Assembly (NCBI RefSeq): GCF_004761875.1
Contig: NZ_SJEY01000002.1
Coordinates: 310,001-374,000, forward strand
Length of the DNA stretch: 64,000 bases
Reading direction: 5' to 3'
Origin: Roseovarius aestuariivivens
GTDB taxonomy: Bacteria; Pseudomonadota; Alphaproteobacteria; Rhodobacterales; Rhodobacteraceae
Shown here: one piece after another, positions 1 through 64,000 of the stretch
Layout: the number at the start of each line of letters is the position of its first letter
Numbering within the stretch: the stretch's first letter is position 1
Position numbers and translations under genes: made by a program
The notes under the pieces: model-generated
Seen by the model: the letters and a program-made list of their open reading frames with translations, nothing else
Databases searched by the model: none
What the model was told of the DNA's origin: nothing

Positions 1-569
1 AGGAGCACGCCACCGGCGCGCCAATGCGGCTGCCCGCCGCGTTCGGTCGACTTGCCGAAGCTGAGTGCGAACCGGGTCGGAAGCTGTTCGGACTGGGCAA
101 AATAGCTTTCCGCACAGGCGGTCAGGCTGCCGCCGGCGATGGGCGTGATCCCCTGATAAGGCGCGGTGCCCTTGCCCTGGTCGATGAGCACGGCGAAATA
201 GCCGTCGCCGACCTGGGAATAGGGCGATCCGGGCATGATCTTGTCTCGATCAAAGCTGGCATAGGCCCGAATCTTGGCGGGCTCTCCCTCTTCGCTGGGG
301 GCGAAATAATCGGTGGCGATCAGGCGGACAGCGCCCTTGCTCTGGATCTGCAGGGACAATTTCCAGCGCAGTTTGATCGTCTGGCCGACCAGCGCTGTCA
401 GCAGCGCCATTTCCGCGATCAGCGCCTCGACCTGCGGGGGATAGTCGTGCTGCGACAGGATACCATCAAGCGCACCGTCAAGCCGGGCGACGCGGCCGCG
501 GATATCGCAGTGATCAAGCTGAAAAGGCAGAACCGTATCGTCCCACGCGATTTTCTGTCCGAGAGTCAT
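1..569 (-). CDS. hslO: Hsp33 redox-regulated chaperonin, 3' part cut by window edge
   Basis: This is a partial gene on the minus strand; its start lies inside the window and its C-terminus is off the left edge. Translating from the ATG at 569 gives an open frame of about 189 residues beginning MTLGQKIAWDDTVLPFQLD, followed by GRVARLDGALDGILSQHDYP, a LRWKLSLQIQSKGAVRLIATDY stretch in segments, and a closing ERGGQPHWRAGG. These match the substrate-binding N-domain of Hsp33. The family holds unfolded proteins after oxidative activation of a C-terminal zinc-cysteine switch; that switch would be beyond the window, so it cannot be checked. The gene diverges from the Nudix gene with about 77 bp between starts. 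The plus-strand open frame over the same bases is an antisense shadow. Confidence 0.88.
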   Translation of the reverse strand, partial: MTLGQKIAWDDTVLPFQLDHCDIRGRVARLDGALDGILSQHDYPPQVEALIAEMALLTALVGQTIKLRWKLSLQIQSKGAVRLIATDYFAPSEEGEPAKIRAYASFDRDKIMPGSPYSQVGDGYFAVLIDQGKGTAPYQGITPIAGGSLTACAESYFAQSEQLPTRFALSFGKSTERGGQPHWRAGGVL

Positions 570-646
570 AGGGGTTTCCTTGTGCGCCGGGGGTTGGCAT
601 ACCGCATCTACATATGTGCAACAAGCCACGGTCCAAGGGGCACCCG

Positions 647-1093
647 ATGATGCGACGCTTTGGCGAAACGCCCGATCCGAACCGGCACTATGTGCCACGG
701 CCGGGCGCCTATGCGATCCTTGTGCGGGACGGTCAGGTTCTTTTGACGCATCAGGCGGAACCGAAGCCGGAATACCAATTGCCCGGCGGCGGGATCGACA
801 CGGGCGAGTCGCCGGTGCGCGCGCTGCACCGGGAGGTATTCGAGGAAACGGGGTGGCGGATCACCGCGCCGCGGCGGCTGGGGGCGTTCAAACGCTTCGC
901 CTATATGCCGGAATACGACCTATGGGCCGAGAAAACCTGTCTTATCTATACCGCCCTTCCCGTGCGTCCGCACGGCCCGCCGGTTGAAACCGGGCACAGT
1001 GCCGTGTGGGCCGCCCCTGAGGTGGCCGCGCGGGTGGTTGGCAATCCCGGAGATCGGCATTTCGTCAGAACCCTGCTGGCGCGGGTGCTTTGA
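647..1093 (+). CDS. Nudix hydrolase
   Basis: This 148-residue protein has a complete Nudix box at about residues 48-70: GGGIDTGE, then seven residues, then REVFEETGW. That metal-binding signature belongs to enzymes that hydrolyse nucleoside diphosphates linked to another moiety. The substrate cannot be read from the sequence. An in-frame ATG exists 33 bp upstream at 614, but the ATG at 647 has AAGGGG about 6 bp before it and gives the usual short lead-in MMRRFGETPDPN, so I start there. It diverges from hslO and converges on the receiver/PP2C gene, whose 3' end overlaps it by 29 bp. Confidence 0.87.
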   Translation: MMRRFGETPDPNRHYVPRPGAYAILVRDGQVLLTHQAEPKPEYQLPGGGIDTGESPVRALHREVFEETGWRITAPRRLGAFKRFAYMPEYDLWAEKTCLIYTALPVRPHGPPVETGHSAVWAAPEVAARVVGNPGDRHFVRTLLARVL

Positions 1094-2345
1094 AGTCGAG
1101 CAGAACCGCCGAGATATCGTCATCAAAGACGTCGGAGCCGGCACACTCGGCAAGATGCCAGACGAGCGATTCCAGGAAAGCCAGCCCGTGACATTGCCTG
1201 AGCCGCCGCAATATGTCGGTGAGCCCGGCCTCGCCCAGAAGACCGCCGGTCTTGGTTTCGCATTCCGTGATGCCATCGGAATGCACGAGCAAGCGGTCGC
1301 CCGGGCTGAGCGTAATCTCGAACTGTTCGAATTCCGCGCCGTCGATCAGACCGACCGGCAGGCCGCCGGTGCCCACCATCTCGACCCGCCCATCACGTCG
1401 CAGAATCGCAGGGCTTGGATGTCCTGCCTGCGCCATGGTGACCAGCCCGGTATCGAGCGCGACGTCGGCCAGCAGCAGAGTGAAGTAATGTTCAGTCTCT
1501 ATTTCACCCAGAAACATGGTGTTGAGAAGGGCAATGGTTTCGGCTGGGGGGCGCGGAAAATAACCGCCGTTCCGACCACGCATAAGTGCGACGTTCTGCT
1601 CGGGCGCCGTGGCGCTGAGATACCCGGCGAGACGTGCCGTCATCAGGGCCGAGCTGATTCCGTGGCCCGAGACGTCGATCGCATAGATCCCGAGGCGGGT
1701 TTCGGACACCGGGAAACTGCCGACCAGGTCACCGCCGACATGGCCCGCCGACCGCAACAGCAGGGACAATTCCGCCGGTCCGAAATCCTGAAATCGCTCA
1801 CTGACCAGGGATTGTTGCAGCTTGCGCGCCTCGAGCAAATCGCTGTCGAGCGAGTCGTAGAGAACCTGCAAATCGCTCAGAGTCGATTCGATCAGGCGGT
1901 TTTTATCGGACAGTTCACGCTGCATGCGAACGATGCGTTCCCCGGCCGAGATACGCGCCCGCAACTCCGCCGGATTGACGGGCTTGGTGAGAAAATCGTC
2001 GGCCCCGGCATCGAGGCCCAGCGCGATATCCGCCTTGTCGCTTTTGGAGGTGAGCAAGATGAAATAGCCATAATCATCCCGACCCAGAGAACGGAAAGCC
2101 CGGCAGAAATCGAGACCGTTCATGCCGGGCATCATCCAGTCGCTGAGCACCAGATCGGGCGCCATGGCGCGGCAGATGTCCAGCGCTTCGGCTCCCGATC
2201 CGGCCTCGCACACACGATATCCCCAATTGGTCAGCGACGCGGCGAGGATGCGCCTTTGCAGGCGGCTGTCATCCACGACAAGCACCGTTTGGATTGCCCG
2301 GTCTTCGGAAACCGGCGCGGCCGTTATTACGTTTTGCGCTCCCAC
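1065..2345 (-). CDS. Response regulator with PP2C (SpoIIE/RsbU-type) serine phosphatase domain
   Basis: This 426-residue protein begins with a receiver domain (about residues 20-135) carrying VLVVDDS, the phospho-acceptor Asp69 in LVLSDWMMPGMNG, and KPVNPAEL. A coiled linker (about 140-180) follows, then a PP2C/SpoIIE phosphatase domain with GGDLVG, YAIDVSGHGISSALM and a final DDDISAVLL that supply metal-binding aspartates. The family dephosphorylates STAS anti-anti-sigma proteins in partner-switching cascades. The domain order resembles RbaY of Rhodobacter capsulatus, but identity is inferred from architecture only. The start is GTG with AAAGGTG upstream. It is transcribed divergently from an Hpt protein, which suggests one phosphorelay. 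No STAS or anti-sigma kinase gene lies nearby. Confidence 0.85.
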   Translation of the reverse strand: MGAQNVITAAPVSEDRAIQTVLVVDDSRLQRRILAASLTNWGYRVCEAGSGAEALDICRAMAPDLVLSDWMMPGMNGLDFCRAFRSLGRDDYGYFILLTSKSDKADIALGLDAGADDFLTKPVNPAELRARISAGERIVRMQRELSDKNRLIESTLSDLQVLYDSLDSDLLEARKLQQSLVSERFQDFGPAELSLLLRSAGHVGGDLVGSFPVSETRLGIYAIDVSGHGISSALMTARLAGYLSATAPEQNVALMRGRNGGYFPRPPAETIALLNTMFLGEIETEHYFTLLLADVALDTGLVTMAQAGHPSPAILRRDGRVEMVGTGGLPVGLIDGAEFEQFEITLSPGDRLLVHSDGITECETKTGGLLGEAGLTDILRRLRQCHGLAFLESLVWHLAECAGSDVFDDDISAVLLDFKAPAPAGF

Positions 2346-2490
2346 GGCGTCACCTTTACCCCATTCCCGTGGCAGGGAAGCAGAGAGCCGTTAACGACGT
2401 GTGAATGTTAAAATGCCGTTATCTTTCTGAGTCTCTTTCATCGCGTCTTAAGAGGACCGGTGCAGTATGCGGGCCTGAAAGGGGAGAACC

Positions 2491-2823
2491 ATGATCGACT
2501 GGGCACAGGTGGCAGCGCTGCGCGACGAGATCGGACCGGACGCATTCGACGAGGTGATCGAGATCTTTCTCGAGGAGGTGGACACCGAGATCGCGACGCT
2601 GCGCGACGACCCTGACCCATCGAAAGTGGAGGCGCGGTTGCACTTCCTCAAGGGCAGTGCGCTTAACCTCGGCTTTGCCGATTTCTCGGAGCTGTGCGCG
2701 AGAGGGGAACGGTTGGCCGCATCGGGGCAGCCCGAGCAGGCGGAGATCACGCAGATCTTGAGCGTTTACGATGCGTCGCGGCACACCTTTCTTGCCGGTC
2801 TCGACGCGCGGCTGGCCGGGTGA
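2491..2823 (+). CDS. Histidine phosphotransfer (Hpt) domain protein
   Basis: This 110-residue single-domain protein has the Hpt signature ARLHFLKGSALNLGF, in which His51 would accept phosphate. Single-domain Hpt proteins carry phosphoryl groups between receiver domains. It begins at ATG 2491 with GGGGAG about 6 bp upstream. The receiver/PP2C gene starts 145 bp away on the opposite strand, so the two probably share a control region and may work together; that link is inferred from position. The gene ends exactly next to the convergent ilvA stop, with no gap. Confidence 0.85.
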   Translation: MIDWAQVAALRDEIGPDAFDEVIEIFLEEVDTEIATLRDDPDPSKVEARLHFLKGSALNLGFADFSELCARGERLAASGQPEQAEITQILSVYDASRHTFLAGLDARLAG

Positions 2824-4062
2824 TCAGATCAGGAATTCAGCCAGAATCGTGTCGTTTGTGATATCGCGATACTCAAAACCGGCCTCGGTCATCTCGCGTT
2901 CGATACGCTGGAAATTCTCCGCTGCCGTCGTTTCGATCCCGATCAGCACCGACCCGAAATTGCGCGCCGATTTCTTGAGATATTCGAACCGCGCGATGTC
3001 GTCCTGAGGGCCGAGGATTTCGAGAAAGTCCTTCAGGGCCCCGGGCCGCTGGGGCATGCGCAGCACGAAGTACTTCTTCAGGCCCGCATATCGCTGGGCG
3101 CGTTCCTTGACCTCGGGCAGGCGTTCGAAATCGAAATTGCCCCCCGAGGTGACGCAAACCACCGTCTGCCCCGCGATCCGGTCCCTGATATCCTTGAGCG
3201 CATCCACGGCGAGCGCCCCGGCGGGTTCCAGCACGATGCCCTCGACATTGAGCATATCCAGCATCGTCGTGCAGATCCGATCCTCGTCGATGGCCAGGAC
3301 GTCGGCCGGCGCGATGTTCTTGAGATGCGCAAAGGTGCGCGCACCGATCTGCGCGACGGCAGCGCCGTCGGCGAAGCTGTCGACATGAGAGAGGCGCGTG
3401 GGCTGACCTGCCGCCAGCGCCGCCGCCAGACACGCCCCGCCTGACGGTTCCACCAGGGTGAGCGGCACAGCATCCCCACAATAACCGTGGGTGCCCGCAG
3501 ACAGGCCCCCGCCACCCACCGGCAGCACGATACGATCCGGCAAACGGCCCAGTTGCGCCTCGATTTCGACCGCGACAGACGCCTGCCCCTCGATCACGTC
3601 GGCATCGTCGAAGGGCGACAGGAAATGGCCGCCGGTTTCCCGGCAATACGCCTGTGCGGTGGCAAGCGTGTCGTCGAAATAATCGCCGATCAGCCGGACC
3701 TCGACCTGATCGCCGCCGAATTTCCGTGTCTGTCCGATTTTCTGTTGCGGTGTGGTCACCGGCATGAAAATCGTTCCGTGCACACCGAAGTGACGGCACA
3801 TGAAGGCGACGCCCTGGGCGTGGTTGCCGGCACTTGCACAGACGAAATGCGGCGCAGCCTCGGGGCCGGCCATCACCTTGCGCATGGCATTGAACGCGCC
3901 GCGCAGCTTGTAGGACCGCACCGGGCTGAGATCCTCGCGCTTGAGCCAGATATCGGCGCCGTAGCGATCCGAAAGCGTATCGTTCCGCGTAAGCGGCGTG
4001 GGATCGAACACGCTGCGCATCTGGGATTCGGCGGCGCGGGCGAGAGAAGGGAAGTCTGTCAT
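2824..4062 (-). CDS. ilvA: Threonine ammonia-lyase (threonine dehydratase)
   Basis: This 412-residue PLP enzyme converts threonine to 2-oxobutanoate, the first step of isoleucine synthesis. The PLP lysine is Lys52 in SPVRSYKLRGAF, and a glycine-rich phosphate-binding loop (PVGGGGLSAG) follows. The C-terminal ~80 residues (YFVLRMPQRPGALKDFL) form the ACT-like regulatory domain of biosynthetic enzymes. This length is typical of the form with one regulatory domain. A longer reading from a TTG 36 bp upstream is possible; I prefer the ATG at 4062 because it gives the usual MTDFPSLARAA start. It is divergent from argG. Confidence 0.9.
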   Translation of the reverse strand: MTDFPSLARAAESQMRSVFDPTPLTRNDTLSDRYGADIWLKREDLSPVRSYKLRGAFNAMRKVMAGPEAAPHFVCASAGNHAQGVAFMCRHFGVHGTIFMPVTTPQQKIGQTRKFGGDQVEVRLIGDYFDDTLATAQAYCRETGGHFLSPFDDADVIEGQASVAVEIEAQLGRLPDRIVLPVGGGGLSAGTHGYCGDAVPLTLVEPSGGACLAAALAAGQPTRLSHVDSFADGAAVAQIGARTFAHLKNIAPADVLAIDEDRICTTMLDMLNVEGIVLEPAGALAVDALKDIRDRIAGQTVVCVTSGGNFDFERLPEVKERAQRYAGLKKYFVLRMPQRPGALKDFLEILGPQDDIARFEYLKKSARNFGSVLIGIETTAAENFQRIEREMTEAGFEYRDITNDTILAEFLI

Positions 4063-4183
4063 GCCCGTCTGCTTGGCCGAATGCGGGGCCGCTGGCAAGG
4101 GGTCACAGCAGCGGCACTCCCTTGCTCAAACGCAGAAAACCCGGTAAGCGCCGGGCGCGTCTGACGGACAAAAGGGGAAGACC

Positions 4184-5407
4184 ATGGCTGCGCCGAAGAA
4201 AGTTGTTCTCGCTTATTCCGGGGGGCTTGATACCTCGATCATCCTGAAATGGCTGCAAACGGAATACGGGTGCGAAGTCGTCACCTTTACCGCAGACCTG
4301 GGGCAGGGCGAAGAACTGGGACCGGCGCGCGAAAAGGCCGAGCTTTTGGGGATTAAGCCCGAGAATATCTATATCGAGGACATCCGCGAGGAATTCGTAC
4401 GGGATTTCGTGTTCCCGATGTTCCGCGCGAATGCGGTCTATGAGGGTCTTTATCTGCTAGGAACCTCAATCGCGCGGCCGCTCATTTCCAAGCGTCTGGT
4501 CGAGATCGCGGCCGAGACCGGCGCGGATGCGGTGGCACATGGCGCGACGGGCAAAGGCAACGACCAGGTCCGGTTCGAACTGGCGGCCTATGCGCTTAAT
4601 CCCGAGATCAAGGTGATCGCACCCTGGCGGATCTGGGACCTGACCAGCCGCACGAAGCTGATCGACTTTGCCGAGAAGAACCAGATTCCGATCGCCAAGG
4701 ACAAACGCGGCGAGGCGCCGTTCTCGGTTGATGCGAACCTCTTGCACACCTCGTCCGAGGGTAAAGCGCTGGAAGATCCGGCCGAGATGGCGCCCGATCA
4801 TGTCTATCAGCGCACGGTCAATCCAGAGGACGCGCCCGATACGCCCGAATATATCGAGGTCGGTTTCGAAAAAGGTGATGCGGTCAGCATCGATGGCGAA
4901 GCGTTGAGCCCGGCCAGTCTGTTGACGAAATTGAACGAGTTGGGCGGCAAGCATGGCGTGGGCCGGCTCGATCTCGTTGAGGGACGGTTCGTCGGGATGA
5001 AAAGCAGGGGGATCTACGAGACACCCGGCGGGACCATCCTTCTGGAGGCGCATCGGGGGATTGAACAGATCACGCTGGACCGCGGCGCCGCACATCTGAA
5101 GGATGAGCTGATGCCGCGGTATGCCGAGCTGATCTATAACGGATTCTGGTACAGCCCCGAGCGCGAGATGTTGCAGGCGGCGATCGACCACTCGCAGGCG
5201 CACGTCACCGGCACGGTGCGGATCAAGCTTTACAAGGGATCTGCGCGCACGGTCGGGCGCTGGTCGGACCATTCGCTTTATTCCGAGGCGCATGTGACCT
5301 TCGAGGATGATGCCGGCGCCTATGATCAAAAGGACGCGGCGGGCTTCATTCAGCTCAACGCGCTTCGGCTTAAATTGCTGGCGGCGCGCAACAAGCGGCT
5401 GAAATAG
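4184..5407 (+). CDS. argG: Argininosuccinate synthase
   Basis: The 407-residue product ligates citrulline and aspartate with ATP in arginine synthesis. It shows the N-type ATP pyrophosphatase loop AYSGGLDTS near residue 10, and later [13 protein letters not shown] and [14 protein letters not shown], which are standard for the family; the length is full. The start is ATG 4184 with a strong AGGGGAAG about 5 bp upstream. It is monocistronic here, with a divergent ilvA upstream and a convergent sulfotransferase-like gene 33 bp downstream. Confidence 0.97.
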
Positions 5408-5440
5408 AGCCTGTTTCTAGAAGCGATACAGCAGGTCCGG

Positions 5441-6163
5441 TCAGGGTAGTTCGAGCCTGTATTGACTGAGGTGCTGGTAGGCCGGCATCGCGGCCTCGGC
5501 GAGATCGGCACGCGGCCCGTCGAGTTGTGGCAGGTCACCTTCCGCCGCCGCAAAACCCGTCGAATCGTGCACCGCCTTGTACCAGTGCGCGGCCCAGACG
5601 CCGTCATCGGCGTGCCCGCCCTTTGGCCAGGACAGCATCGCAGGATCGAATGGCAGACCGATGGCGGCGCAGAGCGCACGCAGCATCGCCTCGGGCGCGC
5701 GACGAATATCCGCGCTGTCAATCACGACAGGCGCGTGGTCGTTGGTGCGCAGCATATCGAACAGCTCGGCCTGTTGAACGAACCCGATATCATCCAGGGT
5801 CGGGTTGTCGTATTTCGCGGAAAAGCTTGCGGCAACGCGAGCCGGGTGACGAATGAGAAACACATTCGTCAGCTCAAACAGCCAATCACGCGGAAACCCG
5901 GCGATCATGTGTTGCGCCATATGTTTCTGGTAGTAGTGCGGGCGATTTCCCGGGATGGGACCAAGCAGGCCCTCTATGACCTGTTCCAGATCCTGAGGCT
6001 GGGCCGCGAGAATCGCGTCGCGCATCGGGTGTTCGAGGCCCGTTTGTGCAAGGTAGGCCGCATAGAACGGTTCGTCGATCACGGCGCAATCGGAACGCGC
6101 GCCGAAACTGTACATCATCGCGGTCGACAGATTGCGCGGCCCGGACCACATCGCGATCCGCAT
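5441..6163 (-). CDS. Sulfotransferase-family protein
   Basis: This 240-residue protein begins MRIAMWSGPRNLSTAMMYSF. SGPRNLST matches the 5'-phosphosulfate-binding loop of PAPS-dependent sulfotransferases, and FLIRHPARVAASF looks like the 3'-phosphate-binding segment. The acceptor substrate is unknown. The start overlaps the stop of the upstream aminotransferase as TGATG, which implies translational coupling. The frame stays open far upstream of this start, through the aminotransferase in another frame; that extension is not coding. Such a pair may act on the same metabolite, but I cannot name it. Confidence 0.78.
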   Translation of the reverse strand: MRIAMWSGPRNLSTAMMYSFGARSDCAVIDEPFYAAYLAQTGLEHPMRDAILAAQPQDLEQVIEGLLGPIPGNRPHYYQKHMAQHMIAGFPRDWLFELTNVFLIRHPARVAASFSAKYDNPTLDDIGFVQQAELFDMLRTNDHAPVVIDSADIRRAPEAMLRALCAAIGLPFDPAMLSWPKGGHADDGVWAAHWYKAVHDSTGFAAAEGDLPQLDGPRADLAEAAMPAYQHLSQYRLELP

Positions 6164-7071
6164 CAGGCGCATTCCTGCTGGATAAGACCCTTGTAAAGTG
6201 CCTGAATACGTTCCGTGACCGGCCCCATTTCGCCGGTGCCAATGGTGCGGCCATCGATCTCTCCGACCGGGGTTTGCGCGCCGAACGTCCCGGTGAGAAA
6301 CGCCTCGTCCGCACCGTACGTGTCGACGAGCGAATAATTCCGCTCGTAAACCGGAATATCGTTTGCACGGCAGAGGTCGATCACCTTCTGCCGCGTGATG
6401 CCGTTCATGCAGTAATCGCCGGTGGACGTCCAAACCTCGCCCTTCCGGACAATGAAGAAATTGCAGGCATTCGTCGTGTTCACGAATCCATGGATATCCA
6501 GCATCAGCGCCTCGTCCGCACCGGCCTTTTCGGCGGCGATACAGGCAAGGATGCAGTTCAGCTTGGAGTGAGAATTGAGTTTCGGATCCTGGGTCATCGG
6601 CAAGCCGCGCATATGCGGCACCGTCGCAAGGCGGATGGGCCGGGCGATTTTGGGCTTGGAGTGTTCCATGATTATGGTCACGGTCGGCCCCCGTTTCGAC
6701 AGGGAAGGGTGCTGAAACGGGCGCGATTTGACGCCCCGGGTCACCATCAGGCGCGCATGTGCATCCGTTGTCATTCCGTTGGCAGTTTGCGTGTCGATCA
6801 GGGCCTGAATCACCGCGTCCCTGGTCATGCCGATATCGAGATCGATGGCCTTGGCGGCCTCGAAAAGCCGATCGAGGTGATCGTCGGCAAAGGCCCAGGT
6901 GCCATTGTAAAGGCGCAGACCCTCCCAAACGCCGTCGCCTAGCATGAAGCCGCTGTCATAGACGCTCACCAATGCCTCAGCCTTGGGCACGATCCGCCCG
7001 TTCAGCCAGATCAGGATCTCTTCGTTGCGGGCGTCTTCCTCGGCCTGATGGGTGGTTTGGTGGTCCGTCAT
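6163..7071 (-). CDS. Class IV PLP-dependent aminotransferase (branched-chain/D-amino-acid type)
   Basis: The 302-residue product has the class IV fold markers VSVYDSGFMLGDGVWEGLRLY near the N-terminus in segments, the PLP lysine in LNSHSKLNC, and the cofactor-binding run GFVNTTNACNFFIV. It could be a branched-chain aminotransferase, a D-amino-acid transaminase or an aminodeoxychorismate lyase relative. The coupled sulfotransferase-like gene is not typical of ilvE, so the substrate is open. The gene starts with ATG at 7071. It is the first gene of a two-gene leftward unit, divergent from msrA. Confidence 0.8.
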   Translation of the reverse strand: MTDHQTTHQAEEDARNEEILIWLNGRIVPKAEALVSVYDSGFMLGDGVWEGLRLYNGTWAFADDHLDRLFEAAKAIDLDIGMTRDAVIQALIDTQTANGMTTDAHARLMVTRGVKSRPFQHPSLSKRGPTVTIIMEHSKPKIARPIRLATVPHMRGLPMTQDPKLNSHSKLNCILACIAAEKAGADEALMLDIHGFVNTTNACNFFIVRKGEVWTSTGDYCMNGITRQKVIDLCRANDIPVYERNYSLVDTYGADEAFLTGTFGAQTPVGEIDGRTIGTGEMGPVTERIQALYKGLIQQECA

Positions 7072-7234
7072 GTTTCACGCGCGCCTGTACGTATGTTTCA
7101 GACACGACGCTAGGGATCGGAAAACAAGGTGCCAAGCCCCAATCGTCGCTCACTGACGCGTGACCTCACGGGGTGGTGAATTGGCGTCGCACACATCGAC
7201 TGTCACGGTAGGCCATGTTCAGGAGGGCCGTGAC

Positions 7235-7897
7235 ATGATCGGATTGAGAGAAGCGAAAGCCGCGTTGCTTGGAGTGCTGATCTGCGTGGGCTTCGGGGTG
7301 CAGTCGGGGCCGGCACGGGCGGCGGGCACCGAGGTTCTGACCGTCGCGGGCGGGTGTTTCTGGTGCGTCGAGGCCGATTTCGAGTCGGTTCGTGGCGTCA
7401 AGGAAGTCGTATCAGGTTACACTGGCGGACGCGTCGCCAACCCGACCTACAAACAGGTGACACGCGGCGGCACGGGACATTATGAGGCGGTTCAGATCAT
7501 GTTCGATCCAGACCAAGTCAGCCGGGCACAATTGTTGCATCTGTTCTTCCGCTCGGTCGATCCCACCGATGCCGGGGGCCAATTCTGTGACCGTGGCGAA
7601 AGCTACCGCACCGCGGTTTTCGTTGCTGACGCCGAGGAGAAACGCCTGGCCGAAGACACGAGGGCCAAAGCGGCACGGGCTTTGGGACGCAAGATCGTGA
7701 CGCCGATATTGAGCCAAGGCCGCTTTTGGAAAGCAGAGGCCTATCACCAGGATTATTACAAGGGCGACAAGATCGTCCTCACCCGGTTCGGACCGAAAAA
7801 GCAATCCGCCGCCTACAAGGCCTATAGGGACGCGTGCCGCCGCGACGATCGCGTCCGTCAGCTTTGGGGCAACGCCGCACCTTTCGTGGGCTCCTGA
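7235..7897 (+). CDS. msrA: Peptide-methionine (S)-S-oxide reductase, exported form
   Basis: The 220-residue enzyme reduces methionine-S-sulfoxide in proteins. The catalytic cysteine is Cys41 in AGGCFWCVEADF, and GHYEAVQIMFDP, FRSVDPTDAGGQFCDRG and AYHQDYY are standard MsrA segments. The first ~30 residues are a Sec-type signal peptide (hydrophobic ALLGVLICVGFGV, then GPARAA), so it probably acts in the periplasm. The longer frame from 7160 is unlikely: AGGAGGG lies 7 bp before the ATG at 7235, and only this start puts the signal peptide at the end. MutS follows on the same strand after 83 bp. Confidence 0.92.
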   Translation: MIGLREAKAALLGVLICVGFGVQSGPARAAGTEVLTVAGGCFWCVEADFESVRGVKEVVSGYTGGRVANPTYKQVTRGGTGHYEAVQIMFDPDQVSRAQLLHLFFRSVDPTDAGGQFCDRGESYRTAVFVADAEEKRLAEDTRAKAARALGRKIVTPILSQGRFWKAEAYHQDYYKGDKIVLTRFGPKKQSAAYKAYRDACRRDDRVRQLWGNAAPFVGS

Positions 7898-7980
7898 CCG
7901 TAGCGTGTAACATACGCTTAGACCTTTCGCCTGCCCGGTTGACTTTGTAGGGTTTTGCAAAGCCGACTTGGGGGGCAGGC

Positions 7981-10620
7981 GTGAGCAAGACGGACGCATC
8001 CGTGACGCCGATGATGGCGCAATTCCTGGAGATCAAAGCGCAGTATCGCGGCGCGCTTTTGTTCTATCGGATGGGCGATTTTTACGAGCTTTTCTTTGAC
8101 GATGCCGTTGCGGCGGCGGAGGCGCTCGATATCGCGCTGACGAAACGTGGCAAACATCTTGGCGAAGATATTCCAATGTGCGGCGTGCCGGTACATTCGG
8201 CCGAAGGCTATTTGCTCACGCTCATTCGCAAGGGCTTTCGCGTGGCGGTCTGCGAGCAGATGGAAGATCCCGCGGAAGCGAAGAAGCGCGGATCAAAATC
8301 CGTGGTACGCCGGGATGTCATTCGGCTGGTGACACCCGGGACCCTGACCGAAGACAGCCTTCTTGAAGCGCGGCGCCACAACTTCCTGGCCGCTTTTGCA
8401 CGGGTCCGGGATCAGGCCGCTCTGGCGTGGGTCGACATCTCGACAGGCGCTTTCCACGTTATGCCGCTGGCCGAAAGCCGCTTGGGCCCGGAGTTGGCAC
8501 GACTTTGCCCCAGCGAGTTGATCGTGATGGAGGGCGATGAAGCGAATTTGGGCGACATCGTCTCTGAGTTCGGTGTCGCATTGACGCCGCTGGGTCGCGC
8601 GGCCTTTGACAGCACCAGCGCGGAACAACGGCTGTGCGGTCTGTTCAAGACACAATCGCTGGAGGCGTTCGGAAATTTCGAACGGGCCGAGGTGGCGGCG
8701 ATGGGGGCTATCGCCGATTACCTGGACATCACTCAAAAGGGCAAGCTGCCGCTGTTACAGCCGCCCTCTCGCGAGTCGCTGGCGCGCGTGATGCAGATCG
8801 ACGCGGCGACCCGGCGGAATCTGGAACTTACGCATGCCTTGTCTGGCGGGCGCGCCGGATCTTTGCTGTCGGTGATCGACCGAACGGCGACGGCGGGCGG
8901 GGGGCGTTTGCTGGAACGCCGGGTGGCCGGACCAAGCCGTGACCTGCGGGTTGTCCGGGAACGGCAGGATGCGGTGGCGTTCGGCGTAGAGCACGCTCGG
9001 CTGCGCGAGGACGTCAGGGGATGCTTGCGCAAGGTGCCCGATCTCGACCGCGCGCTGTCCCGGTTGGGCCTGGACCGTGGCGGACCACGCGATCTTGCGG
9101 CGATCCGCAACGGGCTGGCGCAGGCAGCGGATGTGTCGCAGCGCCTGCAGAACGTCGAGTTACCTGAACTTCTGGATCGGGCAGCTCAGGATCTGGTCGG
9201 GCATGAGGCGCTAGAGACTTTGCTGGATCAGGCGCTTGTCGCGGAACCGCCGCTACTGGCGCGGGATGGCGGGTTCATTGCCGAAGGTTATGAGCCCGAA
9301 CTGGATGACGTGCGCAAACTACGCGACGAGGGGCGCGGCGTAATCGCGGGCATGCAGGCCGACTATGCCCGGACGACCGGCATTCAAAGCCTGAAGATCA
9401 AGCACAACAACGTGCTAGGATATTTTGTGGAAGTCACCGCGACCCATGCGGAAAAGATGCTGTCCGCGCCTTTGAACGAAACGTTCAAGCATCGGCAGAC
9501 TACGGCAAACCAGGTCCGGTTCACGACGGTCCCGCTTAGCGAGATGGAAACCCGAATTCTGAATGCGGGCGGACGGGCACTTGAGATCGAGAAACGGCTC
9601 TATACTGCCTTGAAAGATGCCGTTTTGGCGGAAGCCGCGCGGATTTCCCAGGCGGCCCGAGCAATCGCGGAAATCGATTTGGCACTGTCGCTTGCGGATC
9701 TGGCGCAGTCCGAGGCGTGGTGCCGTCCGAAGGTCGATGAAAGCCGCGCCCTATTGATAGAGTGTGGGCGTCATCCAGTGGTCGAGGCGGCCTTGAAGCG
9801 TCAGGGCGGAGACAGTTTCATCGCGAATGACTGCGCCCTGGGACAAGGTGCCGATCTGTGGCTTCTGACCGGGCCGAACATGGCCGGCAAATCGACCTTT
9901 CTACGGCAGAACGCCCTGATGGCTGTCCTTGCGCAAATGGGCAGCTTCGTACCGGCGCGGTCGGCGCATATCGGAATGGTGAGCCAGCTTTTCAGCCGTG
10001 TTGGGGCCTCGGACGATCTGGCGCGGGGCCGGTCGACCTTCATGGTCGAAATGGTGGAAACGGCAGCGATCCTGAATCAGGCCGACGATCACGCGCTGGT
10101 CATCCTCGACGAAATAGGGCGCGGCACGGCAACCTATGACGGGCTATCGATCGCATGGGCCACACTGGAGCATTTGCACGAGGTAAATCGATGCCGTGCC
10201 CTGTTCGCGACCCATTACCATGAATTGACGCATCTGAGCGAAAAGCTGAGCCGCGTTGAAAACGCGACTGTCGCAGTCAAGGAGCATGAAGGCGACGTGA
10301 TCTTCCTTCACGAGGTGCGAAAAGGGGCGGCGGATCGCAGCTATGGCGTGCAGGTCGCGAAACTTGCCGGATTGCCCGCCGCGGTGGTCGAGCGGGCGCG
10401 CGTCGTTCTGGAAGCGCTGGAAAAGGGCGACCGTGAGGGCGGCGGCAAGAGAGAGGCCTTTATCGACGATCTGCCGCTATTCCGCGCAAGTCCCGTCCCC
10501 GTGTCAGCGCCGCCGAAAACATCGCCCGTGACAGACCGTTTACAAGACGTTTTGCCAGACGAGTTGAGCCCGCGACAAGCCTTGGACCTGATTTACGAGT
10601 TGAAACGGCTCGCCGAGTAG
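7981..10620 (+). CDS. mutS: DNA mismatch repair protein MutS
   Basis: The 879-residue mismatch-recognition ATPase begins with the mispair-binding domain (QYRGALLFYRMGDFYELFF in segments, including the Phe-X-Glu wedge FYELF). It continues through connector and lever domains to the ATPase, with Walker A GPNMAGKST, Walker B VILDEIGRGTATYDG and FATHYHEL. The length is usual. The start is GTG with a G-rich stretch upstream. No mutL is present. The stop is followed at once by an 8-bp hairpin shared with the convergent grpE. Confidence 0.97.
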   Translation: MSKTDASVTPMMAQFLEIKAQYRGALLFYRMGDFYELFFDDAVAAAEALDIALTKRGKHLGEDIPMCGVPVHSAEGYLLTLIRKGFRVAVCEQMEDPAEAKKRGSKSVVRRDVIRLVTPGTLTEDSLLEARRHNFLAAFARVRDQAALAWVDISTGAFHVMPLAESRLGPELARLCPSELIVMEGDEANLGDIVSEFGVALTPLGRAAFDSTSAEQRLCGLFKTQSLEAFGNFERAEVAAMGAIADYLDITQKGKLPLLQPPSRESLARVMQIDAATRRNLELTHALSGGRAGSLLSVIDRTATAGGGRLLERRVAGPSRDLRVVRERQDAVAFGVEHARLREDVRGCLRKVPDLDRALSRLGLDRGGPRDLAAIRNGLAQAADVSQRLQNVELPELLDRAAQDLVGHEALETLLDQALVAEPPLLARDGGFIAEGYEPELDDVRKLRDEGRGVIAGMQADYARTTGIQSLKIKHNNVLGYFVEVTATHAEKMLSAPLNETFKHRQTTANQVRFTTVPLSEMETRILNAGGRALEIEKRLYTALKDAVLAEAARISQAARAIAEIDLALSLADLAQSEAWCRPKVDESRALLIECGRHPVVEAALKRQGGDSFIANDCALGQGADLWLLTGPNMAGKSTFLRQNALMAVLAQMGSFVPARSAHIGMVSQLFSRVGASDDLARGRSTFMVEMVETAAILNQADDHALVILDEIGRGTATYDGLSIAWATLEHLHEVNRCRALFATHYHELTHLSEKLSRVENATVAVKEHEGDVIFLHEVRKGAADRSYGVQVAKLAGLPAAVVERARVVLEALEKGDREGGGKREAFIDDLPLFRASPVPVSAPPKTSPVTDRLQDVLPDELSPRQALDLIYELKRLAE

Positions 10621-10640
10621 GGTGGGCAGACGGCCCACCC
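10620..10640. terminator. Hairpin between convergent mutS and grpE
   Basis: GGGTGGGC and GCCCACCC are separated by 5 nt, and the left arm begins at the last base of the mutS stop. The stem can form from either strand, which suits a shared terminator for the converging genes. No strong U-run follows, so the efficiency is uncertain. Confidence 0.55.
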
Positions 10641-10652
10641 GACTAATCGCGA

Positions 10653-11219
10653 TCAGCCTTTGAAGGACGACACGCCGACCTGGGCCGGCCGCAAAATGCG
10701 ATCGTGCAGCATGAAGCCTTGCGCGGAAACCTGAATGATTTCACCGGCCTTTGTGCCAGGCACGGGCGCTTCGAACATGGCCTCATGATGCTTGGGATCG
10801 AATTTATCGCCTACCTGTGGGTCGATGACCTGAATGCCGTGCTTGGAAAAGACGTTGAACAGCTCCCGCATCGTAAGCTCGACACCCTCGATCAGGGCTG
10901 CATTCGCTGCACGCTGTTCCTCGTTCACCGATTCGACGGCGCGTTTCATGTTATCGAAGACGGGCAGCATATCGCGCGCCAGCTTCGAACCACCGTAATT
11001 CTGCGCCTCGGTTCGATCCTTATCCGCCCGCTTGCGCGCGTTTTCGGCATCTGCCAGCGCGCGCATGAACTTGTCTTGGTAGGCGTCACGCTCGGCGCGC
11101 AGCGCATCAAGCTGCGCCTCGAGACTTTCAGGCGCGTCCTCTTCGGTTATCGCCGCCTGTTCTTCGGCCTCGGCCTGTTCCACGTCGTCGAGGAACGGAT
11201 CTTCTTTCGAGTCAGCCAT
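10653..11219 (-). CDS. grpE: Nucleotide exchange factor GrpE
   Basis: This 188-residue cofactor releases ADP from DnaK. It has an acidic N-terminus (EDPFLDDVEQAEAEEQ), a long coiled-coil (about residues 30-90, EAQLDALRAERDAYQDKFMRALADAENARKR in segments) and the C-terminal beta domain with PKHHEAMFE and GFMLHDRILRPAQV. It lies 9 bp downstream of hrcA on the same strand, the usual heat-shock pairing. dnaK and dnaJ are not in the window. Confidence 0.95.
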   Translation of the reverse strand: MADSKEDPFLDDVEQAEAEEQAAITEEDAPESLEAQLDALRAERDAYQDKFMRALADAENARKRADKDRTEAQNYGGSKLARDMLPVFDNMKRAVESVNEEQRAANAALIEGVELTMRELFNVFSKHGIQVIDPQVGDKFDPKHHEAMFEAPVPGTKAGEIIQVSAQGFMLHDRILRPAQVGVSSFKG

Positions 11220-11228
11220 GCTTCACCT

Positions 11229-12323
11229 CTAGCTTCGGTCCGCAATCAGCTTGCCCACCAATTGCGCCGTATAATCCACGATCGGCACGATGCGCCCGTA
11301 ATTGAGACGGGTGGGGCCAATCACGCCCACCGCACCGACGATCTTCCGGTCAGCGTTCATATATGGAGAGACGACCAAAGAGGAACCCGAAAGTGAGAAA
11401 AGTTTATTCTCCGATCCGATAAATATGCGAACGCCGGCGCCTTCATCAGTCAGTTCGAGGAACTCGGCGATGTCGCGCTTGCGTTCCAGGTCATCAAAAA
11501 GCGTTTTGATCCGGTCCAAGTCTTCCTCGGCCGCACCCGCGTTGAGAAGGTTGGAGCGGCCGCGCACGATAAGCCGTTCATAACTGTCGGCCTCGCCTTC
11601 CCAGACGGCGAGACCGCTTTCGACGAGTTGATGCGCCAGCTGATCGATTTCCTGCCGGCGGGCGGAAATTTCGCTCGAGATTACCGTTCGCAGATCGGTC
11701 AGGGTTTTGCCCTCGATCAGCGCATTGAGAAAATTGGCAGCCTCGCGCATAGAACTCGGGGTTTGCCCGGGCGGCGGATGAAAGATGCGGTTTTCCACGT
11801 GGCCGTCGGCAAAAACGAGGACCACCAGAGCCCGGTCGTGGCCCAGCGAGACGAACTCGATATGCTTGATCGGCGCCTCGTGCTTGGGCGCTAGAACCAA
11901 GGAAGCACCACGCGTTACACCGGAGAGGGCCGACCCGATCCGATCAAGTGCATCCGCCACGTCATCGGAGTTCGAGCCGAGCGTGGCGTCGATCATTTGC
12001 CGGTCGTTGCTTTCCAGATCACCCACTTCGAGCAGACCGTCAACGAACATGCGCAGGCCTTGCTGTGTCGGCACGCGACCCGCGGAGACATGCGGCGAAT
12101 CAAGCAGGCCGAGATATTCCAGATCTTGCATGACGTTTCGGATCGTGGCGGCAGACACCTTTTCGGACATATCCCGCGTGAGTGTCCGGGACCCCACCGG
12201 ATCGCCGGTCGCGAGATAGCCTTCGACCACGCGTCGGAACACCTCGCGCGAGCGGTCGTTCATCTCGTCCAGGATCTGGCTGGCTTTTTCCATCTGCTCT
12301 GTCTGTTCGCTGCAGTCTGCCAT
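11229..12323 (-). CDS. hrcA: Heat-inducible transcription repressor HrcA
   Basis: The 364-residue repressor has an N-terminal winged helix ([24 protein letters not shown] in segments, then [19 protein letters not shown]) and C-terminal domains ending in [17 protein letters not shown]. HrcA represses chaperone operons through CIRCE inverted repeats. I see no CIRCE in the 88-bp gap to rph, so self-regulation is not evident here. The frame is open to 12749, but [10 protein letters not shown] at 12323 is the sensible start; anything longer runs into rph. It is co-transcribed with grpE. Confidence 0.94.
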
Positions 12324-12411
12324 TAAAAACGCCCACGACAAAAGATCAATCGGGGTTGCGGACCGGATTGAAGCCCCTGTATCCCGAGACCACGCAAAAA
12401 GGAGTTCTGCG

Positions 12412-13128
12412 ATGCGGCCTTCGGGAAGAGAGTTAAGCGAAATGCGCCCGGTTTCAATCGAGACCGACGTGACGAAGCACGCTGAAGGCTCGTGCATGAT
12501 CCGCATGGGCGATACCCACGTGCTGTGCACTGCCACGCTGGAAGACCGCGTGCCGCCGTTTATCAAGGGATCTGGCCTTGGCTGGGTGACAGCGGAATAC
12601 GGCATGCTGCCCAGGTCAACCACGAGCCGGATGCGGCGCGAGGCGACTGCTGGCAAGCAGGGTGGTCGCACCGTGGAAATCCAGCGCCTGATCGGGCGGA
12701 GTCTGCGCGCAGGTGTCGATCGGGTCGCGCTGGGAGAACGACAGATCACGGTGGATTGTGACGTGATTCAGGCCGATGGCGGAACACGCTGTGCGTCGAT
12801 CACCGGCGGTTGGGTGGCATTAAGGCTGGCCGTGAACAAGCTGATCAAAGCGGGCGAGGTGACCAGCGACCCGCTTTTGGATCCGGTGGCGGCCGTCAGC
12901 TGCGGGATTTACGCGGGACAGCCGGTTCTGGATCTTGATTATCCCGAGGATAGCGTTGCGGGCGTCGATGGAAATTTCATCATGACCGGCAGCGGCCAGT
13001 TGATCGAAGTGCAGATGAGCGCCGAGGGCGCCACGTTTTCACGTGATCAGATGGACCAGTTAATGGGTCTCGCCGAAAAAGGTGTGGGAGAGCTTGTCGC
13101 CTCGCAGAGGGCAGCGGCAGGTGCGTAG
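12412..13128 (+). CDS. rph: Ribonuclease PH
   Basis: This 238-residue phosphorolytic exoribonuclease trims the 3' ends of tRNA precursors. Family segments include [14 protein letters not shown] at the start, [44 protein letters not shown] and DLDYPEDS. It starts at ATG 12412 with AAGGAG about 8 bp upstream, and is first in the operon rph-rdgB-hemW. The rdgB start lies 8 bp inside its 3' end. Confidence 0.96.
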
Positions 13129-13729
13129 ATTTTCCGGCGATACGCTTTTGGTGGCGACGCATAACGCGGGAAAGCTGGAAGAAATCGCCACGCTGCTGGA
13201 GCCATACGGCGTTTCGGTCGTCGGCGCGGCGGAAAAGGGACTGAAAGAGCCCGAGGAAACCGAGACATCCTTTGCCGGGAACGCCTGCATCAAGGCGCAT
13301 GCGGCGGCCAAAGCGACGGGGCTGCCAGCGTTGAGCGACGATTCCGGGATCGAAATCGAAGCTCTGGATGGCGCACCTGGGGTATATACTGCGGATTGGG
13401 CCGAAACCGAGACTGGCCGTGATTTCGTCATGGCCATGACCAAGGCGCATGACTGGCTGGTCGCGAAGGGTGCGCCGAAGCCTTGGCGTGCACGCTTTTG
13501 CTGTACGCTGGTGCTTGCTTGGCCGGACGGGCATGACGAAGTGTTTCCGGGAACCATCGACGGTCAGATCGTTTGGCCGAGGCGCGGCACGCAAGGGCAC
13601 GGTTATGACCCGATCTTCCAACCGGATGGATACGACATGACGTTCGCGGAGATGGATCGATGGGCCAAGAACAAGATCAGTCATCGCGCGGACGCGTTCG
13701 CCAAGTTGGTGAAGGGCTGCTTTGACTGA
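13121..13729 (+). CDS. rdgB: RdgB/HAM1 non-canonical purine NTP pyrophosphatase
   Basis: The 202-residue enzyme hydrolyses ITP, XTP and dITP and so keeps deaminated purines out of nucleic acids. Signatures are [47 protein letters not shown] and [11 protein letters not shown] choose the GTG at 13121, which overlaps the rph stop by 8 bp and gives [18 protein letters not shown]; the longer frame from 13082 would lie inside rph. Rph and RdgB are commonly neighbours in bacteria. Confidence 0.94.
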
Positions 13730-14891
13730 GGATTGGCGGTACGGCGGGTTTGGACTTTACCTTCATTGGCCGTTTTGCGCTGCCAAGTGTCCGTATTGCG
13801 ATTTCAATTCACATGTCCGTGCCGAGATCGATCAGTCCCGCTGGCTTGACGCCTATCGATCAGAAATAGGGCGCTACCGGGCCATACTGCCGGACAGGGT
13901 CTTGACCTCTGTCTTTATCGGCGGGGGCACGCCAAGCCTTATGGATCCAGACGTGGTTGCCGAGGTCCTCGAACATATCCGCACCTCCTGGCCGACTGCG
14001 AATGACCTTGAGGTAACGCTTGAAGCCAATCCAGGGTCTGTCGAGGCGGGACGTTTTGCCGGCTACGCACAAGCGGGTGTCACTCGTGTCTCAATGGGCG
14101 TTCAAGCACTAAATGACACGGATCTGCGGCGGTTGGGACGCATCCATACCACGGCGGAGGCCAAGCAAGCATTTGATATTGCCAGGAAATATTTTGGCCG
14201 GGTGAGTTTTGACCTCATCTATGCGCGGCAAGACCAGACGGTCAGTTCCTGGCGATCAGAGTTGGCCGAGGCATTGAACATGGCTGTCGATCACCTCTCG
14301 CTTTATCAGTTGACGATCGAACCCGGTACAGCATTCGGTGACCGCCATGCATGCGGCGGATTGCGCGGCCTGCCAGACGAGGACACGGCCGCCGCGATGT
14401 ACGAGGCCACGCAAGATCTTTGCGAGGCGGCTGGATATAATGCTTATGAAGTCTCTAATCATGCCAAACCCGGCGCGGAATCCCGGCACAACCTGATTTA
14501 CTGGCGGTACGGCGACTACGTTGGGATCGGGCCTGGGGCACACGGCAGGATCACGCATAACGGTGAGAGATGTGCGACCGAGGCCTGGTCCAATCCGGAG
14601 CGCTGGCTGACGATGGTGCGTGCGGATCAGGCGGAAAGGTGTGTGACGCCGATTTCAAAAGAAGATCAGGCCGGCGAATACCTGATGATGGGATTGCGCC
14701 TGGCGGAGGGGATTGAGCTTGATCGCTACGCGCGTTTGGCCGGTACGCCGCTGGATGACGCGGCACTTTCCAACCTTGAAGAGGTCGGCATGATCACGCG
14801 AACGGATCGTACAGTACGCGCCACGCCGGCGGGTCGTCTGATACTTAACGCGGTTATCAAAGAGCTTCTTCTTACCCCGTCAGGAGCTTAA
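13722..14891 (+). CDS. hemW: Radical SAM heme chaperone HemW
   Basis: The 389-residue protein belongs to the HemN-like radical SAM family, usually called HemW, a heme-trafficking protein and not a coproporphyrinogen oxidase. The cluster-binding motif is CAAKCPYC in LYLHWPFCAAKCPYCDFN, followed by FIGGGTPSLMDP and GVQALNDTDLRRLGR. The start is TTG, overlapping the rdgB stop by 8 bp; no better in-frame ATG is present and [16 protein letters not shown] fits the family N-terminus. The gene ends 12 bp inside the convergent parB. Confidence 0.92.
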   Translation: MTEDWRYGGFGLYLHWPFCAAKCPYCDFNSHVRAEIDQSRWLDAYRSEIGRYRAILPDRVLTSVFIGGGTPSLMDPDVVAEVLEHIRTSWPTANDLEVTLEANPGSVEAGRFAGYAQAGVTRVSMGVQALNDTDLRRLGRIHTTAEAKQAFDIARKYFGRVSFDLIYARQDQTVSSWRSELAEALNMAVDHLSLYQLTIEPGTAFGDRHACGGLRGLPDEDTAAAMYEATQDLCEAAGYNAYEVSNHAKPGAESRHNLIYWRYGDYVGIGPGAHGRITHNGERCATEAWSNPERWLTMVRADQAERCVTPISKEDQAGEYLMMGLRLAEGIELDRYARLAGTPLDDAALSNLEEVGMITRTDRTVRATPAGRLILNAVIKELLLTPSGA

Positions 14892-15773
14892 CCGGCGGCA
14901 AAGCTCATCCAACTGGTCAAGCGTGTCATAGCCGATCGTCATCGTGCCTGATTCTTGTCCTGGCTTGTGGCTAAGCACGACGCGCATTCCCAAGTTGGCC
15001 GACAGATCTGCTTCGAGCGCCTTCGTATCTGCATCCTTGGCCTGTGCCGGTTTCTTGGTCGATTTGCCAGTCTCGGAAAAAATGTTGTTTCCGCCGTATT
15101 TTGCGAGCTTCTCCGTTTCTCTTACCGATAGCCCCTTGGCGATGACTTTCTTGGCAAGGTCGACCGGATCATCAGAAGTGATGAGCGCGCGTGCGTGCCC
15201 CGCTGAGAGCGAGCCTTCGCGCAGATACGTCAAGACATCGGCCGGGAGGCTGAGAAGGCGGACACAATTTGCGATGTGACTGCGGCTTTTGCCCAGAGCT
15301 GTGGCAAGTTTTTCCTGCGTATGGCCAAACTTCTCCATCAATTGGGTGTAACCGGCTGCCTCTTCCACCGGGTTCAGATCCGCGCGCTGAATATTCTCGA
15401 TGATCGCCACCTCGAGCACTTCCGTGTCGTCGAAATCGCGTATGATGACGGGCACTTCATGCAACTTCGCAATTTGAGCAGCCCTCCAGCGACGCTCCCC
15501 CGCGACGATTTCGTACCCGCCGGCGCGCCGGGGATTGGGACGCACGATAAGCGGCTGGATAATGCCCTTTTCTCGGATTGATGCCGCTAGATCCTCGAGC
15601 GCATCGGGCGCGAAATCGCGTCGCGGCTGATCCGGGTTGGGTTCGATTGTCTCAATTGGAAGGGACCGATCGGGCGCCTTAGGTGTTTCCGCGGGCGTAC
15701 CCGGATTCTCTGCCACATCAGACATAAGCGCGGAAAGCCCGCGACCTAGTCCGCGTTTTGCTTTTCTGTCCAT
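14880..15773 (-). CDS. parB: Chromosome-partitioning protein ParB
   Basis: This 297-residue CTPase clamp binds parS and spreads around the origin. It begins MDRKAKRGLGRGLSALM. The ParB/Spo0J nuclease-like domain carries GYEIVAGERRWRAA and the helix-turn-helix lies around TQEKLATALGKSRSHIANCVRLL. A lysine-rich linker and dimerisation tail follow. The ATG at 15773 has AGGGAGG about 8 bp upstream; the GTG at 15782 sits too close to it. It lies 18 bp after parA on the same strand, and its cognate parS sites are at 17167 and 19057. Confidence 0.96.
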   Translation of the reverse strand: MDRKAKRGLGRGLSALMSDVAENPGTPAETPKAPDRSLPIETIEPNPDQPRRDFAPDALEDLAASIREKGIIQPLIVRPNPRRAGGYEIVAGERRWRAAQIAKLHEVPVIIRDFDDTEVLEVAIIENIQRADLNPVEEAAGYTQLMEKFGHTQEKLATALGKSRSHIANCVRLLSLPADVLTYLREGSLSAGHARALITSDDPVDLAKKVIAKGLSVRETEKLAKYGGNNIFSETGKSTKKPAQAKDADTKALEADLSANLGMRVVLSHKPGQESGTMTIGYDTLDQLDELCRRLSS

Positions 15774-15791
15774 CTTGCCCACCTCCCTGCG

Positions 15792-16601
15792 TCAGGCCGC
15801 TTTACGCGTGTTATTCTTCATCAATTCCCGCGCGAGGTCACGATAGGCTTCGGCCCCCTTGGAACTCGAGTCGTAGTTCAGAACCGGCAGGGAATATGAT
15901 GGCGCTTCACTGACGCGGACATTTCGGGGAATGCGCGTTTCAAAGACCAAGTCACCAAGATTATCCCGCGCGTCCTGTTCCACCTGGCTGGAAAGATTGT
16001 TGCGGCCGTCGAACATGGTAAGCACCACACCTTCAATCCGCAGATCAGGATTGGCCGATTGGCGGACCTCTCGGATTGTAAGCATGAGCTGCGACAAGCC
16101 TTCGAGCGCGAAGAACTCTGACTGAAGCGGGACGAGAACCGAATGCGCGGCAACCATCGCGTTGACCGTCAAAAGATTGAGAGATGGCGGACAATCGATA
16201 AGGATGAAATCGAACCCAAAAGCATCCATCGCGGGCTGCCGCAGAGCGTCAGACAAAAGAAAACTTCGTTTTTCGTTCGAGACAAGCTCCATATCCGCAG
16301 AGCTGAGATCCACCGTGGCGGGTACGATCATGAGATGCTCGTTCCGCGTCGGCTGAATCACCTGGGCCAACTCAATTTCTTCAAGCAAAAGCTCGTATGT
16401 TGTGTAATCTCTCGCGTCCGGCTCGATCCCTAGACCCGTGGACGCATTTCCTTGCGGATCAAGATCGACGATGAGAACGCGGCAGCCGATCTCAGCCAAA
16501 GCGGCACCCAGATTGATGGTTGTTGTGGTCTTGCCGACACCACCTTTCTGGTTGGCAACCGCGATGATTTTGGCTGTGTGAGGACGCGTCGGATCAGACA
16601 C
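15792..16601 (-). CDS. parA: Chromosome-partitioning ATPase ParA
   Basis: This 269-residue Walker-type ATPase forms the nucleoid gradient that moves ParB-parS complexes. It shows the deviant Walker A ANQKGGVGKTTTTINLG, the switch motif LIVDLDPQGNASTGLG and FILIDCPPSLNLLTVNA. I start at the GTG at 16601: it has AGGAG about 6 bp upstream and overlaps the rsmG stop by 8 bp. The frame is open to 16658, but that would run deeper into rsmG. Confidence 0.96.
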   Translation of the reverse strand: MSDPTRPHTAKIIAVANQKGGVGKTTTTINLGAALAEIGCRVLIVDLDPQGNASTGLGIEPDARDYTTYELLLEEIELAQVIQPTRNEHLMIVPATVDLSSADMELVSNEKRSFLLSDALRQPAMDAFGFDFILIDCPPSLNLLTVNAMVAAHSVLVPLQSEFFALEGLSQLMLTIREVRQSANPDLRIEGVVLTMFDGRNNLSSQVEQDARDNLGDLVFETRIPRNVRVSEAPSYSLPVLNYDSSSKGAEAYRDLARELMKNNTRKAA

Positions 16602-17205
16602 GGGACACTCCTGTAACGCTGAGAATAACGGGGCCGTCTTCCGTTTTGCTTTTAGCAATCCGGTGTTGGAAATTCCACTTCGATTGCGCTTCGGGAAGCT
16701 CTTTCTTCCATTGTGCTCCTTTCAGAAAAAGCGCCGTCCCACCAGGCAAAAGATGCCTGTGCGCAAATTCGAGCAGCGTGGAAAGGTCTGCAAGCGCTCG
16801 GGCCGAAACGACGTCCGCGCCAAGGGGTGCGATATCTTCGATGCGGTCATTGATGACACGGGCAGGGGCGCCAGTTTCGCGGATAACCGTGCGCAAAAAC
16901 GCCGATTTTCGCACATCGCTTTCAACAAGCGAAACATGCGTGGGATGACCTGTTTCCATACCTAGAATCGAGACCACAAGCCCTGGAAATCCGCCGCCGG
17001 ATCCAAGATCAGCCCAATACGCGCCGGTGTCCGGCGCAATCTGGGCGATCTGCGCCGAGTCGGCGATATGCCGTGTCCAGAGGTCTTTCAGCGTTGATTT
17101 GGACACCAGATTAATACGCGGATTCCATTTGCGCAGAAGCTCCGCGTAAAGCTGCAGCCGATCCATTGTTTCACGTGAAACATCCAGATCGGGTACATCT
17201 GTCAT
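16594..17205 (-). CDS. rsmG: 16S rRNA (guanine-N7) methyltransferase RsmG
   Basis: This 203-residue SAM-dependent enzyme methylates G527 of 16S rRNA. It has the family run [24 protein letters not shown] in segments and the SAM loop [14 protein letters not shown]. It is joined to mnmG by an ATGA start/stop overlap. Codons 9-14 (VSRETM region) are encoded by a perfect parS palindrome, so part of the N-terminal sequence may be set by that DNA site. Confidence 0.95.
17167..17182. promoter_or_regulatory. parS: parS site (ParB binding), in rsmG
   Basis: TGTTTCACGTGAAACA is a perfect 16-bp palindrome identical to the well-known bacterial parS consensus. It lies within the first 15 codons of rsmG and about 1.4 kb from parB. 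It should be a ParB nucleation site. Confidence 0.95.
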
Positions 17206-19073
17206 GCCGTGCGTACCTTTTTGGCTTGCCGCAAGCGTGCAAGTATGAGCGTCAGCGCCGCCGGGGTCATACCATCAATACGGGCGGCCTGAGCTATGTT
17301 CTCAGGACGAATTGTTGAAAGTTTTGTCTTGAGCTCATTGGACAGACCAGCGATCTCCGAAAAATCGAAATCGCTTGGAATGCTTTGCGCCTCGTCCCGA
17401 CGCATCATATCCACGTCGCGCTTTTGCCGTTCGATATAGTTTGCGTAAAGCGCGTCCTTTTCCAACTGAGCGCGGGTTTCATTGTCGATATCCGACAAAT
17501 CCTTGTCCAAGGTAATCAATGCCTCAAAATCAACATCCGGAAACGCAAGCAGCTGGAACCCCGTCCGCCGCGATCCATCCTGGTTGACCTTCAGGCCAAT
17601 CTCTTGAAGCTGCCTCGGTGTAAAGCTTTGCGCTTCGATCCTATCGCGAGCTTCAGCAAGGCGGGTGATTTTCCCCTCGAAAGCAACTTGTCGCTCTTGG
17701 CCAACGCAACCAATGGACAGGCCTAGCGGGGTTAGGCGTTGATCGGCGTTGTCCGCACGAAGCGACAGCCGGAACTCGGCGCGAGACGTGAACATCCGGT
17801 AAGGCTCGGTGACGCCGCGGGTCGTCAGATCGTCGATCATCACGCCGATATAGCTTTCAGCACGGCTTAATTTCACCGGATCCCGGTCTTGTACCGCGCG
17901 CGCTGCGTTCACTCCCGCGACCAAACCTTGCGCTGCGGCTTCCTCGTATCCTGTGGTTCCGTTTATCTGGCCGGCAAGGTACAGCCCGGGCACCGTTTTT
18001 ACTGCAAGAGTGGTATCCAAGGCGCGAGGATCCACATAGTCGTATTCGATCGCGTAGCCGGGTTGAAGGATCTTGGCCTGCTCAAGCCCTTTGATCGATC
18101 GGACATACGCCTCCTGAACATCTTCGGGCAGAGATGTAGAGATACCGTTCGGATAAATGACATCGTCAGAAAGGCTTTCCGGTTCCAAGAATATCTGGTG
18201 CGAGGTCTTTTCTGCAAAGCGTACGATCTTGTCCTCAATCGACGGGCAATAGCGGGGGCCAACCCCATCGATGTGCCCGCCATACATGGCCGAGCGTGAG
18301 AGGTTTTTCTCGATGATTTCATGCGTGCGCGTATTGGTGTGTGTAATTCCGCATGACAGTTGCTGTGCAGACGGCGCCGTCGACAGAAACGAAAAGAGCA
18401 CCGGGTCTTCGTCGGCAGGCTGCGACTCCAGCACAGACCAGTCGATGGTTTTGCCATCAAGACGTGGTGGTGTTCCGGTTTTTAAACGGCCCAGCGGCAA
18501 CGCAAAGTGGTCTATACGCTCGGCTAGTTTGACCGAAGGCTTGTCGCCCATCCGTCCACCAGGCCGGGACACATCGCCGATATGGATAACCCCTCTTAGA
18601 AATGTGCCGGTTGTCAGAACAACAGCCCGCGCGGCGATTTCACTTCCGTCAGCAAGAATGACGCCGGCAACTCGATCAGCCTTCATAATAAAGTCGGCCG
18701 CTTCGCCCTCAACCACCGTCAAGTTTGGCTGAGCTGCCATTTCTGACTGCATCGCTTCACGATAGATCTTGCGATCGGCCTGGGCGCGCGGGCCCTGAAC
18801 CGCCGGGCCCTTTCGACGATTGAGAAGACGGAACTGGATTCCCGCTTTGTCAGCGACGCGGCCCATGACACCGTCCAGTGCGTCGATCTCTCTGACAAGA
18901 TGCCCTTTCCCGAGGCCACCAATCGCTGGATTGCACGACATCACGCCGATACCGGACTTGGTTAGCGTGATTAACGCTGTTTTAACGCCCATGCGCGCTG
19001 CGGCATGCGCTGCATCGCATCCGGCGTGACCGCCGCCGATAACCACGACATCAAATTGTTTCACGTGAAACAC
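17202..19073 (-). CDS. mnmG: tRNA uridine-5-carboxymethylaminomethyl modification enzyme MnmG
   Basis: The 623-residue FAD protein forms, with MnmE, the complex that modifies the wobble uridine of several tRNAs. It opens with a FAD-binding Rossmann motif [17 protein letters not shown] and has [20 protein letters not shown], then [13 protein letters not shown] and [22 protein letters not shown] in segments. The length is usual. The start codon is GTG, and it lies inside a second parS site that also encodes FHVKQ. mnmE is 3 bp upstream and rsmG overlaps downstream. Confidence 0.97.
19057..19072. promoter_or_regulatory. parS: parS site (ParB binding), at the mnmG start
   Basis: This second perfect TGTTTCACGTGAAACA overlaps the GTG start codon and first five codons of mnmG. 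It is 1.9 kb from the site in rsmG and about 3.3 kb from the candidate origin gap. Confidence 0.95.
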
Positions 19074-19076
19074 TCC

Positions 19077-20363
19077 TTACTTGCCGAGGCAAAAACTGGC
19101 GAAGATCTCATCGAGGATATTCTCGATATCGATGCGTCCTACCAGAGAATCAAGCGCGCGAATAGCGCTGCGCAGCTCTTCAGCGGCAATATCCGCTGAC
19201 GCATCGCCTGACGGGATCAACGCCAAGGCCTGGTTCAGTGAGGCCAAGCCCCTTTCCATTGCATGCTTGTGGCGCAGCCGGGTGGCGAGCCCAGCGTTGG
19301 CCGCGCGTGACTCGAGCTTGGTAGTAATCGACGCAACCAGGTTTTCTACTCCAACGCCCGTTTTTCCTGAGATACCATCCTTTATGTTCGGTAGAAGATC
19401 CGCCTTGGCGATCAGAACGAGATCATCCGGCCGCAGGTAGAGATCAGGCTGCTGGCCGTGTTCGACCAGGACCACGCGCAAGTCGGCTGCTTCTGCTCTT
19501 TGCCGCGCCCGATCAATTCCGATGGTCTCGACCGCATCCTCGGTCTCCCGCAAGCCCGCGGTATCCAGTAGTGTGACCGGCAGGCCACCAAGATCCATAC
19601 GAACCTCGATCACATCCCGCGTCGTGCCGGCGTATTCGGAGGTTATAGCTGCGTCACGGCCCGCGAGCGCATTCAATAAGGTAGATTTCCCGACATTCGG
19701 CGCGCCTACGATGGCGACTTCGAAACCTGACCGAATACGTTCTGCCGTCGAGACACCAGAGATTTCCTTCGCCAGCGCTTCTCGAACACGCGTAGCAAGT
19801 TCCGTGACTTCCGGCCCAACATCGACCGGTACCTCTTCATCCGCAAAATCAATAGTCGCTTCGAGAAGCGCAGAAGCCCGGATCAGGTCTTGTCGCCATG
19901 TCTCTGCCCGCTTTCCGAGATCTCCGGACAAAACACGAAGCGCCTGACGCCGCTGCGCTTCGGTCTCGGCATCGATCAGGTCCGCAAGACCTTCGACCTG
20001 AGAGAGGTCCAAGCGGCCGTTCTCCAACGCCCGGCGGGTGAATTCCCCGGGGTCCGCCGCACGCAAATCCGGGAGCCGCGCAAGCTCATCCAGAATAGCA
20101 GAAACCGTCGCGATACTCCCATGACAGTGGATTTCCACTGTCTCTTCGCCGGTAAAGCTCTGACCTTTTGGGAATGTCAGAATCAGAGCTTCATCAAGAC
20201 GCGAACCATCTGACGCGCGCAGCCGGCGAAGTGAGGCAAGCCTGGATGGCGGGACATCGCCCGCCAAACGAGAGATCCCTTCAAAAGCCGTTGGACCAGA
20301 GAGGCGGATAACCGCTACGCCGGCTTTTCCCTGCGCCGAGGACAAGGCAAAGATCGTGTCCAT
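19077..20363 (-). CDS. mnmE: tRNA modification GTPase MnmE
   Basis: This 428-residue GTPase is the partner of MnmG. It starts [20 protein letters not shown] and contains the folate-binding N-domain ([10 protein letters not shown]), a GTPase domain with [16 protein letters not shown] and [15 protein letters not shown], and the terminal FCLGK, whose cysteine is conserved in the family. The N-K-x-D motif appears as IAKAD, a common variant here. It ends 3 bp before mnmG and lies 19 bp downstream of rho. Confidence 0.97.
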
Positions 20364-20382
20364 GGGACACCTCCGACAGGCC

Positions 20383-21654
20383 TCAGGTGTTCATCGAATC
20401 GAAGAATTCGTCGTTAGTCTTGGTTTGCTTGAGCTTCGACAGAAGAAATTCGATGGCGTCGGTCGTACCCATCGGATTGAGGATCCGGCGCAGAACATAG
20501 GTTTTCTGAAGATCTGTCTTCTCGATGAGAAGATCCTCTTTCCGTGTACCGGATTTGAGAATGTCGATGGCTGGGAAGACGCGTTTATCGGCGATCTTCC
20601 GGTCAAGCACGAGTTCAGAGTTACCGGTGCCCTTGAACTCTTCGAAGATCACTTCGTCCATGCGGCTGCCGGTGTCGATCAGTGCCGTCGATATGATGGT
20701 CAGCGAACCGCCTTCCTCGATATTCCGGGCCGCCCCAAAAAAGCGCTTGGGACGTTGCAGGGCATTGGCATCCACACCACCCGTGAGGACCTTGCCAGAC
20801 GACGGGACAACCGTGTTATAGGCGCGCCCAAGGCGCGTGATAGAATCGAGCAGAATGACCACGTCGCGCTTGTGTTCCACCAGACGCTTGGCCTTTTCGA
20901 TGACCATTTCCGCGACAGCGACGTGGCGAGCCGCAGGTTCGTCGAAGGTCGAGCTGATGACCTCGCCCTTGACCGACCGTTTCATGTCGGTGACTTCCTC
21001 GGGTCGTTCATCGATCAGAAGAACAATCAGGTAGCACTCAGGGTGGTTGCGTTCGATCGACGCTGCGATGTTCTGCAGAATCACCGTCTTACCCGTGCGC
21101 GGCGGCGCCACGATCAAAGAACGTTGCCCCTTACCGATCGGCGCAACGAGATCGATGACACGCGCGGATTTGTCCTTGATCGTCGGATCATCCACTTCCA
21201 TTTTCAGTCGCTCGTCCGGATAGAGCGGTGTCAGGTTGTCGAAGGCGATCTTGTGACGGGCGCGCTCGGGATCCTCAAAGTTGATCTGGCTGACCGAGGT
21301 CAGGACAAAGTACCGCTCGTTGTCCTCGGGCGCCTTGATTTCCCCATAGATCGTGTCGCCGGTACGCAGCGAATGCTTTCGGATCGTGTCGGGCGAAACA
21401 TAGATGTCATCGGGTCCGGGCAGGTAGTTCGCCTCGGACGAGCGCAGAAAACCGAAACCGTCCTGGAGCACTTCCAAGACACCATCGCCATAGACTGTCC
21501 AACCCTCGTCCGCGCGCTCGCGCAGGATCTGGAACATCATCTCGCCCTTGCGCATGGTCGAGGCGTTCTCGATCTCAAGCTCTTCGGCCATTGCCAGAAG
21601 ATCCTTGGCGCTGTGCGCCTTGAGATCGGACAGGTTCAAACGGTCGTCAGACAT
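20383..21654 (-). CDS. rho: Transcription termination factor Rho
   Basis: The 423-residue hexameric RNA helicase has an N-terminal Rho-N segment ([21 protein letters not shown] in segments), an RNA-binding OSB domain ([22 protein letters not shown] in segments) and the ATPase with Walker [23 protein letters not shown] and [13 protein letters not shown]. The ATG at 21654 (MSDDRLNL) is preferred over a TTG two codons upstream. It precedes mnmE in the leftward series; a plus-strand frame of similar length over it is antisense only. Confidence 0.97.
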
Positions 21655-21784
21655 CTTCAATATCCTTGGCGCCCAATACCACTATCGGCATTCGCGCGTT
21701 GTGTGTTCAATCATGGGAAACGGTTCACCCGGACGGGTTCCTGATGCCGGTGATAGGCGGAGCCACGGCGCAAGTCAATCGCGC

Positions 21785-22234
21785 TTAGAACTTCACGACC
21801 ACCGATACCACGATGAGGACCATCAGCACGGTCGGCACCTCGTTCATCATTCGGTATTGCTTTCCTGTCAGATCATTCAGACCTGACGCAAAAACCTTTC
21901 GCCGCACGCCGAGCCACATGTGGAACCAGGTCATGGCGATTATCGAGACGCCCTTCAGATAAGGCCAGACTGCTGTCCAGTCGACGACACCTGGGGTCAC
22001 AGCCATCCATAATCCAGCAAACCATGCGACAAGCATGGCCGGGTTCATGATGACCTTCAGAAGCTTCCTTTCCATGGTCTGAAAAACCTCGTCCCGGCTG
22101 TCACCGGGTTTAGATTCTTCTGCGTGATAGACGTAAAGCCGGGGGAGATAGAACAAGCCTGCCATCCAGGAAATCACGGCCATGATATGGAGGGACTTCA
22201 CCCACGGGTAAAGCGAGGCAAGCAGGTCTGACAT
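21785..22234 (-). CDS. hemJ: Protoporphyrinogen IX oxidase HemJ
   Basis: This 149-residue integral membrane protein has about four helices (for example SLHIMAVISWMAGLFYLPRL and PAMLVAWFAGLWMA). The His in LHIMAVISWMAGL and the motif RLYVYHAE are conserved in HemJ, the heme-synthesis oxidase used by most alphaproteobacteria lacking HemG and HemY. The start is ATG 22234; the open frame upstream runs into the AT-rich gap and has no gene character. It is the first leftward gene beside the candidate origin. Confidence 0.9.
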   Translation of the reverse strand: MSDLLASLYPWVKSLHIMAVISWMAGLFYLPRLYVYHAEESKPGDSRDEVFQTMERKLLKVIMNPAMLVAWFAGLWMAVTPGVVDWTAVWPYLKGVSIIAMTWFHMWLGVRRKVFASGLNDLTGKQYRMMNEVPTVLMVLIVVSVVVKF

Positions 22235-22656
22235 GGGTATCCCCGGATTGGTCTGGGCTTCCTTAATAAAATAAAAAGAAAGAAAAAAGGATGATGATTT
22301 TGTAGGGGACCGGTCCGCTTGTGGATCCTTGAGCGGACCACAGAGATATGAACAGGATAGAAGAGGTGTGGATAGTCTTGTGAACATATTTAGGAGTACT
22401 GTAGTATCCCGACGATTTTTTAAATAGTATCAATAGCTTAAAACGGAGTTGTCGCGTTAACCGGGTGGGGATCTTTCTGGGATCCGTAAGGGCGCTCAAC
22501 AGGTTCTCCTCGTGCCAGATTTATCCTTTCTCACAGGCGGAAAACATTGACGGACCACCCGGGCGGATGCGGATTGTTCGAGCTTTGGTTCCCGCCATTG
22601 GCAAAGCCTGTTCATAAACCTAAAGAAGTCCTTGAACACTTCACGGGATTATCCAC
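22235..22656. other. oriC: Candidate chromosomal origin of replication (oriC)
   Basis: This 422-bp gap has no convincing gene. It contains A/T-rich tracts (about 22261-22301 and 22415-22445) in a GC-rich chromosome, a perfect DnaA box at its right edge (22649-22657), a one-mismatch box TGTGGATAG at 22367-22375, and a weaker TGTGGATCC at 22320-22328. The weaker box sits in the loop of an 8-bp inverted repeat (GGTCCGCT at 22312-22319, AGCGGACC at 22332-22339). Genes run away from the gap on both sides: hemJ-rho-mnmE-mnmG-rsmG-parA-parB leftward, maf-aroE-coaE-dnaQ rightward. Two parS sites lie 3-5 kb away. In alphaproteobacteria the origin is known to lie near parAB and rsmG/mnmG. Function is inferred. 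Confidence 0.65.
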
Positions 22657-22657
22657 A
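22649..22657 (+). promoter_or_regulatory. DnaA box, consensus TTATCCACA
   Basis: This is a perfect TTATCCACA, the strongest DnaA-binding sequence. Its last base is the A of the maf start codon. It is the best single sequence argument for an origin in the adjacent gap. Confidence 0.75.
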
Positions 22658-23256
22658 TGCCCCGCCACCTTATTCTCGCCTCAAGCTCCGATATTCGGCA
22701 GACGCTTTTGCGGAACGCCGGGGTAAATTTCGAAGCCATGCCAGCCCGGATCGACGAGGACGCGGTGCGGGATGCGATGGTCGCCGAAGAGGCCAATCCT
22801 CGTGATATCGCAGACGCACTGGCGGAAATGAAAGCGCGCAAGGTTGCCGCACGATGGCCGGAGGCCCTTGTAATTGGTAGCGATCAAGTTCTGAATTTCG
22901 AAGGCCGTATTCTTTCAAAGCCCGAAAGCCCGGAGGTCGCCTACCGCCAGCTGTGCGAGATGCGTGGAAAGCGGCATGAGCTGTTGTCAGCCGCCGTCAT
23001 TTACGAAGATGCCGCGCCTGTCTGGCGGCATGTTGGCCTAGTCCGGCTCGTGATGCGAGACGTTTCGGACCAGTACCTGGACGGGTACGTGTCCAGAAAC
23101 TGGGATAGCATCCAACATTCGGTTGGGGCATATAAACTGGAAGAAGAAGGTGTGCGGCTTTTCGCGCAAATTCAGGGCGATTATTTTACCGTTCTCGGTT
23201 TGCCACTACTGGAACTGTTGTCGTACCTTAGCCTGCGTGGGGAGCTGGAGACATGA
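22657..23256 (+). CDS. maf: Maf-family nucleoside triphosphate pyrophosphatase
   Basis: The 199-residue protein begins [22 protein letters not shown], the Maf phosphate-binding start, and has [18 protein letters not shown] and [12 protein letters not shown]. The family hydrolyses dTTP/UTP or modified pyrimidine nucleotides; this one has the general layout and the exact substrate is not evident. It is first in maf-aroE-coaE-dnaQ, each joined to the next by a 4-8 bp overlap. Its start codon abuts a DnaA box. Confidence 0.92.
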
Positions 23257-24086
23257 GTGAAGACCGCATTCCGCTGGCTGGCGTGATCGGTTCACCGGTG
23301 GCACATTCAAAATCCCCGCAGATCCATACGCACTGGCTTAAGGTGAATGGCTTACGAGGCCATTACATCCCTATGGATGTGTCTGCTGAAGACCTTGAAA
23401 CAGTTTTGCGCACACTTCCGAAAATGGGCTTTGTCGGCGTGAACGTGACCATTCCGCACAAAGAGAAGATTCTGGAGATCGCCGATCTTGTCACGGATCG
23501 AGCCACGTTGATCGGGGCGGCCAATACGATCATCTTTCGCAAGGATGGCAAAATCCAGGCGGACAATACCGACGGCGTCGGCTTTATCCGGAACCTGCAG
23601 CAGAACGCACCAGGTTGGGACCCCAAGGCGGGACCGGCCGCCATTCTGGGCGCCGGAGGTGCTGCGCGTGCAGTAATTTCCGCCCTGCTAGAGGCCGGCG
23701 TGCCCGAAATCATGATTTCAAACCGAACACGCATTCGCGCGGAAGCCCTGAAAACGGAATTTGGAAAACGCCTGATCGTTGTCGATTGGGTACAGGCCGG
23801 CAACATGATGGAAGACGCAGCAACAGTCGTAAACACGACATCGCTTGGCATGCTGGGAAAACCGCCTCTTCGTGTGCCGCTTGATGGATTGCGGCGAGAT
23901 ACTCTGGTCACAGATCTTGTCTATGCCCCGTTGAAAACAAACCTGCTTGCCGAAGCGGAAGAGATGGGATGCGTGACGGTCGATGGTCTTGGCATGTTGC
24001 TGCATCAGGCCGTACCGGGTTTCGAACGCTGGTTTGGCGTCCGCCCTGAAGTGGACAGCGCCACGCGGGCCGCGGCTCTGAGATGA
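23253..24086 (+). CDS. aroE: Shikimate dehydrogenase
   Basis: The 277-residue NADPH enzyme reduces 3-dehydroshikimate in aromatic amino-acid synthesis. It has [20 protein letters not shown], the substrate-binding [17 protein letters not shown], and the NADP loop [19 protein letters not shown]. The length is usual. It begins inside the maf stop (ATGA) and ends the same way at coaE, so translation is probably coupled. Confidence 0.96.
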
Positions 24087-24676
24087 CGTTCCGGCTGGGC
24101 CTGACAGGCTCTATCGGGATGGGCAAATCCACGACGGCGGGCCTTTTTGCCGAAGCGGGCTGTGCGGTGTGGGATGCGGATGCCGCGGTGCACCGTCTTT
24201 ATGCAAAAGGTGGGGCAGCAGTTGCCCCTATGGCAAAGGCTTTCCCGGAAGCGATCGAAGACGGGGCGGTTTCACGGGCTCGATTGAAATCGCTTCTGGC
24301 ACAACGACCGGAAGCGCTGAAGGAAATCGAGTCCATCGTGCATCCTCTCGTCGCGGACGACCGCGCTGATTTCCTTCGTCAAACCACCGCGCAAATCGCG
24401 GTCTTTGACATACCGTTGCTTTTCGAAATCGGCGCCGACAGATGGCTTGATGCGGTCGTATGCGTCACTGTTGCACCCGAAATTCAGAAAAAACGGGTCA
24501 TGGAAAGAGGAACGATGACGGAAGCCGAGTTCTCGGCGATCCTTGCCAAACAACTGCCTGATGCCGACAAGCGCGTTAAATCGGATTATGTCATTGAAAC
24601 CGATACGGTTGAACATGCCAGAGAGCAGGTACAGGATGTAATCGCTGATATCGAAAAAAAGGTGCGCAATGCGTGA
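24083..24676 (+). CDS. coaE: Dephospho-CoA kinase
   Basis: This 197-residue kinase makes coenzyme A from dephospho-CoA in the last step of the pathway. It has the P-loop LTGSIGMGKSTTAGLF, then VWDADAAVHRLY and FDIPLLFEIGADRWLD. It overlaps aroE by an ATGA junction and dnaQ by 8 bp. Confidence 0.95.
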   Translation: MTFRLGLTGSIGMGKSTTAGLFAEAGCAVWDADAAVHRLYAKGGAAVAPMAKAFPEAIEDGAVSRARLKSLLAQRPEALKEIESIVHPLVADDRADFLRQTTAQIAVFDIPLLFEIGADRWLDAVVCVTVAPEIQKKRVMERGTMTEAEFSAILAKQLPDADKRVKSDYVIETDTVEHAREQVQDVIADIEKKVRNA

Positions 24677-25364
24677 GATCGTTCTCGATACGGAAACGAC
24701 AGGGTTCAATCCTGAAGAAGGCGATCGAATTGTCGAAATCGGGGGTGTCGAGCTTTTCAATCACATGCCCACGGGCCGCACCTATCATCAGTATATAAAT
24801 CCCGAGCGGTCCATGCCCCAGGACGCGTTCGAGGTGCACGGCCTTGGTGATGATTTTTTGCGCGACAAACCGGTGTTCCGTCTGATTGCAAAGGACTTTC
24901 TGGAGTTCGTTGGGAATGCGAAACTTGTCATCCACAACGCTGCTTTTGACATGAAGTTTCTCAACGCCGAGCTCGGGTGGCTCAACTTGCCAAAGCTTCC
25001 GTGGTCTCAGGCTATCGATACACTCGATATGGCGCGCAAGAAGTTCCCGGGATCGCCAGCCTCGCTCGATGCGCTGTGTCGCCGGTTCAATATCGACAAT
25101 TCTTCGCGCACGCTGCACGGCGCACTGCTCGATTCCGAGATCCTTGCCGAGGTTTATCTGGAGCTCATCGGAGGACGCCAGCCGGACTTTGCCCTCGCCG
25201 GGACATTTGTCAGCGAAAAAAGTGGCGCGGCGGATGAATCGTGGCGCCCGAAGCCAAGAGAAAAGCCGCTGGCGGCCCGCCTTACGGAAGAAGAGCGCGC
25301 CGCGCATGCCAAATTCATCGAGGGGCTTGGCGAAGGCGCGCTCTGGAAGGCCGGTGCGACTTAG
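24669..25364 (+). CDS. dnaQ: DNA polymerase III epsilon subunit (3'-5' proofreading exonuclease)
   Basis: The 231-residue DEDDh exonuclease shows MREIVLDTETTGFNPEEGDRI (Exo I) split across positions 1-21, VIHNAAFDMKFLNAEL (Exo II) and HGALLDSEILAEVYLEL (Exo III). A C-terminal tail would bind the polymerase alpha subunit. It is last in the maf-aroE-coaE-dnaQ operon and its stop overlaps the convergent secB stop by 4 bp. Confidence 0.95.
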   Translation: MREIVLDTETTGFNPEEGDRIVEIGGVELFNHMPTGRTYHQYINPERSMPQDAFEVHGLGDDFLRDKPVFRLIAKDFLEFVGNAKLVIHNAAFDMKFLNAELGWLNLPKLPWSQAIDTLDMARKKFPGSPASLDALCRRFNIDNSSRTLHGALLDSEILAEVYLELIGGRQPDFALAGTFVSEKSGAADESWRPKPREKPLAARLTEEERAAHAKFIEGLGEGALWKAGAT

Positions 25365-25900
25365 GCGTCGTGTTTGATGTCGCCCTTTGAGGCTTCTGCC
25401 TGGCGACGCATGATCTCGTTCCGGTACAGTTGAACGAAATCGATCGTTTCCAGGTTGAGCGGCGGAAATCCTCCGTCGCGTGTAATATCGCTGACGATCC
25501 GGCGCACGAACGGAAACACCATGCGCGGGCATTCGATCAACAGGAACGGATGCATCTGGTCATCGGGTACGTTTTCGATGTGGAAAACGCCGACATATTC
25601 AAGTTCGAGAAGAAAAAGATTCTCTTCCGATCCCTTGTTGCGTGAGGTGATATTGAGCTTCGTCGCTACCTCGAACTGATGTTCCTGAGACCGCTTCTTG
25701 GCATCCAGATTGACGGCAACCTGCACGTCTGGCGTCACTTCTCCGCCGGTGCCGCGCTGGGCGAGAATATTCTCGAAGGACATATCGCGGATGAATTGCG
25801 TAAGCACATTCATCTTTGGCGCGGCGGTTTTTTGGGCGTCAGCGCCTTGGGCTGCGGGCTGTTGAGCGCCGCCCTCTGGGTTGGTGTTTTCGTCGGACAA
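25361..25900 (-). CDS. secB: Protein-export chaperone SecB
   Basis: The 179-residue chaperone keeps preproteins unfolded for SecA. The core has VLTQFIRDMSFENI, LELEYVGVFHIENV, LLIECPRMVFPFVRRI and GGFPPLNLETIDFVQLY. A low-complexity Ala/Gln-rich N-terminal tail (about 25 residues) precedes it. The start is TTG with AGGAGT about 8 bp upstream; no ATG lies in a sensible place. It is monocistronic, convergent with dnaQ. Confidence 0.93.
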   Translation of the reverse strand: MSDENTNPEGGAQQPAAQGADAQKTAAPKMNVLTQFIRDMSFENILAQRGTGGEVTPDVQVAVNLDAKKRSQEHQFEVATKLNITSRNKGSEENLFLLELEYVGVFHIENVPDDQMHPFLLIECPRMVFPFVRRIVSDITRDGGFPPLNLETIDFVQLYRNEIMRRQAEASKGDIKHDA

Positions 25901-25960
25901 TGTCTTACTCCTGCCGGGAAATTAGATCGATCGAAGGGTTAGCAGGATGCGCGAGCCGTC

Positions 25961-26461
25961 TCAATGCTTAGTCCAGCCCGAGGAGCGGTGCGTTGGCTTT
26001 TTCGGAGGGCTGACCTCCTCGTAATCACCGTCGATGACGTCGCCATTGGTCTCTGGACGCGGCTGGTGTCGATCACGGTGTGGTTCAGTATTCCCGCCCA
26101 TCTCAAACTTTTCTACCCGAACACGTTTATGCAGATAGGTGAAAGCCGCCTGTCGAATGCCCGGGGTTAAAAGGGCAAAACCGACAGCGTCGGTGAAAAA
26201 ACCCGGCGTCAGCAAAAGTGCGCCAGCGATCAAGATCATCGCGCCATGAGCAAGAGGCTCGGTCGGATCGTCGAGCTTATCGAGAGAGCTGCGCAAGCGG
26301 CCAATGGCCAGCCGGCCTTGCGTGCGGACAAGCCACGTACCCAGAATTGCTGTCAAAACGACAATGCCGAGCGTTGGCCACAAGCCGATCCAACCGCCGA
26401 CTTGTATAAACAGGGCAATCTCGATCAGTGGGACAACAAGAAATGCCACAAACAGCCACAT
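25961..26461 (-). CDS. fxsA: FxsA-family membrane protein
   Basis: This 166-residue protein has three or four membrane segments (MWLFVAFLVVPLIEIALFI, IGLWPTLGIVVLTAILGTWL in segments, MILIAGALLLTPGFFTDAVGFALLL) and the family signature LLLTPGFFTDAVGFALLTPG within them. A hydrophilic tail rich in charged residues follows. FxsA was named for relieving phage exclusion in E. coli; the physiological role is not known. ATG 26461 has GGGAG about 6 bp upstream. It is divergent from the Tim44-like gene. Confidence 0.85.
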   Translation of the reverse strand: MWLFVAFLVVPLIEIALFIQVGGWIGLWPTLGIVVLTAILGTWLVRTQGRLAIGRLRSSLDKLDDPTEPLAHGAMILIAGALLLTPGFFTDAVGFALLTPGIRQAAFTYLHKRVRVEKFEMGGNTEPHRDRHQPRPETNGDVIDGDYEEVSPPKKPTHRSSGWTKH

Positions 26462-26573
26462 GAGCAGAACTCCCAAGGTTTTCGGGGTGAGGTATGGTGG
26501 ACTTGCCCCGGTCTACATCCTACATAGGAACCCAACGGCGTGGATACCACGCCCGGCAGGTTGAGAGGTAAGA

Positions 26574-27236
26574 ATGAATTCGCCCCTACTTCAGCTTCTG
26601 GTGCTCGCAGGTATCGCGATCTTCCTGATCTTGCGGCTCAAGAGCGTGCTTGGCACACGTGACGGGTTTGAAGGCCCGCCCGCCGGGCAGGGCGCGTCTT
26701 CTGCTCCGACGCCGCGGCAGGAATTCGAAGTTATCGACGGTGGCCCGGATCATGACATCATAGACCATGTGGCTGAGGGCTCCGAGTCTGCGCAGGCACT
26801 CGCTGACATGAAACGTGCCGAGCCGAGTTTCATGGTTGGAGAGTTTCTTGGCGGCGCGAAGCAAGCATACGAATGGATCTTGATGGCATTCGAGCGCGGT
26901 CAGATGGACGAAATCGCTCCGTTCCTGTCTGAAGACGTGTTCGAGGCATTTTCGCAGGTCGTCGATGCTCGGCAGGAGAAAGGCCTGACTATCGAGGCCG
27001 AATTCGTCGGTGTGCGCGAGACATCGCTTATCGAAGCTCGTTTCGACGAATCCACCCGCAAGGGCGAAATCACGGTGCGTTTCATCGGTGAGCTCATTTC
27101 CGTCGTGAAGGATGCAGAGGGTGAGATCATAGAAGGCAAAGCCGGCATTCCGAAAAAGCAAAAGGACGTTTGGACCTTCGAACGTGAAATGGGTGCAGAT
27201 GACCCGAACTGGCGGCTTGTTGCCACGGGCGAATGA
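26574..27236 (+). CDS. Tim44/TimA-domain membrane-anchored protein
   Basis: The 220-residue protein has one N-terminal membrane helix (LLQLLVLAGIAIFLILRLK), a proline/alanine linker and a C-terminal Tim44-like domain (FLGGAKQAYEWILMAFERGQ, then FVGVRETSLIEARF and TVRFIGEL). Bacterial homologues of mitochondrial Tim44 are common in alphaproteobacteria; their role is not settled. It is coupled to mltA by an ATGA overlap, which hints at a job in the envelope. Confidence 0.85.
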   Translation: MNSPLLQLLVLAGIAIFLILRLKSVLGTRDGFEGPPAGQGASSAPTPRQEFEVIDGGPDHDIIDHVAEGSESAQALADMKRAEPSFMVGEFLGGAKQAYEWILMAFERGQMDEIAPFLSEDVFEAFSQVVDARQEKGLTIEAEFVGVRETSLIEARFDESTRKGEITVRFIGELISVVKDAEGEIIEGKAGIPKKQKDVWTFEREMGADDPNWRLVATGE

Positions 27237-28264
27237 TCAGGGCGTGCGGCTTGGCGATCTGGCTTTCGGTGAGTGCGACGCTTGCCATGGCCGAGGACGA
27301 AGCCACACACACCGTACTAGAATTCTCTGATCTCAGGGGCTGGACGAAAGACGACCACGGCGCCGCGCTCGACGCGTTTCTTATGACATGCCGTGATCTG
27401 AATGACCCCGACTGGCGCGCGCTTTGCGCGCTTGCGGATCAAGACCCTGATCCACGTGGATTTTTTGAATTGTTTTTTCGGCCTGTGCTTATCGAAGATG
27501 GCAGGCCAGCACTTTTCACCGGATATTTCGAGCCGGAGCTGGACGGTGCGCTGCAACCCACCTCTCGGTTTCGATTTCCGGTTTACCGCGAACCTCGCGC
27601 AGCCAAATTGGCAAACCCTTGGTATACGCGGCGAGAGATTGAAACCGGCGACTTCATGCGCGGACATGAAATTGCATGGGTAGATGATCCGGTCGAGCTT
27701 TTCTTCCTCCAAATCCAGGGATCAGGGCGAATTCGTCTTCCCGACGGAAATGTCTTGCGATTGGGGTACGGTGGCTCGAACGGTCATGAATACCGATCAA
27801 TCGGTGCAGAGCTCGTGCGCCGCGGTATCTATAGCCTGCATCAGGTATCTGCACAGGTTATCAAGAACTGGGTGCGCCGCAATCCGATCGAGGGACAAGA
27901 GCTGTTGTGGCACAATCCCTCTTATGTGTTCTTTCGCAAAATCGGCTCTGTTCCGGCAGAACTTGGCCCACTTGGCGCGATGAATCGCTCGATCACAGCG
28001 GGCCGGACTGTGGCGATCGATCCTGACTTTGTGCCACTTGGCGCACCGGTCTGGATCGAAAAAGAGGGCGCCGGACCAATGAGACGCCTGATGATCGCGC
28101 AAGACACAGGCTCTGCGATTAAAGGCGCCCAACGCGCAGATATTTTCATCGGTACCGGGGATCAGGCGGGCCGAAAGGCGGGTCGCCTTCGGGATCCGGG
28201 CCGTTTGGTAGTTTTGCTGCCAATCCAGCGCGCCTATGCGGTTGCGACGGAGCCGGACCTGTGA
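27233..28264 (+). CDS. mltA: Membrane-bound lytic transglycosylase A
   Basis: This 343-residue peptidoglycan-cleaving enzyme carries a signal peptide (AIWLSVSATLAMAED) without a clear lipobox cysteine. The MltA domain has FTGYFEPELDGA, LFFLQIQGSGRI, GYGGSNGHEYRSIG and the 3D-domain end IAQDTGSAIKGAQRADIFIG, which bears the catalytic aspartate. It sits between the Tim44-like gene and smr with ATGA-type overlaps on both sides. Confidence 0.93.
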   Translation: MIRACGLAIWLSVSATLAMAEDEATHTVLEFSDLRGWTKDDHGAALDAFLMTCRDLNDPDWRALCALADQDPDPRGFFELFFRPVLIEDGRPALFTGYFEPELDGALQPTSRFRFPVYREPRAAKLANPWYTRREIETGDFMRGHEIAWVDDPVELFFLQIQGSGRIRLPDGNVLRLGYGGSNGHEYRSIGAELVRRGIYSLHQVSAQVIKNWVRRNPIEGQELLWHNPSYVFFRKIGSVPAELGPLGAMNRSITAGRTVAIDPDFVPLGAPVWIEKEGAGPMRRLMIAQDTGSAIKGAQRADIFIGTGDQAGRKAGRLRDPGRLVVLLPIQRAYAVATEPDL

Positions 28265-28848
28265 GCCGTCGGCGCCTGACGCCGGAAGAACAGGCGCTAT
28301 GGAACAAGGTTGCCCGCACGATGGAACGGCGCAAGCCGGAACGCCCCGTTGACATGCAGAGCACAGTGGCGCGCGGAGCGGCACGAAAAGAACCCGTGAA
28401 AAACGCCTTGCCCGCTTTCGATATAGGAGAAAAGCGTGACGGTCCTACCGTGAAGTCCGACGTTTTGCCGGGGCTGACAGAGCGGCTCGCCCTTCAACCC
28501 GTGGCGATGGACAAGAAAGTGCATACCCGTCTCAAAAAGGGCAAAATAGTACCAGAGGGGCGGATCGATCTTCATGGGATGACCTTGGCTCGCGCGCAAC
28601 CGGTTCTTACGGGCTTCATTCTGCGGGCCCAGGCGGAAGGCAAGCGGCTTGTCCTGGTTATTACTGGAAAGGGCAAGCATACCGATGACGGTGGCCCGAT
28701 TCCCGTGCGGCACGGGATCTTACGGCATGCCGTTCCGGACTGGCTGTCGCGCCCGCCCCTGTCTCAGGCCGTTTTGCAGATCGCACCGGCGCATCAAAGG
28801 CATGGTGGCGGCGGTGCATACTATGTGTATTTACGGCGCAGCCGATAA
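28261..28848 (+). CDS. Smr-domain protein
   Basis: The 195-residue protein has a variable basic N-terminal half and a C-terminal Smr domain with RIDLHGMTLARAQPVL, VLVITGKGKH and HGGGGAYYVYLRR. Smr domains are nucleases linked to DNA or ribosome-associated RNA cleavage; the target is not known here. The GTG start overlaps the mltA stop. It ends 18 bp inside the convergent MFS gene. Confidence 0.88.
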   Translation: MSRRRLTPEEQALWNKVARTMERRKPERPVDMQSTVARGAARKEPVKNALPAFDIGEKRDGPTVKSDVLPGLTERLALQPVAMDKKVHTRLKKGKIVPEGRIDLHGMTLARAQPVLTGFILRAQAEGKRLVLVITGKGKHTDDGGPIPVRHGILRHAVPDWLSRPPLSQAVLQIAPAHQRHGGGGAYYVYLRRSR

Positions 28849-30054
28849 AAGCGGTCGGGCGCGGATAATGCCCAGCGTCATCGCAAAACTGGCGAAGGCA
28901 AAGTAAACGGCCACGAGGACGTATTGCCGTTCCAGACCAAGCCCAAGGTCGATCCCCAATCCCGTGATTCCGGGCCCTATGGCCGAGCCGAGAACCATGA
29001 CGGCGGCGGCCATCGCCTTGATCGACCCGAGCCGCGCGGTGCCGTAGAACTCTGCCCAAAACGCGCTGGGCAACGTTGTGTTCGCGCCGGTCGTCAGCGC
29101 AAGGAAAGCGAAGCCCAGAAGCAAGGCGGCCGTCCCGTTCGCAAAGGCGAACAGCAGGAAGGCGGCGATCATCGGCAAAAGGAGGAACGGCATGAGCCGT
29201 GCCGTTCCAAGTCGATCAAGTGCCCAACCTGACAGGATCATGGCAAGAATGCTGAGCGCTGTGTAAAGCGGGAACATGGCTACGAGCTCAACATGAGTGA
29301 TCGATTTGATCGTTGCGAAATGCACCTGGTGAAAAAAGAACGCCGTGTTGAAAGCGGAAGGTCCCAGAAGGGCCGGGACCATGAACCAGAATAGCCAATG
29401 CCTGATGGCTTCAGAGCGTGTCCAATGCCTTGTGAGCATGCCCGCGACCTGATCTTGATCGGCCATGGATTGCGGAGTGCGTTCTTGACGAAGCAGAACG
29501 AGGAGTACCGGAATTCCAGCAAGTGCGACGAAAGCCGCAAACGCCCAAAGCAGCCGCCAATCATGGATCGCCAAGAGCGACACGAAGATCAAAGGCAGAA
29601 CCGCCTCACCAACCGAAAACCCAAGCGTTGCCACAGACAGCGCCTTGCCGCGTGTCGCGATGAACCATCGTGACATACCAACCATGGCAATATGGCTCGA
29701 CATTCCCTGACCGGCGAAGCGCAATGCAAAAATCACAAGGATCAGTCCCCACCAGACCGGGTTGATCGCCATGCAAATACAGGCCGTCGCCAGCAATATC
29801 AGAATTACGGGAGCTAAGGCTCGTACCCGGAAACGATCGGTTAATCCGCCGGCCCAGATCATTATCAGCGCTGAGGTCGATGTACCCAGGGTGTAGATAC
29901 CGCCCCACGCCCCGTGCGACAGGCCGAAGGTTTCCCGTATCTGTCCTGCGAAAATCGAAATGAAGAAGGTTTGACCAAAGCTTGACAGAAACATCAACAG
30001 TGCACCGGCCGCAAGCCATGGAGCGTTCGACCGGAGGAAATCGATAGTTTTCAT
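28831..30054 (-). CDS. MFS transporter
   Basis: This 407-residue protein has about 12 hydrophobic segments and an MFS loop-2 motif (GGLTDRFRVRALAPVI) between helices 2 and 3. The substrate is not recognisable. It has no obvious partner gene and sits between the smr operon and an HWE kinase. Confidence 0.85.
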   Translation of the reverse strand: MKTIDFLRSNAPWLAAGALLMFLSSFGQTFFISIFAGQIRETFGLSHGAWGGIYTLGTSTSALIMIWAGGLTDRFRVRALAPVILILLATACICMAINPVWWGLILVIFALRFAGQGMSSHIAMVGMSRWFIATRGKALSVATLGFSVGEAVLPLIFVSLLAIHDWRLLWAFAAFVALAGIPVLLVLLRQERTPQSMADQDQVAGMLTRHWTRSEAIRHWLFWFMVPALLGPSAFNTAFFFHQVHFATIKSITHVELVAMFPLYTALSILAMILSGWALDRLGTARLMPFLLLPMIAAFLLFAFANGTAALLLGFAFLALTTGANTTLPSAFWAEFYGTARLGSIKAMAAAVMVLGSAIGPGITGLGIDLGLGLERQYVLVAVYFAFASFAMTLGIIRARPLLSAAP

Positions 30055-30175
30055 GCGCTTTGGTCGCGTGAATTCACGGGAAAGAAAAGACGGAAATTCA
30101 CCCCCGGCGTTTCCCTGCGGTTTTGGGTTGGTTCGGGCCTAGTTGGTTGAAGCTGTAGGGAAACACCTGTAAATT

Positions 30176-31225
30176 ATGCTTGACGAATTTCTAACGGGCA
30201 GGCGTCAAGTGAAGGATACAGAAGTAACAAGTTACGATCACCTCACGCCCGAGGAAATGCAGGTTGGACTGCACGTTGCGAAGGTCGGCTTGGGATCCGT
30301 TGATTATGTGACGAATACCGTGAAGCTTGATCAACTGGCGGCCCGAATGTTCGATTTGCCGGCGTCAACCGAAGTGACGCGAGAGATTCTTCACGACCGA
30401 ATCCATCCGGAGGATCGCGGCAACGTCGAACGGCTTGTGACAGAGCTTCTTGATCCAATGGACATCAATACGTTCGATGCGTCACATCGAGTGATCCGAC
30501 CTTCGGATGGCAGCATCGCGTGGATCCGCGTGCGAAAGAAGATTTGGTTTCAGGGTGAGGGCGATGAGGCCAAACCTGACAAAGCTGTGTTCGCGGTTAT
30601 AGACATCACGACGGAGAAGCGTGCCCAGGCCCTTTCTGAAACACTGATCGGAGAGTTGCGGCATCGTGGCAAGAACGTGATTACGGTTATCTCCGGAATC
30701 GCACGGCAGTTGAGCCGGCATAGCGATCCCGAGGCGTTTCCCGAAAAGCTTGTTTCGCGACTGAACGCCTTGTCACGCAATATGTACACCGTCGATGCGC
30801 AAGGTCGGAGCCATTCAAGCCTGCAAGATGTCTTCACACAGCAAGTCGAACCCTTCGCCGATCATGTCAACAGAATCGCTTTCGATGGACCCCAAGTGAA
30901 TCTTTCACAGGATGCCGCCCAGATTCTGGCAATGGTCGCGCATGAGTTGCTTACCAATGCGGCCAAATACGGCGCGTTATCGAATGAAAAGGGCAGGGTC
31001 GAAGTCACCTGGCAACTTGATCACCAGGACGACGGCAATCTGCACCTGTCGTGGCGGGAAATCGATGGACCCACTGTCGTGGCGCCCACGCGTGAGGGGT
31101 ATGGTTCCCAAGTTGTCACGGGCTTGACCCGAATGTCGTTGCAGGCGGAGGTGGCCATGGACTACGCGCCGAACGGCCTTGTCGCGGAGTTCACCATCCC
31201 ATTGAGCCAGATCACTCAGTCCTAA
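30176..31225 (+). CDS. PAS-containing HWE-family sensor histidine kinase
   Basis: The 349-residue soluble protein has a PAS fold (about residues 25-140, with [15 protein letters not shown] and a closing [13 protein letters not shown]) and then a kinase core. The phospho-acceptor histidine is in [16 protein letters not shown]. The ATP site has [20 protein letters not shown] in segments, LSWREIDGP, and [11 protein letters not shown], the HWE/HisKA_2 pattern. Kinases of this group often feed PhyR in the alphaproteobacterial stress response, so a link with the phyR gene at the right end of the window is possible but only inferred. No receiver gene is adjacent. The stop overlaps hslU by 4 bp. Confidence 0.87.
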
Positions 31226-32529
31226 AGAACGTAGCGCGACAGGTCTGACGATTTCATGAGTTCGCCGAGATTGGCGTCGACGAAGGCGGCATCCACGATC
31301 ACGGTGTCACCCGCGCGGTCCGGGGCGGCGAAACTCAGCTCTTCGAAGACGCGTTCCATAACTGTATAAAGGCGCCTGGCGCCGATATTTTCCACAGAGC
31401 GATTGACCTCTGCGGCAATCTTGGCAAGGGCGGCGATGCCGTCTTCCGTGAAATTGACAGTGACTTCTTCGGTGCCCATGAGAGCGGTGTATTGCCGGGT
31501 GAGGGCATTGTCCGTTTCGGTCAGGATTCTTACGAAATCTTCTTCGGTCAGCGCCCGGAGCTCGACCCGAATGGGAAGGCGGCCCTGAAGTTCCGGTAGA
31601 AGATCGGAAGGCTTGGCGATGTGAAACGCGCCGGAAGCGATAAACAGGATATGGTCGGTTTTCACCGCCCCGTATTTGGTGGACACAGTTGTGCCTTCGA
31701 TCAAGGGCAAGAGATCACGCTGTACGCCTTCGCGGCTTACGTCACCGCCGCGCGCGTCCGATCGGGCGCAGACCTTGTCGATCTCGTCGAGAAACACGAT
31801 CCCATTTTGTTCCACGGACTCGAGTGCTGTTCTGTGAACGGTTTCGTCGTCCAGAAGTTTATCGGCCTCTTCGCTGATAAGGATTTCGTAGCTTTCCGCG
31901 ACGGTCAGACGCTTGCGGGTGGTGCGACCGCCGAAGGCCTTACCGAAGATATCGCCCAGGTTCATCATGCCCATCTGGCCTCCGGGCTGACCAGGAATAT
32001 CCATCATGCCCATCGGACTGGATGTATCCGCAACGTCGAGTTCGATGATCGTATCGTCCAGTTCGCCCGCCTTCAGTTTTTTGCGGAACATCTCTCGCGT
32101 GCCCTCACGTGCGTCCTCGCCGGCGATTGCCGCGATCACGCGATCTTCAGCTTGTTGATGCGCTCGCGCTTTCACATCCTCCCGCATCCATTCGCGAGTT
32201 TGTGCGATAGCGGTATCCACAAGGTCTCGAACGATCTGTTCCACGTCACGCCCGACATATCCGACCTCTGTGAACTTGGTCGCCTCTACCTTGATGAATG
32301 GCGCACGTGCCAGTTTGGCAAGTCGGCGGCTTATCTCTGTTTTGCCCACACCGGTTGGCCCGATCATCAGGATGTTCTTGGGATAAACCTCTTCGCGAAG
32401 ATCATCGGGCAGTTGTTTGCGCCGCCAGCGGTTGCGCAGCGCCACGGCGGTCGCCCGCTTGGCGTCTTTTTGGCCAATGATGTAGCGGTCCAGTTCGGAC
32501 ACGATTTCGCGGGGTGTGAGGTCTGTCAT
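31222..32529 (-). CDS. hslU: HslU ATPase subunit of the HslUV protease
   Basis: This 435-residue AAA+ unfoldase feeds HslV. It has the N-terminal [23 protein letters not shown] in segments, Walker [18 protein letters not shown], Walker [12 protein letters not shown], the pore motif [10 protein letters not shown], and the C-terminal tail SSDLSRYVL that docks into HslV. It is coupled by an ATGA overlap to the membrane protein upstream, and through that to hslV. Confidence 0.97.
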
Positions 32530-33587
32530 GAATTCTCCGAATAAGGGGGCAAGCGAGACTTGCCGGGAAAATCAGGCAACATGCGCATCAGACGCACGCG
32601 AAGGCTGGTCCAGAAAGTGCCGAGATAGGTGATGATCGCGCCCAGAACAAGCATCAGTGTCGGGATGGACAGGTCGCCGTCGCCTTGCTCAAGAAAGCCG
32701 AAGATGACGGCGGCAAGATATCCGAGACCGGCTGTCAGGAAAGACCGGCGGTCGATAATCAGCGCGAAAACGGTGACGAGGCTTAGCCCGGCAACGGTCA
32801 GGATAGTGCCCGCCACGCCGTCGAAGTTGTACGCGGTCATCATGACGGTGTTGACCAGCGCAGGTGCGGCCAAAAGGTGCAGCCAGAAGGCGGAGCGAGC
32901 CAGTCGACCGACACGGTGTGGATCCTGCAGATCGAACCAAAGGCCCGCGCAAAAGGCCAGAACACCAAAAACCAGGGTTGCTACTGCAAAGCTGTTGCCT
33001 TGGCGCAGATCGAAAAGCGCGTTCCAATTGCCGGTGAAGATGGCGAAGACATCGGTATCGACAGTAAAGCCGAAGACCACGGACAGGCCGAAAAGACCGG
33101 CAAGAAACATCGAGAAAGGTACCCGGAAAGTTCGAAAGTGCAGCAGCATCGCCGCGATCCCGAGCAGACCGAACGCTATAACCGGCGGACCAGTATGCGA
33201 CATGTCAGACGTGGTCAGGATCCAGCTGAAAAACCCACCAATGCCAATCGCATATCCAGTTGCGAGAACGATGGATGGAAGCGTCATACGTCGATTCAAG
33301 GTGAAATAGAGCCCTGCAAACCAACACAGCCCCGCCAACCCCAGAGTAATCCCAAGGACCCCACCAATGGCCGTAGCAAAAGTCACTGCGCTGCTGATAA
33401 GCAGTATCAGACCAAGCGAAACGAAGATCTCCGCGAAACCACGGAAAAGCTCGAAAGGTTCGTCCTCCGGCAAGCCGCGGGCAAGACGGCCAGCTCTTTG
33501 ATGGGCAAGTGCGCCCAAGCGGGCCGCCTGCGCCTCGTCAATGATGCCCGCAGCGGTGGCTGCGCGCAGGTCGTCGTCAGTGATCAT
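32526..33587 (-). CDS. Polytopic membrane protein between hslV and hslU
   Basis: The 353-residue protein has a short cytoplasmic N-terminus (residues 1-45, with a helical [21 protein letters not shown] segment) and about ten hydrophobic helices. It resembles DUF2157-type membrane proteins in layout; I do not recognise a function. It overlaps hslV by 4 bp and hslU by 4 bp, so all three are probably translated together. That placement is unusual because hslV and hslU are normally adjacent. Confidence 0.8.
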
Positions 33588-34141
33588 GACTTGGAGATTT
33601 TCTCGACGGTCAGATTGCCGTTTGTGTAGACGCAGATATCAGCTGCGATGGCCATGGCCGCGCGGGCAACTTCCTCGGCGGATTTTCCTGTGTCCATCAT
33701 GCCGCGTGCTGCGGCAAGGGCGAAATTGCCACCCGAGCCGATGGCGGTCACGTCATGCTCGGGTTCCAGAACGTCGCCGGCGCCCGTAATAACGTAAAGC
33801 TCGGCCCCATCGGTGACGATTAGCATCGCCTCGAGTTTTTGAAGGTATTTGTCAGTTCGCCAATCCTTGGCCAGGTCGACACAGGCGCGTTGCAGCTGAC
33901 CAGGTGTGGCCTCAAGTTTTTTCTCGAGCCTCTCCAGCAGGGTGAACGCATCTGCCGTCGATCCGGCAAATCCCGCGACCACGTCGTAGCCGCCCGGACT
34001 TAGGCGACGCACCTTGCGGGCAGTACCCTTAAGAACCGTTTGTCCCAGGCTCACCTGCCCGTCGCCGGCGACAACCACCTCACCATCCTTGCGGACGCCG
34101 ATGATGGTGGTCCCATGCCAGCCGGGAAATTCGTCGGTCAT
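33584..34141 (-). CDS. hslV: HslV peptidase subunit of the HslUV protease
   Basis: The 185-residue Ntn-hydrolase forms the proteolytic dodecamer. The catalytic threonine follows a short propeptide ([10 protein letters not shown], then [21 protein letters not shown] in segments). [17 protein letters not shown] and [15 protein letters not shown] are typical. The ATG at 34141 has GGAGAT upstream. It heads the operon hslV-membrane protein-hslU. Confidence 0.96.
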
Positions 34142-34225
34142 GTCATCTCCTTTGGCTAGGTTCTATATGGAAGGGCCGGCGGAGGCACGCAAGGTCTTGG
34201 ACATCAAAGCGGAAGTTGCGCGAAT

Positions 34226-34251
34226 AAAAGGGGCCGCACCTAGGCGGCCCC
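34226..34251 (-). terminator. Rho-independent terminator after trxA
   Basis: On the minus strand, GGGGCCGC and GCGGCCCC form an 8-bp GC stem with a 6-nt loop, followed by TTTTATT. It lies 22 bp after the trxA stop and would end the long leftward unit. Confidence 0.82.
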
Positions 34252-34272
34252 AATTCCAGATTTTGCAGACTA

Positions 34273-34593
34273 TTAGATCGAAGATTCGATCCAGCTTTGC
34301 AGCGCCGCCTTGGGTGCGGCACCTGTCTTGTTGGCAATCACCTGACCATCTTTGAACAGGAAGAGAGCGGGAATACCACGTACGCCGAGCTGAGACGGTG
34401 AATCGGGATTTTCATCGACGTTCACCTTCACGATCTTGACCTTGCCGTCCATTTCGGACGACAGCTCTTCCAATGCCGGGCCAATCTGTTTGCACGGGCC
34501 ACACCATTCAGCCCAGAAATCTACGACGACGGGAATATCGGAATTCTTCACTTCGCTATCGAACGTGGCGTCGGTTACGGCGACGGTAGCCAT
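34273..34593 (-). CDS. trxA: Thioredoxin
   Basis: The 106-residue protein has the redox site [10 protein letters not shown] (Cys31 and Cys34), the cis-proline region [12 protein letters not shown] and the usual length. It reduces disulfides in cytoplasmic proteins. It follows addA after 55 bp on the same strand and is followed by an intrinsic terminator, so it may be read from the upstream operon as well as from its own promoter. Confidence 0.96.
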
Positions 34594-34648
34594 GTTGCTT
34601 CTCCTGAGATTGAGTTCGCACGAAACGTATGGAGCCTGATCCGGGGCG

Positions 34649-37600
34649 TCAAGCGACCTCGGCCCTGGCGAGGGCCCGCATCACCAGATCGTGCGGTAGG
34701 CTCATCAGTTCTGCATTGCGGGTCCAAAGGACTGCTGTTTCGATCCGTCTATCGGGATATACCCGGGATAGTGCGCTTGCATAGGCTCCCATCTGTCGCA
34801 AAATGCTTTCGGGACAATCGTCAACGCTCTCGGGGATAGTGGCGTGCGTCTTGAAATCTACGGCCAACACACGGTCTGCTGCGATCAAGAGTCTGTCTAT
34901 CTGTCCATGTATCCGCCTTTGACCAAGTTCGGGCAAATCTGCCGTTACGGGAACCTCCGCCAAAGCATCGGCGGCAAAAAGTTTTTGCAGAGAGGGTTTG
35001 TTTAGCACCTTTTCCACTTCCGCCAGAAGCAGGGGCACTTCTTGCGAGGTCGCCGCATCGGGACCCTTGGACAATAAGTCATCGGCGGTTTCGGTCCAGA
35101 GAGCTACCGGGACCTGAGGCAGAAACTCCAGCAGACGGTGGATCTGGCGGCCGCGCCGCTTTGCAGACTCTTCGTCAAGGCCCTGCCCGCCGGCCAAGGC
35201 GTCCGATCCACCTAGATCGGAAGGCGAAAGGGTTTCGTTGGCTTGGCGCGCTGGTTTTGCGTTTTTATTGAAGTATTCCGGTAGTTCTACGCGTTCTTTT
35301 GGCTGAGCTTGTTGAAGAATCGTTTCTGATACATCCCAGTTTCCATCTTGAAGGCGTAAACCCTCACCACCGTCAAACGGACAGGTTGTGGCATTCAATT
35401 CGAGCATGCCCGCCCTCACCATCCCATACCAGTCGCGATCCTCTTTGCTCAGTTCGCCCGCCGCGGCCACGATCAGCCACTGTTCGGCGCGCGTCATCGC
35501 GACATAAAGAAGTCGATCCCTTTCGGCCTGTTCGTGATCCCGCTGTCTTTCGTCGAGGCGCCGTTGGAGCGCTGGCCGTTCTTTGTCGGTTGCGCGCCAA
35601 ATCACAGTGTCGTCGGTGCGGGCGAGCTTCTGCTCTTGCCGGAACTGTCGCTTCGCGCAATCCGGCAGAATCACGATAGGTGATTCCAGCCCCTTGGCGC
35701 CGTGAGCGGTCATCACTCGAATCTGGTCGCCGGCACTATCGGTTTGACGTTTTATCTCCAGCTCGTCGGTTTCCATCCAAACAAGGAACCCGGTCAGACT
35801 GTCGACGGCCTGCTGTTCATACGTCATGGCCTGAGACAAAAGCGCGTCGATGCCGTCTTCTGCCTCGGGCCCCAAACGGGATAAAAGACGGTGTCGGCCG
35901 TGATGCCGCGTCAGGATGCGCTCAATCATGTCGTAGGGACGCAGGAAATCCGCAGCTTTACGCAATGCCTGGAGTTCAGAAAAGGTATCTTGAAAATCTG
36001 CTTCGCGGCGGCGCATTTCGGCCCAGAGGTAACGTTTCTCTCTTGCGTGGGCGAGATCGAAAATCTGGGCTTCGCTCCAGCTGAAAAGTGGGGATCGCAG
36101 AGCGGTTGCAAGCGAAAGATCGTCTTCTGGCGTATCAAGAAACGCCAAGAGCGCGCGCAAATCGCGAACGGCCAGTTCCGCGCCGACACGAAGACGGTCC
36201 GCACCTGCAACCGGAAGCCCGGCGGTTTTGCAGGCGCGAATTATCTCATGAAAAACCGGACCTCGCCGCTGGACCAATACGAGGATATCACCAGCACGAA
36301 CACGACGGCCGGACTGTCCAGACTTATCGGGGAGATGACTCTTGGCTATCATGTCGGTGACCGCATCTGCGACCCGGTTTGCCAAAATCGAAGCGGGATT
36401 CCCCGGCACGCGGATGTCGATCGGCTGATCCCATGGCGGCAGGTCCGGGGATTGCTCCTTTTCTACCAATGGCCAAAGATCGACGCGCCCGGGCATCTTC
36501 GATTTGAATGCTTTGTGAGCCTCTTTCTGCGTGAAACCGCTTTGCGCGTAAGGGCCAAATGTCTGATCGACCAGTGTAAGGATCGTTTGCGCCGATCGAA
36601 AGGAAAACTCCATTTCCATGTCCTGAAGCGGGGGGCCTGATGCCTCTATCCGATCGGCGAAAAGTTTTCTCATCCGGTCGAAACCGTCCGGATCTGCGCC
36701 CTGGAAGGAATAGATCGACTGCTTCTTATCTCCGACGACAAAAATCGTACGCTCTATTCCGGAGCGCGCGCCTTCACCGCTGGTGAACTCCTGACTGAGT
36801 TTCTCGATCAATTGCCACTGTGCCGGGCTGGTGTCCTGCGCCTCGTCAACAAGGATGTGGTCAATCCCGCCATCCAATTTGAAAAGGATCCAGTCTGCGA
36901 CCTTGCGATCGGTCAACAAATCGCGGGCCTTCAGAATTAGGTCGTCGAAATCCAGCAAGCCGCTGGTAAGTTTCATGCGGTCATAAACCGAGAGAAACGC
37001 GCGAGCGAATGCGTGCAGGACACGCGTATTCTGTCGAGCAGTCAGAGCGAGTCGCTTTTCCCGAGCATCTTCGATGCGACGCATCCAAGCCTCTACCCTT
37101 GGCATCAGGTCTGGAACCGTCTTTTGAACTTTCTGGGTTGGAAACTTGCCTATTCTTGCCGAAAACGGGTTTTGACCGCTTTGATAAAGAAAAATACTCT
37201 CCAGTTCCGGAATGGCGTTGAGGTCTATCCGGTCAAGTCGGACCAGTCGTTCGGCATGGTTCTGGTCAGTTGTTCCGCCTTGCCGCATGTGTGGCAACAA
37301 GGACGCCAAGATATCCATCTCATCGCCCTGAACGCATTCCGAAAGAAGCTTTTCAGAATTGAAGTCGGGCGCGATCCCGAACATCAGGCTCAGCTCTTCA
37401 TCCGACAAGGGATGAGCGAAGGCCTCTCGATGTCTCACGATCTCGGCAGAGATCTTTGACAGGTCTTGATCCGTCACAAGCGCGGCCAAGTCATAGAGAA
37501 CCTGTGCGTGATCCCGTGTGGCGATATCCTCGATCACGTCCGCACGCATCAGGGCCGTGGCGCGTTCTTCCATTTCGCGGAACTGAGGGCTGACGCCGGC

Positions 37601-38008
37601 CTCAAGCGGAAAACGCCTGAGCAGTGACGAACAGAACGAATGGATCGTCTGTATTTTAAGACCACCCGGGGTCTCGATCGCGATCGCAAACAGCCGGCGC
37701 GCTTCAGCGAGCAAATCAGGCGATAGTGCCTGCTCTACACCAAGCTCTTCCAGCTCCTTCAACAGACCACTGTCCGGCAGCATTGCCCATTCACCTAGCC
37801 TTTTGAACAGGCGGTTCTGCATCTCATTCGCGGCGGCCTTAGTGAAAGTAAGGCAAAGAATATTCTGGGGATCAGTTCCCGACAGGAGCAGTCGCGCGAC
37901 CCGATCGGTCAGGACTTTCGTCTTGCCCGACCCTGCATTGGCCGACAGCCAAGTTGAACGTCCTGGGCTGGACGCGTCGACTTGGCGTTGTGTTGCGTCA
38001 TCACGCAT
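34649..38008 (-). CDS. addA: Double-strand break repair helicase/nuclease AddA
   Basis: This 1119-residue UvrD-type helicase with a C-terminal RecB-like nuclease acts with AddB to resect DNA ends. Walker A is [18 protein letters not shown], motif II is [15 protein letters not shown], and [29 protein letters not shown] and [13 protein letters not shown] are helicase motifs. The nuclease end has VLAVDFKTH. The start is ATG 38008, overlapping the addB stop as TAATG; the longer frame to 38050 lies in addB. Confidence 0.95.
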
Positions 38009-40947
38009 TATCCCACGTCCTCCGGCACAGGATCGTCGCCAATATCCCACTCGCCGAAACGGGCAAGGTGGTCATACTCGCCCTTGTCGTCGGATTTGAA
38101 CATCGCGCGCCGCGATGGATACCCGCGATCAGTCTCAAAGTAGGCAGAAATAAGTGTTTCCAGCTCTGCCCAGACGGTCTGCGGCGGATGTTCGTCAAGC
38201 GGCGCACAGACCTGTTTGAAGTTGCTGCCGAGGCTAACGAAAATCGCTTTCTCTACCGGACATTGATCGAGCCGTCCAAAGCCCGATCGTTCCGCAAGGG
38301 CCGCCTCGAGAAGAAGCTGCTTATCGAAGTATTTCTGTGCGTTTTTGGTCGGAGGATCCCCGGTCTTGTAATCATAAATGTAAAGCGCCCCATGTTGGTC
38401 GATGTCGATCCGGTCAGCCTTGGCCGTCAGGGTGAAGTCGCTGGACGAGAGACGAGCGCGCGACTTGGCCTCGAACTCGGTTGGCTGCGCGACTGCTTGC
38501 CTTCCGATCTCTGATGCTATGAACGAGTCTGCGGCGCGCTGCATTCTTCCGAACCAAAGTGCTCTGGTTTCCTCCCAGGGCAGTTCTTCGCGCAGAACCG
38601 TTTGCGTGACATGCAAAAGATGCCTGACGGACAAATCACTTGGATCGGTCAGGGTATCTTTGACGAACTTTTCCAAGACGGTGTGCAGGGTCACGCCACG
38701 TAAGAGAGGATCAGGTTGCTGCATCACCGGGTTAAGGCGGCGCAAACCGAGAACATAACGTGCATAAATTGCATAGGGATCTCGAATAAGGTGCTTTATG
38801 GCCGTCACGGGAAGTTCTCGCGGGCGTGCATTTATCGGGGGACAAGGCGCAGGGCGATGCGCTGGGCTGGCCGCTTCCGGCGTTTCGAGTGCCGCGGCAA
38901 GAGATATCCAGTGCCCACCGCGCTTTAACATGCCTTCAAACGCGGCTTTGCCGCCTTGATCAGGTAAACCACAAAGAAGGTTTTGAAGGCGATTAATCCA
39001 ACGCGACGGAACGGTCGGCGCATCTTCGGATTTGACTGCCCGGGTGAGCCAAAGTTCCCCGGCACAAGCTGCCTGTTGGAAGTCATGCGCGGCAAGGCCG
39101 ATACGTCGCTCGGGCAGCAGGAGACCCGCTTGCTTGCGCATGGCGCGGTTGAGCCACGGATCCTGTGCGGGTATTTCCGGCCAGGCTCCCTCGTTCAGAC
39201 CTGCCAGGATCAAAAGATCTGCGCCTTGAACCCGTGCTTCGAGTGTTCCCCAGATCAGGATTCCCGGATGCGCGCTTTCTGTCCGGCGCACGGTTTCGCG
39301 TGACAGGACTGCGTGAAACAGGCTTGAATAATCGACCGCGTTAAGCGGATGACAAGCTGCTGCATGGGTTCTCAAATTCGAGACACAGTCGAACGCAACG
39401 CGGCCTGCTTCTTCTTTCCACAATTCGCCTGATCCGGCTTCGCCCGCCCCGGCCGACAATGCTTCGGCCAAGCGCATGTGTTCTTCCAGACGGCGATCAA
39501 GGCTTTGTGTGCCGGGATCATGTCTATTGCAGATATGCGTAGTGATCCAATCGGCCCAGCGTTGGGCTGTCATGTCGTCTTGGCCCGCTGCCCACTTGGT
39601 AAATGTTTCTGCGGTCGGGTACGGCGGACCATGCCGACGCAGGAAAAGCTCCAGCTCTCTGGTGAAGCGCAGATGCGGCCCCCTTCCCACTCCGCTGTGG
39701 GTCAGCGGGTGTTTGAGCAGTGTCAAGAGAAGCTCGACGCTTAGTTTTGCGCGGAAGAGGTCCGCGATGTGACGTAGAAAGCGACCGGGTGCGGATTGGT
39801 GAAGCGGCATGCCTGCGCTGTCATCCGGAACGATCCCCCATCGATCGAGTGCTGCCGTCACCTGCCGAGTGAGCATCCGGTCAGGCGTGATCAATGCAGC
39901 GGTTTGGCCATCCTCCGCTGCCTGGCGCAGGCGCATGGCAATGGCCAAAGCTTCCATCCGGGAATTGGGCGCTTCCACCAAGGTCATATCACGCGTCGCC
40001 GGCTCGATTGCAGAAGCGAGTGACGGACCTTCAAGAAGCCATTGATCTGTGACCGGTGCAGGTCGAAGAGCAAGGGAGATGAGCCTATTGCGTTCAGGAT
40101 TTCTCGGATGCGCGTTCGGCCAAGGGCGCACGTCTTTTGCACTAGCTCCGAGACCCGCCATGAAATCAGCGAAGCGGAACTGCGGATGCTCTTCCGATTT
40201 GCGAGCGCCATGAATCGCATTCCAAATTTCTTGAGATTGATCGAAGTCGAAACCGGGCAGCACAACTGCGCCATTGGGAAGCATCGACACTTGCTCCATC
40301 AACAACCGCGTTGCACCGCGCGATCCTGTCGACCCGGCGACAATCACAGGATCGGAGGGAGGATTCTTGGCCCAGAGACGCGCGTGATATTCGATCACCA
40401 TCCGTTGTCGGGTCTCGACGTCCGGCTCTTCCTGACTGCTGTCGAAAAAGGGTCTGATAATGCCCAAGAAGGATTTGATCCTGTCCCAGTGCCCCGATTG
40501 ATCCCCGGTATCGATGCTCGAGATCTGGTCCGGATGGACACCTTCGCCATGCATCTCGTCCATCAGACCTGCAAGGCTGTCCGCCAGATCATAAAGCGCG
40601 CTGCGAGGGGCAAGATCGGGCTGAGCCTCTAGAAGGCCGGCGACCAGCTGGACCAGTTCAAGACGCCGCCGCAATGGTGAGATCGCGTCCGGGATCTGAG
40701 CCAACGCGCCGAGCTCTCCGAAATCGGTAACAAGGCTGATCCGGGGCAAAAGACATGGCGGACCGGCATCGAACAACGCGCGAACTCTGCGAGCCATCCG
40801 GCGGGTGTTGACGATCAGGTGGACCCGGGCAAGCGCATCTGGGGCTTTGTCGGCATATTCCGCGCGCAATCCGTCGACCAGTGCCAAAGGGAAGTCGGCG
40901 CCAAGCGGTACGCCGAATACCCGAGGTCCTTCCGTGGGTTCAAACAT
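38008..40947 (-). CDS. addB: Double-strand break repair protein AddB
   Basis: The 979-residue partner of AddA has a degenerate helicase fold and a C-terminal PD-(D/E)xK nuclease (LTAKADRIDIDQHGALYIYDYKTGDPPTK in segments, where ADRID and DYKTG are catalytic). The family is diverse and recognised mainly by length, nuclease motif and pairing with addA. It overlaps murU by 8 bp and addA by 1 bp. Confidence 0.93.
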   Translation of the reverse strand: MFEPTEGPRVFGVPLGADFPLALVDGLRAEYADKAPDALARVHLIVNTRRMARRVRALFDAGPPCLLPRISLVTDFGELGALAQIPDAISPLRRRLELVQLVAGLLEAQPDLAPRSALYDLADSLAGLMDEMHGEGVHPDQISSIDTGDQSGHWDRIKSFLGIIRPFFDSSQEEPDVETRQRMVIEYHARLWAKNPPSDPVIVAGSTGSRGATRLLMEQVSMLPNGAVVLPGFDFDQSQEIWNAIHGARKSEEHPQFRFADFMAGLGASAKDVRPWPNAHPRNPERNRLISLALRPAPVTDQWLLEGPSLASAIEPATRDMTLVEAPNSRMEALAIAMRLRQAAEDGQTAALITPDRMLTRQVTAALDRWGIVPDDSAGMPLHQSAPGRFLRHIADLFRAKLSVELLLTLLKHPLTHSGVGRGPHLRFTRELELFLRRHGPPYPTAETFTKWAAGQDDMTAQRWADWITTHICNRHDPGTQSLDRRLEEHMRLAEALSAGAGEAGSGELWKEEAGRVAFDCVSNLRTHAAACHPLNAVDYSSLFHAVLSRETVRRTESAHPGILIWGTLEARVQGADLLILAGLNEGAWPEIPAQDPWLNRAMRKQAGLLLPERRIGLAAHDFQQAACAGELWLTRAVKSEDAPTVPSRWINRLQNLLCGLPDQGGKAAFEGMLKRGGHWISLAAALETPEAASPAHRPAPCPPINARPRELPVTAIKHLIRDPYAIYARYVLGLRRLNPVMQQPDPLLRGVTLHTVLEKFVKDTLTDPSDLSVRHLLHVTQTVLREELPWEETRALWFGRMQRAADSFIASEIGRQAVAQPTEFEAKSRARLSSSDFTLTAKADRIDIDQHGALYIYDYKTGDPPTKNAQKYFDKQLLLEAALAERSGFGRLDQCPVEKAIFVSLGSNFKQVCAPLDEHPPQTVWAELETLISAYFETDRGYPSRRAMFKSDDKGEYDHLARFGEWDIGDDPVPEDVG

Positions 40948-41632
40948 CGGCTTCTCGAAGCATTGCTTCGGCCTTTTCTATTCCTTTTGGCGTGCCGACA
41001 TCACACCACAGCCCGTCATAAGTAAGCCCAAAAAGGCGATCTTGGGTAAGCATTCGATCCCAAAGAACGTTAAGTGAAAAACACTTTGCGTCGATAGAGT
41101 CGAGATCGTCTGTTTTCAGGATCTGAAGCCCGGAATAGATCAGCCCCGGGCCACGTGCGATACGCCCATTTATGTCGATCAGGAAGTCGCCCTTGCCAGT
41201 GTGACCGATGGCTTGCTGCGGCGGAATACAAAGCAAAAGGGCATCCATAAGGTCAGGATCCCAGACTTCAGCCAGCTGCAGCAACGGATTTGGACCGTTC
41301 CAGACCGCATCCGAGTTCATTGTAAATACAGGCCCGGGTCCAAGCAGGGTTCGTGCGTGGCGAAGGCCGCCTCCCGTATCAAGAATATCGGGTTTCTCAT
41401 GGGAAAAGAGAACATCCTGACCATCGAGATGAGCGATGATCTGATCCGGCAGATAGTGCAGGTTCGCCACGACCGTCGACGCACCGAAGTCGCGGATTTG
41501 ATCCAGTGCAAAATCTATAAGGGCGCGACCGGCGACGTCGACCAACGGTTTGGGACGGTCAGCCGTGAGTTTGCGCATCCGTGTCCCGAAACCGGCGGCA
41601 AAAAGCATTACAGTGTCGGGACGGTTGCGCAT
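40940..41632 (-). CDS. murU: Nucleotidyltransferase, MurU-like (MurNAc-1-phosphate uridylyltransferase)
   Basis: The 230-residue protein begins with the sugar-nucleotidyltransferase loop MLFAAGFGTRMRKLTADRPKPLV in segments, and has FTMNSDAVW, an Asp metal-binding segment, and LWCDVGTPKGIEKA near the end. It follows an AmgK-like kinase, and the AmgK-MurU pair is a known shortcut that recycles cell-wall MurNAc to UDP-MurNAc in Pseudomonas and many alphaproteobacteria. Sequence alone would also allow another sugar-1-phosphate. The ATG at 41632 is preferred; the frame extends upstream into amgK. Confidence 0.82.
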   Translation of the reverse strand: MRNRPDTVMLFAAGFGTRMRKLTADRPKPLVDVAGRALIDFALDQIRDFGASTVVANLHYLPDQIIAHLDGQDVLFSHEKPDILDTGGGLRHARTLLGPGPVFTMNSDAVWNGPNPLLQLAEVWDPDLMDALLLCIPPQQAIGHTGKGDFLIDINGRIARGPGLIYSGLQILKTDDLDSIDAKCFSLNVLWDRMLTQDRLFGLTYDGLWCDVGTPKGIEKAEAMLREADV

Positions 41633-42633
41633 TTCGATTTCAGCTTTGATAGATGCGTGTCGTTGGGCAGTGGCAGAGCAGCGCATACCGAGCGAAGGTT
41701 TGCGAGCGCCGGATGTGTCAGATTTCGTTGCAGCAAACTCCAGACGCGCGGAATGAGATCAACGTAATGTGCCTTGCCGTCGCGCAGGCACAGTCGGGCG
41801 AAGACACCGAGAATGCGCAGATTACGCTGGGCACCAAGCGTGGCGTAGGCCAGGGTGAAACCTTGGGCATCTTGCCCGCTCGCCTCAATGTAGCGCGCCA
41901 TCATGAGTGCCTCGATTTCTGGAGGCACGTCGCGGCGGGCGTCTTGCAGTAGGGAAACCAGATCGTAAGCTCTGTGGCCCAGCACGGCGTCTTGGAAATC
42001 AAGTAGACCCACCCGTGCAATCCCGCTTCGTTCTGGAAGCCAAAGCAGGTTTTCGGCGTGATAGTCACGTTGTATCAGCACGTCACACTCTGGTGCATTC
42101 GCGTCGAGTGCGGCGCTTATTTCTTCGATTAGCGCGCGGCGCAACTCCGCAATATTCGTTGCAGCATCAATAGGCGCATACCAGTCAAACGCGAGCGCCG
42201 CCAATTCTGCTGTCAAAGGCGGGGAATAAGGCTGGAGATGGTCTGGTGGGACACCACAATGCAACTCCGCCAAAAGGTCGGTTGCGGTTGAATAGAGAGT
42301 GTTTTCCATCTCGACGTGCCTTTCGACCACGCGAGCGAAGAGTGCATCCCCCAAATCTTCGAGTAGCAGAAAGCCATTTTCTGTATCGCGCGCGTATATC
42401 CGCGGAGCACTTAAACCAAGATCGCAGAGATACTCGGCGATGCGGATAAAGGGCCGCACATCTTCACCCCTGGCCGGTGGCGCATCCATCAGGACTGCGC
42501 GTTCCGCCGTGCTTGGCCGGATGAGCCGCAAGTAGCGACGGTTCGAGGCATCACCAGCAAGCATCGCGCGCAAGGCGTCCGCCCAGCCGGCGGACTTCAA
42601 AAAACTTTCAAGTCGCGCGTCGCGTTCAGCCAT
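41608..42633 (-). CDS. amgK: Anomeric MurNAc/GlcNAc kinase, AmgK-like (APH fold)
   Basis: This 341-residue protein has the aminoglycoside-phosphotransferase fold: FLLLEDLGDALF, the catalytic-loop QRDYHAENLLWLPER, and LLDFQDAVLGHRAYDLVSLL. Paired with a MurU-like gene it fits AmgK, which phosphorylates the anomeric carbon of MurNAc in peptidoglycan recycling. The ATG at 42633 overlaps the tsaE stop by 8 bp and has GGAGG 8 bp upstream; the longer frame runs into tsaE. Older annotations call such genes phosphotransferases of unknown substrate. Confidence 0.85.
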   Translation of the reverse strand: MAERDARLESFLKSAGWADALRAMLAGDASNRRYLRLIRPSTAERAVLMDAPPARGEDVRPFIRIAEYLCDLGLSAPRIYARDTENGFLLLEDLGDALFARVVERHVEMENTLYSTATDLLAELHCGVPPDHLQPYSPPLTAELAALAFDWYAPIDAATNIAELRRALIEEISAALDANAPECDVLIQRDYHAENLLWLPERSGIARVGLLDFQDAVLGHRAYDLVSLLQDARRDVPPEIEALMMARYIEASGQDAQGFTLAYATLGAQRNLRILGVFARLCLRDGKAHYVDLIPRVWSLLQRNLTHPALANLRSVCAALPLPNDTHLSKLKSKCATVPTL

Positions 42634-43102
42634 TAAGTACGCCTCCGATCCTGTCCAGCCAGTCACCATTTCTCCATGACAGTAATAGCTTCCGCGCGTC
42701 TTCTGATCTGCCGGATCCGAACGTCAGGCAAAGAGCATCCGGAGGGGCGAAATTGCCCAGCTTTTCCGGCCACTCGATCAGGCATATCGCACTTTCGAAA
42801 GCTTCGGTCAGACCAAGTTCGACAATTTCGGAACTCTCGCTTAGCCGATAGAGATCCGCGTGCCAGATCTCGGCAGTGCGGCCACGATATGTTTGCACAA
42901 GGGTGAAAGTGGGGGAAGGGACGTCCTCTGGCTCATCGAGGAGGGCCTGGATCAGGCTTCGCGCGAAGTGCGTTTTGCCAGCGCCAACGGGACCTATCAG
43001 AAGCAGCGTATCGCCCGGCAAAAGACGCGGTGCAAGGCGCCGGGCAAAGCGCGTTGTGGCATCGGGTGATGGCAGATTGATCGTTTGATTGGGGCCGGGC
43101 AT
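42626..43102 (-). CDS. tsaE: tRNA t6A-modification ATPase TsaE
   Basis: The 158-residue P-loop protein assists TsaB/TsaD in making threonylcarbamoyl-adenosine at A37 of tRNA. It has LLIGPVGAGKTHFARSLIQ, the segment PSPTFTLVQTY, and IWHADLYRLSESSE with LGLTEAFESAICLIEWPEKL in segments. The length is usual. It is first of the overlapping genes tsaE-amgK-murU-addB-addA and lies 53 bp after the PAS gene. Confidence 0.94.
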   Translation of the reverse strand: MPGPNQTINLPSPDATTRFARRLAPRLLPGDTLLLIGPVGAGKTHFARSLIQALLDEPEDVPSPTFTLVQTYRGRTAEIWHADLYRLSESSEIVELGLTEAFESAICLIEWPEKLGNFAPPDALCLTFGSGRSEDARKLLLSWRNGDWLDRIGGVLNG

Positions 43103-43155
43103 GCGGCCACACTACACGCCCGCGATCCGCCCGCAACCGCCAAGCTTCGCATGGT

Positions 43156-44670
43156 TCAGACGGTCAGGCCTGCCTCGGTTGAAAGCTTTGGTGCAATTTC
43201 TAGATGCGGGATGAAAGAGATCTTCATTTTCTTTCCGGGCATGCGCACGACGCGGCAACGCAATGCGGTTCCATCCGGTGTTCGAAGATCTGCTTCCATT
43301 GTTTTGCGCTCTGCGATTGTCTGCTCGACAGTGCCCCAAAAATCTTCTTGGGGAAGTCTTTCCTCGCAGGCTGAGAGAAACTCCATGAGCGCCATGTTGG
43401 CAAAGCTTGCGTCCGGATCTATCGCCAGAAGATCGCAACAGGGTCGATTGCAAAACAGGATCGACCTGTCCGCGCCGATAACGGCGATAGACTTGTCCAG
43501 TGTATCCAGTGTTGCTTGCCTTACATCAAGCTGGATGCGAATCTGACGCGCCATCGCGACCTCGTCCGAGATGTCCTCGAACAGAAACGCAATCGCACCG
43601 TCTGGATGTGGCCGACCTGTCACGCGGTAAATCAGTCCGTTCACAAGATGCCAGTCTTCGTGGTAAAGACCGTCGGCTGCCGAGGTGATCATGTCATCGA
43701 TCTGATTGCGCCAAGTCCCGTAGTTTCGCGGTTCTGGAAGCATCTTGTTGTCACGCAGCCGGTCAAAGAATTGCGTGAGCGGTGGTTGTCCGGAAAGAAA
43801 CGCTGCTGGCAGGCCGGTAAGATCGAGCAGAGCCGGATTGAATAGTGCAAGCTGCCGGTGCCGGTCGAACACGGCCAGACCAGTCGTCAAGTTTGCAAAG
43901 GTTTTCGTGAGCGTTTGAACGAATTCACGCCGAACGATCTCGGCCTGTGCGACTTCGGAAACATCATTCACGTAAAGAACGCTGCTGGGACCGTTGGGTA
44001 GAAAAGTAAGTTGTACGTGTCTTGCCGTATCGGAATCCCGAGCCGGAAGCACAAAGCGATCCTCGGTCGGCAGTCTTTCTAAAGCCTGCAAAAGACACTG
44101 AATGTCGTCTTCAGAAAATTGGGCGAACCGGGCGTTTTTCCAACTGATCCGCTTGTCTGAATCGAGCATCGCAGCGGCGCAGGGCATGTTATCTACGACG
44201 GCAAGAAAACGTGTATGTGCCTTGTCGAGTTTTCTGGCGCGATGGCGGGCAAGTGGATCAGGGACGGCGGGATCGGTCAGAATGACACGATGAACATCTC
44301 GGGTATTACTGAGGCGGAGCACTGCGGAGTCCTGCGGATCAGTTGCCGCAAAGGTTTCAGTTTTGTTTCCTGTGATCCCGGCAAGCGTTTCTGGCAAAGC
44401 GCCAAACCGTTCTCCAAGCCACGACCGCAGATCCTGCCAGCTTTCGGGCGTTGACTCGGGTCCGCCCGTAAGTCTTCTGATGGGAAGATCGTGATCGTGG
44501 ATTACGTCGTCTTTGATCAGGAAATGGGCTTCGTTTGCGGTGCTATCGTGTGGACTTTCGGCACTGATGCGTCTTTGAAACAGAAGATCGAGTAGCCAGA
44601 TCACGCAAAGAGCGATCGTGAAACACACGACGGACAGCAAGATGAGATCGGTGAGTCCGAGATCGGTCAT
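43156..44670 (-). CDS. Membrane-anchored multi-PAS protein without a kinase domain
   Basis: The 504-residue protein has one N-terminal membrane helix (LILLSVVCFTIALCVIWLLDLL in segments), then at least three PAS-like folds (around residues 150-240, 255-380 and 390-485, with FLAVVDNMPCAAAMLDSD, NLTTGLAVFDRHRQLALFN and LDTLDKSIAVIGADRSILFCN in segments). No H-box, ATP-binding, GGDEF or receiver motif follows. It may sense or scaffold for another protein. A CtrA-type site lies 52 bp before its start. Its 3' neighbours are tsaE and addBA. Confidence 0.8.
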   Translation of the reverse strand: MTDLGLTDLILLSVVCFTIALCVIWLLDLLFQRRISAESPHDSTANEAHFLIKDDVIHDHDLPIRRLTGGPESTPESWQDLRSWLGERFGALPETLAGITGNKTETFAATDPQDSAVLRLSNTRDVHRVILTDPAVPDPLARHRARKLDKAHTRFLAVVDNMPCAAAMLDSDKRISWKNARFAQFSEDDIQCLLQALERLPTEDRFVLPARDSDTARHVQLTFLPNGPSSVLYVNDVSEVAQAEIVRREFVQTLTKTFANLTTGLAVFDRHRQLALFNPALLDLTGLPAAFLSGQPPLTQFFDRLRDNKMLPEPRNYGTWRNQIDDMITSAADGLYHEDWHLVNGLIYRVTGRPHPDGAIAFLFEDISDEVAMARQIRIQLDVRQATLDTLDKSIAVIGADRSILFCNRPCCDLLAIDPDASFANMALMEFLSACEERLPQEDFWGTVEQTIAERKTMEADLRTPDGTALRCRVVRMPGKKMKISFIPHLEIAPKLSTEAGLTV

Positions 44671-44721
44671 GGCGAGCGCCCGTGATAGTGGAACGGTGCC
44701 ACAAGCTTTTACTTGCTTTAG

Positions 44722-44736
44722 TTAACGACGGGTTAA
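44722..44736. promoter_or_regulatory. CtrA-type binding site TTAA-N7-TTAA
   Basis: TTAA, then CGACGGG, then TTAA gives an exact full CtrA consensus. It lies between the regB stop (44750) and the start of the PAS protein (44670), so it is placed to control that gene and perhaps the operon after it. Confidence 0.65.
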
Positions 44737-44749
44737 CCTCGGGGCGCGC

Positions 44750-46144
44750 CTAAGTCCCGATTAACTCGTTTACGCCAAGAGCCTGCCGGTCCCCGGCGCC
44801 TGTCTCCTCGATTCGCTCACGCGGCCATGTAACTTCCACAACTGCGCCGGTTCTTTCGAAAAAGCTTTCCTGCCCATCGAAGGATTCGGAACCGTTTGCG
44901 AAGCTCAGATCGGCGCCGGAGCGCTCCAACAGAGTCTTCGCAATGAAAAGACCCAAGCCCATACCTTCGTACTCGGGGCGCTGGGCACCGTTGCGGGCAC
45001 TACGGTGACGCATAAAGGGTTCTCCGATACGACCCAGCAAGCTGGGCGGGTAACCGCGCCCGTCGTCCATGATGCGCACGCTGATTTGCATTTCGGACCA
45101 GGTGCACTCGATCCAGACTTTCTTATGGGCGAAATCCACCGCGTTCTGAATGAGATTGCGAAGTCCGTGAATGACTTCGGGTCGTCGCAGAATGGTTGGT
45201 TGATTACCTAAAAAGCCGGGATCGTCGCCACTGTCGAAAATGATTTCTTTTCCACGGTCGCGATGCGGCTCTGCAGCTTCTTCAACCACCGCGATAAGGG
45301 GCGCGCGGCGCAGATGCAGATCATCCTTTCCGGCACGTCCCATCGACCTCAGGATGTCACGGCACCTGTCCGCTTGGGCTCGGATCAGCAATGCATCTTC
45401 GCGTAGATCCGCGTGATCTGCGAGATCCTCAGCCAATTCGGAACTGGTAAGCTTGATCGTCGCGAGAGGTGTTCCAAGTTCATGCGCCGCCGCCGCCACC
45501 ACGCCACCGAGATCAGTAAGTTTTTGCTCGCGCGCCAATGCCATCTGTGTGGCCTGAAGTGCCTCGGACATTGCGTGTACTTCAGAGACCAACCGACGGG
45601 AGTAGACGCCAAGAAAGAGAATGGCGATCACGATGGCACACCAGTTTCCGAACAAGAACAGGTCGGGCATGCGAAGGACATCCCCTGTCTCGGTCCGAAG
45701 AGGTAGGTAAGATCGTGTAAGGATCGACGTGATCAAAATCGCCATTAGGCCAAGAAAAATCGACGAGCGCGTCCCGAGAGCGGCCGCGGAAACGGTGACG
45801 GGCCCGACGATCAGGATCGAGAACGGATTGTGCAAGCCGCCGGTGAGATACAACAACAGTCCGAGTTGCAGCATGTCAAAAAGAACTATGAGCAATGTCT
45901 CGGCTTCGGACAGGCGTTTATTCTCAGGGTAAATAAAGGTGGCGATCACATTGGTGATGACCGAGACCCCGACTGTGAGATAGCAAAGACCTGTCTCAAG
46001 CGAGAGATTGAGAACCTGTTGCGCCACGATCAGGGTCACAAGCTGACCGGCGATAGCCCACCACCGCAGCAACACAAGCGTGCGCAAACGGATCCAGTTA
46101 CGGGTGCGCCCCGTCTCGCGCAATGTGATCTGTGGATCGCTCAT
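44750..46144 (-). CDS. regB: Redox-sensing histidine kinase RegB/PrrB
   Basis: The 464-residue kinase controls photosynthesis, respiration and carbon/nitrogen fixation genes in purple bacteria and relatives. It has six N-terminal membrane helices, the ubiquinone-binding loop GGLHNPF (residues 102-108), the H-box AAAAHELGTPLATIKL with His221, the redox cysteine Cys261 in ADRCRDILRSMG (matching Cys265 of R. capsulatus), and the ATPase with RNLIQNAVDFA and GMGLGLFIAKTLLERSGA. It is transcribed divergently from senC-regA, as in Rhodobacter. Confidence 0.96.
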   Translation of the reverse strand: MSDPQITLRETGRTRNWIRLRTLVLLRWWAIAGQLVTLIVAQQVLNLSLETGLCYLTVGVSVITNVIATFIYPENKRLSEAETLLIVLFDMLQLGLLLYLTGGLHNPFSILIVGPVTVSAAALGTRSSIFLGLMAILITSILTRSYLPLRTETGDVLRMPDLFLFGNWCAIVIAILFLGVYSRRLVSEVHAMSEALQATQMALAREQKLTDLGGVVAAAAHELGTPLATIKLTSSELAEDLADHADLREDALLIRAQADRCRDILRSMGRAGKDDLHLRRAPLIAVVEEAAEPHRDRGKEIIFDSGDDPGFLGNQPTILRRPEVIHGLRNLIQNAVDFAHKKVWIECTWSEMQISVRIMDDGRGYPPSLLGRIGEPFMRHRSARNGAQRPEYEGMGLGLFIAKTLLERSGADLSFANGSESFDGQESFFERTGAVVEVTWPRERIEETGAGDRQALGVNELIGT

Positions 46145-46232
46145 GCGGCGTGCTGTCCCTCTTTTTCCGGCGGGCCGACACGTCTACATGTTGCACATTG
46201 ATGTTCCATTGCCCAGAAGGATGCAGGTCTCC

Positions 46233-46853
46233 ATGACGCGCACGATCGCATTGATTTCCGGCCTAGCTTTGATCGGCCTGATCGGCGTGACCTTTTTTTT
46301 CACAAGATCAGACGGCGACCGTGACAGATTTGCGGAATGTCGCACTGGGGCAGTTGCAGGCGGCGCCGGACAGATCGGCGGTGATTTTACGCTTGTCAGC
46401 GAGACCGGTGAAACCGTGACCGAGAAGGATGTGATTGATCAGCCGGCCTTGCTGTATTTCGGCTATACGTTCTGCCCGGATGTCTGCCCGCTCGACACTG
46501 TGCGTAATGTGGCAGCAGTCGATATCTTGGCCGAGCGCGGCGAGATCGTAAAACCGGTATTCATATCGATCGATCCCGAACGTGATACGCCTGAAGTTCT
46601 GGCGGAGTTTACCGACAACATCCATCCAAGGCTCCTGGGTCTGACCGGAAGTCTTGAACAGGTAAAGACCGCCAGTCAGGCTTATCGAACCTATTTCAGC
46701 AAGCGCGATACCGGGGATGAGTATTACCTCGTGGATCATTCCACATTTACGTATCTCACCCTGCCGGAGCATGGATTTGTCGAATTCTTTCGCCGCGATA
46801 CGACGGCCGAAGCATTGGCCGAAAGTGTGCAATGCTTCCTGGATTCCCGTTAA
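46233..46853 (+). CDS. senC: SCO1/SenC copper chaperone for cytochrome oxidase
   Basis: This 206-residue protein has an N-terminal membrane anchor (IALISGLALIGLIGVTFFF) and a thioredoxin-like domain with the copper-binding FCPDVCPLD and a distal histidine in LVDHSTFTYL. SCO proteins deliver copper to the CuA centre. The start could be ATG 46221 or 46233; I use the latter. It is the first gene rightward from the regB/senC intergenic region, with regA next after 101 bp. Confidence 0.93.
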   Translation: MTRTIALISGLALIGLIGVTFFFTRSDGDRDRFAECRTGAVAGGAGQIGGDFTLVSETGETVTEKDVIDQPALLYFGYTFCPDVCPLDTVRNVAAVDILAERGEIVKPVFISIDPERDTPEVLAEFTDNIHPRLLGLTGSLEQVKTASQAYRTYFSKRDTGDEYYLVDHSTFTYLTLPEHGFVEFFRRDTTAEALAESVQCFLDSR

Positions 46854-46954
46854 TCGGCAGCGATTGTCATCTCGGGCTTTTTAAACTGCGATGGTTTGAC
46901 GCATCTCCCTGACCGGGCTACATAAACCGAACCAAGCGGCAGGAGGAGTAACGC

Positions 46955-47506
46955 ATGGCGTCCGACCATCAGGAGATCGGCGAAGACCGATCGTTATTGC
47001 TTGTCGATGATGACGAGCCGTTCTTGCGCCGCCTAGCCAAGGCGATGGAAAAGCGTGGCTTCGATGTCGAAACCGCGGGTTCTGTTGCCGCAGGCCAAGC
47101 AATCGCAACCGCGCGGCCGCCCGCTTTTGCCGTCTGCGACCTGAGACTGGAAGACGGAAACGGCCTCGATGTCGTGGAAGTGATCCGTGAAAAACGACCC
47201 GATAGCCGGATCGTTGTTCTCACAGGTTATGGCGCCATCGCGACAGCTGTTGCTGCGGTCAAGATCGGAGCGACGGATTATCTTTCGAAACCTGCCGACG
47301 CGACGGATATCACAAATGCGCTGCTTGCGAGCACGGATGAGATGCCCCCGCCACCGGAAAACCCGATGAGCGCGGACCGCGTTAGATGGGAACACATTCA
47401 AAGAGTTTACGAGCTTTGCGACCGGAACGTGTCCGAGACGGCTCGACGATTGAATATGCACCGACGAACGTTACAGCGTATCTTGGCGAAGCGATCACCA
47501 CGTTGA
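46955..47506 (+). CDS. regA: Response regulator RegA/PrrA
   Basis: The 183-residue regulator has a receiver domain (LLLVDDDEPFLRRLA, Asp62 in VCDLRLEDGNGLDVVE, Thr in VVLTGYG, Lys in YLSKPADATD), a four-proline hinge (PPPPENP) and a Fis-type helix-turn-helix end, VSETARRLNMHRRTLQRIL. This is the conserved RegA layout. AGGAGGAG precedes the start by 6 bp. RegB phosphorylates it in the known system; both are here, split by senC. Confidence 0.96.
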   Translation: MASDHQEIGEDRSLLLVDDDEPFLRRLAKAMEKRGFDVETAGSVAAGQAIATARPPAFAVCDLRLEDGNGLDVVEVIREKRPDSRIVVLTGYGAIATAVAAVKIGATDYLSKPADATDITNALLASTDEMPPPPENPMSADRVRWEHIQRVYELCDRNVSETARRLNMHRRTLQRILAKRSPR

Positions 47507-47564
47507 TTTTAGTGCCGCCGTTCTGACGTCGGCGGGTACACACTTTGACTGAAGGATTTAAAGA

Positions 47565-48158
47565 TCAATCGATCTTATCCAGCAATTCTACGTGACGCGC
47601 GATATAGTCGCCGCGCGTCTCAAGAGGTGGCCGCAGAACGATGTCGAGACCATCCATAAGGCTGGGATCGGGCGCGCCGAAAAAACGGTTCGCCTCCGCT
47701 TCAGAGAATCCGGCAATGCGCGTTGCCTCGAACCAAGCGCTGATTTTGTCTGCCTTTTTGATCATTCTTTTTACGTTTGCCGGAAGTGTTGCAGGAAGAC
47801 CGAAACGCAAATGGACGGCTGCGGACAAGCGTTTGTCGAGTTCGTCGTAGCCTGGCCCGACCGCGGCTTTAACCGGCGAGATCATATCCCCTATGACGTA
47901 TTCTGGCGCATCGTGCAGTAAGGCCGCGAGTTGCCATTTCGGCTCTGCCCGCGCAGTTAGACGAGAAAAGAGTGTTTCAACAAGAAGTGAGTGTTCAGCG
48001 ACGGAATAGGCGTAGTCGCCCCGAGTCTGCCCATTCCAGCGCGCAACAAAGGACAGCCCATGCGCAATATCTTCGATCTCGATGTCGACCGGTGTCGGAT
48101 CCAATAGATCGAGGCGGCGTCCGGAAAGCATCTTTTGCCAGGCACGAGGTGAGGGCAT
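47565..48158 (-). CDS. HD-domain hydrolase (YfbR-like)
   Basis: The 197-residue protein has the metal-binding HD pattern SVAEHSLLVETL, ALLHDAPEYVIGDM and a later aspartate in IKKADKISAW. This resembles YfbR 5'-deoxynucleotidases and related phosphohydrolases; the substrate is not certain. The ATG at 48158 has AGGAGG about 6 bp upstream, which rules out the longer frame to 48254. It is convergent with regA. Confidence 0.85.
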   Translation of the reverse strand: MPSPRAWQKMLSGRRLDLLDPTPVDIEIEDIAHGLSFVARWNGQTRGDYAYSVAEHSLLVETLFSRLTARAEPKWQLAALLHDAPEYVIGDMISPVKAAVGPGYDELDKRLSAAVHLRFGLPATLPANVKRMIKKADKISAWFEATRIAGFSEAEANRFFGAPDPSLMDGLDIVLRPPLETRGDYIARHVELLDKID

Positions 48159-48879
48159 GCGGAACCTCCTTGGGCTAAAGCTAGCTTTCCTTAAGGTCGC
48201 ATAAAGCAAATTGCAAAATCTCCCTGGTGTGACGCCGAAGGTAGGGTAACCCAAACAGTCAAGCTTCTGGTCAGCATATTGAACGCGCTGGGATCGCGGC
48301 GTAGGCCCACCGCAGAAATGGCGAAAGTTGGCGTCAGTGTTTACCTGACGGGTTTCGCGAGACTGGTTGTAGCGGTGATCTTATTGGCGAAGCCTACACA
48401 GGCGTACGACGCCGATGTTGCGTTGGAACAAGCGCGAACGGCAGTTATTGGCGCGTTCTCTGGAGTTAATGTGCAACGCTTGAAAGTGCACTGTTCTGCC
48501 AGCGACAAGGCATCGACACTGAATAGAAAAATATGATCCGCAGGTTTCAGTGGGTAAGGATCAAAGCGCCGATGTCGACCATTAGGTGTCACATCAACCT
48601 AAGCTTCGACGCTAAGACGAACTGGCCTCACGATACAATTCCGATAGATGCCGGAGAGCAAATTTACCGGATAGCTTGTCGGCTTGTACTATCGCAGCGC
48701 TGCCTCATTCTTGCCATATTTGCGTCACAGGATGACCAAGTTGCGCATTTGCTGCCCGCGATCCAGGACACAGAGGCAAAACAAGAGCAGCTTCCGGGTC
48801 GTGTTCATCGCAATGAGAAAAACAACCGAGGTCCCGTTCAAACCACGCGGTCCCGATAAAACGATGAAAGGAGCTTGCT
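48159..48879. other. 721-bp stretch without a convincing gene
   Basis: Only short open frames occur. The best on the plus strand starts at ATG 48318 and ends at 48536 (72 residues). It has a hydrophobic stretch FARLVVAVILLAKPTQA that could be a signal peptide, but no clear ribosome site. A 108-codon frame at 48533-48859 has no gene-like composition. I recognise no RNA gene or repeat. The end holds AAAGGAG, the ribosome site of the next gene. Confidence 0.5.
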
Positions 48880-49200
48880 TTGGCGAAGCATGTTCTGAGA
48901 GCTTTGGCAGCCTTTTTCGCGGTCATGTGGACGGTGCCTGTTTGGGCTGAAAGCCCAGCCTGCGCAGAACGGTCCCAAATTGTTGATCGTTTGCAGGATC
49001 ATTACGCCGAAATGCATGCGGGAAGTGGGCTTCAGGCCAGGAACGAAGGTCAAGCCTTGGTCGAGGTTTGGGCCTCGAAAGAAACAGGTACCTTTACGGT
49101 GATGTTGACTTCGCCGGAAGGCGTGTCTTGCGTACTCGCGACAGGGACTAATTGGCAATTTGCTGATCCTTTGACGCCTGTGTCGGGGCAGGCCAGCTAA
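48880..49200 (+). CDS. Small exported protein of unknown function
   Basis: This 106-residue protein has a Sec signal peptide ([20 protein letters not shown]) and a mature part of about 83 residues with two cysteines (PACAERSQ and VSCVLAT), perhaps a disulfide, and a beta-rich [20 protein letters not shown] run in segments. I do not recognise a family function. The start is TTG with AAAGGAG about 7 bp upstream. ahcY begins 89 bp downstream. Confidence 0.75.
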
Positions 49201-49289
49201 ACCCTTTGGAGACTGGCGTATTCGCGCGTTGCCCTGTTGACATCCGAATGCTATTTGCCTGCGCAACAATGCATCGCAAGGAGCGGATG

Positions 49290-50678
49290 ATGGCGAAGGA
49301 TTATGTGGTCAAGAATATCGACCTCGCGGCATACGGGCGCAAAGAGCTTGATATTGCAGAAACGGAAATGCCAGGCCTCATGGCGCTGCGCGAGGAATAC
49401 GGCGAAAGCCAGCCACTGAAGGGCGCGCGGATCGTCGGCTCCTTGCACATGACGATTCAAACGGCCGTACTGATTGAAACGCTCAACGCTCTTGGCGCGG
49501 ATGTTCGGTGGGCATCGTGCAATATCTTTTCTACCCAGGACCATGCGGCGGCGGCGATCGCAGCGGGTGGAACGCCTGTTTTCGCGGTAAAGGGACAAAC
49601 CTTGAAAGAGCATTGGGATTATCTGGATAAATCCTTTCTCTTCAAAGACGGCCCGAACATGATCCTCGACGATGGTGGCGATGCGACGCTCTATGTGCTT
49701 CTGGGTGCACGTGCCGAGGCAGGCGAAGACATTATTCCCGTCCCGCAGTCGGAAGAGGAAGAGGTTATCAAAGCGCAGATAAAGAAGCGCATGGACGCAA
49801 GCCCTGGCTGGTTCACCAAAATTCGCGACCAGATCAAGGGCGTCAGCGAAGAGACCACAACCGGTGTGAACCGCCTCTATCAGCTGGTCCGGGATGGACA
49901 GCTTCCCTTTCCTGCGATCAACGTGAACGACAGCGTCACCAAGTCAAAGTTCGATAACAAATACGGTTGCAAGGAGTCGTTGGTCGACGGCATCCGCCGC
50001 GCCACCGACACGATGATGGCAGGCAAGGTCGCTGTGGTTCTCGGTTATGGCGATGTGGGCAAAGGCTCTGCAGCTTCTCTTAAAGGTGCAGGTGCGCGCG
50101 TCATTGTGACAGAGGTCGACCCGATCTGTGCGCTTCAGGCGGCGATGGATGGATTTCAAGTGACGACCCTGGAAGATGTGGTCGCCACGGCCGACATCTT
50201 TGTGACAACCACCGGCAATAAAGACGTGATCCGCATCGAGCACATGCGCGAGATGAAGGATATGGCGATTGTTGGTAATATCGGCCACTTCGACAATGAA
50301 ATTCAGGTTGCCAACCTGAAGAACCACAAGTGGACCAACATTAAAGAACAGGTGGACATGATCGAGATGCCTTCGGGCAATCGCATCATTCTGTTGTCTG
50401 AAGGACGCTTGTTGAACCTTGGCAATGCGACAGGCCACCCATCCTTTGTGATGTCGGCGAGCTTCACCAACCAGGTATTGGCGCAGATCGAGCTGTGGCA
50501 GCGAGGTGACCAGTATAAGAACGAGGTTTACATTCTGCCCAAGCACCTCGATGAAAAAGTGGCCCGTCTGCACCTCGATCGGATTGGCGTAAAGCTGACC
50601 GAGCTGAAGCCGGAGCAAGCCGATTACATCGGCGTTAAGCCCGAAGGCCCTTTCAAGCCGGAGCACTACCGCTACTAA
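49290..50678 (+). CDS. ahcY: Adenosylhomocysteinase
   Basis: The 462-residue NAD-dependent enzyme splits S-adenosylhomocysteine to adenosine and homocysteine, closing the methyl cycle. Family runs include [65 protein letters not shown] and the end [24 protein letters not shown] in segments. ATG 49290 ([16 protein letters not shown]) sits 6 bp after AAGGAG; an ATG directly before it is the alternative. In Rhodobacter ahcY also follows the reg genes. I see no SAH riboswitch in the leader. Confidence 0.97.
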
Positions 50679-50795
50679 AGCAAATTTACCCGAAGAAACC
50701 TAAAGGCCCGGGTCACAGTGCTCGAGCTTTTTCGTGTTCATCTATGCCGTCAATGAATTTCCAAGTTCGGCTTGGTTTTCCATTTCAGTACTGCG

Positions 50796-50817
50796 CCTTC
50801 CACGTAACAGTGGAAGG
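50796..50817. terminator. Inverted repeat downstream of ahcY
   Basis: CCTTCCAC and GTGGAAGG pair perfectly with a 6-nt loop, about 120 bp after ahcY and 140 bp before the next start. It has no U-run, so it could be a terminator, a 3'-end stabiliser or a leader hairpin. Confidence 0.35.
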
Positions 50818-50957
50818 GCCTTGTCCACAGAGGGGAAGCCGTAGGTGAATTTTCCCTTTGAGGGGTATGGCAGTGCCGTTAACGTTGCCCTTGCGCCAAG
50901 AAGGCCATGCATCGTAATCAATGGCCGGCCACGCGCCGGGACAGGTGGGAGAAGATT

Positions 50958-51299
50958 ATGGGACGCCGAGACGAGCTGATCGCGAAATACGCTGAAGATC
51001 TGAAAACTAAGTGTGGCATGCAGCCGGATATGGACCTTTTGACCAAGGTCACGATCGGCTGTGGTCCGTCGATTTATAACGCGGACGCGTCGACCGTTGC
51101 CGCTGGTCAGGAGCACGAGCTTGAAACCGTTAAGGACAATTTCCTTGTGAAAAAGCTTGGGCTTGCAGATGGACCGCAGCTGATGGATGCGATCAACCAG
51201 GTTATCGAAACGTACGGCCGGTCAGAGCGCAATAAGTATCGCGCCGTGATCTACTACATGTTGGTTAAGCATTTTGGCAAAGAGTCGGTCTATAGCTGA
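50958..51299 (+). CDS. DUF2853-family protein
   Basis: The 113-residue helical protein begins MGRRDELIAKYAEDLKTKCG and ends AVIYYMLVKHFGKESVYS, features of DUF2853, a small family of unknown function. The ATG at 50958 follows GGGAGAAG; the open frame from 50907 is less likely. It has its own probable promoter region after ahcY and is followed by a strong bidirectional hairpin. Confidence 0.82.
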   Translation: MGRRDELIAKYAEDLKTKCGMQPDMDLLTKVTIGCGPSIYNADASTVAAGQEHELETVKDNFLVKKLGLADGPQLMDAINQVIETYGRSERNKYRAVIYYMLVKHFGKESVYS

Positions 51300-51320
51300 T
51301 CACGCTTTACCGAAAACCTG

Positions 51321-51347
51321 AAAACGCTCGCCAATCGCGGGCGTTTT
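51321..51347. terminator. Bidirectional terminator between DUF2853 and the alcohol dehydrogenase
   Basis: Arms AAAACGCTCGC and GCGGGCGTTTT pair over 11 positions (one G-T pair) around a 5-nt loop. The A-run and U-run at the two ends suit termination in both directions. It starts 21 bp after the DUF2853 stop and overlaps the dehydrogenase stop codon. Confidence 0.8.
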
Positions 51348-52491
51348 ACATGGCCGATCGGAAAAGCAAGGCAAGGTTTTCCGGATTGAGCTGCACCGGA
51401 TTTCCGTTGCAGGAAGGATCCGAGAGCGCATCCTGAACGAGACCGGGGATCGCTGCTTCCGTAACGCCAAGATCGGCAAGGTGACGTGGAATGCCCAGAC
51501 TATCGTTAAGTGTCTGGACGAATTCGCAAAAGCCCTCAAACCCCCCTTTGATCCCGAGATAGTCGGAAACAGTCTCGAATTTCTTAGATATTGCGGGTGC
51601 GTTCAAAGCGAGAACGCTCGGCATGCAAACCGCGTTCGTAGTCCCGTGATGCGTTCCAAATCTTGCTCCGATCGGATGGCTCATCGCGTGAATAGCACCC
51701 AAGCCTTTCTGGAAAGCGGTGGCTCCCATGGCGGCCGCGCTCATCATGTGCGCGCGGGCTTCTAGATCGCTTCCATCTGCGAAGGCTCTGGGCAGGTACT
51801 CTTTGACCAATCGCATGCCCTCCAGGGCGATCCCTTGGCTCATGGGATGGTAATTCGGTGAGGAAAATGCTTCGACGCAATGTGCAAAAGCGTCCAGACC
51901 GGTGCCTGCCGTGATTGCGGGTGGCATTCCGATGGTCAATTCAGGATCGCAGATCACGATTGATGGCAAGATCTTCGGGTGAAAAATAATTTTTTTGCTG
52001 TGTGTTTTGGAGTTCGTGAGAACGGAGGCCCGTCCAACCTCGGACCCGGTGCCGGCGGTCGTCGGAACCGCGATAATCGGCGCAATCCGGTCGGCATTGG
52101 CACGGGTCCAGTAATCGCCGATATCCTCAAAATCCCAAACAGGCCGGGATTGACCCTGCATAAACGCCACCGTCTTTCCCAGATCGAGTCCGGAGCCGCC
52201 GCCCAGGGCCACCACACCATCGTGTCCACTGGCATGATAGGCCTCGATACCTGCCAAGAGGTTGAGCTCGTTCGGGTTAGGGTCGACATCAGAAAAACAG
52301 GCACGTCCAAGCCCGCCTGCTTCTAAGAGATTGAGAATCCTGCTGGTCAGAGGCAGGGCTGCTAAACCTCGGTCCGTCACAAGCAAAGGGCGCGATATCC
52401 CGATCGCATGACACGACTCGGCCAGTTCTGAGATTCGACCGGTGCCAAAGCGGATGTTTGTCGGGTAAGACCAGTTGCCAATCAAGGTCAT
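51346..52491 (-). CDS. Iron-containing alcohol dehydrogenase
   Basis: The 381-residue protein has the NAD loop VVALGGGSGLDLGKTVAF, GTGSEVGRASVLT, and metal-binding residues around DAFAHCVEAF, HAMSHPIGARFGTHHG. This group oxidises or reduces varied alcohols and aldehydes; the substrate is unknown. It starts at ATG 52491, after GGAAGGGAACC. It diverges from the glucosylglycerate phosphatase-like gene by 133 bp; a functional tie is possible but not shown. Confidence 0.9.
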   Translation of the reverse strand: MTLIGNWSYPTNIRFGTGRISELAESCHAIGISRPLLVTDRGLAALPLTSRILNLLEAGGLGRACFSDVDPNPNELNLLAGIEAYHASGHDGVVALGGGSGLDLGKTVAFMQGQSRPVWDFEDIGDYWTRANADRIAPIIAVPTTAGTGSEVGRASVLTNSKTHSKKIIFHPKILPSIVICDPELTIGMPPAITAGTGLDAFAHCVEAFSSPNYHPMSQGIALEGMRLVKEYLPRAFADGSDLEARAHMMSAAAMGATAFQKGLGAIHAMSHPIGARFGTHHGTTNAVCMPSVLALNAPAISKKFETVSDYLGIKGGFEGFCEFVQTLNDSLGIPRHLADLGVTEAAIPGLVQDALSDPSCNGNPVQLNPENLALLFRSAM

Positions 52492-52624
52492 AGGGTGGTT
52501 CCCTTCCATCACTCTGCTCTATCACCTGTGGCACGTTTGCCATCGCCGGGCAACGCACTCGCCCAATGTGGCAAGATCAATGATCACCCTCGCTCCGTGC
52601 AGGATGTTGGGCTAACCTACTGGT

Positions 52625-53395
52625 ATGACCGCCCCTCTTCCGCTTTTGGTTTTTTCTGATCTTGATGGCACTTTGCTGCGCCATGGTGATTACGCTTTCG
52701 AACCCGCCCGTCCAGCGCTTGACGCGCTTGTGGGAAAAAAAGGTGGCCTCATTCTTGCGACCAGCAAAACTGCAGCAGAAGTGGCGCCACTGCGCCGCGA
52801 CATTGGATTCGAGAACTGGCCTGCTATTGTTGAAAACGGCGGCGGTATTCTACCTGCGGGTGACGATACAGGGGATGTGCAGGGCACCTATGAGGATCTG
52901 AGATCCCGTTTGGCCGCTCTTCCCGCCGGATTTGTCGGGTTCGGCGATATGACAACCAGTGAGGTTGAGCAGGCAACCGGTTTGTCGCCGAGCGAAGCGG
53001 AAAATGCGCGGATCCGTTTATTCACTGAACCGGGCCTGTGGAAAGGCCACGAAAGTGATTTGCCCGCCTTTCTGCAGGCTGCCGAAAAAGCCGGTATTTT
53101 CGCAAGGCGAGGTGGTCGTTTTCTGACTTTATCGCTGGGCGGAACCAAAGCCGACCGCATGGATGAACTGATTTCAATGTACCGTCCTCGCCACACCGTA
53201 GCGCTAGGCGATGCGCCGAATGATGTTGAGATGCTGGAAAAAGCGGAGTTCGGCGTTATCGTGAAAAATGCAGCCGCGCCGCCGTTACCAGCTATGTCTG
53301 GCGAAGCGTCGGGTCGGATCAGGCGGACAAACCGCGAAGGTCCCGATGGATGGTCAGAAGCGATGCTCGCGCTTATGAACGAAATGAATTTGTAG
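52625..53395 (+). CDS. HAD phosphatase, glucosyl/mannosyl-3-phosphoglycerate phosphatase-like
   Basis: The 256-residue HAD enzyme has the nucleophile FSDLDGTLL near residue 10, SKTAAEV, and the lid and metal end VALGDAPNDVEML. The layout matches the MPGP family, which dephosphorylates mannosyl- or glucosyl-3-phosphoglycerate to the compatible solute. The sugar is not fixed by sequence. The next gene is a matching synthase, 16 bp downstream, supporting this role. Confidence 0.85.
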   Translation: MTAPLPLLVFSDLDGTLLRHGDYAFEPARPALDALVGKKGGLILATSKTAAEVAPLRRDIGFENWPAIVENGGGILPAGDDTGDVQGTYEDLRSRLAALPAGFVGFGDMTTSEVEQATGLSPSEAENARIRLFTEPGLWKGHESDLPAFLQAAEKAGIFARRGGRFLTLSLGGTKADRMDELISMYRPRHTVALGDAPNDVEMLEKAEFGVIVKNAAAPPLPAMSGEASGRIRRTNREGPDGWSEAMLALMNEMNL

Positions 53396-53411
53396 AAAGA
53401 TCCCGAAATCC

Positions 53412-54632
53412 ATGGCTGACTTCCACCAGAACGGCAATATCACGACGCTGCATAATTTGCGCACTCGGTCGCTCGAGGATTTGCAGTACGAGCTTGAAGG
53501 GTATTCAGCAAAGCGAAAAATAACCCTTATTTTGCCGTCGCTGTATTCCGAGCTTGAGGGTGCGGCGCTGGCACATATTCTGGACGAACTGTCCGCGGTC
53601 CCATACCTGCATCGCATCATAATTGGGCTTGATCAGGCGAATGAGAGTCAGTTCCGGCACGCGCAAAGCTATTTCTCCCGTTTGACGCAAAACCATATCG
53701 TGATCTGGAATGATAGCCCGCGGATGAAGGCTCTTGGCGCACGTCTAGAGGAGCTTGGGCTTGCTCCGAAAGAGGCCGGAAAAGGCAAGAACGTCTGGAC
53801 CTGTATCGGCTACCTGATTGCTTGCGAAGACAGTTCGGTCATGGCGATCCATGACTGCGATATCACAACCTACGACCGCCATATGCTCGCAAGGCTCGTC
53901 TATCCGGTCGTGAACCCGAACTTTCCCTATCAAATGGCGAAAGGTTACTATCCGCGTATTGATGGTCAAAAGCTGAACGGTCGGGTGACACGCCTTCTTG
54001 TCAGTCCTCTCCTGATTGCTCTGAAAAAGGTGATCGGCGATCGAGACTACCTCGATTACCTTCGTTCTTTCCGCTATCCTTTGTCCGGTGAATTCGCTTT
54101 GCGTGTGCCTATTCTGCCTGATCTGCGGATACCTTCCGATTGGGGTCTTGAGATTGGCGTTCTCTCGGAGGCGTGGCGAAATCTTGCTCCTCAATCCGTT
54201 TGCCAGGTGGAGATTGCAGATGCGTATGACCACAAGCACCAAGATCTTTCGCCCCAAGATGCTTCGAAAGGCCTAAGCCGGATGTCGACGGATATCTGCA
54301 AGGCGATCTTCCGCAAACTTGCGTCCGATGGCACGATATTCACTCCCAACATGTTCCGGACGCTTAAAGCGACCTACTACAGGCAAGCTTTGGACATCCT
54401 AGAGAGCTACTACAATGATGCCAAAATGAACGGGCTCGCCGTTGATCGGCATAAAGAAGAAAAGGCAGTCGAGCTTTTTGCCGAGAATATCATCCGGGCC
54501 GGTAACACGTTTCTCGAAAACCCAAACGAAAGCCCCTTCATCCCGACGTGGAACCGTGTTCACGCTGCGGATCCCAGCTTCTTGAGCGACTTCAAAAAGG
54601 CCGCAGCCCTCGACGCGGAAGAGTTCACGTGA
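53412..54632 (+). CDS. Glucosyl-3-phosphoglycerate synthase-like glycosyltransferase
   Basis: This 406-residue GT-A glycosyltransferase has SLYSELEGAALAHILDEL, a donor loop GKGKNVWTCIGYLI and a metal-binding AIHDCDITTYDRHML. The closest known type I can name from memory is the GpgS found in Persephonella and marine bacteria, which makes glucosyl-3-phosphoglycerate from NDP-glucose and 3-phosphoglycerate. The preceding phosphatase and the converging phosphorylase fit. Mannosyl transfer cannot be excluded. The stop directly meets that of the phosphorylase. Confidence 0.8.
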   Translation: MADFHQNGNITTLHNLRTRSLEDLQYELEGYSAKRKITLILPSLYSELEGAALAHILDELSAVPYLHRIIIGLDQANESQFRHAQSYFSRLTQNHIVIWNDSPRMKALGARLEELGLAPKEAGKGKNVWTCIGYLIACEDSSVMAIHDCDITTYDRHMLARLVYPVVNPNFPYQMAKGYYPRIDGQKLNGRVTRLLVSPLLIALKKVIGDRDYLDYLRSFRYPLSGEFALRVPILPDLRIPSDWGLEIGVLSEAWRNLAPQSVCQVEIADAYDHKHQDLSPQDASKGLSRMSTDICKAIFRKLASDGTIFTPNMFRTLKATYYRQALDILESYYNDAKMNGLAVDRHKEEKAVELFAENIIRAGNTFLENPNESPFIPTWNRVHAADPSFLSDFKKAAALDAEEFT

Positions 54633-56381
54633 TCAAGCGCGATTGCTTATCCACCGGCATTGGTATGGGGCAAAGGCGATCTCTGGACCCGCAGCAACGA
54701 TCTCTTCGCCGTTTAGAAGATCGATCCATGTATCGCCTTCGATCAAGTTAATCGCAGAGGCGCTGACCGGAACGGTTTCGTCGCTGACGTTGTGAATGGC
54801 AAAGATCGACTGATTTCGGTCAAGGCTTTGGCGCCAGATCCCGAAAAGCCTTTCATCGAGCCTGAGCGTGAACTGCGTGGCATTCGGATGAAATCCCGGC
54901 TGTTTTCCTCGAATGCGCAGCCTGCGTGATAATTCCTTGATAACGCGAGACTGATCGCTTTCCGGATCGGCAAGCTTCTCCTGAAGCGCGGGATAATCCC
55001 AACGGTGCCGATTGATGGCCCGATTCATACCCCGGCGCTCGACTGCATCGTGGTCGCTTGGCGTTGCTAGAAGCGCGTGGATATAGAAAGCTGGAATGCC
55101 TTCGAGAGACATGACAATCGTCTGAGAGCAGAAGAACCGGTCGAAATGATGGGCGTCTTCGCCCTTGAACGTGCGTCTCAGCGCATCGAAAAGCGAGCAG
55201 TTGAGCTCGTAAGGTTCTTCTTTTCCGTCCTTCAGCGCTCGCATCGACACGAGACCACCGGCCGCGCGAACGGTATCGATCATTTGGGCTTTTTCTTCGG
55301 GTGGTAATAGGCCCTCGGCGGGTCGCATACCGATACCATCATGGCTTGCCGTGAAGTTGAGGTATGCGCACCCCATCTGGGCAGGCGGCATTGTCGATTG
55401 CCATTTGTGCAAATAGCGAGCTGTTCCAGATTGTACAGCATGCACGATCAGCGGTGGCAGGGGAAAGTTGTAGACCGCATGAGCCTCGTTGCGATTGCCG
55501 AAATAGCTTAGATTCTCAAGGCTCGGTACGTTCGTTTCGGTCAATAGCACAACCGTCTCGACTGCATAATCGCACAAAAGGCGCAGCAATTGTACGATCG
55601 CATGTGTCTGCGGCAGATGAATGCATGTCGTGCCCGGCTCTTTCCAGATGAACGCGACGGCATCGAGGCGTAAGATGCGCACACCTTGGTCGATGTGCAT
55701 CCGGATGATACGCAACATTTCGAGAAGGACTTCGGGATTGGTGAAATCGAGATCGATCTGGTCGTGGCTGAACGTGCACCAGACATGTTTCTCGCCCTGT
55801 TTTGTCTCTATCTTCTGAAGCAATGGCGTAGTTCGTGGGCGCACGACATCTGACAGATCCTGCTTCGGCTGAGCTTCGTAAAAGAACCGGTCGTAAGGGG
55901 GTTTGCCGAGGCGGTAGTCGTTGAACCAGTGGCTTTGGCTCGAGACATGATTGAGAACAAGATCCGACATAAGATGGAAGCGTGATGCGATGCGTCGGAT
56001 GTCGCTCCAGTCTCCGAGAGACGGATTGACCGCGCGATAGTCCGTTACGGCGAACCCGTCATCGGAACTGAAAGGAAAGAACGGTAAGATATGTACGCCA
56101 CTTATGATGCCGCTCATATGCTCCGTAAGGAAGTGCTCGAGCAAATCTAAAGGTTTGTGGCTGCCATCTATGATCGAATTGCCGTAAGTGATCAAAACCG
56201 CATCGCGCTCGGACCACAAATTGTTGCTGGGCGACCTGGCGCGTCGGCGGCGATGGTGTTCCTCGGGCCAAAAAGCATCAATGATCTGACCGGACAGAAT
56301 GTCTTTGTCTACGTCCGGATAAATTTGACCAAGTAATTCGCTTAAGCGTGCGTTGAAGAGATTGGTTGTCTTGGCCAGCAC
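54633..56381 (-). CDS. GH13 glycoside phosphorylase, glucosylglycerate phosphorylase-like
   Basis: This 582-residue (beta/alpha)8 enzyme has the GH13 residues in their usual order: nucleophile Asp240 in RILRLDAVAFIWKE, acid/base Glu282 in LLTETNVPSLENLSYFG, and Asp348 in TASHDGIGMRP. Sequence context is that of subfamily 18, which holds sucrose phosphorylase and glucosylglycerate phosphorylase. Facing the synthase and phosphatase, the second is more likely: glucosylglycerate plus phosphate to glucose-1-phosphate and glycerate. The start is GTG with AGGGAG 10 bp upstream. Specificity is inferred. Confidence 0.8.
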   Translation of the reverse strand: MLAKTTNLFNARLSELLGQIYPDVDKDILSGQIIDAFWPEEHHRRRRARSPSNNLWSERDAVLITYGNSIIDGSHKPLDLLEHFLTEHMSGIISGVHILPFFPFSSDDGFAVTDYRAVNPSLGDWSDIRRIASRFHLMSDLVLNHVSSQSHWFNDYRLGKPPYDRFFYEAQPKQDLSDVVRPRTTPLLQKIETKQGEKHVWCTFSHDQIDLDFTNPEVLLEMLRIIRMHIDQGVRILRLDAVAFIWKEPGTTCIHLPQTHAIVQLLRLLCDYAVETVVLLTETNVPSLENLSYFGNRNEAHAVYNFPLPPLIVHAVQSGTARYLHKWQSTMPPAQMGCAYLNFTASHDGIGMRPAEGLLPPEEKAQMIDTVRAAGGLVSMRALKDGKEEPYELNCSLFDALRRTFKGEDAHHFDRFFCSQTIVMSLEGIPAFYIHALLATPSDHDAVERRGMNRAINRHRWDYPALQEKLADPESDQSRVIKELSRRLRIRGKQPGFHPNATQFTLRLDERLFGIWRQSLDRNQSIFAIHNVSDETVPVSASAINLIEGDTWIDLLNGEEIVAAGPEIAFAPYQCRWISNRA

Positions 56382-56618
56382 CGGCTCGAGCTCCCTGAAT
56401 GGATGCTTCTGTTTTCCGGCTTTTCTCGTCTAAGTCAAATGGAGGTGCAGAGTTTTTGATGATGAGCCCGGCGTGGTCGGCGCCAAGACCAACCATTTCC
56501 GGTATTCTGCCTCACAGCCAAAATTTTGTGCAATGCTTGTTTGGCCTTGTGGAAGGTTATCCTATCAACAGCGCCCCCAAAAGACAGTCGCGGAACAGCG
56601 CGTCATCGCTGCCTGATG

Positions 56619-57671
56619 CTATGAGGATGACTCGCTCTGACGATGCGGCGCATTTTCATTTTCCTGGAGATCGTCTTGCAAGGAGAGATCCGAAGCATGA
56701 TCCTCTTTCAGCCCCCCGGTAAGTATTTCGTCCATGGTAGGGCCGAGATTGTCGGCTTTCGAGGCGCCGCGCTCGCCCATCGGTCTATCTGCTCCGATGG
56801 TACTGTCTATCTCGGTTTGTGCTTCAAGCTCGGCATCAAGCTGTGCACCGAGCAGAATTATAAAAGCCGAGAGCCACATCCACGTAAGCAGGATGATGAC
56901 GCCACCCAGCGCGCCAAAAGTCTCATTATAAGAGCCAAAGCGTTGAACATAGAGACTGAATCCAACGCTTCCGGCGACCCAAAGAAGGCATGCGAGTACC
57001 GCCCCCGGAGTCAGCCAGCGCCATTTGGCAGGTCGCCGATTTGGTGCATAGCGATATAGCATCCCGATCCCAAACGCGCCCATGGCAAACATCAGTGGCC
57101 AGCGAATGATCAAGAGACCGTCCAGCAACCAACCTCGTGCTCCGAATAAGGCCGCCAAGGCAGGTATCGCGGCTACGACAAGGATGCAGAACAAGACGCC
57201 GACAATGAGTGCCAGTGTAAGAAACAGGGTCAAAGCGCGCAGCTTGAAAAAGCCTCGCGTTTCGACCTCTCCGTAGATGATATTCAGCCCGGCAATGAAG
57301 TTTCCGACAGCCCGTGACGCGGAATAAAGCGCAAGAGCAAGCGCCGCCAAGGCTGCGACACTCAATGTATTCTGGTCAGAGCTTACGACGTCGTCGAGTT
57401 GGCCCATGACGATATCTCGCGCAGCATCAGGCATGAAAGAGGCCAACAATTCGGAAGCGGACAACAGCATGTCATCGGGCATCATGAGACCGGCCAATGC
57501 TACCGCGGCGGTTATTCCGGGGAAAATCGACAAAAGCCCATAAAACGCAATGCCGGCAGCCAACAACCCGACATTGAGGCGCATTATATGCCGCACGAGC
57601 CTGAACCCGACATCCAACAGGCCGACCAAGGGAATTTGTCCGGGGCTTTGGGCGGCTCTTCCCCGACTCAT
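56619..57671 (-). CDS. YihY/BrkB-family inner-membrane protein
   Basis: This 350-residue protein has six helices and the family start LNVGLLAAGIAFYGLLSIFPGITAAVALAG in segments, plus SRAVGNFIAGLNIIYGEVETRGF in segments. A charged tail of about 60 residues ends it. The function of the family is not known. It diverges from the Rho-N protein. I found no EcfG element on its own side of the gap. Confidence 0.87.
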   Translation of the reverse strand: MSRGRAAQSPGQIPLVGLLDVGFRLVRHIMRLNVGLLAAGIAFYGLLSIFPGITAAVALAGLMMPDDMLLSASELLASFMPDAARDIVMGQLDDVVSSDQNTLSVAALAALALALYSASRAVGNFIAGLNIIYGEVETRGFFKLRALTLFLTLALIVGVLFCILVVAAIPALAALFGARGWLLDGLLIIRWPLMFAMGAFGIGMLYRYAPNRRPAKWRWLTPGAVLACLLWVAGSVGFSLYVQRFGSYNETFGALGGVIILLTWMWLSAFIILLGAQLDAELEAQTEIDSTIGADRPMGERGASKADNLGPTMDEILTGGLKEDHASDLSLQDDLQENENAPHRQSESSS

Positions 57672-57783
57672 GAAGCAACCTTAGCTGACTTTGGCATGCC
57701 GTTCTGTCCCTTCGTCTGCTCATTTATGCAGCGTATCGTATGAGAAACATAATTCAGCCTGACGCAAAGCACACCCCGCCACG

Positions 57784-57810
57784 GGAACTGTCTTGGATAT
57801 TACGGCGTTT
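57784..57810 (+). promoter_or_regulatory. EcfG-type stress promoter, GGAAC-N17-CGTTT
   Basis: GGAAC at 57784-57788 and CGTTT at 57806-57810, 17 bp apart, match the consensus for EcfG-type general-stress sigma factors. It lies 50 bp upstream of the Rho-N protein start. Confidence 0.8.
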
Positions 57811-57860
57811 CAGCACCTGAAATTCTGACAACTGCCCTTGCAGGGAATGGAGTTTGCGCC

Positions 57861-58121
57861 GTGACGAAAGACCATGGACCGTCCATCAAGGACGATGAGA
57901 CATACAAAGCACTTCGAGACCAAGGTTACGACAAATCGAAAGCCGCGGCGATTGCGAATGCGAAAGCCAACGATGACATGAACCCGTCACGAAAAGGCGG
58001 CAAATCCAGTCCGTATGAAAAGTGGACGGTAGTCGAACTGCGCGAGCGCGCCCGAGAGCTTGAAATCGAAGGCCGCTCAACCATGACCAAGGATGAGCTG
58101 ATTTCGGCCCTTAGGGACTGA
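57861..58121 (+). CDS. Small Rho-N domain protein
   Basis: The 86-residue basic protein has a first half resembling DUF7218-type stress peptides (MTKDHGPSIKDDETYKALRDQG in segments, SKAAAIANA) and a Rho-N-like SAP fold at the C-terminus (KWTVVELRERARELEIEGRSTMTKDELISAL in segments). Such proteins are often members of general-stress regulons; the activity is unknown. The start is GTG with GGAG upstream. It is driven by the EcfG-type element and followed 66 bp later by the PLDc_N gene. Confidence 0.85.
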   Translation: MTKDHGPSIKDDETYKALRDQGYDKSKAAAIANAKANDDMNPSRKGGKSSPYEKWTVVELRERARELEIEGRSTMTKDELISALRD

Positions 58122-58126
58122 AGCCG

Positions 58127-58152
58127 GGAACCAAAGCGCGAAGAAGGCGTTT
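58127..58152 (+). promoter_or_regulatory. EcfG-type stress promoter, GGAAC-N16-CGTTT
   Basis: GGAAC at 58127-58131 and CGTTT at 58148-58152, 16 bp apart. It lies 35 bp upstream of the PLDc_N gene and would also serve topoisomerase IB behind it. Confidence 0.8.
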
Positions 58153-58187
58153 GGTCTCTATCACACAAGAATACGAGGATTCTACTA

Positions 58188-58382
58188 ATGGGAATCGAAA
58201 TTGCAGGTCTGGGAGGCCTAATTCTCCTTGGATTGGCTATCTATGCGATCGTCAACATCATCGGGTCCAGCGCCGGAACCGGCGCTAAGGTTCTTTGGAC
58301 GCTACTTGTTCTGGTTTTGCCTTTAATCGGCTTTATTCTGTGGCTTATCGCAGGCCCAAGATCGGCGCGAGGCATGGCCTGA
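58188..58382 (+). CDS. PLDc_N-type small membrane protein
   Basis: This 64-residue protein has two hydrophobic segments (LGGLILLGLAIYAIVNIIG and ALWTLLVLVLPLIGFILWLIAGP, allowing for the Lys-Val lead-in) and ends SARGMA. It is the stand-alone form of the phospholipase-D N-terminal membrane domain; the role is not known. EcfG-type control is indicated. Topoisomerase IB begins 12 bp later. Confidence 0.82.
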   Translation: MGIEIAGLGGLILLGLAIYAIVNIIGSSAGTGAKVLWTLLVLVLPLIGFILWLIAGPRSARGMA

Positions 58383-58394
58383 GACGCCGTTGGC

Positions 58395-59408
58395 ATGGCG
58401 TTGGTCTATTATCCCGACTCAAACCCCGGAATCGCACGCCGAAAGTGCGGCCGGGGTTTTTCGTATCTTGCCTCCGATGGCAGTCTCATCGACTGTAAAG
58501 TGGAAAGAAAACGGCTCAAGTCGATGGCTGTTCCACCGGCCTATGTTGATGTGTGGATGACGCCCCTATTAAACGGACACTTACAGGCCACGGGTCGGGA
58601 TGCGCGCGGCCGGAAACAGTACCTATATCATCCAGATTGGCATGCCCGCCGTCGTGAGACGAAATTCGATCGTTTGAAAGAAGTCGGGGAGGCGTTGCCG
58701 TCTCTACGCCGTTGGATCGCGGATCGGCTCTCCGGCGAGATCGGCGCGCGTGATACAGCCGTAGCCGCGGTCCTAGCCCTTATCGATAGAGCAGCTCTAC
58801 GTCCAGGCAACGCGGCGTATACGCATAGAAATGGCAGCTATGGGGCAATGACTCTCCGCCCGGATCACCTCTTTATTCGGGAGAACTCTATTGGTTTGAA
58901 ATATACAGCTAAAGGCGGAGACATGATTGAAAAAAGCCTGCAAGGCGCAAGACTTGCCCGCGTACTGGAAGAGTCTTGCGACCTTCCAGGGCCCGAAGTT
59001 TTCACATATTTTGGCCATGACGAAGAGCCTTATGCCATCCGTTCGGAGCATTTGTCGGACGCGCTTTCAAAAGTCTGCGGCGACGAAGTAACGCCTAAGG
59101 CTTTGCGTACTTGGTCAGGCACTCACGCGGCTTTTCTGGCCGCGCTCAATTCGGTTGATGAACTCCGTATCTCGGACATGGCGACAGCGGCGGCGGAAAG
59201 GCTGCACAACACACCTTCCATCGCGAGAAATAGCTACGTGCACCCCGAAGTTATCAAATTGGCTGATCTGGACGCCGGGAAAAGAAAGAAGCGCCTAGCC
59301 AGATTGTCGGACAACGGCGCCAGTGAGATGCGGAAGGGCGAGGCGGCTTTGCTGGATTTCTTAAATGAAGAAACCCCTGCCGGGGAGGATGCAGGGGTTT
59401 CTTCGTGA
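58395..59408 (+). CDS. Type IB DNA topoisomerase
   Basis: The 337-residue enzyme relaxes DNA through a 3'-phosphotyrosine link. It has the poxvirus-like bacterial layout: GRKQYLYHPDWHARR, ALIDRAALRPGNAAY, the catalytic core with LRTWSGTHAAF, and the likely nucleophile Tyr in TPSIARNSYVHPEVI. Bacterial TopIB genes are mostly accessory and stress-linked. It is the second gene of a unit read from an EcfG-type promoter. A strong hairpin covers its last codons. Confidence 0.92.
   Translation: MALVYYPDSNPGIARRKCGRGFSYLASDGSLIDCKVERKRLKSMAVPPAYVDVWMTPLLNGHLQATGRDARGRKQYLYHPDWHARRRETKFDRLKEVGEALPSLRRWIADRLSGEIGARDTAVAAVLALIDRAALRPGNAAYTHRNGSYGAMTLRPDHLFIRENSIGLKYTAKGGDMIEKSLQGARLARVLEESCDLPGPEVFTYFGHDEEPYAIRSEHLSDALSKVCGDEVTPKALRTWSGTHAAFLAALNSVDELRISDMATAAAERLHNTPSIARNSYVHPEVIKLADLDAGKRKKRLARLSDNGASEMRKGEAALLDFLNEETPAGEDAGVSS
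59367..59404 (+). terminator. Hairpin terminator inside the end of topoisomerase IB
   Basis: GAAGAAACCCCTGC and GCAGGGGTTTCTTC form a perfect 14-bp stem with a 10-nt loop, ending two bases before the stop codon. The right arm ends in a U-rich GUUUCUUC. The repeat also encodes the C-terminal tail, so this terminator lies within coding sequence. Confidence 0.75.
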
Positions 59409-59577
59409 CAGTTTACTGACCGTCACGTGGGACGAAATAGAAACGCCGGGTCTGAGAGCTGGTTCCACCAAAATGCAACTTTTTTAGCTTTCGTTGAGGT
59501 GCCGTCGCGCTATCTCAAGCGCGAAGTGGCAAGGTATCGGCAACGGGCTTAACTTGCCGAAGAAACGGAATGGGTAC

Positions 59578-60423
59578 ATGGACGGAAAATCTGACGCGGA
59601 ACTTGTCGAAAAAAGTCACGAAAACAGGACAGTTCGCAGGCTAACATCGGTTTCCGGGCGTCTGATCTTCGAGGCAATCCGTCGCGAGGGTAATGAAGAG
59701 CTTAATCGCACACTCGGAGCCCTTTGGTGGTCCGGTATAGCAGCCGGGCTGCTGATTGCTTTCTCCGTCTGGGGTGAAGCGCTTCTTAGGTCGAGTCTTC
59801 CCGACACCGAATGGCGCTATATTCTTGAAAACTTTGGTTATTCTCTTGGGTTCCTGCTTGTCATTCTGGGTCGCATGCAGCTTTTTACAGAGAATACGAT
59901 TACAACGGTTGTTCCTTTGGTAATGAGACCGGCCTTCTCTTGCTTGTGGAAAGTGGCACGTCTTTGGGGGGTCGTTCTAGCAGCCAATATTGTGGGTGCG
60001 TTTGCAGTCGCAAGCTTTATGGCCTTTACGCCGGTTCTCAGCGACGAGGTGCGTTTGGCTGTCACAGAATTAAGCCATCACGCTACCGGAATGCCGGCGA
60101 TCGAAGGCATGGTTCGCGGTATTCCCGCAGGCGTTTTGATTGCAGCTCTCGTCTGGATGATGCCTGCGGCGGGCTCCAGCCGACTAATGCTGATTATCGT
60201 GTTCACGTGGCTGATCGCGTTAGGCGATTTTACCCACATTATTGCGGGATCGGTGGAGATGGCCTTTCTGCTTGTTCAGGGAGAACTTCAAGCGATGCGT
60301 GCTATCTTCGGCTTCTTCCTGCCGGTACTCGTTGGAAACATCGTGGGCGGCACGGTCGTATTCACACTGCTGACAAGCGCTCAGATCAAATATGATATCG
60401 AAGAAAACGGAGCCAAGAGTTAA
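59578..60423 (+). CDS. Formate/nitrite transporter (FNT) family protein
   Basis: This 281-residue protein has six membrane helices after a charged N-terminus. It resembles the YfdC-like branch: LLIAFSVWGEALLRSSL, GRMQLFTENTITTVVPLV, WGVVLAANIVGAFAVAS, and LVGNIVGGTVVFTLL. FNT channels move small monovalent anions; the ion here is not known. The only suitable start is ATG 59578, with no strong ribosome site. Confidence 0.85.
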   Translation: MDGKSDAELVEKSHENRTVRRLTSVSGRLIFEAIRREGNEELNRTLGALWWSGIAAGLLIAFSVWGEALLRSSLPDTEWRYILENFGYSLGFLLVILGRMQLFTENTITTVVPLVMRPAFSCLWKVARLWGVVLAANIVGAFAVASFMAFTPVLSDEVRLAVTELSHHATGMPAIEGMVRGIPAGVLIAALVWMMPAAGSSRLMLIIVFTWLIALGDFTHIIAGSVEMAFLLVQGELQAMRAIFGFFLPVLVGNIVGGTVVFTLLTSAQIKYDIEENGAKS

Positions 60424-60427
60424 TGGA

Positions 60428-60449
60428 CCCGCGCAGCACGCTGCGCGGG
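60428..60449. terminator. Hairpin between convergent FNT gene and small TM gene
   Basis: CCCGCGCAG and CTGCGCGGG pair perfectly around 4 nt, starting 4 bp after the FNT stop. There is no U-run. It may serve both converging transcripts. Confidence 0.5.
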
Positions 60450-60536
60450 CCAACTCGCAAAGGCTTTGTGATTTGCACGAGACTGTTAAAGGGTTTGGTC
60501 TGGTTGGCTTGCATCCTCTGGCCAAGAAAGAGACGC

Positions 60537-60725
60537 TTATTCGCTTTGAGTTTCGTTGACGACAGGTTCGACGTCGCCGGCGACGGGCACTTTTCCACCC
60601 AGCGACATATAAACGATCAACGCCAATACGATGACTGCACCGATGATCGCAAAAAGAACACCGCCGCTAAGCATGGGCTTATGTTTCTTCTCTTGCTTCT
60701 CGACATTTGTGTTAGGTGCGGACAT
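60537..60725 (-). CDS. Small single-TM protein
   Basis: This 62-residue protein has a charged N-terminus (MSAPNTNVEKQEKKHKP), one membrane helix (GGVLFAIIGAVIVLALIVYM) and an acidic tail. I recognise no function. The ATG has AAAGGAG about 6 bp upstream, and an EcfG-type element lies 28-53 bp before it on the same strand, which supports it as a real stress-regulated gene. Confidence 0.8.
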   Translation of the reverse strand: MSAPNTNVEKQEKKHKPMLSGGVLFAIIGAVIVLALIVYMSLGGKVPVAGDVEPVVNETQSE

Positions 60726-60752
60726 TTCACACTCCTTTCAGTATTAATAAAC

Positions 60753-60778
60753 AAACGTGGTGCGCGAAAAACAGTTCC
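60753..60778 (-). promoter_or_regulatory. EcfG-type stress promoter, GGAAC-N16-CGTTT (minus strand)
   Basis: Read on the minus strand, GGAAC at 60778-60774 and CGTTT at 60757-60753 are 16 bp apart. It points at the 62-residue TM protein. It overlaps the 3' end region of the Crp/Fnr gene. Confidence 0.78.
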
Positions 60779-60779
60779 A

Positions 60780-61508
60780 TCACATTAACGGGCGGACGAT
60801 CGGTACGGATGTATCAATTGAGGCCAGCTCTCCAAGCTTATGACGGTCATAAATCGTGAGATTTCCATCTTTCCACAGCAGAACACCTTCTTCTCTTAGC
60901 CGGCCAAGTGTCTTGTTTGTATGAACGAGTGACAGGCCAAGCGCGTCCGCGAGATCCTGTTGCTTGTAAGGAAAAGGACACGTGTCATTTTTCAAGAGGT
61001 CGAGTGCGGCAGAGCGAGTGAAGATCTGGCACAGCGCCCAGGCGACCTTTTCCAGCGCGCTTTTTTGGCCGATCGTGGCAAGGGCGTCTCCTAGGAAGTG
61101 CTCTTCCACCGCTGCCAGGTGCGTTAAAGCGTAAGCGCGGTCTGGCAAGGATCGGAAAAGCGACCAGATGTCGGCGCGATTAAAGACGCAAAGGGTCATG
61201 GACGTCGTTGCCTCCACAGAATGGCCCATCTCGCCCATGATTCCGGCCTGAAGACCTATGAAGTCGCCCGGGAACACGAAATTAATGACCTGCCTTTCAC
61301 CATTTTCGAGACTTTTGTAGCGAAGGCCCATGCCGCTCAGTACCGTAAAAAGCTGTGGTGATTTCGAAGCCTGAACTAGCAAATGGGTGCCCGGCTGTAC
61401 CTCCATCTGTCCGGTCTTGAACCGGTTCATGAAGTCAATTTCCTCTTTTTTGAAAGGCTCGAAGGCGGAAAGCTGCCGTAAAGGACAATCCTTGCAGTTG
61501 ATGGTCAT
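60780..61508 (-). CDS. Crp/Fnr-family transcription regulator
   Basis: The 242-residue regulator has a cyclic-nucleotide-binding-like beta barrel (about residues 20-130, with NFVFPGDFIGLQAGIMGEMGH in segments) and a C-terminal helix-turn-helix (YKQQDLADALGLSLVHTNKTLGRLREEGVL in segments). It starts TINCKDCPLRQL: only two N-terminal cysteines, so it lacks the full cysteine set of oxygen-sensing Fnr. The signal is unknown. It diverges from the receiver-like gene. The small TM gene follows downstream after 54 bp. Confidence 0.88.
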   Translation of the reverse strand: MTINCKDCPLRQLSAFEPFKKEEIDFMNRFKTGQMEVQPGTHLLVQASKSPQLFTVLSGMGLRYKSLENGERQVINFVFPGDFIGLQAGIMGEMGHSVEATTSMTLCVFNRADIWSLFRSLPDRAYALTHLAAVEEHFLGDALATIGQKSALEKVAWALCQIFTRSAALDLLKNDTCPFPYKQQDLADALGLSLVHTNKTLGRLREEGVLLWKDGNLTIYDRHKLGELASIDTSVPIVRPLM

Positions 61509-61604
61509 TTTTTCGCTTACCTATGTCACAGATTATTGCAGGACACCTGAACAATCTCCACGTTGCCGCCACGAAGCATCAGATGGAGCAGGCACGTAGT
61601 CTTT

Positions 61605-61940
61605 ATGTCCAAAAATTGTCTTATTGTTACGACCAATGTGGTCGAAGCAGTGGATTTGAGTGATCTTGTTTCTGAAGAGTATGGCATGATCGCTCATGCG
61701 TTTCGTGATGCGACGACTGCTTTGGCTGGCATCGCTGGAATTGTGTCGGTTGACCTGGCGTTTGTCTCGGCCGACTTCGAGGCACATGACATGGCCGATC
61801 TCGTGCAGGACGTTTTGGGCCGAGGCGCCAATGTCATCCTCATCAACGGTTTGGCTGCGGAGAACCAAGGACCGGTTGGTTTTCTTCAACGTCCCTATTC
61901 CTCGGATGACATCGGTCGCATCGTTAGCGCTTTCGTCTGA
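61605..61940 (+). CDS. Receiver-like protein lacking phosphorylation residues
   Basis: This 111-residue protein has an alpha/beta pattern like a response-regulator receiver: CLIVTTN for strand 1, VDLAFVSADF for strand 3, NVILINGLA for strand 4, FLQRPYSSDDIGRIV for strand 5 and helix 5. The acidic pair, the phospho-Asp and the conserved Lys are replaced (TTN, S-A-D-F, Arg-Pro). So it is probably a pseudo-receiver with a protein-binding role. The start at 61605 is inferred; no strong ribosome site is seen. It is divergent from the Crp/Fnr regulator. Confidence 0.65.
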   Translation: MSKNCLIVTTNVVEAVDLSDLVSEEYGMIAHAFRDATTALAGIAGIVSVDLAFVSADFEAHDMADLVQDVLGRGANVILINGLAAENQGPVGFLQRPYSSDDIGRIVSAFV

Positions 61941-62045
61941 TTGCATCACCGCCACAGTTCAACTCTGTCGAGAGTATAGTCTAGGTCTGCATGCTCAAGA
62001 AGTGTTCCGTGGTGGTTATTTAGCCGCGAAACCGGAGCGCTATGC

Positions 62046-62071
62046 GGAACGAATCCTGTGACCACTCGTTT
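62046..62071 (+). promoter_or_regulatory. EcfG-type stress promoter, GGAAC-N16-CGTTT
   Basis: GGAAC at 62046-62050 and CGTTT at 62067-62071, 16 bp apart, 36 bp before the DUF1328 gene. Confidence 0.8.
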
Positions 62072-62107
62072 TCATGGTTAGAAACGGGAAAACGAGAGGA
62101 TTTTGAT

Positions 62108-62278
62108 ATGTTGAACTGGTCATTGATTTTCTTAGTGGTCGCCATCGTCGCCGGCGTTTTCGGGTTCGGAGGCGTTGCTTCTGCTTCGGCGGACATCGCC
62201 CAAGTCCTTTTCGTACTTTTCCTCGTGCTATTCGTTGTGGCGATGATCGTCAGGTTTCTTAAGGGGCGAACGCACTGA
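62108..62278 (+). CDS. DUF1328/UPF0391 small membrane protein
   Basis: This 56-residue protein starts [22 protein letters not shown] in segments and has two hydrophobic helices (the second is [21 protein letters not shown]), the signature of DUF1328. These peptides are widespread and often stress-induced; function unknown. The ATG at 62108 follows a purine-rich GAGAGG. It has an EcfG-type promoter and is followed by a strong intrinsic terminator. Confidence 0.88.
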
Positions 62279-62304
62279 CAGAAAAGATTTCTAACCCTCC
62301 CAGT

Positions 62305-62338
62305 GCGGCGCAGCTTCATTGCGCCGCTCTTCTTTTTT
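62305..62338 (+). terminator. Rho-independent terminator after DUF1328 gene
   Basis: GCGGCGCA and TGCGCCGC form an 8-bp stem with a 7-nt loop, followed by a T-rich run to 62338. It lies 27 bp after the stop codon and isolates the gene from gdhA. Confidence 0.85.
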
Positions 62339-62355
62339 GAAGTTAAGGACTATGC

Positions 62356-63696
62356 ATGGACAGACGTGACGTCCTGACAAACGCTTTCGTTGATGAATTG
62401 GGATCGCATACTCGATCTCAGAACAATTTCATCCAGGCGGTCAGACACGTAGCGCGAGACGTTCTGACGATCGAAAAGAACGACCCCGCCTTATCCAACG
62501 CCAAGGTTTTGCATAGGCTCGCAGAGCCGGACCGCATTCTTTCATTTCGCGTTACCTGGGAAAGCGATACGGGCGGGGTCAATATAAATCGCGGCTGGCG
62601 CGTTCAGACTTCGAATGTCATCGGCCCGTACAAAGGTGGTCTGCGGTTTCACCCGACAGTGAGCGTTGATATCTTGAAGTTCTTGGGCTTTGAGCAGTGT
62701 TTCAAAAACGCTCTTACCGGTTTGCCGCTGGGAGGCGCAAAAGGTGGTTCGGATTTCGATCCGCGAGGTCGGACTGAGCGCGAGATCATGAGGTTTTGCC
62801 AGGCCTTCATGCGTGAACTGGCACCGCATATAGGGCCAGATCGCGATGTTCCTGCTGGGGATATCAACGTCGGGCCACGCGAAATCGGCTATATGTTTGG
62901 GGCATGGAGGAAATTTGCCGGGCAGTACGATGGCGCACTCACGGGCAAGGGACTGTCCTACGGCGGATCTCAAATGCGGGTCGAAGCAACGGGCTACAGC
63001 TTAGTTTACTTCATTCAAGCCATGCTGGAACAAAACGGCCGCGACTTGGCTGGTAAGCGGGTCGCAATTTCTGGCAAGGGCAATGTTGCGACTCACGCTG
63101 CACTGAAGGCGCAGGAAGCAGGCGCCAAAGTCATTACACTTTCTGATACATCTGGAACACTTTATGCGGCCGACGGTATGTCGCGAGATTTGATTTGCTG
63201 GGTGCAGCAGCGGAAAGACGCTGGAGAAGACATCAGCGCACCAAAGGAAAAAGGCGCTTCCTTCGAATCGAATGCCGTTCCGTGGAGTTTTGAACCTGAA
63301 ATCGCGCTTCCCTGCGCAACTCAGAATGAGTTGACGCAAATAATGGCAAAGGACTTGGTGGACTCCGGCACCGAGATCGTGGCCGAAGGCGCGAATATGC
63401 CACTTACAGATGATGCGCTTGAGGTATTGAATGCCTCAGATGTTGTCCATGCGCCAGGTAAGGCTGCCAATGCTGGTGGTGTTGCGGTCAGCGGACTTGA
63501 GATGAGCCAGAACAGTTATCGTCGCTCCATGTCAGCACAAGAGGTAGACAATGCGCTTGTCGGTCTCATGAAGGAGATCCACGCTCGTGTGGCCGAGGAA
63601 GGAACGCAAGACGGTCGAATTGACTATGCCCGAGGTGCAAATATCGCAGGGTATCGTCGCCTTGCCCAAGCAATCCAAGCTCAGGGTGTTTTGTGA
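62356..63696 (+). CDS. gdhA: NADP-type glutamate dehydrogenase
   Basis: The 446-residue hexameric enzyme makes glutamate from 2-oxoglutarate and ammonia. It has GGLRFHPTVSVDILKFLGFEQ in segments, the lysine motif LPLGGAKGGSDFDPRG, DVPAGDINVGPREIGYMFG and the Rossmann GKGNVATHAALKAQEAGA. The length fits the NADP-dependent bacterial group; cofactor preference is inferred from family. The start is ATG 62356 with AAGGAC upstream. No EcfG element precedes it. A 15-bp inverted repeat follows. Confidence 0.95.
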   Translation: MDRRDVLTNAFVDELGSHTRSQNNFIQAVRHVARDVLTIEKNDPALSNAKVLHRLAEPDRILSFRVTWESDTGGVNINRGWRVQTSNVIGPYKGGLRFHPTVSVDILKFLGFEQCFKNALTGLPLGGAKGGSDFDPRGRTEREIMRFCQAFMRELAPHIGPDRDVPAGDINVGPREIGYMFGAWRKFAGQYDGALTGKGLSYGGSQMRVEATGYSLVYFIQAMLEQNGRDLAGKRVAISGKGNVATHAALKAQEAGAKVITLSDTSGTLYAADGMSRDLICWVQQRKDAGEDISAPKEKGASFESNAVPWSFEPEIALPCATQNELTQIMAKDLVDSGTEIVAEGANMPLTDDALEVLNASDVVHAPGKAANAGGVAVSGLEMSQNSYRRSMSAQEVDNALVGLMKEIHARVAEEGTQDGRIDYARGANIAGYRRLAQAIQAQGVL

Positions 63697-63698
63697 AC

Positions 63699-63733
63699 GG
63701 CGCCAGTTCCGCTAATGAAGCGGAACTGGCGCC
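63699..63733. terminator. Bidirectional terminator between gdhA and phyR
   Basis: GGCGCCAGTTCCGCT and AGCGGAACTGGCGCC form a perfect 15-bp stem with a 5-nt loop. It starts 3 bp after the gdhA stop and ends 13 bp before the phyR stop. An A/U-rich stretch follows on the gdhA side. Confidence 0.75.
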
Positions 63734-63745
63734 GAAAAATGTTGT

Positions 63746-64000
63746 TTAGCCGATAAGAGTCTCGGTAGACGCAAAGAACATCGCTTGGCTGACAGCGGAG
63801 CGAACTTGCTCTTCAGAGTAGGGTTTCGAGATCAAGAAGGCAGGCTCGGGGCCCTCTCCTGTCAAAAGCCTTTCAGGAAACGCCGTAATGAATATTACGG
63901 GCCGATCGCCGTGCAACTTAAGGATCTGGTTGACGGCATCGATGCCGCTGGAGCTATCGGCAAGTTGGATATCTGAAAGAATGAGATCTGGAATTTCCTT
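63746..64000 (-). CDS. phyR: General stress response regulator PhyR, C-terminal part only
   Basis: The visible 84 codons are the end of a receiver domain: PDLILSDIQLADSSSGIDAV with the phospho-Asp, RPVIFITAFPERLLTGEG, and FLISKPYSEEQVRSAVSQ with the conserved Lys, then a short tail ETLIG. FITAFPERLLTGE is diagnostic of PhyR, the anti-anti-sigma factor whose receiver releases NepR from EcfG. The sigma-like N-terminal half would lie beyond the right edge, where nepR and ecfG are commonly found. The start and promoter cannot be seen. Confidence 0.92.
   Translation of the reverse strand, partial: KEIPDLILSDIQLADSSSGIDAVNQILKLHGDRPVIFITAFPERLLTGEGPEPAFLISKPYSEEQVRSAVSQAMFFASTETLIG

Follow-up and report, generated by a model that had tools for sequence, protein, structure and literature searches.

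The DNA analysed here (the window) is a stretch of 64,000 nucleotides from Roseovarius aestuariivivens. The gene whose end lies at its right border, which the earlier note had taken for phyR, is borne out as such by its PhyR_sigma2 assignment (Pfam PF22029, PF22233 and PF00072) and by an NCBIfam PhyR match of 344.5 bits (NF006623, cut-off 240); residue D196, which we take to be the phospho-acceptor Asp, is invariant in 10/10 aligned PhyR sequences. Past the right edge, where that note had advised looking for nepR and ecfG, both genes are present, together with a HisKA_2 kinase gene (Table 1). NepR matches PF18557 with 53.2 bits (cut-off 25.7), and its reading frame overlaps ecfG; EcfG matches NF009198 with 316.2 bits (cut-off 270), a model named only “RNA polymerase sigma factor,” and the kinase does not reach the NCBIfam PhyK equivalog model (188.5 bits vs. 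750). Between phyR and the left part of the block lie genes for small proteins, a topoisomerase IB and a Crp/FNR-type regulator, the last of which does not reach the FnrL model (78 bits, cut-off 300). The four leftmost genes (51346-56381), whose NCBIfam matches stay below cut-off, perhaps constitute a glucosylglycerate solute cluster; a matrix scan found no strong EcfG-type site before them.

Table 1. Genes and predicted elements of the block; distances are counted between the −10 end and the start codon.
Feature	Position	Strand	Remarks
Fe-dependent alcohol dehydrogenase	51346-52512	-	left part of block
mannosyl-3-phosphoglycerate-phosphatase-like HAD	52625-53395	+	NCBIfam match below cut-off
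glucosyl-3-phosphoglycerate-synthase-like GT	53412-54632	+	NCBIfam match below cut-off
GH13 sucrose-phosphorylase-like	54633-56381	-	left part of block
BrkB family membrane protein	56619-57671	-	PF03631 E 8e-60
predicted EcfG-type promoter, N17	57784-57809	+	exact core, then T; 51 bp before DUF7218/Rho_N gene (57861); matrix score 10.3
DUF7218 + Rho_N small protein, 86 aa	57861-58121	+	PF23855 E 1e-21, PF07498 E 2e-8
predicted EcfG-type promoter, N16	58127-58151	+	exact core, then T; 36 bp before PLDc_N gene (58188); matrix score 23.5, top of block
PLDc_N small membrane protein, 64 aa	58188-58382	+	PF13396 E 1e-10
topoisomerase IB (topIB), 337 aa	58395-59408	+	PF21338, PF01028 (N-terminal and catalytic domains)
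exact match within topIB	58510-58534	-	no gene attached
predicted small RNA, 73 nt, two stem-loops	59363-59435	-	antisense overlap with topIB 3′ end
predicted EcfG-type promoter, N16	59442-59466	-	exact; faces predicted small RNA; matrix score 20.4
formate/nitrite transporter (FNT) family protein	59578-60423	+	PF01226 E 1e-47
one-TM peptide, 62 aa	60537-60725	-	only sub-threshold Pfam match, Transgly_assoc
predicted EcfG-type promoter, N16	60754-60778	-	exact core, then T; 28 bp before one-TM gene (60725); matrix score 17.4
Crp/FNR-type regulator	60780-61508	-	PF00027, PF13545
111-aa protein	61605-61940	+	no Pfam match
predicted EcfG-type promoter, N16	62046-62070	+	exact core, then T; 37 bp before DUF1328 gene (62108); matrix score 16.8
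DUF1328 small membrane protein, 56 aa	62108-62278	+	PF07043 E 4e-16
NADP-specific glutamate dehydrogenase	62356-63696	+	NF006929 607.6 bits, cut-off 536
phyR	63746-64558	-	3′ end (63746-64000) inside window, rest past right edge
near-exact nepR-side site (AGTT)	64589-64613	+	overlaps phyR site 64595-64620
predicted EcfG-type promoter of phyR	64595-64620	-	fifth exact core; G (not T) next; 36 bp before phyR
nepR	start 64647 or 64656, end 64835	+	past window edge
ecfG	64816-65373	+	adjoins nepR, past window edge
HisKA_2 kinase gene	65370-67118	+	PF07568 E 9e-24
tRNA-Thr(CGT)	67285-67360	-	right edge of block
hemY	from 67407	-	beyond tRNA-Thr

Four promoter-like elements had been reported in the earlier note, each shortly before a small gene. 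All four are present as exact GGAAC-N16/17-CGTTT elements; three of the coordinates hold, and the one given as 60753 is corrected to 60754-60778 on the minus strand. The measured distances are short throughout, and Pfam assigns downstream genes as had been proposed: Rho_N (with DUF7218), PLDc_N plus topoisomerase IB, and DUF1328; the one-TM peptide has a sub-threshold match only. The PLDc_N gene and topIB likely form one operon, and we would guess that the glutamate dehydrogenase gene is transcribed by read-through from the DUF1328 promoter. The element at 57784-57809 is the weakest of the gene-linked sites, and its score falls within the chance range, since core DNA holds 29 sites scoring >10 in 59.9 kb. 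No site was found directly before the genes for BrkB, the FNT transporter, the Crp/FNR-type regulator, the 61605 protein or glutamate dehydrogenase. Three sites were absent from the earlier list, namely 64595-64620 (outside its view), 58510-58534 and 59442-59466, the second of which, inside topIB, is probably a chance occurrence.

The window contains 7 exact matches vs. 1.3 expected from shuffles. The whole genome contains 51 matches in 3.94 Mb, where counts at incorrect spacers (10-15) would predict 45.3; its density of 0.013 per kb is near the chance estimate of 0.0115. Equal motif density elsewhere in the genome, named in advance as grounds against a regulon, was not found: the cluster holds 1 site per kb. 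A stretch of 6,837 bp, picked post hoc, contains seven of the 51 genome matches against an expectation of 0.079 (Poisson P 3e-12), and outside the cluster no excess of exact sites is detectable in this genome (−1.3 ± 8). Some excess elsewhere in the genome was found in 14 of the 21 genomes examined.

Sites, spacing, positions, gene families, co-occurrence and the empty site of one relative were computed directly. Among 40 phyR loci of the family, spacers of N16 and N17 occur 107 and 78 times (185 in total) and the other spacers between 8 and 26 occur 0-13 times each; 74 further named phyR loci, which include some close mutual relatives, give 159 and 89 vs. a mean of 10.9 at the others. In a set of 192 sites from the 40 related genomes and this one, 139 are intergenic with a gene start ≤300 bp downstream (median distance 36 bp), compared with 13/97 at wrong spacers (P 2e-22). 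Site density peaks within 2 kb of phyR and is low at 8-10 kb. Exact sites precede members of the same four families at these loci (14/31 for DUF1328, 11/20 for PLDc_N, 4/6 for Rho_N/DUF7218 and 4/4 for the one-TM peptide, this genome included) and none of the 20 Crp/FNR members. Thus, the regulon that had been proposed from the sites of a single genome now has a comparative basis, and the spacing-specific enrichment argues that the elements are EcfG-type promoters. The neighbors themselves recur to different degrees, with matches in 29/40 phyR loci for DUF1328, 20/40 for the Crp/FNR gene, 11/40 each for the BrkB and FNT genes and 1/40 for the 61605 gene. DUF7218 is found in 40/112 phyR-positive vs. 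1/136 phyR-negative family genomes.

The block (51346-67284, ~16 kb) lies between DUF2853 and the tRNA-Thr gene. In the phyR-negative congener G299, these two genes are 50 bp apart, forming an exact empty site. The block has probably been acquired or lost as a whole. Ordinary clustering of EcfG targets near phyR, with nothing mobile and with the tRNA edge and empty site produced by local rearrangement or loss, is a serious competitor, on which our judgment is close to balanced and leans slightly against. The step from 50 bp to 16 kb at one position, and the patchiness of phyR even within the genus (34/60 genomes), speak against this reading, whereas clustering of this kind is not confined to the family: 19 phyR loci outside it hold 52 sites in 353 kb, enriched at the right spacing only (0.147 per kb vs. 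0.23 within), and in several family genomes the excess sites lie mainly outside the phyR locus (G047: +53 outside, 0 local). Of the traits expected of an integrated genomic island, the tRNA-adjacent position and the empty site are present; however, a scan of 18 block proteins, two of them lacking any Pfam match, revealed no integrase, no direct word >9 bp is common to 67261-67365 and 40000-67200 as an att repeat, and the G+C content (0.527-0.542) resembles that of the immediate flanks (0.537 and 0.549), the far left core (0.579) alone being higher. The DNA next to hemY is very variable among the 13 congeners examined there, of which one has the exact empty site and ten have no DUF2853 in the hemY-side DNA examined. 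The closest congener with phyR, G278, has a smaller cluster in another place without topIB, so the block cannot be regarded as a fixed unit.

Topoisomerase IB is tightly linked to phyR. Residues R136, K173, R238, N272 and Y281, presumably the catalytic Arg-Lys-Arg-(His/Asn)-Tyr set, are conserved in 41/41 aligned family sequences, and the protein matches the Deinococcus radiodurans enzyme (PDB 2f4q, E 5e-33, query residues 21-287). Among 248 family genomes, topIB occurs in 46/112 that are phyR-positive vs. 0/136 that are phyR-negative. An exact forward site lies ≤1.5 kb upstream of 27/46 topIB genes; the upstream regions hold 29 sites at the two spacers vs. 4 at 17 others, although some of the 29, lying far off, may serve another gene. 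The other 19 lack an exact site in that 1.5-kb span, and for at least two of them the upstream DNA measures <450 bp. Such co-occurrence could reflect shared ancestry in the same subclades instead of a stress function of the enzyme, an improbable reading that draws on the neglect of phylogeny in these tests and on the presence of topIB outside the class, in Deinococcus and in Pseudomonas aeruginosa (part of PMC2666729). Against it, none of the 46 topIB-positive genomes, one per genus, is phyR-negative, the one control family tried, Photo_RC, is unlinked (46 phyR-positive vs. 54 phyR-negative genomes, P 0.90), and within one genus all 10 topIB-positive genomes out of 60 are among the 34 with phyR. 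Furthermore, of 40 separately fetched topIB genes (38 lying >10 kb away from phyR or on a different contig), 19 carry an exact site within 450 bp, compared with 339/8000 random one-strand windows from the same loci. In Sphingomonas melonis Fr1, topoisomerase IB is among the top genes with measured EcfG dependence (PMC6599016, Table 1). A Crp-like protein and a paired glycosyltransferase and glycosidase also depend on EcfG there, and the relevant part of that paper describes no link between the presence of topIB and phyR. These comparisons with related genomes suggest that topoisomerase IB belongs to the PhyR-EcfG stress response.

Use of the sites by another ECF sigma factor is very unlikely: GGAAC-type −35 elements are common among ECF sigma factors, yet the density peaks at phyR-nepR-ecfG, including both divergent promoters there, and two target families occur only, or almost only, in phyR-positive genomes. 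The consensus also fits the S. melonis EcfG-dependent motif GGAAC-N17-20-GTT, as given in part in PMC6599016. We favor, as highly probable on the genomic evidence, a compact stress-response block in which PhyR, NepR and EcfG would have their neighbors transcribed from the block's own promoters and which was probably gained or lost whole. By analogy with the known pathway, the adjacent HisKA_2 kinase probably phosphorylates PhyR, which would then draw NepR off EcfG. Under stress, RNA polymerase carrying EcfG would transcribe phyR and nepR-ecfG via GGAAC-N16/17-CGTT promoters and, as targets, the genes for DUF7218/Rho_N, PLDc_N-topIB, the one-TM peptide and DUF1328 (possibly together with that for glutamate dehydrogenase), and probably also a short two-hairpin RNA. 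As a guess at the roles of the products, the small TM proteins may protect the membrane, and topoisomerase IB and the Rho_N protein may protect DNA.

The regulator set, the order phyR / nepR-ecfG-kinase and the promoter consensus are those of the PhyR-NepR-EcfG response of Methylobacterium, Sphingomonas and Caulobacter, which includes Dps and CsbD as further kinds of target. The topoisomerase IB and PRC-barrel targets tabulated for this response (PMC6599016, Table 1) have like kinds here. The pathway itself and the EcfG dependence of topoisomerase IB in Sphingomonas are already known; what is new is the block, the close tie of topoisomerase IB to phyR, and the predicted RNA. In contrast to the response in general, the sites here are packed round the regulators, there is an empty site in one relative, and no excess is measurable elsewhere.

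The kinase gene has a counterpart in Rubellimicrobium thermophilum, a member of the same family as this genome. There, an HWE/HisKA2 kinase likewise feeds the PhyR pathway, but it is a blue-light LOV protein, the signaling proteins were studied in isolation, and neither “regulon” nor “topoisomerase” occurs in the main text (PMC12148442). The phyR locus of Rhodobacter sphaeroides (RSP_1271-1274) has the same core order and a Crp-Fnr gene near phyR, whereas no EcfG target promoters are described in the relevant part of PMC5830050; beyond that locus, topIB, DUF7218, PLDc_N, the one-TM peptide and DUF1328 are present here with sites. According to the same part of that report, mutation of phyR had consequences under membrane stress but none under oxidative, heat or osmotic stress; a role in membrane stress accords with the many small membrane proteins among the targets proposed here. 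Because membrane stress alone among these was affected, “general” stress may, by analogy, be too wide a term for Rhodobacteraceae.

It is tempting to speculate, although we think it rather doubtful, that Rhodobacteraceae exchange a self-contained stress cassette comprised of a switch, its own promoters, effectors and a small RNA, joined here to the solute cluster and placed at a tRNA-Thr site. If so, the whole measurable regulon would arrive with its regulator in such genomes; the effectors would be topoisomerase IB, the Rho_N protein and the small membrane proteins, with topoisomerase IB a dedicated effector, retained only alongside the switch. A regulon packed against its regulator, for which a relative shows the empty site, is a natural system in which to study the gain and loss of a general stress response. 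The block also yields a short list of small proteins of no known function, and their common promoter would predict the time of their synthesis. What topoisomerase IB does in bacterial physiology is, to our knowledge, poorly settled, and the tight link of the enzyme to one pathway across the family (46/112 vs. 0/136) makes its role testable in laboratory strains.

The site at 59442-59466, 4.3 kb from the end of phyR, has no called gene ≤300 bp downstream on its strand and faces the predicted small RNA (MFE −36.6, z −7.9). Rfam gives no small-RNA match at the gathering score (below threshold, 6C with 32.4 bits against a gathering score of 47, BSnc120 and ar14), and blastn in the fetched loci found no convincing match. 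The relevant part of PMC5869019 names GsrN-like RNAs in Caulobacteraceae and Rhizobiales, and the word Rhodobacter is absent from its main text. The RNA predicted here is a candidate for an EcfG-driven small RNA in a group where that part names no such RNA. It resembles GsrN, as described there in part, in its EcfG-type promoter, its C-rich loop and a position near the core regulators, where GsrN lies in most genomes; the two sequences are unmatched, and the C-rich loop here, AUCCUCCCCG, is in the second hairpin.

Matches to GGAAC-N16/17-CGTT (exact sites) number 51 in the 3.94-Mb genome of R. aestuariivivens (G000), where 45.3 would be expected by chance for the two spacings, judging by how often this pair of words occurs at six wrong spacings (10-15). 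The window contains seven of them against 1.3 expected from shuffles, and seven of the 51 genome matches fall within 6,837 bp (57784 to 64620), for which 0.079 would be expected (P = 3e-12, for a stretch picked post hoc). The motif is therefore not equally dense elsewhere in the genome; equal density was the outcome that the earlier note had named as speaking against its proposal. The four elements that it placed before small genes are all present, and nepR and ecfG, which it sought just past the right edge, both lie there. At the right end of the window, a series of small genes is followed by the 3′ end of phyR. Among 80 named loci listed, the encoded PhyR is closest to those of Antarctobacter heliothermus, at 72%, and Leisingera aquaemixtae, at 71%, which marks the genome as Rhodobacteraceae-like. 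The exact site inside the topoisomerase IB gene (topIB) was set aside as a chance match.

Exact sites, regulators and right-hand neighbours in the stress cluster of R. aestuariivivens (window coordinates)
Feature	Position	Strand	Remark
Exact site	57784	+	51 bp before DUF7218/Rho_N
Exact site	58127	+	36 bp before PLDc_N
Exact site	58510-58534	-	inside topIB, faces no gene; matrix score 11.2
Exact site	59442-59466	-	faces no gene; matrix score 20.4, third in block
Exact site	60754	-	28 bp before one-TM peptide
Exact site	62046	+	37 bp before DUF1328
Near-exact site (AGTT)	64589-64613	+	faces nepR, overlaps phyR site
Exact site	64595	-	36 bp before phyR
phyR	to 64558	-	past window edge
nepR	between phyR and ecfG	+	past window edge
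ecfG	64816-65373	+	past window edge
HisKA_2 kinase	65370-67118	+	past window edge
tRNA-Thr(CGT)	67285-67360	-	past window edge
hemY	from 67407	-	past window edge

Judged by spacing and position across genomes, these sites look like true promoters. In 40 phyR regions of the family (20 kb each), N16 and N17 give 107 and 78 sites, and every other spacer from 8 to 26 gives 0-13; this set is non-random, comprising 40 of the top 42 genomes by PhyR similarity (G246 and G156 skipped; the other phyR-positive genomes total 111). In 74 further named loci (80 minus six duplicates), the counts are 159 and 89, where wrong spacers average 10.9 and never exceed 20, and in 19 loci of other families of the class, taken from 21 other phyR-positive genomes, they are 33 and 19 against 0-5 at spacers 10-15 and 18-25. 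With G000 included, 139 of 192 right-spacer sites are intergenic and have a gene start within 300 bp downstream, as called by a gene caller trained on the same loci, against 13 of 97 at wrong spacers; the median distance to the gene among the 139 is 36 bp (quartiles 32-51). Sites in the 40 loci are densest close to phyR, with 0.44-0.61 per kb in the first 2 kb, and have thinned to 0.06-0.09 per kb by 8-10 kb; the course in between is uneven (one side has 0.15 per kb at 2-4 kb but 0.35 at 4-6 kb). The site matrix was built from 134 of the 139 sites, excluding the five of G000 itself. A control with the reversed pattern was replaced by the wrong-spacer counts because its values swing strongly between genomes (90 vs. 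51 in G000, 42 vs. 115 in G047, a relative).

Summed over G000 and the 20 genomes of the 40-genome set whose PhyR is most similar (21 in all), the right-spacer excess over chance totals 337 sites, a little overstated because the genome-wide chance estimate uses spacers 10-15, whose counts in the loci run slightly under those of spacers 18-26. The 20-kb phyR region, approximately 0.5% of each genome, contains 104 right-spacer sites, a small share of them due to chance. Outside this region, the estimate reaches +53 sites in G047, which has none locally, and is zero or below in seven of the 21 genomes, including G000. With seven local sites and an outside excess of -1.3 ± 8 (exact sites only; 44 exact matches lie outside the block of approximately 16 kb between DUF2853 and tRNA-Thr), G000 stands at the compact end of the range, and some 15 exact sites elsewhere would be compatible with this error.

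From one phyR locus to the next, the genes change their order and strand, which argues that the common sites are not mere copies of a neighborhood. Among genes downstream of exact sites in 41 loci (one representative being scanned for each of the larger unknown families), the members with a site out of all members are as follows: phyR, 19/41; nepR, 19/33; DUF1328, 14/31; PLDc_N, 11/20; DUF883-like, 11/17; ferritin-like (Dps-like), 10/12; amidoligase, 4/10; DUF7218/Rho_N, 4/6; CsbD, 4/6; a 42-aa peptide, 4/5; the one-TM peptide, 4/4; PRC-barrel, 3/7; AI-2E family, 3/10; Hva1_TUDOR, 2/5; MscS, 2/3; FNT transporter, 1/12; and glutamate dehydrogenase, 1/8. Several of these families are familiar general-stress kinds. 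The amidoligase, found in 10 phyR loci (e.g., L064:3089-5896, in a stretch from a related genome), is followed by a 238-aa family present in eight, which by eye looks like a glutamine amidotransferase. Of the 40 loci, 20 have a Crp/FNR gene close to phyR, and none of the 20 family members has an exact site; that of G000 occupies 60780-61508. PMC5830050 describes such a regulator near phyR in Rhodobacter sphaeroides as well. Through this regulator, the stress response may be tied to oxygen or redox state. EcfG control is not claimed for the solute cluster, BrkB, FNT, Crp/FNR, or glutamate dehydrogenase of G000, because no good site stood directly upstream of them in the matrix scan. The stretch 51346-56381, inside the block, is a possible cluster for glucosylglycerate synthesis and breakdown and is without good EcfG-type sites.

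In the established pathway, as outlined in PMC5830050 and PMC6599016, PhyR is phosphorylated under stress and binds NepR, by which EcfG is freed. Under stress, phosphorylated PhyR would take NepR, and the released EcfG would transcribe its targets, which, judged by the sites, would include its own operon and phyR. In 39 of 114 loci (15/40 and 24/74), two exact sites overlap on opposite strands with an offset of 6-8 bp, and the offset is exactly 7 bp in 33 of the 39, so that each -35 element stands beside the other's -10; in the 15 loci in which position was checked, the pairs adjoin phyR, on its nepR side. Such overlapping divergent promoters would make the two directions compete for polymerase. 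In G000, overlapping divergent sites lie between phyR and nepR (64589-64620; L031:8589-8620). A function of R. sphaeroides PhyR in membrane stress, reported in PMC5830050, fits a set of putative targets rich in small membrane proteins.

Of the 248 family genomes, 46 carry topIB (PF21338), namely 46/112 with phyR and 0/136 without it (P = 2e-19, ignoring kinship); DUF7218 occurs in 40/112 and 1/136, respectively, the exception being G181, a genome with a completeness of 86%. The sole control, the patchily distributed family Photo_RC, occurs in 46 phyR-positive and 54 phyR-negative genomes (P = 0.90). Within the genus, topIB is present in 10 of 60 genomes, all 10 among the 34 with phyR (P = 0.0017, again ignoring kinship). 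It lies within 10 kb of phyR in eight of 46 cases, and an exact forward site is located within 1.5 kb upstream of 27 of the 46 genes, with 29 right-spacer sites upstream of topIB against four at 17 wrong spacers. In loci fetched for topIB alone, a site lies within 450 bp in 19/40, against 339/8000 random windows of the same loci. The topIB alignment comprised 41 of the 46 sequences, those with stops or not longer than 200 aa being dropped. In one species, Sphingomonas melonis, topIB is already known to be under EcfG control: Table 1 of PMC6599016 places topoisomerase IB among the top genes that depend on EcfG. No description of its confinement to phyR-positive genomes was found in the literature searched, which included the available portions of PMC5830050, PMC6599016, PMC5869019, and PMC12148442.

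Downstream of the minus-strand site at 59442-59466, positions 59435-59363 are predicted to form two adjacent stem-loops (-36.6 kcal/mol, z -7.9), the second of which carries the loop AUCCUCCCCG, followed by AUUU, a poor U-tract. This second hairpin lies within the final codons of topIB and may act, on the other strand, as the topIB terminator; it is consequently weak evidence for an RNA when taken alone. The predicted RNA is similar to GsrN, as described in PMC5869019, in promoter, place, and C-rich loop, but differs in sequence. Rfam candidates (6C, BSnc120, and ar14) were all below threshold, and blastn gave no convincing match in the fetched loci. Two of 46 topIB loci, those of G000 and G173, have an EcfG-type site past the 3′ end of the gene that points back at it; in G173 (L063:13128-13260, plus strand), the site takes the same place, and the terminator-like hairpin after it shows no sequence similarity to G000.

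In G299, a phyR-negative congener, the gene order is ahcY, two genes, DUF2853, tRNA-Thr, and hemY, with 50 bp separating DUF2853 from the tRNA, whereas in G000 these two neighbors stand 16 kb apart, with the solute and stress clusters in between. The simplest reading of this comparison, which supplies the one exact empty site, is that the block was gained or lost as a unit. The topoisomerase IB fold is related to that of tyrosine recombinases, and topIB was considered on this ground as the block's own recombinase; the idea was dropped because no evidence supported it. No integrase or att repeat was found in the block, and a search of its edges revealed no repeats; G+C was not used as a marker, since the block is like its immediate flanks. 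In G278, the nearest phyR-positive congener, a smaller cluster is located in a different place. The phyR-negative G254 retains hemY, tRNA-Thr, DUF2853, and ahcY, and has an isocitrate-dehydrogenase-like gene (named by eye) and a smaller gene between the tRNA and DUF2853. Among 13 hand-picked congeners (eight phyR-negative and five phyR-positive), DUF2853 was not found at hemY in the other 11 within the DNA examined, which in G268 reaches only 0.7 kb beyond hemY, and tRNA-Thr follows hemY in seven of the 13; the DNA beyond tRNA-Thr is thus variable in the genus. At the hemY site of G250, an extra truncated tRNA-Thr-like stretch, seen by eye beside the full gene (L200, near 1560-1900), suggests a scar of earlier insertions.
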